A stretch of 64,000 nt of DNA from positions 3,823,001-3,887,000 of the forward strand of contig NC_081807.1 of NCBI RefSeq assembly GCF_030704535.1, read 5' to 3'. The position numbers and the translations under genes are program-made. How positions within the stretch are numbered: the stretch's first letter is position 1; the number at the start of each line of letters is the position of its first letter. The notes beneath the pieces are model-generated. The model was given only the letters and a program-made list of their open reading frames with translations, made no database searches and was not told the DNA's origin. The DNA is from Vitis vinifera (lineage: Eukaryota > Streptophyta > Magnoliopsida > Vitales > Vitaceae). Below are positions 1 to 64,000 of the stretch, piece by piece.

Positions 1-3000
1 TCCAATTATCTTCACTGGATCTGTAAAATTCTCACCTGATATTACTTTACACAATGCTCTTTATGTTCCATTTTTCAATATCAATCTTGTTTCTGCATCA
101 AGATTAACTAAAGATAATTCAATTGGATTATTTTTTCTTCAATCCAAATGTATCTTGCAGGACCTCAGCAAATGGAGGATGATTGGGCTTGCTGAAGTTC
201 AATCTGGTTTATACCATCTTCAACAATTATTTGCTCAAACAAATAAAGAAATGCTTTCTAGTTCAATTGGTTTACCTTCTAGTTCTTTAGTTGAGTCTTG
301 TACTGTTAATTCTGATCTATGGCATTTTCGTTTAGGCCATATTCCAAATGCAAAAATACAACTCATAAATAGTTCTGATTCTTCTGTAAAGGCTATTCAT
401 AACAAAGTTTGTGAGATCTATCCATTAGCTAAACAGAAAAAGCTACCATTTCCTATATCAAATAGTCAATCAAATAAAGCTTTTCAATTGGTTCACACTG
501 ACATTTGGGGGCCTTTTTCCATTCCTTCATATTCTGGTTACAGATTCTTTCTAACTATTGTTGATGATTTCACAAGATTCACTTGGTTATTCTTAATGAA
601 AACCAAAATAGAAACTCGAGCTATACTTACCAACTTTCTAGCTTATGTTCACACTCATTTCAACACTAATATTCAAACTCTTAGATCAGATAATGGTCAA
701 GAATTTAATATGCCTACTTTCTATCAAGAACATGGCATTATTCATCAATTATCATGTGTTGAAACACCTGAACAAAATGGAAGGGTTGAAAGAAAACATC
801 AACACCTATTGAATGTAGCTAGATCTCTCATGTTTCAGTCAAAATTACCCTTATCCTATTGGACAAATTGTGTATTAACAGCCACACATCTGATAAATCG
901 TACTCCATCATACATTCTAAATAATCAAACACCATATCGGTTATTGTTTCAAAAGCCACCTAACTACAATTACTTCAAAGTCTTCGGTTGTTTATGCTTT
1001 GCTAGTACAATCACAAACAATCGAGGCAAATTCCATCCAAGAGCAACAAAATGTATTTTTCTTGGTTATCCACCAAACATTAAAGGATACAAAGTTCTTG
1101 ACTTAACAACTCTCAAAACTTTTGTTTCTCGGAATGTACTTTTTCATGAATCTACATTTCCCTCTATTCCAGACACAATTCACAAACCTTTTGTTTTTCC
1201 AGATTTTCCCCAAATATATGAATCCAAATCGTGCAAACCAAACAACTCAGTTTCTATAACTTCTGGTTCTACAAATTCTACTGATCCAACCTCTGTTATT
1301 GAATCTTCAATTCCTGAAAATACAATTCATGCAAACAATGATGCTAATAGTCTTAGAAGGTCTGAAAGAACTAAGCATTTACCTAAATACTTGCAGAATT
1401 ACTATTGTGGTAATATGACTAAGATTGATTCAGCAACTCAAGCACCTTCAAGTTGCTCCTCATCTGGTAAGCCCTACTGCATATTCTCCTTTTTATCTGA
1501 TTCCAGATTATCCTCCAAACACAAAGCCTTCATTTCTGTTATTTCATCCACTTTTGAACCAAAAACTTACAAACAGGCTGTCTCAATTCCTCATTGGAAA
1601 ACTGCCATGACTGATGAAATAAAAGCTCTTGAGCATAATAAAACTTGGGATCTTGCAATTTTACCTCCAAACAAAACTGCTATAGGTTGTAAGTGGGTAT
1701 ATCGAGTGAAATTTAAGGCGGATGGAAGTGTAGAAAGGTACAAAGTCAGGCTTATAGCCAAGGGCTACACTCAACAAGAGGGACTTGATTTTTTTGACAC
1801 ATACTCTCCTGTTGCAAAGATGACAACAGTTAGAGTGCTTCTTGCTATTGCAGCAGCTAAACAATGGTATTTACATCAACTTGATGTAAATAATGCCTTC
1901 TTACATGGAGACTTAAATGAGGAGGTCTACATGCAATTGCCACCAGGTTTTTCAACACCAAATGACCCTCGGGTTTGTAAACTCAAAAAGAGTTTATATG
2001 GTTTGAGACAAGCTTCAAGGCAATGGTACTCAAAGTTGTCTTCATCTTTACTCAAGTTTGGTTTTAGTCAAGCAAAGACAGATTCAAGCCTTTTTATCAG
2101 ACAAACATCAACTAGTTTCATTGCTCTATTAATCTATGTTGATGATGTTATAATAGCTTCAAATGATCTCAAGGAAATAGATGTTGTGAAAAAGCTTCTC
2201 CATGAATCTTTTACTATAAAAGATTTAGGTGAACTGAAATATTTTTTAGGCATTGAAGTAGCCAGATCAGCAAAAGGTATTGTGTTGTCTCAACGAAAGT
2301 ATGCTCTGGATGTATTGAAAGATAGTGGTTTCTCTGGCTCTAAACCAGTTGGTTTTCCTATGGAATCAAGTTTAAAACTTACTACCAATGATTCAAGTCC
2401 TTTATTGTCTGATCCTGCATCATATAGAAGACTCATTGGCAGACTTCTTTATTTAACAATCACTAGACCTGACTTGGCATATGCAGTACAAGCTCTCAGC
2501 CAGTTTATGTCTAATCCTCATTCAACACATTTACAAGCTGTAGAAAGAGTTCTTCGATACATTAAGGCAACACCAGGTCAAGGCTTCATCTGATCTACAT
2601 TTAAAGGCATATTCTGACAGTGATTGGGGTGGCTGCATTGACACTAAGCGAAGTGTTACTGGTTTCACAGTTTTCATAGGAGACTCTCTCATATCTTGGA
2701 AATCAAAGAAGCAACCTACTGTAAGTAGGTCCTCGACAGAAGCTGAATACAGAGCTTTAGCCACTACAACTTGTGAGCTTCAATGGTTGGTTTATTTGTT
2801 GGCTAATTTGAATGTTAAGCATCCTTAACCAGCACTGCTATATACTGACAGCAAACCTGCTTCAGAAATAGCTTCCAACCCAGTACACCACGAACGAACA
2901 AAACATATACAACTCGATTGCCATCTAGTTAGAGAGAAATTGCAATAGGGTTTGATCAAAATAATCCACATTCCTTCCAAGCATTAACTGGCAGATATAT

Positions 3001-3350
3001 TGACCAAACCTCTCGGATGTCTCAATTTTCATCATCTTATCAGCAAGATGGGAATGATAAACATTCATTCTCATCTTGAGGGGGGGTGTTGGAATATCCA
3101 AAATCTGATAGATGAATTAGAGTTAAAATCACAAATAGCCAAACAGAATTCATCTAACTAATGTCAGTTAAATTAGTTATGTCAGTTGTCAATACTTAAC
3201 AGCTTTATTGATCCATTTCAAGTGTATAAATAGACCTCACCTGTATATTTTTATCTCATCTAAATGTAAGGAGAGTTTCAGTTTCAATACAGGTTTGAGT
3301 GCTCCTCTATTTTCTCCTCTGTTTTCCTTACAATTCTGCATATCTTCACA
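1..3350 (+). mobile_element. Ty1/copia LTR retrotransposon, 3' part
   Basis: This is the pol half and 3' end of a Copia-superfamily element that begins before the window. Going downstream there is a GAG-pre-integrase region, an integrase core (His-Thr-Asp-Ile-Trp-Gly-Pro and Ser-Asp-Asn-Gly-Gln-Glu-Phe motifs), a copia reverse transcriptase with Leu-Asp-Val-Asn-Asn-Ala-Phe-Leu-His-Gly and the Tyr-Val-Asp-Asp catalytic box, and an RNase H region ending near 2950. A G-rich polypurine tract (3079-3086) precedes the LTR. Long stretches remain open but the copy carries a few breaks, so it is treated as a fossil of fairly recent age. The sublineage is uncertain; the motif style recalls the Ivana/Oryco or Ale groups. 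Age from LTR divergence cannot be given because the 5' LTR is outside the window. Confidence 0.93.
3087..3350 (+). repeat. Copia long terminal repeat (264 bp)
   Basis: The repeat starts TGTTGGAATATCC immediately after the polypurine tract and ends ...TCTTCACA just before a TGGTATCAGAGC primer-binding site, giving the canonical TG...CA termini. The length of about 264 bp is typical of small plant Copia LTRs. A TATA-like stretch (GTATAAATAGAC near 3222) fits the U3/R promoter. It serves as the 3' LTR of the body to its left and, by position, as the 5' LTR of the body fragment to its right. Confidence 0.85.
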
Positions 3351-3467
3351 TGGTATCAGAGCTTCATATTTTCTGTTGTCCTTGATCTTTCTTGATTCTT
3401 CTTCATCTTTCCTGGTTGATTGTTACTTCACAATGACTGAGGAAGAACATGCTTCTATGGCTAAATA
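3351..3467 (+). mobile_element. Primer-binding site and gag start of a second Copia body
   Basis: Directly after the LTR lies TGGTATCAGAGC (3351-3362), the sequence complementary to the 3' end of initiator-Met tRNA that primes plant Copia elements. A leader of about 70 bp follows, then a gag-like start (Met-Thr-Glu-Glu-Glu-His). Similarity to an element ends near 3467, where AT-rich host-like DNA begins. This order (body, LTR, PBS, gag start) is what unequal recombination between LTRs of neighbouring or sister copies leaves behind. It is a short, broken fossil piece. Confidence 0.72.
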
Positions 3468-4794
3468 ATTATCTTCATTGATTTTAAGTGATTTATTTAC
3501 ATTAATTAATTTTAAGTAATAAATTATTTGTAAAACATTCATATTTAAAGTATTATAGATATACAAGATAATCATAAAATATTTATTATAAAAAACGAAT
3601 TATGAATGTGGAATCATAATTCCTAACTATATTCTCACTAGGATGGATCAACAAATGAGACAAAAAAAAATTTAAGATTAAGAATAAATTAACTATTTTA
3701 ATTTATAATTTAAAATTATTTTTTATTTCAAGTTATGATATTAAGTTATTTTATCAAACTTATTTAATCTACTTAACAACTTAAATTAAGTTATTAAATC
3801 AAATTAAGTTATTAAGTTGATTTATCAAACACTCTCACAATAGTTGAAGATAAATGGTCGCACTATATATGTCCTACTCCATTTTTTTGACATAATATGT
3901 CCTACTCCATACGACTTCCTTGTTAGTTACGCCATTTTCATATTCATATGCCATGCCATAGGCCCATAGTCCTTTTCATGCATAAGGGTCTGCTATTATA
4001 TTCATGGGATAGGCTTGGTGAAAGCGAATGTTCTAAGTGACCTTGATTTGTTAGGAAAGTGTTCACCAATCAATTTTCCTAAAAAGAAAATATGTAAATT
4101 ATAAAGTTACGATTCGAAAATATAACCTTCTACTAAACAAAGTTCTAATAGCATATTAAATTATAAATTTTTCTAAAAGTTTAAACTTAAAAGATTTGAG
4201 CTCACAACATATATCATGTTCTTTACCAAAAAATTCAACTGCTATGACCCATTAGGTGTGTGATTGACTCATTGTTGTGTACATCAAAATTGAGTGTAAG
4301 ACAAGTGATCCTTCATAATTTATTTATTTTTTATATATCCAAATACAATGATTTTCCTTGAATGTGTTTCTAATGAAAGCCCATTAACAAAAAAAAGCTA
4401 TTAACTTTGTTCCGAAAAAGCTCTTATTTACTCATATTTAATGAGACATATATTTAACAACCATGACCTCATATTTATGACTCATTTTTATACTGAATAT
4501 TTTAAAGTTATCTTATATATTTATAATACTTTAAGTATGAATGTCTAATAAACAAATTAATTGCTTAAAATTAATCAAAATATATATTAATTAAAATAAT
4601 AATGATAAATATTAATTACAATCGATGAAGATAAATATGTTAATTTGATAATTTAAAATAAATTTTATAAAAAAAATTTTAACACTTAAAATAAAAAATA
4701 AGTAATAAGTTTTAAATTAATAACTTAAGAATAATTTAACTTAAAATCAACTTAAGTCATTAAGTAATAAGCGTCATTGAGTCGATTCAAAAGC
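3468..4794. other. AT-rich intergenic stretch
   Basis: No credible gene is visible. It holds runs of the type AAGTTATTAAGTT / TTTATCAAAC (about 3690-3840 and 4500-4770) that recur at 8210-8680 and 35390-35530 and look like decayed members of one AT-rich MITE family. Confidence 0.5.
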
Positions 4795-5003
4795 AAAACC
4801 TGGCCGGTACAAGCTTTTATTAAATCATCATAATACAATTCACACTCCACACTTCAATACTACTTCACACCATTACTCATACAAACCTGAAACATCGATC
4901 TTACTTCTTAGTTCTTACATGTGGCTAGCTTCAGTGCTGATCAACTTATGTGAAAGGCATACATAGACCACTTGTACCTGCTTCAATTATACATGGCTTT
5001 CCC

Positions 5004-5564
5004 TTAGTGGTTATAAACAGAGAGATTTGGCCTTGGTTCAAAGTCATTAACAAATGACTTGTCTCCCTTTGAAGCAACTTCATCGTCATGGTATACTGAG
5101 AGGTTAGGCCCGGGCTCAAAGTCCTTAACAAATGATTTTTCTTCTCCAACTTTACTGTCATCATGGTAAGCCGAGACATTGGGTCTGGGTTCAAAGTCCT
5201 CGGCAAAAGCCTTCTCTACTTTCTGCTCAAAATCCTTTAGAAGCTGATCGGCCTGCTCGTTACTTGCCTCCGTAGCTGTATGGCAGTTGGGGTTCTTGGC
5301 GGAGAGAACGCCTTCGATGGCCTTGGGCATGGGCTGATCCTTCATGGCATCTTTCCAATACTCCCCAGGGTCCTTTCTTGCAGCTATTGTGTTGCCAACC
5401 TGCTCAGAGAAGAGGGAAATATATTAGAACTCGCTGCTACAGAACTAGTATAAACCATATGAAGTCATATCTAAGATCGAGGCCTTGATTTTTCTTGGCC
5501 TATAAGAAATGAAGATTACCAAGACAAGTGAGAGAATAACAAACAAAGCGAAGGAAGACTCCAT
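5004..5564 (-). CDS. Organ-specific protein S2/P4-like (DUF2775), candidate peptide precursor 1
   Basis: Two exons, complement(5004..5399, 5520..5564), give 146 residues. Exon 1 encodes the hydrophobic leader (MESSFALFVILSLVL); a phase-0 GT-AG intron follows, and the leader likely ends after VGNTIAA at residue 22. Then come RKDPGEYWKDAMKDQPMP, the hallmark of the organ-specific (PF10950) family, a spacer with one Cys, and three tandem repeats of 25-26 residues of the form FVxDFEPRPNxSxYHDD. Their Asn-to-Tyr segments are NVSAY (89-93), NLSVY (114-118) and NLSVY (140-144). A TATA box lies about 63 bp upstream of the ATG. The family's classical role is unknown (shoot- or organ-abundant repeat proteins); the repeats plus nearby BURP genes suggest a RiPP precursor, which is inference. 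Confidence 0.9.
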
Positions 5565-5626
5565 GTTCTCAATCAATTAAACACTTAGGTTACCACTGTG
5601 TGATTTGCATCAAGGCTGCTCTTACT

Positions 5627-5633
5627 ATTTATA
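5627..5633 (-). promoter_or_regulatory. TATA box of the DUF2775 gene at 5004-5564
   Basis: TATAAAT on the minus strand, about 63 bp before the ATG, inside TATAAATAGTAAG. The same TATAAATAGTAAG block precedes the paralogue at 11316-11871, so it is conserved between duplicates. Confidence 0.65.
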
Positions 5634-7833
5634 CACAGAAAAAGTACAAGAAAACAAAAAATGTTAATTAAGGATTTGAAAATTTACTATTCCACGTTGA
5701 TGATGAATAATGCAGGATGATATTAATAATGCCTTTGTGATCAAAACATTTTCACATTGAGATAAAAAATAAAAAAAAATAGTTTTACTATAGAACTGAA
5801 CCTCTTTTTGGAACATACCGATAAGACATTAGTACCAATATGGGTTCCTTGCTTTTGTTTCCAAGTCTCACTCATTCGTATCAAATATGAGATCCCATCA
5901 TTTCTTATCTTGATCTTATCTCTTTGTATCTTAATTAATTCCAATCGAGATGAAAGATAAGGTCTTATTACAATATTGAATGACATTTTTGTTTAAAATA
6001 ATCTTACGAGCACAAATAGGGTTTCATGTCTTTATTTTCAAGCTCTCATTCATTTGTATCATATATGAGATCTCATTATTTTGTATCTTGATTCCATCTG
6101 TTATTCTCGAAAAACTATTGTCTAGGAGGGTAACACTCAAAGGGGATTGAATGGGTATATTTAAAAATATTATGATAAAAGAGTTTACATCAAATATTTA
6201 ACAAAGGACAATTAAGTTATTGTTTAAAAAGATTCATAAATCATAATAAAAAAAAACAAAAAACAAAACTGTCCACAATCATATTTGTGTGATTTTGTTA
6301 ACTGATATGAATGTGGTTCCACCAATTTCGTAATAGTGGGGTTATTGCTTCGACAACATGATCCTATCTCAGCTAATAGCATTTAAGAGATACAATACTG
6401 TTGTGTCCATTCGAGGATGGAAAGTAGCATTTTTGAAATGGAAGAGAGATTTTCCATGATCGTCAACCACATTTTTTTTTAAGCCCATTTCCCTTTCTCC
6501 GCCCCCACTTACTATTTTCATGATTGCTTTCGTTAATAATGGAAGAGAGATTTTCCATGATCGTCTTGTTTTCTAGCATATAGGGTTGTCATGCCCTTCA
6601 GCTTTTTCGTTTCCTTCCATATGGACCATACCTAAACGAGACAAGAGAATCCCAAGCAAAAAATATTATAAAGGTTGTTGGTATGTTGTAAGTTTGTAAC
6701 ATCTCAAACAATAACATACCATGGTGGTATGGTACAATCTTCTAGTGAGATTAACAAACATTTATATTTACAACAAAAATAAAAAAGTTAAAATTTTATA
6801 TTATAAGAATATTTTAGAAAGATTATAATATAATTTGAAGTTTCTGAAATCAAAATTTCTCAGATTCACATTGATTAGGTTTTCTTATGTGTTTTTAATA
6901 ATATGCAAAAGTATAAATGTGTAAAAAATAAAATTAAGTTGAATTTTATAGTAACCTCTGCTAAAAAGTGAAAAGAAAAAAGATAACTTCTCACGTCTAT
7001 TCTATCATATTCATGGGTAGACTTGGTAAAGACCAATGCTCTAACTAACCATAATTTGCTAGAAAAGTTCGAGCCAAAACCCTATTTAAGCATTATATTA
7101 TATGATTAATTCAATGTTGTGTAGACAGTTTATGATGGTATTTGTTTTTTAATTTAATGTTAAATACAATTTGCTTTCAAATTTTAGATCGTTTGTTTTT
7201 AACTTTTTTTATTTACTTGTTACTTATTTTTTAAAAATTTTTATTGAATAGAAAAAGTCAAAATATTTAATTTTTTGTTAAATGATAAAAATATCTTTTT
7301 GAAACAACCAAAACACAATTTCAACGCATCCTTCACCCTTTTAATACGAAATATTTAACATAAATAAAATAATAAAAAGAATAACTAAATATTTAATAGT
7401 ATTAAGTTGTATTTAAAATTAAGTTAAATTAAATTTTATTTAGATTTAAGTGAAAACAAACAAACACCATCTAAGAGCATGACAAACCCAAGTAATGTTG
7501 AAACATTTCTCTTAAGAATTTTTCAACTAATTGTTCAAAATATTCAGGCTAAAGCCCTCTATGAGGCTAGATATGTGACCAACCCTTTGCTTTCATGCAA
7601 ACCAAGGTCCCCACGTAATGCTAAAATATTACCTGTAGGAAACGAGCTCTCAAACCAAATTTTCTACATAGAATATTGGCACCAGGCCAACTTTAGGATC
7701 AAGTGGATCAGAATCAGATTATGTTATTTTTCCTTATTTCTAATCCATCATTTGCTCAAGGACAAGAGCTCAACTTTCCTCTTAGATTTCATAGGAATGA
7801 TTTTGGATCGAGGGAATGAAGAAAAATATTAAG

Positions 7834-8156
7834 GCTATGTTTGGCTTTCAGAAAATTTGAGGGAAAATGCAAAGAAAATAAAATATAAAGAAAAAGTAAA
7901 AGAAAATAAAAGTGAAGGAAAATAAAAAATAAATGAAAAGTCAATAAAGTATTTTTATTTGCTATTTTAAACTCATTTTACTTATTTTAACTCAACGATT
8001 TAAAAATTAAATAATTTAAAAATATATAAGTTTTTAACCAATTTTAATTATATTTTATTTTCTTTGATATTTTTTATAAGACAATCAAACATGAAAAAAA
8101 TTATTTTTTTTATAGTTTTTTTCTTTTCTTAGTATTTTTCAAGAACCAAACATAAC
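7834..8156. mobile_element. MITE, 'CTATGTTTGG' terminal-repeat family
   Basis: The left end GCTATGTTTGGCTTTCAGAA and the right end (reverse complement GTTATGTTTGGTTCTTGAAA) form an imperfect inverted terminal repeat around a non-coding core rich in GAAAATAAAA. Related copies lie at 49490-49760 (opposite orientation) and as a cluster at 56460-57560. Superfamily is not assigned because the target duplication is unclear. Confidence 0.6.
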
Positions 8157-8351
8157 AGGAAATCCAATCTCGTGTTATTAAAAATAACAAATAAATAAAT
8201 AAAATAAAAGTGTTTGTTTGATAAACCAATTTGATAACTTAATTGAAATCATTAAATAAATTAAGCGCATTTGGTAAAATAACTTAAAAGTATGACTTAA
8301 AGTTAATACCAACTTTAAGTAATAAGTAAAAATAATCAATTTATTATTAAG

Positions 8352-8439
8352 TTCACATCTTTATTTTATATTTTTATCCTCATTTACCTTAATTATTCAC
8401 ATCTTTATTTTATATTTTTATCATCATTTACCTTAATTA
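8352..8439. repeat. Direct tandem repeat, period 44 bp, two copies
   Basis: TTCACATCTTTATTTTATAT followed by TTTTTATCxTCATTTACCTT appears at 8352 and again at 8396 with one base difference. It sits inside the AT-rich MITE-like stretch at 8210-8680. Confidence 0.8.
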
Positions 8440-10079
8440 TCTCTACAATCTCATTTGATGTTCCATGACCTCCACTGTTATTTAACCTCCTTCACTCTAA
8501 TTATAATTTATAAGGATGAATATATCAATTTAATAATTTAAAATATATTTTAAATTAATTTTATCAAACAACCTTTATACCAATAATAAGTAAAAATTGA
8601 GTAATAAATTTTAAGTTAACAATTTAAGTATAATTTAACTTGAATTCAACTTAAATAATAAGTATTAAGTTTTACGCTCTCTAAATAATCAATATATTTC
8701 TTAATTTCCTTCTATTTTTTCCTTTTATTTATTTTCCCTCAAACATTTTAAAATTCAAATGTCACATGAATAGTTGTTTTTATTTACCAATGGCTTTCCT
8801 AAAGAAATGCGTGGACCCATAATTTCTTGGGCTGTCCATTTACTCAAGAGTCAAGAAATATTCTTGAAGATTTGATGGCTTGTCAACCTTATTTTACTGC
8901 CCTGTTTTTTCTACGTGTTTGCACGCTCAATATTTTAGTAACGTGTTAACATAAGGGCAATTAAAAAATGCTTCTAAATCTTGTGGAAATCTAGGTAAAA
9001 TCTTCAACAATCTTCATTTATCATTAAAAAAAAATAGTAAAAACTTCTGTATAAAATAACAATATAGAAACTCTTACATTATCCTATCAAAATAAGTTTT
9101 TATGAATTTTTGTATTTTATATAAAAGTTATTTTATATAATATTTTTTAAAATAAAAAACAATAAATACATCCATATAGCACTTCACTAAAAATTTTAAC
9201 AATAATTGTTTACGATTTGAAGATTTTCATTGTAATTTTCTTAAATAATCATTTACTCTCATTAAAGCTAATATTGGAATTCATAAATTATTTGAAGTTT
9301 GCTTTTTCTTAGTTTTGGTGAAATTGTATTATTTCTAATAAAGGTTTTTACATTAGATAAATACTTTGATTGACCCTCTCATGAATTAAATTATGTAAGT
9401 AGTCTCTTTGTTGTTATATATATATATATATGTTATGTACTTCATTTAAGATGGTAGGAGTCGAACTTGTGGAGAGCGATGTAACTCTTTTATATAATTA
9501 ATGATGAATTTACCCCCATTATATATTTAACGCCTTAAGTTTAAAGCTTTGTTTTTTTAGACAATACAGACATAATTGAAAAATCTTTTTTGAGAATTTT
9601 ACCATTGTGATTCTTCTTGTTTCTTTCAATTTATTAATTTTTTAGTATTAATACATTATATGAATGTAGAAATTATATTAATCGTGGAAACACGTAATTT
9701 TTTTTTTATCTCTTTCATATATATATATATATATTGCTTCATTTCAATTTCAATGAAATAATGATCCCTACATTCATCTCAAATTATTCAATAGATTGGA
9801 TCTACCAACGTAACCAACCCCACTTCCTCCTATTATTAGATGAAAAAGATAGGTGTTCCATTATTATTTTTGTTTTCTAGCTTATAAAGCTGGCATGTCC
9901 TTGTTTTCTAGCTATTCACTTGGTATTTTTCTAATCTTCTATCTTTTGGAGGGGTGGCAACAAACCGAATCCATATAAAATTAGAAGAAAAATAAACAAT
10001 GCTTTTTATAATTGTTTGAAATGATCACGGGATGGGATTGTTGTCGACCATGTTCTAACCGAACTTTGTCTTGTTTGCT

Positions 10080-10535
10080 GAAAATAATTTTTGAGAATCA
10101 TCCTTTAATATTTTGTAGAACAAATATTTTATTTGAAAATTTGAAATGTTTTTAATTTATTTTTAATATTTTTAGATATATTTTAAAAATAATTTTTATA
10201 TCAAGCATTTTATTTTTAATCATTTTTTATATTTATATAATTATTTTTTTAAAATAACTTTTAAAAAATAAATGAAAAACAACTTAAAATAACTAAAAGA
10301 TGTTTTTTGAAAATAATTTTTGAGAATCATTCTCAAATATTTTATTTGAGAACTTGAAATGTTTTTAACTTATTTTTAAAATTTTTAAATATAATTTTTA
10401 TGTCAAGTGTTTTATCTTTAATCATTTTTCATAGTTATATATATTTTTTTAAATAGTTCTTAAAAAACAAACGAAAACAACTTAAAACAACTAAAAGATA
10501 TTTTTTTAAAATACTTTTTCTATCTTGAGGAATAG
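10080..10535 (+). repeat. Tandem pair of a foldback MITE family
   Basis: Two diverged copies of about 228 bp follow each other (10080-10308, 10309-10535), both starting GAAAATAATTTTTGAGAATC and containing TTTTATxTTTAATCATTTTT. Related sequences occur at 13935-14235 and 14270-14480 (opposite strand), 19305-19640, 19700-19975 (opposite strand) and 42990-43310, making this the commonest small repeat of the window. Confidence 0.65.
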
Positions 10536-11315
10536 AAAACAAAAAATAATTTTTTGGTTGTCTAATCTATGTTTTTGTTTTTGTATTTTTTTGGGAAAAT
10601 GGAATGTTGTTCTAAAAAACTGTTGCCAAAGAGGATCTTAGTTGCTAGAAAATTTATCAAATTATGTTACATTAACTCACTGATATGGAGACCAAGCTGG
10701 TTGCACCTAAGAGTTAATGACAAACTATTGCTTCTGTGAATAGTTTATATCTTAATTTCCAAAGGGTTAGGGAAACACAATAGTCATCATCTATCTTCCC
10801 TTTGTGCTCCTCATTGTTTTTCCAAAATTTGAGTGTTCCTTTCTCGGGAAATTGATTCATCTTTTTCTTCCATCCTTATCATCATTGTCGTTTTGGATTG
10901 GGGTAAAACTCACAGCTTTCTTCTTGATTGGGCATCAAGAAGTGGTTGAGATCTTGCATGGCATTGATTCTAAGTATATATGTTCTTTACTTAAAGAAGG
11001 CGTGTAGCTAAAGTATGAAGATGCTAGTTAAGTGCTCTGAGAGAAGATTTATAGTATTCAATTATTGTTCTGTACTATGGAATTTCTCTAGGATCAACTT
11101 GGATAATCCAAAAAACCCACATCCAACAAATGAAAAAAGCAAAAACCCACATCCTGGATAATCATCAAGATCTCCGAAAGTCATAATCATTTCTAGGTAT
11201 TTAATTAATATAGATAGTATGGAGAATACCAACTTGTAATGAGTCAGAAACCAGGCACAACTTTTATTAAATCATCTCACACACTTCACATCAATTCCAA
11301 TACAAGCATCTTCGC

Positions 11316-11871
11316 TTACTCATTGTAAGCAGAAATATTAGGCCTAGGTTCATAGTCACCCACAAATGGCTTCTCTTCTTTGGTAGCACCTTTATCATGG
11401 TAGGCTGAGATATTAGTCCAGGGCTCAAGGTCCTTAACAAATGATTTCTCTTCTGTGAGTTTAGCATCCTCATCATCATAAACCCAGAAAACCTTCTCTT
11501 TTTTAGGCTCAAAACCCTTGACAACATCATCCCCATTTCTTGCCTCTGTAGTTGTCTGACAGTTGGGTTTCTTGCTTGAGAGAGAAGATGATTGATCTTC
11601 AGGGAGAAGGCCTTGGATTGCTTTTGGCATGGGCTCATCCTTCATAACATCTCTCCAGTATTCCCCGGGCTCTTTTCTTCCACCTATTGCATTGCCCGCC
11701 TTCTCACAAATTAAGAGAAAAATATGTTAGAACTTGTAAGAATTATTAAACCATACAAATTCATATTCAAAATCTTCCTGAGTTCATAATCAATTGGTTT
11801 CAGTTTTGCCTCTTAGAAATGCTCACCAAGAGAAGTGAGAAAATAGTGAAGAAAGCCAAGGAAGAAGCCAT
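11316..11871 (-). CDS. Organ-specific protein S2/P4-like (DUF2775), candidate peptide precursor 2
   Basis: Exons complement(11316..11699, 11827..11871) give 142 residues. Exon 1 is the leader MASSLAFFTIFSLLL, followed by a phase-0 intron; the mature part begins near RKEPGEYWRDVMKDEPMP (from residue 23). The spacer carries a single Cys. The first repeat is degenerate (GFEPKKEKVFWVYDDED); two clear repeats follow with NISAY at 111-115 and 136-140. It is a tandem paralogue of the gene at 5004-5564, with the same leader length, intron position and TATA motif. The worn first repeat suggests core peptides are gained and lost between duplicates. Function in the classic literature is unknown; a precursor role is inferred. 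Confidence 0.9.
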
Positions 11872-11930
11872 ATCCTCAATCTGAAAACACTAACTTTGTT
11901 TCTGTTATTTGAATTGAGACCCCACTTACT

Positions 11931-11939
11931 ATTTATATA
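11931..11939 (-). promoter_or_regulatory. TATA box of the DUF2775 gene at 11316-11871
   Basis: TATATAAAT on the minus strand about 60 bp before the ATG, embedded in TATAAATAGTAAG as in the paralogue near 5627. Confidence 0.65.
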
Positions 11940-13815
11940 GATAGATAGATAAGCAGTACAAGAAAACCAAACATATAGCTAAGAAGGATTAACCTTAAGG
12001 TTCAAGTTGGCCTTCAATAATGCATATTGATCATATCATGATGTGCAATTCTTGTTGGCCGGCCTTCAATAATGCATTGAAGATATCAACACTGGTGGTG
12101 GGCAAATGATGTGAAGATTAAGTGTAAGAGCCATGACAAGACCAAGTAATGTTAAAACATTCTCGTATGAATTTTTCAACTAAATATTAGTAGAAGAATT
12201 GAGGTTAGAAAGTGTTCTTGTTTTTAACTTCAGAAAATAGGTAATGTGCGGCTAACTTATGGGTTACAATTTTCCCATCATGTCAAAGTCTCGATATTCT
12301 AACCCAAACCCGACACAATAATAATAGTGTTAATAATATAAACTCAAATACTACCTAATTACTAGACATGTAACATATCGTATAACTCATTTAATTCATT
12401 TAATAATTAAAACATCCTACTTAATAATCGATTGAATTAAATTTTGTATATATCTATATGATTAATATTTCAAAAAACAATTTTCACAAAAATAATTACT
12501 TCTTGATTCCATTAGAATTGTGACAAGTAATATGGAATAGAGAAAAGTGGGAAGCAAATCAAAATCTCAATGTTATTAAAAATATAAAGAAAAATCAAAT
12601 AAGATAAAGGTTAGTAAAAAACCTTATAAGTTTTAAAATTCTTTGCTAAAAAGGGAAATAAATAAATCAAAAAAAGCACGTCAAATAATATATATATATA
12701 TACCATGACAAACACGTTCCATGTCTCACATGAATGATTACTTTTATAAATCCAATTATTTTTACTAAAAATATTAAAATATATATATAACAGAGACCCA
12801 ATCACTGGATATATTCTTGAAGATTTGACGACTTACCAACCATGTTTTGTGCCCTTGTTTTTTCCAAGAGTTTGCAAGAAAAATGTTTGAGTCACACATC
12901 AACATATGCCTAATTAAAAATATAGCGGATGGGATTCGAGATCTCGTGGAAATCTAAAGCAAAATCTTTATTCATATTTATGATTAAAAAAATTGTTTGG
13001 ATTTGAAGTATCATGGAAAGAAAAGGTAAATTCTTTGGCACCACTAATTTATTATTAAAAAACTTCCCTTGCAATTTTCTTGGACTATGAATAGTCTCCT
13101 TGGATTTCACTTCATAGTTATTAGTTCAGCCTTATACCGTTGCAGTTGAGGAAGATGATGTGAAATTAGAAATTTTTTTATTTCCATGAGAGAAAATAAT
13201 GATTTTATAGTTTGTAATATCAATAGAATTTCAAGAAAATGTTAAAGTATTGTGTAATGGTACTTATAAAGTCTAAATTTGAAAGATTAATCATTGAATG
13301 ATGATGCAGATAAATAAGATTAAGATATAAAGATACAAACAAATAGAATTGGTGTGTTACACATGTGGGAGAATATAAAATATCTTTTCAATATTTAACA
13401 AAAAGGGTGTCGGTCGATTGATGGAGTCTTGAATCTCAATCAAATAATGATTCAAGAATTCATTGAATGAAGTAACAAACTTTTGGATAAAATAATTATC
13501 CCTCCCTCGATCTGAAATCATTCCTCCAAATTAATCAATAGGTTGGGTCTGCCCACCCCACATCATGTTCCTGTTATTGGATGCGCACCCTTTTACTTAA
13601 AAAATATTAGTGTTCCATTATTGTTTTTGTTTTCTAGCAATTCATCGCAGATTTTTAATCCTCTCTCTTTCGAATGGGTGGCAGCAGGCCCGAATCCAGA
13701 GAGAATCAGAAGCAAATACCCATGTCTTTCATAATTGTTAGAAATTATCGAGGGATGGTCTGCTTGTAGACCATGCTTTCACTGAACCTGAATTGCTAGA
13801 GAAATTATCAAACAG

Positions 13816-15469
13816 CCATGCCTAGCCCATCTAATCCTAAAATTTGCTTCTGTGCCCCACCCAGCTAGCAGTAGAGATGGGTTGGTTTGGCCTCGGATTG
13901 GTGCTTCACTGTTCAGCTTGTTTGGAGTTCAGAAGCAACGGATTGTTTTATAACTATTTTAAAAAATGGTTTTTTCATTTTAAAAAGGAAAACAAAAAGA
14001 TATTTTTTAATTATTTTCATTTATTTTATGAAAATCATTTTAAAAAATTATTATACAAATACGAAAAATGATTAAAAACAAAATTCTACATATAAAAGTT
14101 AAAAAACAAGTTAAAAACGTTTTTAAGTTCTCAAATAAACCTTTTAATTTTTTAAAATTATTCTTAAAAATTATTTTTCAGAACCATTTTTTAAATATAT
14201 TTTTTTTCAGAACAAAAAAAATAATAAAACACATTTAACAACTAAAAATCAATAAATAAAAGGGTTTTTAGAGAACATGTTTTAGTTATTTCACTTACTT
14301 TTGAAGAGCTATTTTAAAAAAATAATTATACAAATATAAATAATAATTAAAAGTAAAGTACATATATAAAAATTATTTTAAAATATAAAAAAAATTAAAA
14401 TATTTCATATTCTCAAATAGACATTTATCCTACAAAACATAAGAATATGGTTTTCAAAACTGTTGTTCATAACTATTTTCAATAATAATTATCGAATATG
14501 GTCTAAAATTTGTAGGTTTCACATTTAAATTCCTTAACTTTTGCATAGTTAACAGGATATATACTCATCCTTGAAGTTCATAGTTGATGGGATTAACATT
14601 TTCAAAGGTTATTTTCTTATCAATCCTCTCAAAGTCATGCTTACATTTGAAATTTGACGCTTACCAATCTCATCTTTCTCATCTAGTTTTGTCAATATAT
14701 TTGCTAAGCAGCAGAACACCATGTTGGAGTGGAATATTAATGTATATTTAATTAAAACAAAAGTTTATTTCAGAGTAATTTTGCTAAAAGGGTTTTTATT
14801 TGCATTATTTTTTCAAAGTGATTTTAAAAATGTGATTTCTAAAAGTGATTCTTGGGATTTTTTAAAGTATGTATATTAAGAAAAACCTTTAGAGCTTGTT
14901 TGACAATATTTTTAGAAAAACCCTTCTAATATATAAAGCACTTCAGAAGAAAATTCGAACACTTTATAAAATTTAAAAAACATTTTTAAATAGTTTAAAA
15001 AATTATTTATGATATTTTATGAGAAAACAATTGATAAACTATTTTTCCTAAAATACTTTAATTAAAAACACTTTTAATAGAAACAACGTTGCTGTCAAAA
15101 GTATTCTCACAGAGGAAATCTAAATAAAATCTTCACAAGTAAAACTATTCAATTGTAATTTAAAAACCCCACTTTCTGTTTCCTTGAATTATCAAAAGCT
15201 TCCGTGGATTTAATTTCATCTCGTAGAATGAGTGGATTGTTTAAGTTTTGCCTAATTGGCTTTGGCCTAGGTGATCAAAGGCATCATTTCTTTGAGGAAG
15301 TCGTCTGACTTCAACTCCTTACTACTCTCAGATGTAATATGAATTTGCCCTTGTGGTATTCGATTGAATGCTCCTTTGTTTGCTGACTAGTTCTGTTGGT
15401 CTCTTTGTTGTCTTACCAGAAGGAGAAGATAAAGAAGAAGAAGAAAGGATTTCCCAGAAAAGAAGAAAA
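13816..15469. other. Intergenic upstream of the first BURP gene
   Basis: AT-rich. Holds reverse-oriented copies of the foldback MITE family (about 13935-14235 and 14270-14480). The open frames near 13844-14075 run over these repeats and are not genes. The purine-rich leader just before 15470 (AGAAGAAGAAGAAAGG) is probably the 5' UTR of the BURP gene. Confidence 0.5.
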
Positions 15470-16846
15470 ATGAACCTGAGATTTTCCTTTTGGAGCATCT
15501 TCCTTCACTTTCTGGCTGTGATGGTAACCTCTCCACTCTTCAATTTATTCATATAGCATGCATACATCTTTGCAGTCTCTTGGAACTTCTATGCCCCTGC
15601 AGTTCAAGACGATGATGATGATTAAATACTGGTATAATTGTTATTATTTGATTGACATAATCTGTGGAAGCTGGAAATTTTGATGTTCATGGTAAAGTAC
15701 AAAGATTTTAGCTGGTAATATCATTTTCCATTTGAATGGAAATATAAGTAGTTCTAAATTTCATCATAATGGATGACCATTTTTAGTTTTCTTTTCAAGG
15801 GTTTTCGCATGGTTTTAGACAAATTTTCTTAGAAACCTTGTTTACTAAGTCATGTTACAGATCTCCATATTCTAAGCTGCAGACATTTCTCCCCATTTTT
15901 GTAGTGTTTCCATGGAAGTGGAGCCAGGGAGATGCCTAGAGAGGAGTTGATGGTGGCTCCAAAATTTCCCATGGATGATTTCCCAGAAGGGGTTAATGTA
16001 TTGCAACTCCATAGCATGGATGGAAGTGAGAAAAAGGATGGTGGGCAACATGCCATGGAGGACAGATTGCATGGTCATGATAAGCGAGGCGAAGAAACCC
16101 GAAAAAGGGAAGACACAGAGCATGTTCATGGTCATTCATCATCCCACATGGATCACTTGGACCCTTCAGTTGTTGTCTTCTTCACTATGAAGGATCTGAA
16201 GGTTGGGAAAACAATGCCCATCTACTTTGCCAAAACGGACCCTGCTTCTTCTCCTCGCATGTTACCTAAAGAAGAAGCTGATTCCATTCCTTTCTCATTT
16301 GCCCAACTCCCACACCTCCTTGAATTCTTCTCCTTTTCTCAAGGCTCCCCCCAAGCCAGAGCCATGGAAAATACACTTAGAGAATGTGGACTTAAGCCCA
16401 TCAGAGGAGAGACCAAGTTCTGTGCTACTTCCCTAGAATCCTTGCTTGATTTTGTGCATAGCATCTTTGGGCTGGAGTCCCATTTCCAAGTCTTAACAAC
16501 TTCCTATCTCACAAAGTCAAGTACCCTTTTCCAAAACTACACCTTCTTGGAAGTGCCTACAGAGATACCAGCTCCCAAAATGGTAGCTTGTCATACTATG
16601 CCCTACCCTTATGCAATTTTCTACTGCCATTCCCAAGTGAGTGAGAACAAGGTGTTTAAGGTGTCACTAGAAGGCCAAAATGGAGATAGGGTGGAAGCCT
16701 TTGCTGTTTGCCATTTGGATACCTCTGCCTGGAGCCGTGATCATGTGTCGTTCCGTGTGCTCGGGATCGAGCCTGGGACATCCCCTGTGTGTCATTTCTT
16801 CCCTGCATCCAACCTCATATGGGTTCCGAGGCCTACTCTGAACTAG
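15470..16846 (+). CDS. BURP-domain protein 1 (BNM2/USP-like; candidate stand-alone peptide cyclase)
   Basis: Exons 15470..15523 and 15905..16846 give 331 residues. Exon 1 encodes 18 residues of a secretory leader (MNLRFSFWSIFLHFLAVM), a phase-0 intron follows, and the leader ends within CFHGSGA. Residues 28-105 are a variable, His-rich linker with HGH motifs and no core-like repeat. The BURP domain (PF03181) runs from about 110 to 327 and has all four Cys-His pairs at 247/248, 259/260, 287/288 and 314/315, spaced CH-X10-CH-X26-CH-X25-CH. These residues form the copper sites in BURP peptide cyclases. It lies about 1 kb from a convergent DUF2775 gene (17839-18443). Classical naming would be BNM2- or USP-like seed/stress protein; the cyclase role is inferred from domain and neighbour. 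Confidence 0.93.
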
Positions 16847-17838
16847 TCATGTAACTGCAGTGTAATCACTGAAGCTATTACTATGATCTGGTATTCCACT
16901 TGGTGTTTGTTTTTCAACTGAAGGGCTCATAAATATAGAATAAATGAGTAGGTTTTGAATGTTGCTATATAAATAAGGGGTCTATTCAGAAGGTCAAGCA
17001 ATCAATAGTGACTCACCAGGTTTACTACTACAAGTTTTTATCAGTGGTAACATCTCATGCTGAATAGTTTTGTGCAAGAAATTTCTCTGCTTCTTGATTT
17101 TCAGTTTCTTTGATGAATCATTTTATGTCAACAGGCAGAAAATTGAATCAATTTCCTAGATTCTAGATCTTGAATCAGAACTTCAAAATCTTCCTGGATT
17201 CTAGATTGAAATCAGAGCTAACATTCTAGGAAATCTTTCTTCCATAGTCCAGTAACCTTTGCATTTGGACATTCCTTGACTCAGATCTAAAAATTTGGGA
17301 GTTGGGTACTTGATAAAAGTTACTAGAAATTTTCCAGGAATATGGAAAGAGAATCTGTAACTGTAAGGAAAACAGAGTGATTTTGGAAATAAAGATGAAA
17401 TTTGGTGATGAAACCAGGGCAATCTCTTTGGGGTTTCTTATTTCAACACCACACCCTTCAGAGGCAAAGATCCAACTGAAAAGAAAATGAAAACTGAAAG
17501 GGGAAAAATCTAGTGTTTTCTTGAATTTTGATGAGAAAATTTAACAGGGACAGGGTAATCTTCCATTGCTGGTATGGATTCACCAAACTGTCACTATTGT
17601 ATGTATATATCAGACCCATCTCTGTGCTTCAACACCATATACAGAATGTTTTTGTAAGCTTTTCTCAGTAGTTAACCTTTTCTACTATTATATTTTCTAG
17701 TCTTTTCAAGACATCCAAACACTTAAACCAGCCATAACCAACAACAGACAGAAAATCCAAAAACTGAAAGAGAAAAAAAATATTCAGACTTCCAACAGCA
17801 AACAGGCTAGTGGATTAATTGATGTACAAGCATGAACC
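16847..17838. other. Convergent spacer between BURP 1 and its DUF2775 partner
   Basis: About 1 kb shared by the two 3' ends. An AATAAA-like signal (GAATAAATGAG near 16938) may end the BURP transcript. Nothing else is recognisable. Confidence 0.45.
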
Positions 17839-18443
17839 CTAGTTATTATACTCTTTCTGATCATGACCATGCTTATGAAAATTCACCCTCAGGTTTACAG
17901 GCTCCACGAAGAACTTCTCTTTCTTCAGCTCAGGCTTCATCTCCACACCAAGAGGCTTCTCTCCCTTGCGCTCAACATGGCCATGATATATAATATTATT
18001 AGGCCTGGCATCAAAATCTCTAACAAAATGGTCCATTTTTCTTGCCTTTGATGAGAATGATGCTGGATCTTGATGAATAAAGCCTTTGATTGCTTCTGGC
18101 ATAGGTTGGCCTTTCATTATGCTCTTCCAGTAGTCTCCCATGTCCTTCCTTCCATCAATAAGCCCTGAAAACTGATCAAAACAAACAAGAATATACAAGA
18201 ATACTGTTATTCATATCAGATTCCTCCAAAACTCAACACAAAAAGGTCTAGCTAGTTCTGAGAAAATGAAAATGAAAATGAAAATTTATTGAATGATTTT
18301 GAACTGGGAATTTCAGTGCTGGGGAGTATGAGAACTGGGCATGCACACGTTAGATTTTGCTAGCATGTATGTTGTTTGTTTGATGAGAAAATGCTTACCA
18401 AGAGGAGCAAGAAAGAAATGAAGAAAGGAAAGGTGAATTTCAT
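17839..18443 (-). CDS. Organ-specific protein (DUF2775), candidate peptide precursor 3
   Basis: Exons complement(17839..18171, 18399..18443) give 125 residues: leader exon MKFTFPFFISFLLLL, phase-0 intron, FSGLIDG, then RKDMGDYWKSIMKGQPMP, the family signature. One good repeat follows: FVRDFDARPN then NIIY (74-77) and HGHVE. A second, worn repeat has NLRVNF at 108-113, with Phe where Tyr is expected, and ends in His-rich FHKHGHDQ. Compared with the genes at 5-12 kb the core changes from N-x-S-x-Y-H-D-D to N-I-I-Y-H-G-H. The acceptor at 18172 was chosen over a nearby alternative because it keeps 7 residues before the RKD motif, as in all paralogues. Convergent with BURP 1. Confidence 0.88.
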
Positions 18444-18514
18444 CTGTTTGCTGACTAATTGACTCATCCTTGGATTTGCTTAGCCTGTATGGTGGACTTT
18501 GCCTCTCCTACTTA

Positions 18515-18523
18515 TTATATATA
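18515..18523 (-). promoter_or_regulatory. TATA box of the DUF2775 gene at 17839-18443
   Basis: TATATATAA on the minus strand about 72 bp before the ATG, followed by TAAG as in the paralogues. Confidence 0.55.
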
Positions 18524-19304
18524 GACCAATACCCATGACATGGAAATTTATTTTCTTATTATTTTTATTTTTTAATAACAAAAAATATATATAAACTATA
18601 TGATCATCTTAATTTGAAACACGGAGTTTACACGGACTCCTGAATTTGAATATTTTAATTATTTCAAATATTTAATATAAAATAAAAGTATTCAAATCCA
18701 ATTGTCCAAAAGTCAAGAAGAACCCTCTTATTTTTTCTTTACCTGCACGTGATTTCTAATTTTTCAAATATTATTTTAATATAATTTTGATAAGCAAACA
18801 AAGAAAGATAAAAAGAAAACCACTAAACAAGTGATGTTGGGCTGTCAACTGTTTGTTGGTAGCGCAAAGGAGGTGGGTTGGGAAGTGTTTTTATAGTTTG
18901 ATAATTTATTTTGATAAATAATATTTTTTTTGAGAAATTATTTGAAAAATAAAGCGTTTTTTGAAAATATTTTTTATTTTTTTTGGGACTGTTTTGAAGA
19001 TTAAAAATAAAATATTATGTGTAAAAGTTATTTTTAATAAATATTTTATAAGGTAAGAAACAAATTAAAAACATTTCAAGTTTTCAAAATAAATTTTTAT
19101 TTTAGAAAACATTAAAAGTGTTTTTAAAAACTGTTCTAAGAAAAATTTTAAAAATGTTATCAAAAGTATTAAAAAAAAAAAAAACATGTTTTTAAGATAA
19201 ACTCTAAAAGTGTATTTGACTATTGTTTTCAAAAACTATTTCTTGTTCTTCAAAACAAAAAATGATAAAAACATATTTGACAACCAGAAAATATAAAATT
19301 AAGG

Positions 19305-19975
19305 CATGTTTAGTAATTGTTTTAGAAAATAATTTAAAAAAATATTTTTTGAGAATAATTTTTAAAAATTATTTTCTGATTTTTGTATAACAAAAATCTG
19401 TTTAAAAACCTAAAATTTTTTAAGCAATTTTTAATATTTTTAAATTTGTTTTAAAAATAAATTTTATATCTAGTATTTTATTTTTAATCATTCTACATGT
19501 ATATACAATTATTTCTTAAAACAACCCTCAAAAAATAAGTGAAAATAATATAAAATAATTAAAAAATATTCTCTAAAAATACCTTATTTTTTGTTCTTAA
19601 GAATAAAAAATGGAAAATAATTTTTTATTATTAAACATGTTTTTTGTATTTTTTATTTTGGAAAACAAAAAACTATTCTAAAAACCAATTTTGAAATGAA
19701 TCTTTATTTTTTGTTCTTAAAAACAGAAAATATAACGTTTTCATATAATATTTTTTAATTATTTTCACTTATTTTCTAATAACTATTTTAAAAAATAATC
19801 ATACAAATATATAAAATAATTAAAAATAAAACATTATATATATAAATAAATTTTAAAACATGAAAAATAAGATAAGAATATTTTGAATTCCCAAATTAAC
19901 AAATAGTTTTTAAAAAATAATTTTTAAAATCTATTTTTAAGAATTATTATCGTTATTAAATTATTAAACAACGTC
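19305..19975. repeat. Head-to-head pair of foldback MITE copies
   Basis: A plus-oriented copy (about 19305-19640) is followed by a minus-oriented copy (about 19700-19975) of the family described at 10080-10535, so the two arms could pair as a long imperfect inverted repeat. Confidence 0.5.
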
Positions 19976-21599
19976 TAAATTTTGTATCTTGTGATTTGCC
20001 ATCATGCATCATTCTATATTTTTCAAGGAAGTCAACGTTGATAGACAACAAGGGCTCATGAGTCATGAACACCCAAAAATAGTTATTAAATTTTTAGTAT
20101 ATAGTTCCTAAAAGGTGGACATGCCCTTTTACCAACTCTCTAATTTTTCCTTATCCCATTTTTTCCCTTCTGGTGTCATATGATAATCTCTAATTTTATT
20201 ATATATTAAAAATGATAAATAAAAAAAAAAAAAAACCTTTTAAATAATGTTTTTTTTCTCTCATTCAACCCTATTTTCCATTCAACACTGTTTTGTCATC
20301 TCCACGTACCATATCCATAAATTTAGTACAATCTTGATTAAATGATTGCCACAACTAAACTATTTTACTAATATTTTAATATATAGTTTACTATAACCTG
20401 ACAACTCTTTAATTAATTTTTTTTTTCCCCTTGCATGATCATATAGTATAAAATAATTCATAAGTTGAGTTGGGGTGATGTCACATCGTCATTTAACATT
20501 AAATAATATATAATTATTAAATGAATTTTGATATTAATTATTTGGTAGAAGACATTACAAAGAGAGAGGTTATATACTCCTATTTGCTCCATCTTTTATG
20601 TTGTTAATAAATTTTAATATTTTGATCTTTTTGTTTGTTTTAATATTTTTTTTATTTTGATTTAGCGTATTTAAAAAGAATGTCGTAAACTTATTTTTTA
20701 TTTTACTCTCCCTTTTTTCTCCTCTAATTTTTAGTTTAAGGTTCATAAAAAGAATTATCTATTGAAAAAGTACCAATTAAGCCATGTCATATATGCATTA
20801 AGATTTCAGTTTAGGGAGTCTAGGGGTCCTCCCCTACTAAATTAAAAAAACTCTTCTAGAAGGCAATTATTTTTATAGGAATTAGAGAATTTTTAAGCAC
20901 TTATATCTAAAATATTTTTACCTAAAATACTTTAAAAAATAAATCTTATAAGCGAAATAAATTTATATCTAATTAATATTTTTTTATTTTAATTTATTAT
21001 TTACACTTTTTTTCAATAATCTAAATTATTTTTATGCATTTTCAATTTTGGAAAATGGAAGTTAGATTGGTAGCTTTTTCAACAGTTTAGTTTAGTTTTT
21101 TCGTTTCTTTTTTTTTTTTTTTTTTGGCTGATTTTTCTACGTTAATTAATTTTTTTGTATATTTATTTAATAGGCTGATTTTTATTGTCAACTTTGAATG
21201 GTGGAGAAGGAAGTTGGTTAGGTAGCTTTTCAGTAGCTTAATTTTTTTCCTTTAATTGGATGGCAGACAAAAAGAAGATACTAATCACGTTGTGTGAAAG
21301 TTGACTTTGGAGCAATATCTCGAAACGAACCACAGGATCAATGTCTATGGCCCACATTTGTCTGTCATCAACAGTGATTAAAAAGCCTTGTCACACACGT
21401 ATTCTCTCTTACCCTTTTTAAGTGAAGGGACAGCATACCAATCCATTTGTTGCTTTATCATGCATGTAGACATTTTTAGTGGCCACAATTCATGTTGACT
21501 CAAATTCATCAATTAGATTAGTAAAGAACATGTTCAATAGCAAAACTAGCTGATCAAGATGTCCAATAATCCAACTTATTGGATCAAAAATTTAACTAG

Positions 21600-22260
21600 A
21601 ATAAATAAATAAATTGTTTTTTACTCATGATAGAAGTCTCAAAATTTTTGTTCCCGATCCTGTTTATTTACGTTGGATTGGTATTATTAGACTTCAATAT
21701 TACCTCCTCAACATGAGGCATTTGTGTATTGCTCTCACGATTTTTGCTCTGATACCAATTATTGGATCAGACTTAATCTATATCATCCAAAAATTAATTG
21801 ATATTTAAGCATTTTATGATTTTGGTATCATATTTTATAAGTCTAACAGTATAAAAACTACATTTGAATAATTCATCTAAACTTAAGATCAAATAAAACT
21901 ACGACATCCCAACTGTCTATACTTTTAACCTTTTTATCTTAAAACTAATTGTTATGTTAATATAAGTAAGTCACGTTAAATCTAAACTTGTATTCGAGAG
22001 ATGGTTATCCATACGTCGATAATGGGTGTATGGGTTCTCAAGAAGAGATGAGCAATGGTGGTCCCTTAGACTGCTCAGATCCACAAATGAATGAAAAGTT
22101 AGATCTACATTGGATCTCACTTAAATCTATCTTCTATAATATTTGACAAAACACTCTATAAGTATAAAATAAAAGTTGTCATTAGGATTGATCCATTCAG
22201 GCTTAAGATCGAGTAGCATTATTACACCCTCATCAATCTAGATAATTAAAATCTAGTATT
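21600..22260 (-). mobile_element. Possible old LTR-element remnant
   Basis: GCTCTGATACCA at 21746-21757 is exactly the reverse complement of the TGGTATCAGAGC primer-binding site used by plant LTR elements. The following region would then be the LTR of a minus-oriented element. No protein domain is recognisable, and the TG/CA border is not clear. A fossil at best; the match may be chance. Confidence 0.3.
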
Positions 22261-23783
22261 GACCAAACAAATAAATTAAGAATAGCCAAAGCAGAAAAAA
22301 AAAAAAAAAAAAGTCAACTTCTTGTGTTGATCATAATATATATACAAATGTCTGGTTGTAATGCTTTTGTTTCCATTTGGGTCATGCATGGTGTCATTGT
22401 TTTCTAGTGAAGTTCTTATATAGGTTGATGCGAGGTTTGGGGAAGGACAAAAACAGGTTATTATTTTTCTTTTATTTGTCACAGAAGTGGCAATCTATAG
22501 GTATGCATGCCTTCTTTATTATGTCAATCTGCCCTAACATATGATAATGAATTTTAAATGTAGGAGAGGACATGTGACCCTTTGGGAAAGGAGGGGCCTT
22601 CTTTTGATTGGTTGTGTAGAAAAATAAGAAGAAAAAAGGAAATACCATAGAACTAGAGAAAATATTTATTCTTCCTTTTTTGTTAGTCTAAAATATTTGT
22701 ATTATTTTTTTAAAAGTTAAGTTCCATTTTCAAATATTTTATTTTAATTATAATATATATAAACTTTAATTTCTAGGGAGGTGCTACGAGATGACAATTT
22801 ATTGTATAGAAAAATAAATTCGTGAACTTATTGATTGACCATCGATGTAAATTCATCGACCGTTTTTATATTTCAAAAAAATTCAAGCCCATTCAAAATT
22901 TCAGATTTAAATTTTTTTTTTTTTTTTTAAAATGGTCTCCTTAACCTAGCTAATTAATTCACATTGTTGGTCTATTTCCTACCACTTAAATCTGAGATTC
23001 AACCATGTTGTATTATAATTTTTATCATCTTCTCAAACTTCATGTGCCTGCTAACATAAGATTCTTTAAATCCGTTTGACTAAGCTGTCTGCTTTTGTAA
23101 AAAATAAAAAATAAAAGCCCATAGTTTTGAATGGAACAGTTGGAAATGTGCAATGAACCAGATGCAACAATCAAAAAAGGGTTTCTTAGATTCTCACTTC
23201 ACATGGAGGAGACAAAACATACAAAGAAAAACCGAAAGTTTAATTTTTTTATTTTATTTTTTTATTAATTTTGGTCCATTTTTCTACCTATTGGGTGGAA
23301 GACAGGAAATGTAAGTGAAAAGAAACAATATATTGTATAATATTGAATAGTATGAAAAACGTTTGGTTGTACTTCATGCAGGAATGATCAAAAAGTAGAG
23401 TTCCTACTTCCATCCACACCACTCTCTTTTCAGTTGCTTTAATCATTTCAACCTTTGAAAATTCTTCAGTGTTGCCCATTCTACTTTGGAATATTTGATT
23501 CATCTTCTTTCCTTTTTTTTTTTTTTTTTTAAATTAAATTGTATAAAAATTTAAAAATCACTACAGGGATGTAAGTCAAACTTTTGCTTCTTATTATTCT
23601 AATGATAACATCAACAGTTCAATAAGTCTTCCATAATTATTATTTTTATTCACCAAAAAAAAACAAAAAAAAGAAAAAAGAAAGAGAAGCTCCATGCGCT
23701 TATCCTAGTGTAGTTCACATTCCTCAACTCGTTTTGTTGACATTTTTCTTAAGCAGAAGATCGACGAAGAGGTAAAAGGAGAG

Positions 23784-24778
23784 ATGGGTCTTGGATTTTC
23801 TTCATCATGGAGCCTCAGCTTCTGTGTTCTGCTTGTTTTAATGGTATTCTCTAAATTTTTCCAGTTTGTTTCCATGAAGTTTGAGATTATCTAGAGTTGT
23901 TTCACCTCATCAAGCACCTTTTATTGAGCAGTTTTGGTTAGTGCTTTGATCAAACACATCAATCTAAGCTTTTACTATTGATTCAATTCCAGTCTGCAGA
24001 AGCCAGCAAAGGGGAATACAGTCTGCAGGAGCATGAAGATGGAGGTGAAGAAGCCATGGCTAGAAAGCATATCCATACTCATATGGACATGTCCATGCGT
24101 ATATTCTTCACAATAACTGAACTGAAGGTTGGGAAAAGGATACCTGTTTACTTCTCCAAGAGAGACCCTGCTACCTCTCCTCATCTGCTGCCTAGAGAAG
24201 AAGTTGAGTCCATCCCCTTCTCATCAGCCCAACTCCCATACCTTCTTCAGTTCTTCGGATTTTCTCAAGGTTCTCCACAGGCCATAGCCATGGAGAACAC
24301 ACTCAGACACTGTGAGACTGAGCCCATTGAAGGAGAGACCAAGTCATGCGTGACATCCTTAGAATCCATGCTTGATTTTTCCCAGAAAATATTCGGATTG
24401 AAGGCCAGTTTTGAAGTTATAAGCACTAAGCTTGGAGAGAAGACAACCAGTCTCCTGCAAAACTATACCATCCTGAAATTGCCCAAGCCCATCTCGGCTC
24501 CCAAAATGGTGGCCTGCCATACCTTGCCCTACCCTTATGCAGTTTTCTACTGTCACTTCCAAGAGGGTGAGAACAAGGTGTTTGAGGTTTCACTTGGGGG
24601 GGAGAATGGAGATAGAGTGGAAGCTGTTGCTGTTTGCCACATGGATACCTCTCAGTGGAACCAAGATCATGTGTCGTTTCGCTTGCTGGGAGTCCAACCA
24701 GGAGCCTCTCCGGTGTGCCATTTCTTCCCAGCAGATAACCTCATTTGGGTTCCTTCACCAGCCTTAATTCAGGACTAA
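23784..24778 (+). CDS. BURP-domain protein 2 (BNM2/USP-like; candidate stand-alone peptide cyclase)
   Basis: Exons 23784..23843 and 23993..24778 give 281 residues. Exon 1 (MGLGFSSSWSLSFCVLLVLM) and SAEA from exon 2 make the secretory leader; the intron is phase 0 and only 149 bp. The linker before the BURP domain is short, about 35 residues, with HIHTHMDM and no repeated core. The BURP domain has Cys-His pairs at 195/196, 207/208, 235/236 and 262/263 with X10, X26 and X25 spacing, identical to BURP 1, and ends LIWVPSPALIQD. It is a tandem paralogue of the gene at 15470-16846 with the linker shortened by some 50 residues. A convergent DUF2775 gene starts 0.7 kb downstream (25500-25893). Confidence 0.93.
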
Positions 24779-25499
24779 TAATTTGATTTGTGATAGTGAT
24801 TGTATGCTTCTTTATATTGGTCATGTCCCACACCCTTGAACTAAGTAATTGAATCATATTTTACATGTTTGTGTTGCATACTGAAGCATGAATCAGTCTT
24901 ATTATTGTGCATAGGGATGTCTCGGTTTGAGCTCTCTATTGTGCTCTGAGCTACCTGATCAGCTTGTAAGGATGGAGTTATATGGTAAATTCATAAGGGT
25001 TTATAGACACATCACCCTTGAAAAAAAAACTTATGTATTATATAACAAGTTTGTCCTTATTATATTTTTAATCCTCGACTAGACCTGACCAGACCTCAAT
25101 CGTAATTGAGAAAAGAGGAACTTCATTATTGTAATCCTTCTCCTTCATTTAATTAATAGATTCTGAGCGTTAATGTCGACTTTCATAGACAAACATCACA
25201 TTCATCGTCAAACCACGTAAACAACTTCTTATCTTTTCTTTATTTTTGTTAGTGTGATTTGGTTGACAGATTGGTGAGTTCTAACACACACAAAACATTT
25301 ACCAACAAGATTAGAGTTGATTTTCTTCATAGCCCGGCCAGGAAGGTATTATTAAAGAATCAATCATTTATATATTTTCAACAACAGAGCACACAAACAA
25401 ACTACTTGGAAATTCTTGGGCTGATCTCTATATATTATGAATACATACATCAGCTGTTTTCTTTCTGCTTCAAGTCCCTGACAATTACAGGCTAGCTAG
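24779..25499. other. Convergent spacer between BURP 2 and its DUF2775 partner
   Basis: About 0.7 kb holding the two 3' ends. The 78-codon frame at 25259-25495 has no recognisable feature. Confidence 0.45.
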
Positions 25500-25893
25500 C
25501 TACCCTTCTTTAGGCTCAACATGGCCGTGATATATTATACCATTAGGCCTGCTGTCGAAATCCTTAACAAAATGGTCCCTTTCTCTTGCCCCACTACAAG
25601 ATGTATGACAATTTTCCTGGGAAACAAACGAAAAATCCTGATCATCAACAAGCTCTTTAACTGCTTCTGGCATGGGCTGGTCCTTCATCATGCCCTTCCA
25701 GTAGTATTCTCCTGGGCTCTCTCTTCCATCAATGATGCCGACAAGCTGATCATCATCCAGGAATCAAAAGAATAATGTAAAAACTAATACAAGATGCCTG
25801 AACAAACCTGTAAAATAAAGAGAATATATATGAAAATTAAATGCTTACCAATAGAAGGGAAAAGGAAACTAGAATCAAGACTATAGATTTCAT
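25500..25893 (-). CDS. Organ-specific protein (DUF2775), short candidate peptide precursor 4
   Basis: Exons complement(25500..25745, 25849..25893) give 96 residues, the shortest of the four. Leader exon MKSIVLILVSFSLLL, phase-0 intron, LVGIIDG, then RESPGEYYWKGMMKDQPMP, with an extra Tyr in the family motif. Two Cys lie in the spacer. A single repeat is kept, FVKDFDSRPN then GIIY (84-87), HGHVEPKEG and stop, so the protein ends just after one core. It pairs convergently with BURP 2. A TATA-like TATATTA lies at 25943-25949. The likely donor GTAAGC and the intron position match the other three genes. Confidence 0.88.
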
Positions 25894-25949
25894 CTCTTCT
25901 GTGACTCAAAATATTTTAGACCCTTCAACTACTAAGACTTGATAATATA

Positions 25950-28173
25950 GTATGTAGAGACCATGGAGTACCAAAGCAAGTACAAGAATCTAAATTTTAT
26001 CTTCAATATAAAATCTTATTACAAATATTTTGAGACCCAAAATTCAATTCAGGGTGGTAGAAAATGTTTCCTTCTAGAGGGTTGGGTTGATGTCATGGTC
26101 GGCTCCCTATGGTAAGAGGCTTTGGATTCATCCTCAATATAGAATACTTAATTTGAAATCTTTTCTCATAAAAAAAAAAATGGGTTGTTATTTTAGAAAA
26201 ATATTAATTAATTTTATTATTTATTAATTTTCCAAGTAGATGTATTTCAATCTCAATGACAAAACCTCCACTATATGGGTTTATGAGAATCAAACAATAG
26301 AAAGTGGAAGAAACTGGTCAACCAAACCCACCTTCTTATCTTGTCAAACTTTTCAAAGGATTTGCATCCAACCACTTTTGTTGTTCTCTGAATCTCTATT
26401 ATGGTTCTTGAGATCATTGATTAGGTGGCGTTGGCTATCACTGGTCTGTTCCACTGTTATACAGAGAGAGATCATGTGTGGGGGCCTTCTGGGCCGTCGG
26501 ATTGTCAGTTGTATGAAGTCAACGGGGGAGGATCCACCATGCATGTGCTCTCTATGTAAAGATGCTTGGTATCTGTGATGATTCGACTGTAACAGTCTGT
26601 CACGTACACTCAGTTCATTGTGATGATGACGGCGATGAGTTGACTTTTCTTGGTTGATATTCAACAAAGCTGACGGTTCCTGTCTGTGGGCACACACTGG
26701 ATTGTTTGCTGTGATGAATAGTAAAACATCGCTGTCATGCTTGCCTTTCTTCTCCACTATTGTCATTGTGCTCATGTTACGTGTGTGGGTGGCCGACCTG
26801 GATTGGGCTCGGTAGAGCCCATGTCCACAAAGCCTAACCTCAGAGTTCCATTCAGGCCTATAATTGGATGAAAGCCCAAAGTCGTGCCAGGGATCTGCTC
26901 GTAAGCGGTAAGCACTTTCGGGGGATCCACCAAGAGAAGAAAAGAAGGCCGCCTCTCAGGGATTTTTGTTTTTGAAAACTCAAAAAAATAGGTTTTGATA
27001 ATAATTCTTTAAGTAAAGAAAAATGTTTTTTATACTTAAATTCCTAAACAAAATTTTGTTTTTGAAAATAACTTAGAATTGTTTTAAAAAAATTGTTATC
27101 AAAATCTATTTTTGAGAACTATTTTAGAAAACATTGTAATGAGACTTAAAGTGCATTTAACAATGATTTAATAAAATGTTTCTAACTTTTTTAATTATTG
27201 AAAGATAAAAAATTTTAAGAAAGCTTAAAAACGCTTCAAAGCATTGTTAAACACACTCTTATTATATTACCTTATCAAAGGTAAAAGTTTTTAAATTATT
27301 TTACATATTTTCAATTTTTCCTTAAAATGTCATACAAAAATAATGAAAAACACTTTAAATTTATTTTAAAAACAATCTATTTTCATTGCAAATTATAATA
27401 TATATATATATATATAAGAATGAAAATATTGGTAATTACGGATATATCGTTACTTTCATTTTTTAGTTATATCGGATATATCGATAAATATTTTGACACA
27501 AAATATCGGTGAACTTAAAATTGATTAGAAATTATAAAAATGTAAAAAATTAACTCTTAAAAATAAACTTAGAAGTATAATAAAATTGTAATTGATATAT
27601 ATAATATAATTTATTATATTTATTATTTAATAATAATATTGTATATGCTAATAAAAAAAATATGAATTTCATAAATATATATTTATTATTAAATTATATC
27701 AAATATTATTTGATAATAATATTATGATATTTGATTATAATATGTCCAATTTAAAAAAATATTTAATATTAAAATTATAATTCATTTAATTCAATTATAT
27801 TAAATGATATAAAATAAATGATAATATATGTATAATTTTTAATACTTAATTAATATATTAATGATATTAAAAACACTATGAAAAAAATTATCACGATAAT
27901 TTTTATCTTTTTTCTTATCAAATAGATGAAAAATTTTCATTTAATTATAATTAATTTGTTCTTATCAAACTTTTTTATTAATTTGGCTGGGGTAAATAAG
28001 TAAAATATAGATAAATTCCAAAAAAAATTCCTCCCTCATATATCGTGTCGAGGTCCATCGACGATATAATATCGCGATATTTTAATCCCTATATATATAT
28101 ATATATATTTTATTTTATTTTTTGTCGTATGTTTATCAAACACATTTTTAAAATAAGAAAATTGTTTTCTGTT

Positions 28174-28218
<45 letters not shown>

Positions 28219-29400
28219 GGGATGAAACTTTAGGTACAATTCATCCGTGGGTTAAACGTAAGCGTCAAATGAATTGAGTGGAACAAGGCACCCATAATGC
28301 TTACGCCATTCTTTTTCCACATTTAACAGAGAATGCGACTAATCAGGATCATATTGAATTATTGTTTGTTGGGACAAAAAAGTGACTTTGAATATGGGCC
28401 ATGGTTCCATCAGAAGCCTAACTTAGGCCCAAGGGTTAAGGGTAAAGCCCAACCTCCCTCTGAACCCAATCGAGCGCCTTTGGTCATCCAGGGTCCACGA
28501 TGAGACCATTTTAAGACGTAGAGGAAATTTTTTTATTTCTTGGTAAATTAAATAGTTCTCTTATGAATTAAATAAAAAGTAAACTTGAATAATACAAAAC
28601 AGATTTTATTTTTTTAATATTAATTAAATACAAATAAAATTTTAAAAATATATAAACTTTTATGAACATTAATGCTAAGGCCATTTGTCTGGATCTGGTA
28701 TCATTAATTTAAGGCTTAAATGTGTGCCTTTGTATTAATCATTTGCTTGGAATAATAAAAAGGATGCTTCCTTAGAAAGTACGATAACATGAGTGGTCTT
28801 TCACTTAAAATACTAAAAATCATTGAGCTTAAATATTAAGGCTTTTTTAAGATTGATTCCTAAGACACTCACAGTGCTGGCCATCCACATGGCTGCTGAC
28901 AAGGATGAGGAAAAGAACCCCCCAAAAACACACTAATAAGATAAGACATTTGCTGGGACAAATAAGGCAAAATGGTAAAAACTCCTTATGTCCTTTTTTC
29001 CCTCTAAAATATCCATCTTTTCTTCATTTTTCTTTTATAAGGGAATATATAGTATATATAACTAAATAGATAAATGAAAGAACCCGCCAGCATATAACTG
29101 CCATTTGAATAATAAGCAACGGCTATTGAAGTGGAAAGGCATGTGCTGACAAAGATCCAACTGCTTTTTGAACAATTTAATAAAAACCATCCACAAAGGA
29201 TGAAATCTTTTTCCTCGTGCGTCCCCGAAACATATTTTTATATATATGGCTTTCCCTATAAAACCCCAGTCAAAACCTTCCCTTTTTCCTCCAGCTTCCT
29301 TCTGAGTAATAGGTGAAGCATCCCACGTTATAGGGCCGTGAGGTGGTGTCAACTGTCAACTCTAGGGGGCCTTCATCCAGACACCCTCAAAACTCTGTTG
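25950..29400. other. Intergenic; includes an unexplained GC-richer island
   Basis: No gene is recognised. The part at 26380-26960 is clearly richer in G+C than its surroundings and holds overlapping open frames on both strands (26240-26578 plus, 26353-26775 minus) without known motifs. A second GC-richer piece lies at 28380-28510. Between them are AT-rich repeats and the element at 27417-28090. Confidence 0.45.
27417..28090. mobile_element. Non-autonomous DNA element with ATATCG-rich ends
   Basis: The left end AGAATGAAAATATTGG...GGATATATCG and the reverse complement of the right end AGGGATTAAAATATCG...ATATATCG resemble each other as an imperfect inverted terminal repeat of about 30 bp. The core is very AT-rich and non-coding. 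Both sides abut TA dinucleotide arrays (27395-27416 and 28091-28108), so the insertion is probably into a TA array. Superfamily is not assigned; a TA target would fit Mariner/Stowaway-type insertion. Confidence 0.5.
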
Positions 29401-32400
29401 TTAATGAGGCTTCAATGAGACATCCTCAACGCTTTCATCATCGCTGATGTCGGCACCGTCATTTTCTTCATCTCTCTTCCTCTTGAGACGGGACTGGGAA
29501 GAAGAGGGTAGCTGAGCTTCTCTGGGTAGTTGCACCGCATCTTCAACCTCTTCCTCCACTTCAACAACATCATCTACTTCATTTTCAGGGTCCACATCAC
29601 TTGCTTCACCATCTTCTTCTGCACGCCTAACTGGGCGGATATGGAAAGCTTCTTCCTGCCATTATGGGAGGAAAGATCAAAACACTATAAAAACAAATTG
29701 AAGCATCCAGAGAGAAGACAAAACATAGTGAAGCAAAAAGCATTAAACAAGCAAAATCAATGTGAAACTTTTTTACTATTATTCATATTTTTTTCCTTTC
29801 AAGTACTTCCCTACTAATGTTGCTTGCATGAGACCAAAGGAAGACAACCCTTCTAAAACAACATGATTTTCAACCATTAGAGCTTCTAAAACAATCCAAG
29901 AACAGAACAATAACCCAAACCCACCAATGTTTGCTGCCCACCCCAACCAAAAATGCCACAACAGTGAAGCTTCCTCCAATTTTTGCAGTGGTGACTGGTG
30001 AGTCACAACTGTAACCAAAATATGTCTGCATAATCAGGGGAAGAAAAAGCTGCTATTCATCCAACACAATTACCCTCCATCAAAGAAACTCACTAAGAAC
30101 TACTGGTTAGAGGAGCAAGATCATGTAGTGAGCACAACAATTATCCTACATCACATAATGGGGAGGGCAGCTCACTGCTGCATCACCACTAACAATTTCA
30201 GTGTCAGCACAGTAAAATGACAACTGATATTAAGCTTCCCAGCTTCTAGTTTACAATAGTGACAACCGCAAACCACTGTCTTTCAAAAATTCAAAACAGG
30301 CCAACCAGATGGTTGTTAAAGTCTCCAAGAATTTCACAGAAATAGGATAATCCACACCAAGAATAGCCATATTATGTGGCTTTTTTTATTTTTTGCTTCT
30401 AGAAATATAATGTATCCAAAAGTGAGAAAGAGAATTTAAGAAAGCCATAACAAACTTGTCAAAATCCGACTAGTTCCTAATCAAGGAAACCTAGTTCTGA
30501 AATAGGAATATTCAGTACACTTAGCACCTTCCTTTCCAATATGGCATGCATGGGCAAATAAGGGTTGTTTTTCATTTGTAACCTTTTTTTCCCTGCTGGG
30601 ACTCAAGCTGCTTAGGCAAATAAAGTTATGTGCCCAAACTATAGGGAATTTCCATTTTCACAAACTTTTGGCCTTGATTTGCAAACTATCATCACCAAAG
30701 ACAACTGTCTACAATTCTGATCAAAAAAAATAAAAAAAGACAACTGTCTACAAATTTTATAGCAAAAGATAGTCCCAAACTAAAGCACCCAAATTTATCG
30801 GATAAATTAGTTATGAACAAAAGTGTCCATGAACCTCATGAAAAGGTAGGTTATCAGAGGCATCTGTAAGAAGAGCACAAAAATCCAAATTTAATTGCAT
30901 CATTCACCCCTCACAAAGTATATAAATCAATAGCACGGTGATAACAAATCTAAAATTGTTTTGTGTTCTAAATGAAGAAAAGGGAAAGGAATTCAACAGT
31001 GGGTAAAGCACTGAAATTGTTAAACAAGATGGGACATAAAGTCAATTGATATCTGTTAGCCAAAAAAGAAAAGGTACCAAATTAAAAGCTTACTCAGAGT
31101 ATGTGGCTTTCCCTGCCCTCCAGACAAAGGATTACAATTTTAAAATGGTCAATCACTTTCTCCTACTCTATCTAATGTTCTACTAGCTTAACTCAATTCA
31201 TCTCAACAAAGCCTTAGAATAAAGCAATGTAAAAACAGTGCTAGAACACTGAAACTAATCATTCTTAACATATGCATCCATTTATCAACATCACAAGCAT
31301 TAACCAACCAAAACCAACCATAAATTCACTTTTCCGTGGTTTCCACTTGGTTCTCAAAGAATATAGAAAACTAGAAAAGAAAAAAAATGCTCAGAATTGG
31401 TTTTCTTGCTCAAGCATTTTTCTTTCTTTAATCCTCATCCTTTCCAAGACCAAATGGACAATTAAGACAACTTGATTCTTGGTCTTAAATGTACATCAAC
31501 ATATTGATATCAATATTTGCTTCTCAAATTCCTAATCCTGAATTTCCATAATTGTTATTGATTTCTACCATTTTTTAAAATTAACAATGAATACAATCAG
31601 CCTCTTCACTTTCAGCACCTGAAATGATGGTTGATATTAACCTTTCATCCAAATCCACAGTGTTATCCAGAATTATTAGCATAAAAACTAACAAGCAAAA
31701 ATAGGCCCAAATAAGAAAAATAAAGTTGTCCAACAAACAACTAAACATACTCCACATGCAGAACCTAAACATGTAAACACTAATAGTGAATTGAATCAGG
31801 GAGCATTCTTACCTCGTCCTCACCGTCTTCTTCCTCATACTCACCGTCATCATCACTGTCCTCCTCACCTTGCTCATGCCCATCAATTTCCCCACCATTA
31901 CCGATTCCCCGGCCTTCAATCCCGGGCCTCACATCCTCCTCTTCATCTTCCACTTCTTCATCACCATCATCATCCTCCTCATCATCATCCTCTTCGACCC
32001 CTTCTTCCTCGTCACTATCATCAATCTCATGAACCTCCACAACCTCATCGTCACCACTCTCCTCAACATCAACGTCCTCTAAATCATCATCATCTTCGAC
32101 ATCCCCGTTTTCGAGGCCAACAACTCCATCTTCTTCACTCTCATCCTCATCAACATCAATCACTCCATCGCCACCCCTGCTACTACCAACACCCCCCGAC
32201 CTCGATCGATCCTCACCGTCAACTTCACCATCATCTTCCTCGTCTTCATCTTCATCGTCCTCTTCATTCTCGTCAAAATCTAGCTTGTCCAAGTACTTCA
32301 ACGTCTCAATCAATCCAAAAACCCTAGCCCTATAATCCTTAATCTTCGTCACAGGACACTCATACAAGTCCAGCGAAACTAGCTTGAGCCGAGCCAGAGG

Positions 32401-32742
32401 AGCCAAGTCCTCGAAGTACTGAATCCGATTGTTCGACAAATCCAAGTCCCGAAGCGACTGGAGATTCGCTTCAACGAGGAATTCGAGGCCACCGGAGATT
32501 CTGTTGTCGGAGAGAATCAGTCGCTGGAGATTTCCAAGTCTCGGGAATTTCTCGAGCGACGACAACCCGACGTTGGCGATTGATAGGTGTTCGAGATTTT
32601 GGAATTTCTCGAGAAGTGTCGGCGGTGGTAGACCGCCACTGTAGCATTTCACAGCGCCGTCCAGGGTTAGCGACCGGACCGGAGATGCATCAGTTTTGCC
32701 GTCGATCGCCGTTTCAACGGCTCTCTCCCAAATTTCGTCCAT
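29401..32742 (-). CDS. Acidic leucine-rich nuclear phosphoprotein 32 (ANP32)-related protein
   Basis: Exons complement(29401..29655, 31813..32742) give 394 residues; the intron of about 2.16 kb is phase 0. The ATG at 32742 (MDEIWERAVE) is chosen because residues upstream in that frame do not fit the family. Leucine-rich repeats cover about residues 40-130 (LEHLSIANVGL, LQRLILSDNRI, LRDLDLSNNRI), capped by YECPVTKIKDYRARVFGLIETLKYLD, the ANP32 LRR cap. Then comes a very long acidic tail (about 170-310, nearly all Asp/Glu with Gly/Val) and, after the intron, another acidic part with a basic RLKRKRDEE nuclear-localisation-like motif. ANP32 proteins act in the nucleus as histone-binding/chromatin and phosphatase-regulating factors. 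A small extra exon in the intron cannot be excluded. Confidence 0.87.
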
Positions 32743-32923
32743 TGAAGAAATTGAAGCCCTAGGGTCTGCGGACTGTATCCATTGAACATACAAATTATCG
32801 TAGAGAAAACTAAACAAATATAGAAACTGTAGAGATTCGGATGAAGGAATAGCTTCACTCTCTCCTTTCTCCCTCTCTGTTCTATTACTTTCTGTCTGCT
32901 TTCTCTCCTGTTCTTGCTCGAGA

Positions 32924-32928
<5 letters not shown>

Positions 32929-32980
<52 letters not shown>
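32929..32980. repeat. (CT)26 microsatellite in the ANP32 5' region
   Basis: A pure CT run about 190 bp before the ANP32 start codon; on the gene's strand it reads (GA)n, a common plant core-promoter/5' UTR feature and a likely polymorphic marker. Confidence 0.9.
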
Positions 32981-32983
<3 letters not shown>

Positions 32984-33444
32984 TTGTCTCTCTCTAGGTC
33001 GGTGCTTAACCGCTAGTGGAATTGGTAGGGTTCGACTCCGGTTCGAGGGTTAGAGACCGAATCAGATTTGTTTTTTCTAAGGGTGTGCGGACCGTTAGAT
33101 CTGGAGGCACATGGATCGAAGACGTGGAAGAAATGAACGGTGTAGATACTAAGTGATGTGTTTAATTAGACAGCAGAAACGCGCGATTGTGGACTCTAGC
33201 TGGATGAGGTTATTTTTTAAGTCACCAATCGCCAAATATAAAGACAACGAGTATCTTGCTCTACAACATCCGTAACCACCAACCAAAGAGAGACACGTGT
33301 CACATCGCACGCCACGGGATCAAGTTAATCAAAATTTGATTAAACGTGAGAGGGCCATTCTTTTTAAAATGTTTCCTACGATAATTCCCCAAAATATGTT
33401 AGTATGCATATTGTTCACTCAAAATTTAATGAGACTTTCATGAT

Positions 33445-33737
33445 TTTGAAACAGGTCTACAAAATTAAGAGAACCCGATACTTATATAATACTATGAAAT
33501 TTATTTCCTATTCGATATGGATATCACAAGTCATATAACTTAATATCATCTAATTATAATCTTTATCCATTTTAATCACATTTTCTACTTTTTGAAACGG
33601 GTCTACAAAATTAAGAGAACCTGATACTTATATAATACTATTAAATTTATTTCCTATTCGATGTGGATATCACAAGTCATATAACTTAATATCATCTAAT
33701 TATAATCTTTATCCATTTTAATCACATTCCCTATTTC
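33445..33737. repeat. Direct tandem duplication, period 146 bp, two copies
   Basis: The unit beginning TTTGAAACxGGTCTACAAAA and ending TTTAATCACATT occurs twice in a row with only a few differences, so the duplication is recent. Confidence 0.9.
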
Positions 33738-33779
33738 TATATCACAAAGCAAGGTGATGTTGATATTTTCATCGATACG

Positions 33780-33785
<6 letters not shown>

Positions 33786-33818
<33 letters not shown>
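33786..33818. repeat. TA dinucleotide array
   Basis: Uninterrupted TA repeat of about 33 bp. Confidence 0.85.
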
Positions 33819-33820
<2 letters not shown>

Positions 33821-34488
33821 ATTATGATATTAAAAAAAACCTTACCTCTTATTTTATTTTTTTTATCAAACCAAGAAAGCTTATCTTTAAATAAATTCAA
33901 TAGAAATATCAATATTTGGATATCCATCTATACAAGATGCTATTCACCATAATTTCTTAAATATATAAAAAATAATTTAAAAGTCATTCATTTGAAAATG
34001 TATAATAAAACCTAATACTTATTTTTTAAGTATTTAAATTGGTTTTAAATTAAATTATTAACTTAAAATTTTGTTAGTAAAATTAACTAATATATATATA
34101 TATTGTATATTATCAAATTAACACATTTATCTTCAATAATTTTACTTAATATTTATTCTCATTAACTTTAACAAATTTTTATCATTCGTATTAAAAATAA
34201 TAGATACAAAATAAATTATAAAATATTTAATAAAAGAAATAATCATGGATGTAGAGTCGTAGTTGTGAGATAAACTCGGTAGATAAGGATAAATAAAATA
34301 AAAGAGATTTTAAATTCATAATAAGTAAATTATTTTAACTTTAATATTGGCAAATATTTTCAATTTTATGTTATTTTACCAATGTGATATTTGTTTTTTT
34401 ACTTGATTCTAAACAGAACTTTAATGCTTAATAGTATTAAATATTAGGCTATTTGTTTTTATAATATTTTATTTCTATTAAATATTAA

Positions 34489-35200
34489 GAGCCCATTTGG
34501 TAGTGATTCTAGTGGAAGTGTTTTTTGCTATAGTGTTTATGTGAAAAACACTTTTATGATAATTAGAAAAAATGATTCTAAAGTGTTTTTGATAATATAT
34601 TGTATAAATATAAAAACACTTTTAATATTAATAAATTACCAAAAAGGACATATAATTTTAATTAAAAAAAATGGTATGATAAACAAAAAAAACTTTTTAT
34701 TAATGAAAAAACATCTAAATCACTAAAAAAATAACATTGAATAAAATATAATTTTAAAATAAAAACAATATATGATTACCTATTAATTTCTAAAAAAAAA
34801 AAAAGACTTTTATAATTAAAAATAATAATTTTTTTATCACTATACTAAAATTTTAAAAAATATTTACAAAAAACATCTAAATCAATAAAAAAAAGATTGA
34901 ATAAAAGATAATTTTAAAAGTAAAACAATATATGACCACCTATTAATTTCTAAAAAAAAAAAAAGATTTTTCTAATTGATTTATCAATGGGGGGCATTTT
35001 TGGAATATTTCAAAAAAATTGAAGTGTTTTTTTAAAAAAAAACACCTGTCAAGTGATTCTCTAAAAATCACTTCAAGTGTTTTTCCAGATTTTCAAAAGT
35101 GTTTTTTAAAATTTGCCAAATACTTTATTTTCATCCCAAAAACACTTAAAAGTGTTTTTAAGGGTAGAAACACTTTTAAAAATCACTGTCAAACGGGCTC
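34489..35200. mobile_element. Tourist-like (PIF/Harbinger) MITE with TAA target duplication
   Basis: The ends GAGCCCATTTGGTAGTGATT and, on the other strand, GAGCCCGTTTGACAGTGATT form an inverted terminal repeat that stays similar for about 35 bp. TAA flanks both sides (34486-34488 and 35201-35203), the 3-bp target duplication typical of PIF/Harbinger. The 712-bp core is non-coding and AT-rich. Inside it, a segment starting ACATCTAAATCA is directly repeated at 34711 and 34873 (period about 162). Confidence 0.78.
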
Positions 35201-36141
35201 TAAAAAGTAAAGAAAAATTAATGTGTTATTTTTTTTTATTTAGGAAAAGCTAAATATTTTGATTTTTTATATTTAGTAGAAAATTTATAATAAATAATGA
35301 AAAAGTAAAAAATAACAAACATCTTAAATTCGAAAAACAAATTGTTTTTAACAGAAAGCCAAAAAACAAACACCCTCTAAATATATTTAATAAATTTAAT
35401 GATTTAAATTAAGTTAATAAATCGATAAATTAATTAGTCTATTTAATATGACTTAATTTAAGTTATTATTAAGTATTGATTTTTGGTAAAACTTAATATT
35501 TAATATAAATCATTTTTACTATCACTTTTTGGTATGGCATGGAAAGTAACATTTTTTTTTACCATAATATTCTTTTTTTTTTCATTTACTTTTTCAATTT
35601 ATCATTTTTTTTAATTAAAATTGAGTTTGGTTGCATACATTATTACTAATTTATTAATTTTTAGTTATACCATTTATTATTTTATTTAAAAGATAAAAAA
35701 TACAATAGGATAAAGCAACAAAGTTTAACATTTTTTATTTTTAAATTATTTAAAATTAATGAATTTATTATTTTAATTTAATTATTAAGAATACACAAAT
35801 TTGAGTTGAGAATTATGATTTATATTAAATTAGTAATTAATGAGTTTAGGGTTTTACAAAATATTTGGATTTTAACTTCTTATTTCACAATATAATTCAT
35901 ATTTAATATTTTTAAAATAATTATTTTATAAGTTGCCCTAATTTTTATAATTGGATATTTCTTTAATTTTAATTTTATTTATTTAGTTAGTATTAGGGTA
36001 TATTAAAATTATTATTATTATTATTTTTACTTGCAATTGGGTATTTACCCAATCTCAGTTTGGCAGCATCGTATATCCCTGCTCTCTCTCCCTCTCTCGC
36101 TCCCTCTCTCTGTGTCCATCACTCTGTAGCAGAGAGACGAA

Positions 36142-39100
36142 ATGGTAGCTTCAGCTATATCAACGACCTTGAGTTCCTCTATTGTTTCTCGCAACACTTC
36201 CTCGTCCATTTCATTTTTTTCTCCCAGGTTGAATTAAATTTTGTTTGTTCCGTTAATTTTTAATTTTTTAATTTTTGTTTAGTAATTTTTGGAATTTAAT
36301 TTTTTCTGTGCAGATACTCAACAAAACCAATTGTTTCTGCTTTGTCCAAATCTTCAAGTATTGGTATTTTCTACTTTGTTTTTGTTTGTTTATGGATTTC
36401 AATTTATTCTTTTGATATATTGTTAATTGGTTCTGTTGAGAACGAGGCTGTTGAGCATTGTGAGAATGTAAACCTAGATTAAGATTCATTTGGGGTTCGA
36501 ATCAATGTTCACTTGATTCAATAACAGTTCTTTTCAGCTCATTATCCCCAATTTGTAGTATGCATTGCTGCCCTGCTTTCTTGAGGACTATGACAGAAGC
36601 AGAAATAAATGATGATACTGATCATGCTAACCACATATTGATTGAATTTCGAAATTTATTTTTGAAGATGTTAATTAGTACTCAAATATGACTTCTTCTT
36701 CTTCTTTTTTTTTTCCTTTCAATTGAGAGTGTATATGGAGATAGTAATTATTCAGGTTAAATATGGTGCTGTTTCCAGGATTATCTAGCAAAACTTCTGG
36801 GTTAAGTCTAAAGGTTGATGAACGGGGTCGCCATGCTGGTAATCCGAGGTATACTGCCTTTATCCCGCTGCATAAATTGTTGCTTCATGCATTGTTTTAA
36901 GACTTTTCAACAAATTGAAATTATTAAAAACATGTTTTATGGTGGTGGTGTTAGTTATCCGTTTGGTGTTGTGAGTATGCTACTTTCATGTTGATGGTTT
37001 CACTCAGAAAATATATATTTACGCATGACACTGCATTCTTTCTAATGGCAGTGTCACTTATCATTATTGCCATGACTATTATTTTTATCATTTTTTTAAT
37101 ATTTATCGTTGTGGATATCACAATCTGCAGTACTACTTATTATGGCAAACTTAAGCTATATTCACCGAAGAGTTGGAATAATCCTTAGTTGTTTAGAAAC
37201 TTTTGGAATATTATAATCAATACACTTGGTTACAGGAGGTTTTAAATTGTTTTCTTTATAGCCTATTAAAGTTGAAGAGGGTTACATTTTACAAATCTTC
37301 AGTTGTTGCCCTGTTAGTTTTGTACATTTTTATAAGATAATTGGTTTTGTACGGAAAAAGCACGAGAATGAGAATTTTCATGGTTGAAGAAGAAACAAGA
37401 GGAAAAGTCCTAGTCAAGGACCAAAAAGTAAGAAAGTAAAGGGTGCTGAATAAATATAAGCATTTGAAGTGTATGTATGCACTAGAATTGCTTATATACC
37501 TTGTGGACAGTATAACTGTATATGGAGTTCATCCTTCACTTTGATGAATCTCAAGTTAAATAAGCAGCTCCTGCAATGTGCCATTTGAAGGTTAACTATT
37601 TTATAACTAATTGGGCTTAAGGAAGAGCCACAGTTGCACTCACATGACACATGATGTGTGGAGTTAGGGGAAATGGATAATGATTTTAGGCCTTGTGACT
37701 CATCTATTAAATGATGGGGCAGAACTAAATTGAGGGAAATTATTGTATTTTTGCTATTTTTTCCATTAAATTTGCTAAAATCAATGATGTATACTTTAAT
37801 TGTATTCATATTTTGCTACATGGATCCACTTTTCCAAATAGTTTTTTATTACAGATGTGGAATTTATTTCACAATTCTTTTCTTGAATTTCATTTTTCTG
37901 AATTTCACTTTTCAGTATATTTCTAGTTTCACAGCTTTTCATTTTGCATACAGTTATGGTGCAATAGAAGCCAAAAAGGGGAACCCACCCGTAGCGCCAT
38001 CTGTGATGACTCCTGGAGGACCTTTGGACCTATCAACTGTTCTATTCAGGAGTCGAATTATTTTCATCGGGCAGCCAATCAATTCAATGGTGGCTCAGCG
38101 AGTTATCTCACAGCTTGTGACTCTCGCAGCTATTGATGAGGATGCAGATATTCTGGTGTGATTATAGTTTGAACTTGCTATTGTTTCTTCATTCTTGGAT
38201 TCAAATATTGGGTATAGAATATTGAAACGAATTTTTTTACAATCAGATGTATCTCAACTGCCCTGGTGGAAGCACCTATTCTGTATTGGCCATCTATGAT
38301 TGCATGGCTTGGGTAAGATAGTAAAGTTTGTTTGTTTGCCTTTCTATATTCTGTTTTTGTTATTTTGTTCATGCTTACAAGGCATTAGTAACATTTACAC
38401 AGTACTTAAATTAGACAAACTCTCACTTCTTTTCTCTTGTGTGCTCTGTTATGTTTCATCACCACCAAGGCCTTGGGTTAACATTTCTTTTGCAGTGAAC
38501 AGTTTAAGTAAGACTTTTCAGGAGATGCTCTAGTATCCTCCAGCTAGAGGCTTAAAGTACCCTTAGTTGGATTTGTGTGTGCATGTGTGTTTCATATTTT
38601 TAATTTGCTGCATGTGCTTGTACATAGCAAAGTAGAGATGTAAGTAGAAAATAGTTTGATGGGACCTTCTAGATGGGTTCCAAAGTACATGCAGGCCCTT
38701 GTTGGATTACATTGCTGTTCTTTCCATTCTATGTAAACCTGGTAGACGAGTTTTTTTTTTCTAAGATACTGTTTATAGTTAAAACAGGCATTGTTAGTTA
38801 TTATTAGCTTCTTGAAGTGTAATTTTATCCTCAAATTGTCTGCATGGTACTTCTTGATGTGTAATTACATCCCCAAATTGTGTGCATGGTACTCTGAATC
38901 CATACCTTTTCTGTCTCTAAGCTTATGTCCATCTAATCCTGCACTCATTTACTGACTCCTTAAATTGTTCAGATAAAGCCTAAGGTTGGAACAGTATGTT
39001 TTGGCGTAGCTGCAAGTCAAGGAGCACTTCTTCTTGCTGGTGGGGAAAAGGGAATGCGTTATGCAATGCCAAATGCACGTATTATGGTACACCAACCGCA

Positions 39101-42061
39101 GGGTGGATGTGGGGTATGAATTACCTCTTTCATATGGTTTATGGCTCTAACAGGCTATCATGGTCCTACTCAAATTCATTTGTGTATTATTTATAAACTG
39201 GCAGTCTTGCACTGAATACAAGGTGCCCATGGTGTTTTTACTGATTTATGCCTTCACTGCTGTACATGGAAATGGAAAACTACCCACTGTATCACCTTAA
39301 CACAAAGTCACCACATGCAACAAATAGCTGTTCTCTCTATTGCTCATGCAACACATAATTCCACGTGCTCCGATACTGTTCTGAACCTTATGTTTGACAG
39401 TACTGCACTTTCACTACTGCTCTTGCACTTGCTTGTTCTTGTTGGGATGGAAACAGCTATTTATTATCTCTTAAGTGGATTTCCTTGTACAAAACTGTTG
39501 AGCTGAGCAATAACTTTTATTTTTTCTTCTAATTCAGTTGGCACATCCCTCTGAGGCTCAGAATTAATCTAATTAGTTGCACTACTGAAGAATGTCCCTT
39601 TGACTGGGCACAAAGTCTCCAAGCATGATTAGATGTACTCTGCAGAAAATGGCTTGAGTCAGCCTACGAAGCTGACAGAGCCATAGTACATGAAGATGAT
39701 TTCTTTTGGATTATTTTTTAATTTTTAGTTTTTCAATTATTTAGCTCTCCTCTTTTCTTTAGGTCTCTTATTTATATTTGTATTATCTATAGGTAATTAA
39801 GTCAGTTATCATTACAATTCTTTTCCTCTTATTTCTAGGATTATTTAGGCTTCTAAATACATTGTCTTGATTAGACTTGAGGGACATCTTTATTTCTTAT
39901 CAATAAACTATTTTCTGGAATTTCTTTTGAGAATTCTATTTTATCTATTGTTCCTGGTATTCCATTATTGGAATCGACAAGACTAGAGATGTCTAGTTCT
40001 TGATATTTTCTTTAAGGGAATCAATAAAATATGGTGCCTTTTGTCATTATTCAACCCTGTAACTACGTGTCCACTCCATCAGAACATATTTAGAGCCAAA
40101 ACGCCCATTGCATTAGAAGCAGATTTAATAGTTTATTTGGTGAGCATACCATCCCTTATTTATGTGCTTAATTTTGCCTACCAGAGAGATGTGCTGCTGT
40201 GTTTCCTACATCTGGCTCACACATGCTCATTGTAGTTTGTAGAGTCTGTCATGCAATGGATCAAATTAAACCTTTTTAACCGTGGATGATCAAATAATGA
40301 CACAGCTATATATATGCCTTACCATGTATCTAAGCTTCAATAAAATAAAATTGGATGCCCATCTTTCTAAAATATAATATAATTTAATTAGGGCTTTTTT
40401 TCCCCTTCCGAAGCGTAAAAATGCATGTGCATCTGTTAACCATCTTTCCTTGTTCAATCCAACGTGTTTTGGTAAATTGATTGTTGCAAATTTCTAGTGC
40501 TTAAATTATGAATATTATAGATTTGATTGTGCCATGCCTCGCTTGTAGGGCCACGTGGAGGATGTAAGGCGCCAAGTGAATGAAGCAGTTCAATCTCGCC
40601 ATGTGAGTCTCATTTCCTACTCAGTTTCATGCTCTTGAATATTTCTTGATAATTACAATGCAACCCAAATTGAATTCAAACTTTTCAAACATGTTTAGAA
40701 ATTCTTGTTAAGTTGATTGACTCCAACTGGAAAGCTAAGACGATGTCTGAGTCCAATTTCCATTCTTTCAACATTGTGTGGCTGTTTACAAGCTGAAATT
40801 TAGGTGCAAGAAATCATCCAAAGTTGAAAAAGAAAAAAAAAAAAAGGAGCTTATGTTATTAAATTTTGAGATGATTTGTGGAAAAGTTTTCCTTATGCAT
40901 AGACTTTAATAGCTTAGCATGCTAACTTTGTCCAATGATATTTGCACCTGTTTCACAACAGTACTCATTTTTCCAATATTTCATTTTCCATTGAAAAAAA
41001 ACATAGATGAAGGCGCCATCAGTATGGAAAGGAAAATCAGGTAAAGAAACACCCAAACTGTTGAAAGAAGCTGCATAGCATTGCAATTTTTGTATTGGGA
41101 AGTCATATTATATGTAAGAATTTCCATTACATGAAATAAATTGATAAACTCGGTACCTCTAGTCTACTTTCTCGAAAATGGCACGACAAAAGTACAAATA
41201 AAAAAAAGTGAAGTCATTTTCCATCATTTTGAAGGAAGATAGAATTGTAATCCATGAATATCAATATTCTAGTTTGTCAAGCACCAAAATAGTGGAAGTT
41301 ATTCGATTCCATTTCCATAGTTTACTTTAATTGGACACCTAATAGTAGCCCAAATCTTTCATATGATATTTTGGAGTTTCTGAGGTAAAGTGAGAGCGCT
41401 TCTCTGAGATTTGGTTCAACTTCCATGATCTGCTACCTGAATTTTCCAGTTTCTGCAGTAACCCTCTTCTCTCTCCTTGTATCTGGCTGTATGATGACTC
41501 ATCATCTAAGCTTCCTTTTTTATCTTACTTCTTTCCTGATAATTTGCTGCAGAAAATTGACAAGATGTATGCTGCTTTTACTGGCCAACCTCTCGAGCAA
41601 GTGCAACAATACACTGAGAGGGATCGTTTCTTATCTGCTTCTGAGGTACATTGCACTTTTATCTATTTATTTTTGTCTGTGATATCAATGCCAATTTCTT
41701 GGTAATAACCTCCTGTTGTCAGCTCTTTGTTCTACAAATCGACTCCTAACTGTAAGTTTGTAACTGGGTTGCTTTTGAAAACATCATGAGCAGCTACCCT
41801 ATGCAAATAAACTTGAAATCACATCCGATGTAGATTCTTACATACAGATTTGAAATTCCTTTTTCTTTTTTGGTTATATGACATCTGGTAAATTAGCATG
41901 TGTCTGGGTCTCTCTGGGGCTAACTTTGCTGTCAGTTCATATTTGCATACTGTAAATCAACCCTGTCACAACACTACTAACCATCAACCTGCCATTGCCG
42001 CCTTGTTTTTCAGGCCATGGAGTTTGGCTTCATCGACGGTATCCTAGAAACCGAGTACTAA
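36142..42061 (+). CDS. CLPP6: Chloroplast ATP-dependent Clp protease proteolytic subunit 6
   Basis: Nine exons: 36142..36227, 36314..36363, 36779..36848, 37954..38155, 38247..38312, 38973..39113, 40549..40602, 41553..41645, 42014..42061; all borders GT-AG and phases agree, giving 269 residues (Arabidopsis ClpP6 is about 271). Residues 1 to about 60 are a Ser/Thr-rich plastid transit peptide. The ClpP fold follows with the intact triad: Ser173 in GVAASQGA, His198 in RIMVHQP and Asp247 in TERDRF. The spacings of 25 and 49 equal E. coli ClpP S111-H136-D185. The [12 protein letters not shown] and [20 protein letters not shown] blocks are typical of ClpP6 rather than other plant paralogues. It is a catalytic subunit of the stromal ClpPR core. 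The 5' UTR is CT-rich. LEW1 is its convergent neighbour. Confidence 0.96.
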
Positions 42062-42239
42062 AATTCCAGCCATCCATGGAAGATTATTCAATGCAAATTT
42101 GGAACTTGGTGCTGCAGATTGCTGTTTTGAGGATGATCAATTGTACCTTCATGTGTGATGTTGCGAATGGTGCCATATCATGGTGCCTATAGATTTTAAT
42201 GCTAATTAGTTGAGGTTCTGATTATAGAAATACAAGATT

Positions 42240-43675
42240 GTTTTATTTTAACTCACTTTTTGTCAGACTAATTTATTGATTTTACTGTTGAGTGGAAATT
42301 AATCCCTAAATTTCATTTATATCCTAAAAAACTAAGATATTAAAAAAAAATTTACTATAAATTTTAAGTAGTAAATTCATACTTTTCATACAAGAGTAAA
42401 TCATATTTTATTTTTATTTTAAAAATAAAAAATAGGAAGTTTATCCAAATGAATAATACTTGCAAACCTTGTAAAACTCAAGAGAACCCTATTTTGATAA
42501 TCTAAGTGAAATTCACCTACATAATTGAAATAATAAACAGAAATATCTTTGATGTCCAAAGATGGATTTAAATTCAGCAATTTGCACAAAGGTTTATCCA
42601 GGCAAATATTGGGGATTTCAGCATTTGATACTTCCCAACATTCAGATTGGAAGCTTAATGGACTTGTCTACATTGATGCAATACAAATAATATTATAAAA
42701 CTTCATGGGCAGATGCTGAATACTCCAGCATTGTCCTCAAAATTTATATAGTCTGCAGCCATTGTTGGGAACTTGAGCATTTCCCTGTCATCCAAGCACT
42801 ACCCCAAACTCTAACATAGATGATGTCCTCCAATTATACTAAGTTATGTACCTGATACAAGAAGGAAAATGCAGAACAACTCAAAAGGATTGTAAGGAAA
42901 GTTGGCCTTGAATTCATAGCAGTTCCATAGGAGACAAGAAACTAAGAAGGTCTAAGGCCATCTTATGGAAAAAGAATCAAGGGCTTTTTTAGGGACCTTT
43001 TTTAAAAACAGTTCTCAAAAAACAATTTTTGACAACAGTATTCAAAAATAGTTAATTGATATTCTCTAGAATAAAAATCTGTTCGGAAATTGGAATGTTT
43101 TCAATCTATTTTATGCATTCTCAAAGTATTTTTTAAAAAATAAATTTTATCTATAGTGTTTTATTTTCAATCATTTTTTATATTTGTACGATAATTTTTT
43201 AAAATAATTCTTAGAAAACAAGTGAAAACAAATTTTCAAAAAACAGTTTTTTGTCAAAAAAATTGCCAAATATATTTTCAACTCTGGAAAACAATTCCAA
43301 ACAGGCTCCAATGTTTTGTGCATGCATGGGTGTTTTTATTTTGCACTTTTGAACAAACTAATAGGATTGCTAGAATGAATCATCACCACATCAATAGTAC
43401 TAGAACAAAAAATAATTCATCAATCAGATAATTCAGTCATGTAAGATGAAGTCGCAAAGTACAGGCTCGTTTATCTTTCACAAAAATGAACTGAAATTAT
43501 TTCAAATGCCATGTAAAATACAATAGAATGGTTCAATTTTTAATTGTCCATTCCAAATGAATGCAAAGTTTTCTGTAATGAGAGGTAAATACGATTCATT
43601 TTTAACCAGCAATGGTTCAATTTTCAAGGATTAAAAAGGGTATTTCAGATCAAAAAGGAATTTCTAAATCTAAAC
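42240..43675. other. Convergent spacer between CLPP6 and LEW1
   Basis: Contains the 3' flanks of both genes and one MITE copy (42990-43310). No gene is supported. Confidence 0.5.
42990..43310 (+). mobile_element. Foldback MITE copy
   Basis: Same family as 10080-10535 (TTTATTTTCAATCATTTTTT, AGAAAACAAGTGAAAACAAA). The right end CAATTCCAAACAGGCTCC reads GGAGCCTGTTTGG on the other strand, the usual style of plant MITE termini. Confidence 0.55.
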
Positions 43676-46600
43676 CTACTTACCATAGTTTTGGTGCACC
43701 ATTGAGAACTTGTAGATAGCTTTTAATAAAGAGCCATATTTCATGGACTTCAATGGCCCCATATGTCTGTAACACAAAAGTAGGGTCATAACTCAATCCA
43801 AGGAATAAACAAGAAAGAGAAGAGAGAAGTTCCATTGCTGCTAAAATACCATGCTCATAGAATTCTAGGATGAAATTCAAAATCCAAACTTTTACAGAAG
43901 TATAAATCAAGGCTAGAAAAACAATGACTTACAGAAATTGTAGAACATAAATAAAATGAGGAGCTGCCACCTTCAATTGCTTAGTAGTCTTTTGCAATAT
44001 ACCTTTGTGTTATTTAGTTGGGACAAGGCTTGCTAGACCTAAGTTTGGTTCATATGCATATATAATTGCCATGTTTGTTCTTCTCAAGTCCTCAAAAATC
44101 TCTTACAAAACAGGAAATAATTCTTCAGTCTACCAAAGACAGATTTGAGCTCCACTATTAATAAGTTTCAATCAAGCTGTGGCATCTTATGAAGTTGATG
44201 AGACTGCTAAACCACTCAATCAAGTCTGAGTTTTCATGCATGAGGCCAACAAAATATTAGAACATCCACCAAAATATATATATGTACACAACATATACAT
44301 ATTTCACAGGGAGTCCATTTTGGTTGCTTTATTGAGACCTATTGGCTCCTTTGAACCCATTTAGGCCGATGAACAAGAGAACATGGGACACATTGGTTAC
44401 TACTTTTGCAAACACAAAGTTCTTTTTGCCTCTCATTAGAGGGTTCAGACAAATCAAAAGAATTATAAAGTAATTGAACTGGTCCCATTATACCAGTACA
44501 ATGACTACATGTAAATGGAAGAAAAGTTACGAATATTCTCTAGGAAAACACTGTAAGAAGTAAAAACTCCAGGTTCAGCTCCTGGCTTCATTACAGCAAT
44601 GAAGTTTAGTATTTCCCTCACTGAATTTTTTTCCTCAAGACAGCATTTTTCTGGAAATTTCCAGGCAATAGAGTGAAATTAGTTGCAAACCAAACAGTCA
44701 TGCCCGTTGTATCATGGGCAACTAAAATGGTGGTAACAACTACTGCCCTGGTTTTTGAGAAAATCTTTTCATTAGCCTGTTTGTTTAATGAGGTAGCTAA
44801 CTGAAACATGATATACTACTGGGAAATCACTTCCATGGAAACAAACAATGCCCATATCAAACAGTTTTCAGGCAGCACCAAAACTTCTGGATTTTGAATA
44901 GACCCACAAACCAAACATGGGAATGAAAGGGTAGGTTTTGAAAGACTCTCCAATCCAATTAAGAGGCATTGGAGATGGAAACAGAAAGCTCTATCTAACA
45001 CATTGACAACCAACCTGAACAACAACACAAGGGCCATGGCCATCTCCCTAGCAACTATTGAAAGGCCTGTAAAATATCCTTGCCATAACATTTTAAGTTA
45101 TTGAGAGAGGGACCAAAGCATTTATTTGATGGAAGGAAGCTTCCAGAAAAAATAAAATAAAATTCATCTTGTCTCTCCTATTTAAATGACTGGTGAGGAA
45201 GGACAAGAATTATTTCAATTAACTAAAAAATTAATTTGATTGCAGGATTGAGAAAGGACACTCACATAATCTCAGTGTATCTTATTCTCCATGCAGGAAA
45301 CCCTAGGTGGCATCTTGCCGGTCCATAAATTAATAGGAGATCAGGGTCTGGCCCTCTGCAACCTTATAGATCAATAAAAACATAAAAGGTTAAATTGGGG
45401 GAAAAAAAAACAAGAAAGGAAAGCAGATATATAAACTAAGAAGCAAATTTGAGAACTAAAACAGACCAACAGCTTTTAGTGCCTCTGCCATATGAGGTTC
45501 CGTAAAGATTGACTCCGCTGAACTGCCACCAGAATCGGCTGATTTCAAATACTTCATGAAAAGTATATTAGCAGCTTTGGTCACTGCTCCCTTTCCATCA
45601 GAAATTGAAGCAAATTCCAAGGTTATATGTTCTTGGTCAAGTAGTAAATTATTTTCATCGACTCCCTGCATAAAATGGGAGCCAATCAACTTCATTACCA
45701 CAGGAATTACAATGACATAAGAATTAATTATGGTAACAGCATAAAAAAACAAAATGAGGGTTAGATTTCAATTTTGTCTGAAAATAAGAAAATTCATGTA
45801 GAATAAGAATATCAAATAGCAGCTGAAAGCAACAAAAATGAAAGACAAATCCAGGCTTCGCCTTAAATTCATTGGTTGAAGTCTTGTCAAGTCAAAGTCC
45901 AAACAAGTAGCCCAACTAGAGATAGTAACCTCTAAATATAGCTTCAAATCAAAAGAGAGGTCGGTTTGCAGCTACAAACCAAGAATGGTTTGAACTAAAC
46001 CCTCACTGATAGATTGATCATGGCAACATGCCCATAAACAGCCTCATCAAATGTGAGTAAATATTGCCTGTAATGGTGGAGAATTCAGGAAATAAAAGTA
46101 ATGCTAGAGGATGGTACCTCAAACAATGTAGCATCAGTCAGTTTCTCCAATATAGCTTCCTTTGATTTCTTCAGCACTCCTAGAATGAAAAGAAAAAAGG
46201 TTAAAAACAATAGCCAGAGAAGCAAATTACTGGGCTTTGCCAGGCATCTGTACCTTCATTATCATAAAGGCAGACATGCTTCACACCAATTGTTGCCAGC
46301 CAATTCAAAAGCTCAATAACTTTGGGGATCTGATGAGCTTCTTCACTTTCTATCACAATGGCCAGGTAGCGAAGGTTGCCTAAATTAAGGGCTTCGTACC
46401 TCTTCAGTAATCCACTAGAGATAAAACAGCTTTCTAGCACATAAGCTGCTTGCCGTGCCAGGAACCACACGCTGACAATAAAATGAAGAAAATGCCAGAG
46501 TACCTTAAGTCCAAGACTCCCAATCTGCACAAGCCTTAAAGCCAAATGAATATCTAATTTAAGTTTTTAAGAAAGCTAGCAACATGAATGTCAATAAGCC

Positions 46601-47822
46601 ATGTTCATCTATTGAGATGGCTTGCCTAGACTTGCCCCTTTTTGGACATAAATGACATAACGATTCATCAATTATAAGCTCTTAAAAAGCACAAAAATTC
46701 AACTTATCAGATTCCTAACACCAAATAAATGATTGAATTCAGTTGATTCACGATGAACAACATATTAATTATGTGAAAAAATAAAGGAAATGAAAATTAC
46801 TTCATTAAGATTCTAAAATGGTACCCTCCTTGCAGCAAAAGCTATCATACTTTTTGTCTTTCATGTTAACCCATTTGGGTTGATTGGAAAGTGAGGAATA
46901 ATACATCTTACACCTCAGACTTTAACATCTCATACACAGGATCTCATGCTGAAACACCTCTGGGGTCAGCTAGAAAAATAAAAACAAATCTCCCTTTCAA
47001 CAGATTATGAGTGAGGAATACAACTGTTAAGAAAATCCCTTGAAATTTATTCACATGATCTTTGAGTTAAAGATATTCCGAAATCTGATGCATAGCCTCA
47101 ACGGCTCTTAACCTCCGCTACCTTCCCCCACCCCTAAACTAAAAAGAAGCCACTCTCACAAAGTACATCTTTTCTTACTTGTCAAGTTTGTCTCTCAAAC
47201 TTATTGCAATCAAAAACTTCAATTCATGGGGCTTTTCACTGTCCCACGAATATAAGATCAATTTATACTTTATCATATTTAAGCCCATTTTCTCGTAAAC
47301 ATATCTTACTTCACAATGCACATATGAACATTTTTTGGATTTTAAAAAATAACATCACCTACACCTTCCATTATCTCCTTCAGCAGTGACCATATATTTT
47401 CTCCACAGCTTCGATATCATTTGGTTAGCGCACCATTCTAAAGGATGGCATTTATTCTCAAATGCTATAGGAAATAAAATTTAATGGTTTTTTTTTAATT
47501 TTTTGAAACAAAACAAAATTGAATACTATCATGTCAACACAGGCCTCCTCAAATCAAACAACAAACCTAGTCAAAACCAAGGATATTACAAATGGAAAAC
47601 TATTCAAATAGCAACTATACACACCGTATATACATCACTTTTTAGCAATTGAAAAAAAAAGGTAAGGATGAAGGTTTTAGAACTTCATAATAATGAGTGA
47701 CACCACTAATATAAATCCAAAACAAAAGATACCCAACAAGTCAACGGCAGTGGAAAAGAAGCTTAAGTACGTACATGAGATATCCAACAATATACCTTCT
47801 GAACTTCATCTCCAAAATCCAT
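43676..47822 (-). CDS. LEW1: NUS1/NgBR-type subunit of dehydrodolichyl diphosphate synthase (LEW1)
   Basis: Six exons, complement(43676..43766, 45266..45353, 45467..45665, 46118..46179, 46254..46524, 47796..47822), give 245 residues (Arabidopsis LEW1 about 254). The first exon codes only MDFGDEVQK. An N-terminal hydrophobic stretch (LGLKVLWHFLHFIVSVWFLA) can anchor the protein in the ER membrane. Then come GNLRYLAIVIESEEA, VKHVCLYDNEG, LTLEFAS-like and AKAANILFMKYLKS blocks, PDPDLLLIYGPARCHLGFPAWRI-type motif and the C-terminal HMGPLKSMKYGSLLKA. The family is the non-catalytic partner of cis-prenyltransferase in dolichol synthesis. For exon 5 the second of two adjacent AG acceptors is used because only it keeps the conserved frame. 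The protein ends NYGK. Confidence 0.92.
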
Positions 47823-48981
47823 TGATCTATAAAAGAAACAAAGAAAATAAATTATCAAACGAATTGAAATCAATTACAAAAAATTACTCAACAATCAAAC
47901 AAACACCCAGAGAAAAATATAAAATTGCAGTTATTCATATAACAATTAAACATAAAAAAGAGAATTAACGAATCTAAACCACAGAGAAAATTAGCAAATC
48001 AGCCTCTCACATTGAAAATATCAACTGGGTTCCGAAATTCCGCCCGAAAAATCAAGGCAAAACCTTCTTTATCCAAACAGAATCTTAAAGCCAAAAAGAA
48101 AACAGAAAAAAAAAATCAACAATCTAATGTGGGCATTGTTCAAATATGCACATAACCAACAAAACCCAGAAACATGGGAAAAAAATTTTGAATATAGAAA
48201 AAAATACCCAGAAAAAGAAAAAAGAGAAATCTGGAAAGGAAGCAGAAAACTTTGGACGGTTAGGTGAGTGAAATAAGGAAGAAGCGATCACCCTCTTTGT
48301 TTTTCGTCCTTCGTGCTATGGGCCTATGGCCACCAACCAATCCAGCTTCTTGTCATCAGTCTCACTCTACTCATAGAAGTTTAAATCATTTTCAGCAAAT
48401 TCATCTTAGACCCCAATTGGTCCCCTCTTCTTTTCTGCTTAAAACCACTTCCTCCCAGAGAGTGATTCGCTCGCACAGAGATTTTAGCTTTAATTTTGAG
48501 TGAATTGACTTTATTTATTATTATTATTATTTTTTTATTATTATAATAATAAATGTTAAGATATGGTAGTGTTTATCTAAATGTCACACAGAGGCCAGTT
48601 TCTTTCAAACTGAAATTAACGACTTTATTTCACATAAAGCTCATTTTTTAGATAATTATTGTCAATTAATTATTAAATTAAAAATTATTTAAATTAATTA
48701 TTAAATTAAAAATTATTTAAATTAATTTTAAATATTATCTAATAAATTAATTTAAAATTTAAAACAATAAAAATATTTATTTTGTAAATAATTATTTAAA
48801 ATTCCATAGATTTTTATCAAGAAGCAAGAGCAACCTCGTAACATCACTCGGTTCTCAAACAAAACATGACTCTGATACCATTTACACTCATGACATACTT
48901 TTTAAGAAAGATTTTAGCTTATAAATTTATTTGAAGAGACAATTTTTATTTTTCTCTTTCTTAATTGACAAAAATTATGAT

Positions 48982-49222
48982 AGATTTATACGCACAATTG
49001 ACAGTAATCACATAACAAAGTATGTAAAATCTTAATTATTTTTTTATAAATGCATTAAATTTAGATTTTTCAAACTTAGTTATTATTTTGTGTAAACACC
49101 AAGATTTATACGCACAATTGACAATAATCACATAACAAAGTATGTAAAATCTTAATTATTTTTTTATAAATGCATTAAATTTAGATTTTTCAAACTTAGT
49201 TATTATTTTGTGTAAACACCAA
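48982..49222. repeat. Direct tandem duplication, period 120 bp, two copies
   Basis: The unit AGATTTATACGCACAATTGA...TGTAAACACCA occurs at 48982 and again at 49102 with a single visible difference (ACAGTAATC versus ACAATAATC), so it is very recent. Confidence 0.93.
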
Positions 49223-49489
49223 CCTTTTCCCAGTTCTTTTTTGGAACAAGCTAAGCAAGCCTACTCTATATACTCTAAAATTTCAAATACTATGACTTTC
49301 CCATTCCAACGTACACTAAAATTTCAAATCTAGAAGTACTAATCAATTTAATGTCCATGACTTTACCCTTCCCTCTTTCATCTGCATTTCTGTTCACATA
49401 CCAAACTTTGAATTTGGGCAAAGGACAAAAGAACGAAAGGGAGAAGAAAAAGGTTTTTTTCAATCTGTATCTTAATTAATTTTGAAGAA

Positions 49490-49760
49490 AACAGTTACAT
49501 TACATTTGGTTCTCCAAAAGTACCAAGCAAAAAATAATATTTGTATATTTAATTGAATTATAAAAAATTTAAAAAATAATTAAAAATTTATACATTTTCA
49601 CATTATTTAATATTTATATTAATGAGTTAAAATAAATAAAATAAATTTAAAATAACAAATAAAAATAATTTATTAGACTTTAAATCTATTTTTATTTTTT
49701 CTTCACTTTTATTTTATTTTATTTTTACATTTTCCCTCAAATTTTCCTACAACCAAATCG
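49490..49760 (-). mobile_element. MITE copy of the 'TGTTTGG' family, reversed
   Basis: Starts ACATTTGGTTCTCCAAAAGT and ends near TTTTCCCTCAAATTTTCCTACAACCAAAT, the mirror arrangement of the element at 7834-8156, with the same AATAATTTATTxACTTTAAATC core. Confidence 0.55.
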
Positions 49761-51979
49761 AAAATGTTTTTAGAAAAATGTTAAAAATGTTTCTTAAGGC
49801 TCAAAAACGCTTTCTTGTTAAAATTAAATATTTGATATTTTTTTAAACATTTTTTGAATAATAAAAAAATCACTTAAATTTTTTTGTTTATTTTGGGTTT
49901 ATGATTTTTTCTTCATAGGTATTAATCCTTGTTCATTTTACATGAAACCCAGCTGAAACACGGTAGGAGATATTGGATGCCTAGACCATAAAATGCACAG
50001 AGTTAGCATACAAAATGATCGTAGATTTGAACTCACTTCCTAAATTTCCTAAGGGATTCATCACCACTCAGCTGCAGTTATAATAATCCAACTCGTTCCA
50101 TTAGAAAGTTTATCCCAATCCTTCATGAAGGCAATACTCTGTGACCTTCCTTCATGTCGAATGATCAAAGAGGTGTGAGTCTTCATATTTAAATTTTTTT
50201 TCAAATTTGAGACAATATCTAGGAAGATTCAGAACAAGCTTTAATAATCTTGTGGTTATTTAAGCTTACCCACATACACGATTGGATGGGCAAGATGGTG
50301 GCAACAAGATTGCAGAAGTAAAACAAGTACCAGAAAATAATGCGGTACCAAACAGCCCCCATGTTATACAAGTCAGCTTCTGTCTCTTTTATATTTGCAT
50401 TGGCCACCTTTTGCAGCTCTCAAAGCATCAGCTCCTAGACGAGAGCGAGTAAAAAGATTCAAATTTGTATTAGGAACACATCCTTCATGTTGGGCATCAT
50501 TCACCTAAGATATTAAAAGTCTGTGTGTTTTCTGCTGCTTGCTTTGGAAGCCAGCCATGCACAACCCCTGCATGGTATTGAAAAGAGGCACATGAAACCT
50601 TTATTTTCCATAGCATTGGCTCCAATACATCAAATTCAATACTTGATTGAGATTATTAGAAGTAAAAGAGAAACTTACACAAAAAAACACACACAGCTCA
50701 TGTTCAGTGAAAAATGATTTATTCAAGCAGAGATGCGGCACCTAAGAAACCATGAAGCTTAACATGGTAGAACTTTTATACAGAAGAATTGATGATCAAA
50801 ACATTGAGTAAATTAGGGTTTTGTAATTTTTATGATTAGAAAGTTAAGTTCTGAGTCACATTATTGCAGAATGCATACTTTGAACTTCTCTGCTATTCAT
50901 TTGTGAATGTGTGACAACCAACATAAATTTCAAAGTTCTCAAAGCTCTTTTCCTTTTAGTTGGGAATGTTCTCAAAACTCAACCTATAACTTTTTATGCT
51001 TATTTGTCTTCCCTTTTAGAATGCTATAAACCCTATTAGTTATTTTTCAACAGAAAACAAAATTTTATAGGATAGCTTATTAGTGCTTATAGGTAATACA
51101 CATGCTTATGTGAAGACTCTTCAACAAGGAATTCGTGGACTAATATTTGGCCCATAAAATTACGGTAGAATCACCCACAGACAAAGACCATCCACTCAAG
51201 CCATACTCCTAGACTAAATGCAACGCCCTAATCAGAGGACTAGTATCTTACCATCTTATTCCTAACATACTTCCCTAAAGGCTTCATTCTCACAGCTTCC
51301 TACAATATAAGGTGAATGCTTCATCAAGTTGTGTTGTGGGACCTTCCAAGCAATAGAGTTATTCAGGAGAAGATGGAGTTTGGATGAGTGCAAATACTGG
51401 GAGTGCTCTTGACCAAAGTGCAGATTGGTCCAAAGCTTTTGTAGTCTTATAGAAGACAACACAATAGTTTTATTAAGTTTGGTGCACCAAAAAATCTGTA
51501 GCCGAAGGAATGCAAGTATTATCAACTTTAGTTTTAAATGAAATGACATATGAATTGGTTTATTTACGGTTACCAAAATCTGGGAGTAAAACTTAAAAAT
51601 TTTTCTACTCACATCATCTTAATAGTTTTCACAGACAGCAAACGAAACAATTTTAATGAGTCATGGAGGAAAGGTATTGCTGGAATCGGTAGGCTTAAGA
51701 TAAAAGCAAAAACTTTACACTGGAATTTTATGATCAATCAAACAATAAATATCATTAAAACAAGTGAAATACAGAAATGGAATTGACAGCTTTGAATTTC
51801 AAACAAACCCTATTGAACAAAGCATATTGGATCCATAAAAAATTTCAGAACTCAGAAGCCCATGCATAAAAACCTAACACAGTGATCATATTCTCTTAAA
51901 TTGTGGTCAAATAAAAACGTCCTTTCCTTAGGGAGTTTAAAGGACGGAGGGAGAGACTACAGGTTAGATATGCAAAGTA

Positions 51980-52810
51980 ATGAAGTTGGTCATTATTTGC
52001 TGTGTGTACCATTTTCTTAGCATTCTCTTGAGAAGGGCAGGGGAGTGTGGCTTCATTTGGGGTTTCAAGGTAGGCGGGGGGAGTGGTGAAGGAGTGGAGG
52101 TTTCTCACCTCCTATTTGCGAATGACACCATAACTTTTTTCGTGAACCTTGTTCAAATCAATTGATCTACATGGCTTGGGTGTTGCTTTGGTTTGGGGCT
52201 TCTACAGAGCTAAAAGTTAACTTGAACAATAGCAAACTATTTCCATCAGGGACCTCCCCAAGCTGCTTCCCGCGCAAAGAAGAGTTGTTCTCCAAGCCTT
52301 TTTTTCTCTTCTCCTCTCATCCATAAAACTCCCATTCTAATAAATTAACAAGTCTTTCACTGAATAAGGGAGAACCCATGAAATACCAAAGAAATAGAAC
52401 AGGAAGTGCCACAACTTTCCCAAAATGGATGAGGAAATGGTCTACTAATTCTTCTGCATTTTCATGCGTTCTTCCTATTTTGGTAGAAGACTTGTTAATG
52501 TGTTGGAATGAGAGTTTTGGGGCCAAGAAGAGAATAGAGTCTTAGAGAATAGCTCATCTTTGCCTATTCTAGACAATTTGGAAGGAATGTAATTGAAGAA
52601 TCTTTGAAGGGGTGCACTGTACACCAATCTCTTAAAGGACTTCTTTATTTCTAATCTACACATATGGTCTCATGGGTCTCTTTAAGTATTAGATGGGGGT
52701 TGTGGTTGTTTGTTGTTTCTTAGATGTATATTTCCCACGTACTCAGTATGTGCCTTTTTTTATTTTTTATTGAAACTCTTAATACATTATCATTTCCTCA
52801 TTAAAAAAAT
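51980..52810 (+). mobile_element. L1-type LINE fragment, decayed
   Basis: The frame 51980-52165 reads GFKVGGGSGEGVEVSHLLFANDTITFF, the reverse-transcriptase catalytic region of plant L1 elements, with Phe-Ala-Asn-Asp where active copies have Phe-Ala-Asp-Asp. A frame just after it reads WFGAST-ELKVNLNNSKLFPSGT, the next conserved L1 block. Around 52565-52620 a stop-interrupted TIWKECN...RIFEGVHCT matches the C-terminal end of plant L1 ORF2 (TIWKERN-R-FE style). The two parts are too close together, so the middle is deleted. The A-rich end near 52800 fits a LINE 3' terminus. Dead copy. Confidence 0.75.
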
Positions 52811-53880
52811 TCTTCCCTTCCCCACAAAACTTCCATGGCACCCCAAAAGCACCTCTCTCACCCTCCAAGACAGCACTTAAGAGAAACCAAGGAATAAGAA
52901 AAACAAATACCACAACTCCCTGCTATACCATTATGATTAAGGATATGATTTCCAGCTATATTCTGCCTGACAATCAGCAGTTACAATTTCTCTCCAATAG
53001 TTTAACGCTTCAAGTGATTCACCTAATTGAATACAAAATAGCGACGAAAAAAAAAGAAAGGCCCATAAGAAAAACAAGCCCGCACCAAATGGAAATGAAT
53101 GAATACCAGAATTTAATAACAAAACCCCTGTTCACATAAAAAGGACCACGGTAAGGCATAGAGCAACTAAGAAATTATAATAGATTGACATTAAAGAACA
53201 ACTAAATTTCAAAAGAATAATAGAAAATTTACGATGCATAAATGAGCATCCAGAATGTTAAACCAGGAAAATCTAAAACACACTTTAATAATAGATCAGT
53301 AAGTACAAATGATCTCAGGCTATTGACAAGTTAGGGAATCCACATTTGAAATTAGAACATCTAAGTAGTAGGAATAGCTCTAACTGACTACAATCAATTG
53401 GACATGTGGCAAAGCCTATCAGGCACCCAAATAAAATGGTGATTGGCAAAGAATCAGTAAGGATGCAAGTTAATCCTATCTTACAAGCAAAAAATGTATA
53501 ATATTGAGTTATCAACGTGATTCTAGTGCACTTGAAATGCACAAATAAGTTCAGTTTTATGCATATCAAAGAAATTATGCATGTGTGAGTCGCTTTGATG
53601 AAGTTAAAATTATATCAAAAAAGAAGCAAGTCCCATACGAAATTAAGATTTACAAGAGCAGAGAATGTATAATTTTTTAACACTTAAAAACTCTTTAGAA
53701 GAGCATAAGACATTATCACTCAAAGGATAAGATAATATCAGTTTCTTGGACACAAGACAACAAGTGGATCACTTTCATGTTATTACTTTTGAACTAATTA
53801 ATTCTGGTGGTACAACAAGAGTTCACATGCATCACCGATTAGAATCTAGAATAAAGAATGGTAACTTGTTGGTTACCTAC

Positions 53881-54318
53881 CTATTGAGCTGCATCTTCAG
53901 AGAATCTTGCATCAAAAGGAGCAGAAACATGGGAATGGGATGGACCACCAGCAGTCCCAGAACCATGCTGTAGTTCAATCACAAGCCAACGAACAGCTTT
54001 ACTCATCTGCTCCAACCGAACTGCACTAATAGGGGGAAGACCAGCTGTGACAGCCTGCCCCGGCTTCCCAGCAACAGAGCCAGTTGCCTCATCCACTAGG
54101 CATTCCGATCCTATTCTTTGCTTCACCGACTCCACAAATTCCTCCGCTTGATCACAGGCCACCCTGAATAATTCCCAACGCTGCTTAAAATTTTCTAAAG
54201 CAGCATCCGTTGCTGCTGTCTTCTGAGCACCAGAACTCTCCTTTGCTTCAAGCACACTGGCTGCAGCAGAAACAAATTCCTGATATGCATTGTTCAAAGC
54301 ATCTACAATGTTGTCCAT
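53881..54318 (-). CDS. MED32: Mediator of RNA polymerase II transcription subunit 32
   Basis: One coding exon of 145 residues. The start MDNIVDALNNAYQEFV at 54318 is preferred over the ATG 12 bp upstream because it matches the plant MED32 N-terminus. The sequence (LEAKESSGAQKTAATDAALENF, WELFRVACDQAEEFVESVKQRIGSECLVDEATG, LPPISAVRLEQMSKAVRWLVIELQ) is characteristic of plant MED32, a small tail-module Mediator subunit, mostly helical with a Ser/Gly-rich C-terminus (SHSHVSAPFDARF). The 5' UTR is apparently split: an acceptor lies at 54334 and a GAG|GTATGG donor at 55903. It lies upstream of, and in the same direction as, LEW1. Confidence 0.94.
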   Translation of the reverse strand: MDNIVDALNNAYQEFVSAAASVLEAKESSGAQKTAATDAALENFKQRWELFRVACDQAEEFVESVKQRIGSECLVDEATGSVAGKPGQAVTAGLPPISAVRLEQMSKAVRWLVIELQHGSGTAGGPSHSHVSAPFDARFSEDAAQ

Positions 54319-54333
54319 CACAGCCACCAAAAT

Positions 54334-55903
54334 CTGCCAATAAGTACAAGGATCAGTGGGTATTTGAAGCTGTAAAAATGTAATACGCTATATATCATGT
54401 CGCATTGACAATTTTATTACAGTGTCATTTTCCTGACACCTGATACCTTGAGCCTAAAGATCACTAATTGTCTAGTGCTGAAGAAATGTGGAGGTGTATT
54501 AGGGGATCACACCTATTGCATGAAGATAATGTGTTTAAAGGCATCTTAAAGAAAGTAACTTGTGTTGAATTATGTTTACTTCAAGACTTCCAGTGTGGAT
54601 TAATTGTAGAATTAAGGGCAATCAAGCAAGACCATACAGCAAAGTACGCCCAAAGACTTTTCTGAAATTGATTACACACCAAAGGGCTCAGGAGAAAGAA
54701 GTCAGGATAGCAGGGGTCTAATGTTTTTCAAGAGACCTATCAATCCTATATCGGATCAATTGATTACTTAATATAACTAAAGAGTCCTGCTAGATTGGGC
54801 AATCAATCACTTGATAACTTAGTAAAAAGGACATTACTTAGTAAAATGCATGTCTATATGAGAGATATCACCAGTTTGTTTTTTATTTCTTATATATAGC
54901 GTTATTGCCATTTTCTGATATGGAAACAAATTTGCAAACAGAGTTAGCCGTTTTAAACTTAACAAGAATAATAAACTGAAGCATACAAATGTATGCGGCT
55001 ATCAAACCTTAAAGTTTCTAAATTGTATCACCTATTTCAAATCAAATCACAGGTCAACATATTTCAATCTTGAATCTAAACACATCAAAGAAATCTTTTC
55101 TAATCAAATTTGGAAACTTGAATTGATGGAAAATTAATGTCATCCTCAAGGGAAACAGCAGATCTCCCTTTGAATTTAGTGATATTAACAATAGTTATTC
55201 CATACCCAAACAACACTTCATGAATTAGCACAAATAATAATTTCAAAAAAAAAAAAAAACATAAAATAAACAGGAATCCTTATACATGCTAAAGTCCTGA
55301 AGAAAGAAAAAGGTAATGGTTCAGATGGACAAACATATGCAGGAAAACATTTTATCAAGAGCAATGTGTAGTCTCATTGCAACCTTCCATTTCCTCCAAT
55401 GGAATCTTGAATTTAGTTTATATAGATCAACCAAAAAAAATCCCACTTGAATATGCCAAATTTTGAGGTACGCGTATGGTCAAATACACCATGAATTGAA
55501 TAAATCAAAAGATCAAACGCAGTCCAGCACACCTATCAGCAAAGTATCACAGATTTGCTAATTGTTTCATTCACAGATCAACCCCTTTGATAGCTGAGAA
55601 AAATGAAGCAGAAATAAAAGAAATTCGAGCAATAAATTTAAAACTTTTCATGTACCTTGTACCCCACGACTCAATTTCAGTCAATAACAACAATATGACC
55701 CAACACGGCATCAGATATGATACTCAACATTTTTTCCGAGTTTCTTTAATTTTCCTCAGCTTTCACAGCGAAAAAACATAACACTAGAATCATATCTAAA
55801 ATTAATTCAAATGCGTAGTGAGTGGTCAGTTCAGAAAACTGGGGATTCGGGAACTAGGGTTTGAACTTTGACCAATTGATTGTGAAATTAAATCAATCCA
55901 TAC
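54334..55903 (-). other. Probable 5' UTR intron of MED32
   Basis: On the minus strand CACGAGGAG|GTATGG (donor at 55903) and CTTATTGGCAG|ATTTTGG (acceptor ending 54334) frame a 1.57-kb stretch with no gene. The 5' UTR exon would lie from about 55904 to 56060. Inferred from splice-site quality and position only. Confidence 0.55.
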
Positions 55904-56183
55904 CTCCTCGTGAGTGATTTGATTCGAATAAACCGTTTGGGGTGTAGAGAGGAGGAAGAAGAAGATGATGATGATGAGGTGACCGTTAAAATAATTGAGG
56001 TCTGATAGGATATCTTCCCCAGGGGCTCCCTCCGGTCCTGTGTTCGTCTGGCTGTCAAGTGCCCTGTTTTTATCTTGCTTTTCAAAAGAGCACCAGTCCT
56101 GAAATAAATTTTTAATTTTTAATTTTTAAAAAATCTCTATTTTACATTTTATTTTTATTTTTTACAATAATCCAGAGCAAATA

Positions 56184-56186
<3 letters not shown>

Positions 56187-56251
<65 letters not shown>
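56187..56251. repeat. Compound (CT)n(TA)n microsatellite
   Basis: About 28 bp of CT followed by about 35 bp of TA without interruption. Confidence 0.9.
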
Positions 56252-56257
<6 letters not shown>

Positions 56258-56459
56258 AAATTGTTTACTCGGGCATACGCAAAGAAAGCAGCAACCTTTT
56301 TCAAAAAAAAAAAAGTAAAATGTTTAAAATATTAAAATATAGTTTAAATTTAATAACTTTTTCTATAATGCCTCTTCAATGCTGTGTATCTATTAATAAT
56401 ACAATTTATTTTTACTTATATTCTCTAAGTAAATAAAAAAAAAATTGAATGCGTGTTTT

Positions 56460-56871
56460 CTTGTTTTTTCTCCTTTTTGGTCACTTTGATTCTTGAAAAT
56501 TTTAAGAAAAAAAAAATAAGAAAAAGAAACTAGTAAAGAAAAAAAAAAGAAAGAAAGAAATAAAGAGAGAAAATAAAAATAAATTTAAAGTTAATAAATT
56601 ATTTTTATATTGTATTTAAAACTTATTTAATTTGTCTTAATTTTTTCTTACAAAGATTAAATAATTTGAAAGTATATAAATTTTTTAATTAATTTTAATC
56701 ATATTTGATTTGATTTTATATTTTTCATAAGACGAATCAAATATGAAAATCATTTTTCTTTTTTTTCTTTTTTTTTGTACTTTCATGGTTTTTGAAAATT
56801 TTAATAGAAAATATAAGGAAAATAAAATAGAGAGAAAAATAAGAAGAAAATAAAAAAGTGAAGGAAAATTA

Positions 56872-56902
<31 letters not shown>

Positions 56903-57560
56903 TTTAAAATCAATAAATTTTTCATATACTATTTCAAACTCATTTCACTTATTATTTTCTTTTTCTATTTCAAGATTCAAAAACTTCAATTTTAAAATAT
57001 ATAAATTTCTAATTGATTTTAATTATTATTTGATTTGATTTTGTATTTTTTATGATGAAATCAAATATGAGAAAATTATTTTCTTTAATATTTTTTTCAT
57101 TTCCTTAACCTGTGTTTGGTTCCATGGAATTTGAAGGAAAATACAAATGAAACAAAATAAAAAAGAAAAATAGAAGGAAAATAAAAAATAGATTTAAAGA
57201 TAATAAATTATTTTTATATACCTCTTGAAACTCATTTTCCTTATTTTAACTATTCAATATGAAAATTAAATAATTTAAAAATTCTTAAATTTATAATTAA
57301 TTCCAATTATATTTTATTTTATTTGATATTTTCTAGAGTACAACCAAACATGAAAAACAAATTATTATTCTTAAATTTTTTTTAAATCATTTAATTTTTA
57401 TATCAAATAGTTAAAATAAGGGAAATGAATTTGAAGTAATATATAAAAATAATTTAATGACTTTAATCAATTTTTCTTTCTTTACTTTTTCTTTCCTTCA
57501 ATTTTTCTTTTTTATTTTCTTTATCTGGCATTTTCTCTTAAACTTTTTTGGGAAGCAAAC
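56460..57560. repeat. Cluster of three related MITE copies
   Basis: Members of the family at 7834-8156 follow one another (about 56470-56780, 56780-57115, 57105-57560), each with GGTTxTTGAAAATTTTAAxxGAAAA-type left ends and GAAAATAAAA-rich cores. At 57105-57125 TGTGTTTGGTTCCATGGAAT marks a fresh left terminus directly after the preceding copy's end. Confidence 0.55.
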
Positions 57561-59469
57561 ATAACTTAAGTCATGATGTCAAACATTATCAATAAAGGTT
57601 AGACCAAATTTATCTATAAAATATCAAAATGTTCAGCATTTTATATAATTCAAACATATCTCAAACCTTTTTCATAGATGTCCTCCTAGAGAATAGGCAA
57701 TTGCTAATTTATAGAGATTGCATTTTGGTTAATGAAAACAAAATTTTCTACAATTATATTTGAAGCTATTCATCAACGTCAAGTATTTCTTCAAATTTGT
57801 TCATTGATGTATTTTATGAATATTTATTTATTATTTTATTAAAAAAATTACAGATATCGATTCAATATTTATCAAACTTATAATATCGATCATAAAAAAT
57901 ATATAATAAAAATTAATTCGAGAGTATAAATAAATAAGACCACATAAAAGCATATGAGAATGAGGTCAATATATAATGAAATTATATTAAAATTAGGTGC
58001 AAAACAATAAAGCTAAATTATATCTATGACGACATCATCAGTTTTGTTTCTTGATAGACACCATTTTATTATTGTGCCAAGACCTGATTCATGTGTGGCA
58101 AGTAATTAGTTGGCAAAGCGTACAAATTTCTTTGAATGTAGATATACCAAAAGAGGAAATGAAGGGATAGGAATAGAAATTATAGTACCATTGGAAGAAG
58201 GGACATCTATGAGAATCTCTCTACTAATGAACCATTTCCATAGTGCAGGTGATGTCGTGCCACAAGGCACAAACATGGAAATAATGAAAAAGAAAGAGTT
58301 ATGTAGTTGGACCATCTACTCTATCTATTATAGTTTCGCTTCTATAGAGAGGATGAGACGAAAAAAATGAAAGTGTTTGCAACGCATACTAAAAGGGTAC
58401 CAATTAAGCCGACCATTAATGAATAGTTCAAACATCAGAGTCCTTTTCTCTTTCATTAAGGAGACTTATCAAGTGTGGTGGTTCATAAAGTGGATCGCTC
58501 CCCTTTATCTTGGACAATTAGTGTCACTACCCTCTTGGTTCCTACTAGGTTTGGTGGAGCGATGTCACAATTGTAAAAAAATCACTAGTTTTGGTGAGAC
58601 ATGACTCGGAGCCTATGACAATTTGACAAATACATTCATCATTTCCTTTTCCACACATTTTTTCCTTTGTTTTTTGGGAAAAAAAAGAGTGTTTTCATAA
58701 GTACATTTAAAAAAAAAGTTACAAAATAAAAAATTTCATCAAATAATTCAAATTTCATGTATTCTAGAGTCAAAGTTCATAAACTTCTCTAAAGTTTTCA
58801 TATATACTCATCCACTAGTAGAAATATGTGTATGGCTTTAAATGATCCTTTCTCTTATCTTCCATCATTGTGTAGAAATGTGTGAAAGTTCATAAACTTC
58901 TCTAAAGTTTTCTACACTCGTCTATTAGTAAAGATGTGTAGATGGCTTCACATGGTTCCAGAAGCTTTCTACTCTCTTATATAAGCTAAAGTAAGAGTCA
59001 TTTTGAGCACATAATTCTAACATCATTCGGTACTCTCATATATTTTTTTTCCACATGAATATAATTTAGGTCTCATTATTTATGTAATTTTTGAAAAATG
59101 TGTTATAAAAATAGTTTTGTCCTCCATTAAGATTTTTTTTAATACTTAATAATAGATAACAACTCCCAAACCACATCAAAATCAATGACACCAAATAGCT
59201 CCTATCATTGTCACTTTGACAAATTGGTATACAACAAGAGACCCAACGCTCTCTGCATTCAAAATCTTATAGGAGACTCGGCCAAAGTGTTCTTTGCCTT
59301 TAAAATCTTATGATCTAATGGGAGTTGAAAATGAACCGCAATATTAGGTAGCTCATATTACTTCGACAGTCCAAAGTGCTATCTGGTTTCCAAATTTCAT
59401 GAGAGATCCAATTTATAGTGAAATTTAGCCTTTTTCTTGTATGACTCTTCACTTGAAAAGATTTTGAAT
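57561..59469. other. Intergenic, nothing recognisable
   Basis: Open frames at 58110-58370 and 58377-58604 are adjacent and read in the same direction but match no family I know; codon use and composition do not mark them as genes. A segment at 58770-58830 (AAGTTCATAAACTTCTCTAA) is repeated near 58886-58910. Confidence 0.4.
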
Positions 59470-59605
59470 CCATTAAATTTTACCTTTAACCAATCAAATA
59501 TTAATGAATAGGTTCTTATTATTTATTTCTTTATTATGGCATTGAAGCATTGTAAGGTATTAAAATTTGGGCAGTGTAATAATTGATCCATACACTTATT
59601 AGCAC
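59470..59605 (+). repeat. Relic of a third DUF7086 upstream block
   Basis: ATTAAATTTTACCTTTAAxxAAT...ATTCTTATTATTT...TATGGCATT...GTAATAATTGAT matches the block before the DUF7086 gene at 61169 (60775-60935), and in part the one before the second copy (63118-63185). No gene follows here. Confidence 0.5.
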
Positions 59606-60774
59606 TAGTATGTGACTGTATGGAGCTTCAAGGTAATCCATTCATTTTCAGCAAGCAAACGAAAAAAAGCTTCTCCGTGAGCAAGTTAACCTTAAAAGAG
59701 CAAAATTCAGAGGAAATACTCTTGATCACATAAATGATCTTGATCACTTGTGACTAAAAATTGAATTCGGACTTTCCATAAAAATCTAAAATTCTAGACA
59801 ATGAAAATCCTGTTTTGCCCTACTTGAAATTCAATTTTATAATAATAGAAACAATAACCCCAATCGCAATTTCTACACCAAGTTTACTTTTAAGTTTGAT
59901 TGTGTATGTCTTATATACCACCTTTATACAACTCTCTCAACAACTAAGAGATCCATTCGAGAAACACGAGGACTAGTTGAAGTAACGAGCCTCCCCATAC
60001 TGGGGGGCTCATTACCTTGGGAGGCTCATTACTGAAATTGAGATAATGAAAAAGAATTTCATCTTTTTAATTTTTTTATTTATGTGGTTCTCAAAAAAAG
60101 ATAGTGAAAAAAATTATTCCTAGAGTCTAAGAGGAATGTATAAACCAATGCTTCCTTATATTTGATCTTGCTTTGTTCTTTCCTATGAGTTGTAGTCTCA
60201 ATAATAATTGGTCAAGTAATCCTCCCTATCACGAAAAGAAACTTCAATTTGCACAAGTCGATAAAAATCAATCAAATAAAAGCATGTGGATAGAAAGTTT
60301 CATGCTTAAACACAAAAGAACTCGTCATTTTCTGCAACTTGTTTTCGTCCTTCCCCATGAGAAGACGTTTCATTGATGAATTAATTCAATGAGCGAGCAG
60401 GATAGGACAGGAACCACCGTTATATCTAATTTCTTCGCTTACCTTAATTGGATGAAACTCTTACGTTTGATAAAACTCTGTTCTTTACTTGCCAATCAAT
60501 TTTCATTCAAAGCTGTACAAAAGTGATAAGACTTATCTTTCAGGAGGTGGTTATTGCCTAATCCATGGAACTTTGTCTCATCCTTTTCCATGAATAAAAA
60601 AAATTTACATCTTACATAATAATAATAATATTTGAATAATAACATGCCACTATTAATACATCATTCATTAATATTAAAATATAAAAAATTAAATTTGGAA
60701 AATATTTTATATTATTTTAAAATACATTTAACATACAAATTTTCCAATTTTAAGTTGTTTGAGAATGGGAATAA

Positions 60775-61168
60775 ATTAAATTTTACCTTTAATGAATGGA
60801 TTCTTATTATTTTATTTATTTAATATGGCATTTCGGGACTTTAATGTATCGATTTTTATTATTTTATTTATTTAATATGGTATTTTCGGATTTTAATTAA
60901 TGTATCAAAATTTGAGTAATGTAATAATTGATATAAATAAACTCTGGGATAAATGAGAAGTGTCGTTTGAATTTTGAAGAAGTCTACTTCAAGTCAAATT
61001 GATATAAATAAACTTCTTTCATACCTATCTCCAACATCAACGCCGTTTCTTTTTCTTCATCGCATTCTTCCCCAACCCCGTTTCTTTTTCTTCCTCGCAT
61101 TCTTCCCCAACCCTAGTTATTTTTTCTTTCTCAGTCTTCCGCTCATGAAGATCCAAGATATTTCGAGT
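60775..61168 (+). repeat. Upstream region shared with the second DUF7086 gene
   Basis: Matches 63118-63427: ATATGGCATTTCxGGA, AAGTGTCGTTTGAATTTTGA versus AAGTGCCGTTTGAATTTTGA, ATTGATATAAATxAACTTCTTTCATACC and the CCTAACCCTAGTTATTTTTTCTTTCTC leader. The TATAAAT near 61007 is a candidate TATA box. The promoter was thus copied with the gene. Confidence 0.75.
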
Positions 61169-62212
61169 ATGAACAACGACGGGCTAATGAAAAAGACGGA
61201 TCAAGAAATCGAGGAGGAGAGGGAGAGGGAGAATGTTTCAGAGGCAGTCAATGAGTTATCACGTTCTTCCATAACCCTAGATATCATAATGGGAGACACA
61301 AAGCAAGAAATCGACAGTGAGAAGACGAGGAGGGAGAATGTTTCAGAGACAGACAAGGAGTGTGAATCTCAAGGAGACCGCCTAGCTCTTACTTTACGTC
61401 CTCCTGGGTATAGTCCTTGCCAGGACTCGCCAGTGAAAGAACCGTCGCCGAGGTCATGGCCACGGTCATGGTCATGGTCATGGTCATGGCCACGGCCACT
61501 GTTCCAGACGCCACCGACACAATTTCGGCCGACGACTTCATCGCCACTGTTCATTCCGGATCTGTTTCCATCTGAACCAGCAAGACAACGAACGAATCCT
61601 TATCCGTCGGAGTCTTTGACTCCGGCGGAAAGTATCCCTCCTCCTCCTCCACTTCCTCTTCCAACAGGGCAGACGTCCCGACAGTCTCGGAGCCGTCCGC
61701 TTGTATGGCCAAACGGCAAAACAGAAGTCATTCCAGCGCCCTATGTTTGGGCGACGACGCGGAGAGCCACCGTACACAGCCTCGATTACCTCGTATCAAG
61801 ACAAATATCGATTATCTCCGGGCAAGTCCAGTGCAAGAGATGCGAGAGAAGCTTTGAAATGCAGTACGATCTCCTAGAAAAGTTCAACGAAATCGGGAGT
61901 TTCATAGCTCAAAACAAGATCTTAATGCGAGACCGTGCTCCAGACAATTGGAAGAGCCCTACCCTCCCAAACTGCACATACTGTGGGGCAGAAAACAGCG
62001 TGAAGCCATGCATTTCCGCGAAGAAGAGGTCCATAAACTGGCTGTTTTTGCTCCTTGGACAGATGATCGGCTGCTGCACACTGGAACAGTTAAAATACTT
62101 CTGTAAACACACCAAGAATCATCGAACTGCTTGCAAGGATCGAGTTCTTTATCTTACGTATCTCGATTTGTGCAAACAACTTGATCCCAGTGGTCCTTTT
62201 TCTCTCCGCTGA
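61169..62212 (+). CDS. DUF7086-domain protein, copy A
   Basis: A single-exon gene of 347 residues from the ATG at 61169; the ATG at 61145 is in frame and would add 8 residues. The 61169 start is preferred because it has a purine at -3 and aligns with the start of the copy at 63428. An acidic N-terminus (EEERERENVSE), a Ser-Trp repeat (SWSWSWSW near 101-107) and a Pro-rich linker lead to a C-terminal plant-specific domain: PLVWPNGKTEVIPAPYVWA, RRATVHSLDYL, CKRC (222-225), CTYC (269-272), INWLFLLLGQMIGCCTLEQLKYFC, KHTKNHRTACKDRVLYLTYLDLCKQLDP. Paired Cys motifs suggest zinc binding. Function unknown; the family is common in plants. Confidence 0.85.
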   Translation: MNNDGLMKKTDQEIEEERERENVSEAVNELSRSSITLDIIMGDTKQEIDSEKTRRENVSETDKECESQGDRLALTLRPPGYSPCQDSPVKEPSPRSWPRSWSWSWSWPRPLFQTPPTQFRPTTSSPLFIPDLFPSEPARQRTNPYPSESLTPAESIPPPPPLPLPTGQTSRQSRSRPLVWPNGKTEVIPAPYVWATTRRATVHSLDYLVSRQISIISGQVQCKRCERSFEMQYDLLEKFNEIGSFIAQNKILMRDRAPDNWKSPTLPNCTYCGAENSVKPCISAKKRSINWLFLLLGQMIGCCTLEQLKYFCKHTKNHRTACKDRVLYLTYLDLCKQLDPSGPFSLR

Positions 62213-63427
62213 GAAATTCATCAACAGCCGTTATATACAATTACATCATTTTCTTTTTTTTTTCTTCTTTTCATCTTTAATTTACAGAGATATGTCTTGA
62301 TCTCTAGGAACTTATAAGATTTGGATTGGATGTAGTTGAAGATGTGATTTTTTTTTGTTTGATTTCTCTCTTGATCTCTAGGAACTTACAAGACTTGGAT
62401 GAATGTTAGTTAAAGATGGGATTTTTTTGTTTTATTTATTTTTAATCCGGATTTCTTTTATAAATTTGTAATAATTTGGCCAAAATTTCGTGTTTATTGA
62501 AACTGTACATTATCTCTCTTCTCTTTCGTATATTTTTGTAAAAGAATTAATTGATTAAAAATAAACCTTTATCTTTTTGAAATATTAAATATAACCCTTT
62601 TTAATAAAAAAAATCCTCACATTTTTTTTAAATGTAGACGTAAAAAATATTAAATTAAGGTTATATTTATTATTTTCAATAAATAGAAGTTATTTTTGTA
62701 AATAATTATTTTTTATATAATAATTACAATGTTTTTGAGACTATAAGTTATCGTTTGATGTTTTCTAAAAGACAAGATATTGTTTGTTTTTAAAAATAGA
62801 AAATCAATAATAACTCTGACTTTAAAAAGATAAGTATTAAACTCTTCAAGGATTCCTTAAAAAAGATGACAACTTTTAAAATTCAAAAACATGTTTAATT
62901 ACCAACAAATTTTTACTACTTCAAATTTAAAAATAACTTTTAAATTGTAAGATAAATTCATATTTTTCGTCTTTATATTTGTTTTTAAAACATAACAAAA
63001 ACACTGTATTTAAACTAACAACAAATATTTGATAACTAAAATTAATTAAAAAATTATAAAAAATAAATATTAAATTCATAACCTAAGGTAAATAATTTTG
63101 TTGTACCATTAGGCAACCTAAGACTTATTTAATATGCCATTTCCGGATTTTAATGTATCAAAAATTGGGAAGGGTGATAATTGATTATACACGTATTTAA
63201 GGAATTAATATGCATGCATTCATGTATCCAGTAATGAAATCAAGGTAAACGCTAAGAATGGGAAGTGCCGTTTGAATTTTGAAGATGTCTACGTCAAATC
63301 AAATTGATATAAATTAACTTCTTTCATACCTGTCTCCAAGATCAACGCAGTTTCTTTTTGTTCCTCGTATTCTTCCCCTAACCCTAGTTATTTTTTCTTT
63401 CTCACAGTCTTCCGCCGAAGATCCAGT
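62213..63427. other. Intergenic between the two DUF7086 copies
   Basis: The 3' flank of copy A, then AT-rich DNA, then from about 63118 the duplicated upstream region of copy B. Just after copy A, GATCTCTAGGAACTTAxAAGA occurs twice (62300 and 62373), a small internal duplication. Confidence 0.55.
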
Positions 63428-64000
63428 ATGAACAACGAAGAGAAAATGAAAAAGACGGATCAAGAAATCGAGGAGGAGAGGGAGAAGGTTTCGGAGACAG
63501 TCAATGAGTTCTCACGTTCTTCCATAACCCTAGATATGATCATGGGAGACACGAAGCAAGAAACCGACGAGGAGAAGAAGAGGAGGGAGGATGTTTCAGA
63601 GACAGACAAGGAGTGTGAATCTAAAGAAGACCGCCTCGCTATTACTTTACGTCCTCCTGGATATGGTCCTTGTCGGGGCTCGCCAGTGAAAGAACCGTCG
63701 CCGAGAAGGACATCACCACGGACACAAGCTCTGCCGACGAATTCACGGCCACTGTTCATTCCGGATCTGTTTCCATCTTTACCAGTTAGACAACCAACGA
63801 ACCCTTATCCATCGGAGTCTTTGACTTCGGCAGAAAGGATTCCTCCTCCTCCTCCACCGCCTCCTCGTCCAACAGGGCTGACGTCCCCACAGTCTCGGAA
63901 CCGTCCGCTTGTATGGCCAAACGGCAAAACAGAAGTCATTCCAGCGCCCGATGTTTGGGCGAGGACGCGGAGAGCCACCGTACACCGCCTCGATTACCTC
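63428..64000 (+). CDS. DUF7086-domain protein, copy B (cut by window end)
   Basis: An open frame of 191 codons from ATG 63428 to the window end, in the frame aligned with copy A. It shares MKKTDQEIEEERE, SRSSITLD, MGDTKQE, VSETDKECES, LRPPGY and PLVWPNGKTEVIPAP, and ends inside RRATVHRLDYL, before the Cys motifs. It lacks copy A's Ser-Trp repeat and has a longer Pro run (IPPPPPPPPRP). No break is visible in the part present. The start is 2259 bp after that of copy A, giving the repeat unit size. Confidence 0.82.
   Translation, partial: MNNEEKMKKTDQEIEEEREKVSETVNEFSRSSITLDMIMGDTKQETDEEKKRREDVSETDKECESKEDRLAITLRPPGYGPCRGSPVKEPSPRRTSPRTQALPTNSRPLFIPDLFPSLPVRQPTNPYPSESLTSAERIPPPPPPPPRPTGLTSPQSRNRPLVWPNGKTEVIPAPDVWARTRRATVHRLDYL

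Follow-up and report, generated by a model that had tools for sequence, protein, structure and literature searches.

Split burpitide systems require a precursor that is separate from the cyclase and carries a Phe among charged residues together with a Tyr- or Trp-ended core, and a stand-alone BURP protein with four CH pairs, itself coreless, that installs a copper-dependent side-chain cross-link; their precursor and cyclase genes usually, though not constantly, lie together in the genome. In the lotusine A pathway of Ziziphus jujuba (PMC12871766, in part), the stand-alone BNM2-type BURP protein ZjuBURP is paired with a neighboring repeat precursor, ZjuPrec-FPIY, for which 14 four-residue, Tyr-ended cores are predicted. 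ZjuBURP cross-links the FPIY core at residue 2 to form a 14-membered ring, and the product is finished by a decarboxylase and an N-methyltransferase encoded on other chromosomes. The precursors of Ceanothus (CamA1 and CamA2, with the cyclase CamB1) and Coffea (ArbA2, with ArbB2) contain an anchor Phe (Ile in CamA2) amid charged residues, a Pro at anchor+4 and a Tyr-ended core, the Tyr lying 11 residues from the anchor (PMC12186524, in part). CamB1 likewise cross-links its ILLY core at residue 2, and this core of CamA1, framed as N-ILLY-HG, corresponds to the released alkaloid frangulanine. With cores in which Ile or Val replaced Leu, ArbB2 gave less product, of unknown linkage, according to the same source.

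Comparable gene pairs are known from Arabidopsis (SST1-USPL1) and from the SST/ST-BURP loci of Medicago (PMC11991032, in part), where an SST gene adjoins a BURP gene assigned to the BNM2 family (PMC4199669). SST1 and USPL1 are co-expressed in Arabidopsis, and the DUF2775 family and an I-I-Y-H consensus are common to this pair and to grapevine. The initial annotation had offered a split-burpitide role as a function for organ-specific proteins of unknown role. Earlier publications had already put this forward: Lima 2023 (via PMC11991032), PMC11991032 itself and PMC12186524 proposed that DUF2775 proteins are the precursors of split burpitide systems whose BURP genes lie next to them, and published proposals of such gene pairs cover numerous plants. 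Many eudicots have Ser/Thr-type and IIY-type cores, but according to PMC11991032 a Ser/Thr-type product has yet to be isolated from an ST or SST protein, and S/TxY precursors are common without matching any known molecule (PMC11250218). By title, no grape burpitide appeared in part of the Vitis literature on cyclopeptide alkaloids, organ-specific protein S2 and BURP precursor peptides. What is new is that a single grape locus holds every PF10950 match of the genome and the only two BNM2-type BURPs among 16 placed on a tree.

One array of DUF2775 and BURP genes in grapevine

The window, the whole 64,000-nucleotide stretch of grapevine DNA that was analyzed, contains four two-exon DUF2775 (PF10950) genes on the minus strand, A1 to A4, and two stand-alone BURP (PF03181) genes on the plus strand, B1 and B2. 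Gene models and Pfam agree here with the initial annotation, which had placed two BURP genes with four Cys-His pairs among four DUF2775 genes. All six models have GT-AG introns and a single short first exon, whose hydrophobic character suggests that the six proteins are secreted. The ST-type precursors are A1 (5004..5564; exons 5520-5564 and 5004-5399; 146 aa; PF10950 E-value 7e-43) and A2 (11316..11871; exons 11827-11871 and 11316-11699; 142 aa; 1.5e-47). The SST-type precursors are A3 (17839..18443; exons 18399-18443 and 17839-18171; 125 aa; 5.1e-10) and A4 (25500..25893; exons 25849-25893 and 25500-25745; 96 aa; 5.6e-12), the latter arranged tail to tail with B2. Features given for the ST/SST family in PMC11991032 were found, namely an N-terminal R-x-YW-x-M-x-P-x-P motif, a single intron close to the start of the gene, and the EFEPRPxxxxY repeat in ST or the IIYH region in SST proteins. 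A2 is identical to the V. vinifera entry P0155. A1 differs from P0154 at 2 residues, one of them inside a core, A3 from P0121, whose start is longer, only at the residue that opens the core (N or S), and A4 from P0122 at 2 residues that leave the core unaffected.

In a six-frame search of the whole 495.6-Mb genome, all 8 PF10950 matches fell within one 44-kb stretch (C3:3804328-3848715), a count that refers to matches within the reach of the profile. Strongly diverged relatives below this reach are present to the left of the window, so that others may exist elsewhere in the genome. The clustering exceeds chance, since the regions up to 50 kb from the six BURP places add up to only ~0.175% of the genome. 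Compared with Arabidopsis and Medicago, grapevine thus combines ST and SST precursors, two BURP kinds and every PF10950 match in one array, which makes it a compact test bed: one deletion, or a co-expression set of six genes, could decide whether DUF2775 proteins give ring peptides and what role these have in the plant.

As in Ziziphus, the array pairs stand-alone BNM2-type BURPs with repeat precursors that have candidate four-residue, Tyr-ended cores, although each grape gene carries only 1-3 usual units. A Pfam scan of ten selected neighbor frames (eight in the window, two in the left flank) found no oxygenase, methyltransferase or decarboxylase. LRR, Clp protease and DUF7086 domains were matched, a mediator match stayed below the cut-off and five frames were blank.

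Precursor units and candidate cores

The initial annotation referred to seven units. Its motif D-F-(E/D)-x-R-P-N is exact in four of them (A1 units 1 and 3, A3 and A4); the other three deviate, with GP in A1 unit 2 and with DLEPWTN and DYEPRPN in A2. A1 carries DFEPRPNVSAY, DFEPGPNLSVY and DFEPRPNLSVY, A2 carries DLEPWTNISAY and DYEPRPNISAY, and single units are found in A3 (DFDARPNNIIYHGH) and A4 (DFDSRPNGIIYHGH). Two units had been missed: a decayed one in A3, in which Phe replaces the Tyr, and GFEPKKEKVFWVY in A2 (11478..11516, minus strand), where GFEPKKEK precedes the candidate core VFWVY. The latter is conserved in Vitis and has the Phe-to-Tyr distance of 11 seen in ArbA2, but lacks the Pro.

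Like the Cam and Arb substrates, the usual units of A1-A4 place the anchor Phe amid charged residues and a Pro at Phe+4. The distance from Phe to Tyr is 9 in these grape units and for 402 of 578 tyrosines overall, compared with 11 where ArbA2 and CamA substrates were reconstituted, so binding may differ from that of proven substrates. This register is relevant, although publications do not count it as a defining feature of split burpitide systems; as a possible bar to these peptides the shorter spacing is weakened by the common Phe-to-Pro register.

For A3 and A4, four-residue cores between N and H (N-GIIY-HG), in the same N-XXXY-HG frame as CamA1, describe the units better than five-residue cores of the N-L-S-V-Y kind, although pentapeptides are mentioned in PMC11991032, too. 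Asn precedes the 4-mer in 16/31 units of the SST search and 270/371 of the ST search, and His follows it in 25/31 and 109/371, respectively; these counts leave the cutting frame weak for ST.

Two kinds of stand-alone BURP proteins

B1 (15470..16846, plus strand; exons 15470-15523 and 15905-16846; 331 aa; PF03181 E-value 3.4e-81) and B2 (23784..24778, plus strand; exons 23784-23843 and 23993-24778; 281 aa; 7.6e-81) are putative cyclases, and both read CHx10CHx26CHx25CHx8W. Among 122 aligned BURPs the eight Cys/His letters are kept in all, and the strict spacing with the final Trp fits 86, B1 and B2 included. The His spacing of 12/28/27 is that of ArbB2, and by spacing B1 and B2 also match the Met and Pro pocket residues of that enzyme. 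Foldseek global fits were moderate (TM 0.43 by query and 0.62-0.65 by target, rmsd 7-8) with no alternative fold prominent in the comparisons; the fold alone says nothing on activity. Peanut AhyBURP (8SY2/8SY3), a fused USP-type cyclase, shares the fold and the four CH pairs with the grape BURPs. Unlike these, it has its substrate fused to the enzyme (PMC12186524) and, in the alignment, lacks the Pro at position +5 from the first His.

As noted initially, the grape BURPs have no core-like repeat of their own: a pattern scan upstream of the domain was negative for both, and only one of the 122 BURPs (row P0103) has such a unit. A fused burpitide reading of B1 and B2 is therefore out.

On the tree, B1 and B2 are the only grape BURPs of the BNM2 type, that is, of the split-cyclase type. 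They group with named BNM2A/USPL1 proteins in a set of 16 rows (support 98/97) that includes none of the 14 other grape BURPs, in a tree whose bootstrap is not fully settled and which drew a tool warning on long branches meeting at deep joins. Judged from the trees, B2 is a separate old kind, kept alongside the B1 kind in several eudicots. An origin of B1 and B2 by tandem duplication within grape alone was rejected, as holding B2 with the grape-family B1 rows lowered the log-likelihood by 27.8 (p-AU 0.002, a generous value since the 26 rows were selected after earlier trees). Only two columns passed the fixed-difference threshold between B2-kind and other BURPs, too few for us to claim a specificity model.

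One BURP kind may serve ST (xSxY) and the other SST (xIIY) precursors. A tentative and rather doubtful extension is that core eudicots inherited two pairs, B1-kind with ST and B2-kind with SST, of which the grape array keeps both, having added an arabipeptin-like VFWVY. The near-fixed IIY core would then suggest a small molecule with an internal use common to these plants, perhaps as a signal, and not a defense alkaloid specific to one lineage.

A possible route to ring peptides and its alternatives

We regard the locus as a split-burpitide (RiPP) locus with a probability of roughly 70%, in which copper enzymes probably tie short Tyr-ended repeats into tiny rings. The DUF2775 proteins would enter the secretory path, where the neighboring BNM2-type BURP would bind the Phe of the D-F-x-x-x-P segment and so position the following residues at its four-His copper site. 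With O2, the Tyr phenol oxygen would be joined to the side chain two residues earlier, which would be Ile in xIIY, giving a 14-membered ring, and, least surely, Ser in the ST type. The initial proposal that the ring closes on the first Ile of X-I-I-Y agrees with CamB1 and ZjuBURP, which link at core residue 2. Proteases would next cleave close to the Asn and His that flank the four-residue core on its N- and C-terminal sides, respectively, freeing a small ring peptide. Most of the feasible sequence tests fit this scheme (BNM2 type, His spacing, pocket, Phe anchor and Pro), while the Phe-to-Tyr spacing is two residues short.

That spacing is one reason to consider that DUF2775 proteins work in the wall or vacuole after secretion, with repeats that are functional in their unprocessed form and BURPs that modify the wall or are inherited neighbors, and that a small ring peptide is not made. 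The missing isolation of any Ser/Thr-type product would suit this explanation, as would the accumulation of SST1 protein in the root vascular cambium of Arabidopsis. It is nevertheless unlikely: the Ile-x-Tyr and Ser-x-Tyr anchors are largely fixed while the preceding residue varies, the Cys/His letters are invariant as described above, and the DUF2775-BURP gene pairing recurs across eudicots among the matches listed, B1 having been the search bait.

The accumulation of SST1 could also mean that BURPs cross-link the repeats but the rings remain in the protein as a stabilizing or surface-binding feature. A single core per mature SST protein of 40 to 114 residues (PMC11991032, in part) would indeed be a poor metabolite yield. 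We consider retention of the rings improbable, as the N-XXXY-HG frame of A3 and A4 is that of CamA1, whose core matches a released alkaloid.

That the grape cassette is mostly a duplicated, broken remnant of an older system with little or no output now would explain the damaged copies to the left of the window, but is very improbable with four precursors and both BURPs intact in the window, a fifth ST gene intact outside it and identical or near-identical database entries for A1-A4. Besides this intact ST gene, the leftward extension of the array comprises a single diverged gene and several broken copies. Two of the latter resemble A2, one being split and the other having a stop at a core Tyr; there are also a degenerate N-part and a fragment of a repeat, and exon 1 of B1 recurs by itself next to a retroelement.

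A grapevine locus of putative precursor and BURP genes

Six genes are arranged along the window in the order A1, A2, B1, A3, B2, A4. The DUF2775 (PF10950) precursors A1 to A4 are all encoded on the minus strand and the stand-alone BURP genes B1 and B2 on the plus strand, each gene with a short first exon of 45, 54 or 60 bases followed by a single GT-AG intron, a layout described for SST genes in PMC11991032. A2 matches the Vitis vinifera protein P0155 at every residue. Compared with other V. vinifera rows, A1 differs from P0154 at two residues, A4 from P0122 at two and A3 from P0121 at one, the first core residue, over the shared length; B1 shares 98% identity with a V. riparia entry that bears the name BNM2A-like. 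These six genes confirm the initial annotation in its observation of DUF2775 precursors beside stand-alone BURP genes. Its interpretation as a split-burpitide system is plausible, with putative cross-linking chemistry, and mostly published already.

This kind of system is known, as PMC11991032, PMC12186524 and PMC11250218 describe it. The 2025 SST survey covers 120 species, reports an IIYH consensus for 194 SST sequences, finds that SST1 adjoins USPL1 and is expressed together with it (z 14.1), and proposes that ST and SST proteins are precursors of cyclopeptide alkaloids (PMC11991032). Stand-alone BURP proteins apparently occur in 89% of eudicots, often adjoining putative precursors (PMC12186524), and S/TxY precursors correspond to no known molecule (PMC11250218). 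Added here are the grape locus, its completeness, two kinds of putative cyclase and a VFWVY unit; Lima 2023 or supplements may list these grape genes.

The whole genome (495,616,077 bases, 21 contigs) was searched; the window occupies C3:3823001-3887000 in it. All eight PF10950 matches fell within C3:3804328-3848715. Of the 33 BURP matches, C4 held a cluster, C1 two places, and C11, C17 and C13 one each, the one on C13 a fragment; C3 held B1 and B2 alone. About 0.175% of the genome lies within 50 kb of these six BURP places, so that one randomly placed precursor locus would be near a BURP gene with a chance of about 0.002. For comparison, Matus 2014 (PMC4199669) reports 19 BURP genes in grape, 13 of them on chromosome 4 and the rest on chromosomes 1, 3, 11 and 17.

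A tree was built from 14 relatives and 16 grape BURPs: B1, B2 and the 14 further matches that contain no stop and whose domain is nearly complete. Among the grape proteins only B1 and B2 grouped with BNM2-type rows (support 98/97), the others forming sets of 11 (C4, C11; 93/90) and three (C1, C17; 100/100), on a tree for which the tool warned of long branches meeting and of a bootstrap not settled. Arabidopsis USPL1 is assigned to the BNM2 family (PMC4199669), and the proven Ziziphus enzyme ZjuBURP is BNM2-type (PMC12871766). Since the PF10950 matches and the BURP tree place both there, DUF2775 genes and BNM2-type BURPs coincide in one locus.

On chromosome 4, the BURP frames L023, L025, L027 and L028 (C4:3443626-3473480) carry 10, 10, 13 and 18 units of the Y(D)A(V)Y kind in tandem before the domain, e.g., GSYDAVYGNPKKQGDAAPVT, a layout as in fused burpitide precursors. 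VvBURP13/14 are reported to contain a motif in more than ten copies (PMC4199669), probably the same repeat.

Precursor units and candidate cores

A1 and A2 belong to the ST type, with Ser two residues ahead of Tyr; A3 and A4 belong to the SST type, with Ile-Ile-Tyr-His. With A3 and A4 as queries, 33 proteins were found, 28 of which held 31 recognised units, a few of them ST-like (Opuntia). Ile stood at Tyr-2 in 25 of the 31, His after Tyr in 25, and ten different residues occurred at Tyr-3. With A1 and A2 as queries, 369 units were recognised in 119 of the best 120 of 205 proteins, 348 of them with Ser or Thr at Tyr-2. Among the proteins listed, Tyr follows the anchor Phe at a distance of nine residues for 402 of 578 tyrosines.

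In an alignment with peptides tabulated in PMC12186524, the proven substrates ArbA2 (Coffea), CamA1 and CamA2 (Ceanothus) have the anchor in common with A1, A3 and A4, as well as Pro at anchor+4. Pro and core are separated by one residue in these grape units versus two to three in the proven substrates. The N|XXXY|HG frame of CamA1-ILLY also occurs in A3 and A4. Family-wide the frame is looser, with Asn before the 4-mer in 16/31 SST-search and 270/371 ST-search units and His after it in 25/31 versus 109/371 (ST: best 120 of 205 proteins). We tentatively read the candidate cores as the 4-mers GIIY, NIIY, VSAY, LSVY and ISAY, in place of the 5-mers of the initial annotation. A3 (exon at window 17839-18171) also holds a second repeat, FFVEPVNLRVNFHKHGH, which has decayed and carries Phe in place of the core Tyr.

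A2 contains an overlooked unit, GFEPKKEKVFWVY (window 11478-11516, minus strand), with the candidate core VFWVY. It resembles the ArbA2 unit FESKPGSFLWGY, whose Phe-to-Tyr distance is likewise 11. In a pattern scan of the 153 PF10950 rows listed, this spacing recurred, apart from rows carrying the unit itself, only in P0135. The unit is identical in P0155, P0157, P0212, P0168 and P0253 (V. vinifera, V. riparia and V. rotundifolia among them), and the more distant P0167 keeps VFWVY intact with three of the eight preceding residues changed. Unlike ArbA2, the unit lacks the Pro, whose replacement by Leu left the Coffea enzyme ArbB2 about 65% activity, and has Lys instead of Ser directly before the core, where a change cost ArbB2 much activity (PMC12186524).

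Array history

Beyond the left edge of the window are an intact ST gene with three NVSVY cores (C3:3804322-3804882), a split A2-like copy (C3:3809321-3810620), an A2-like copy with a stop replacing a core Tyr (C3:3816840-3817398) and a degenerate N-part (C3 about 3801232-3801630). VFWVY is intact in both A2-like copies. The PF10950 profile search of the genome missed two diverged relatives of the precursors on the same side: a gene of the usual exon layout with a single core, DATIY (DATIYH; C3:3796263-3796709, its first exon having been identified by eye), and a fragment that contains NTLAY units (C3:3794394-3794549). Parts of the ST section are duplicated at about 95% identity by self-comparison. 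The two intact ST copies differ by three silent and five amino-acid changes, three of the latter in cores, where they spare Asn, Ser and Tyr.

B1 exon 1 recurs on its own at C3:3821031-3821087; a search for the second exon of this copy found none. Directly after it, a retroelement (C3:3821332-3826464, reaching window 3464) is flanked by repeats of about 390 bases that are 95.7% alike. Its frames read as copia-like; one short frame scanned against Pfam had no match.

Two kinds of putative BURP cyclase and their neighbours

B2 grouped with second copies of Liquidambar, Nyssa, Malania, Cornus, Ilex and Carya, plus Ulmus and further rows. This group held 12 of the 122 BURP rows listed (SH-aLRT 99), B2 and some members being flagged as long branches, and seven rows on the tree with the 16 grape BURPs (99/95). 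When all flagged rows except B2 and Malania1 were removed, a group of five persisted (99/97), and a tree constraining B2 with the grape-family B1 rows was rejected (p-AU 0.002). The B1 kind denotes all remaining rows and is not itself a supported group. Among the matches listed, Nyssa, Cornus, Ilex, Carya, Liquidambar and Malania have both kinds; in Carya they bear locus tags 05G063700 and 05G063900, and in Ilex both share one 1.07-Mb contig with two ST proteins.

Neighbour tables covered the best 120 of 713 BURP, 33 of 33 SST-search and best 120 of 205 ST-search rows. By hand, 16 assemblies were judged from locus tags or contigs under 3 Mb; cases merely sharing a chromosome-size contig (e.g., Cornus, Dillenia, Durio, Malania, Abrus) were left out. 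Among the matches listed, a precursor lay near a BURP gene in 11 of the 16; no such pairing appeared in Juglans regia, Carya, Tripterygium, Mucuna and Anisodus acutangulus. ST genes stand beside the B1 kind by locus tags (consecutive to three apart) in Nyssa, Rhododendron, Craigia, Pterospermum, Reevesia and Diplodiscus; in two Corchorus species, Sesbania and Ilex the two share a contig. In Psidium, an SST and a BURP lie together on a 2.7-Mb contig.

A pairing of the B2 kind with SST is suggested by the window, where B2 and A4 are tail-to-tail neighbours, weakly by Malania, where both lie on the same 97-Mb contig, and by Arabidopsis SST1-USPL1 if USPL1 is of the B2 kind. Two genera speak against a strict pairing: in Abrus and Psidium, the contig with an SST also bears a BURP outside the B2 group.

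Directly before the domain, a stretch near SSHMDHMDPS is kept in B1 (exon at window 15905-16846) and most of 37 aligned BURPs, and in part in B2; a role in copper handling is possible.
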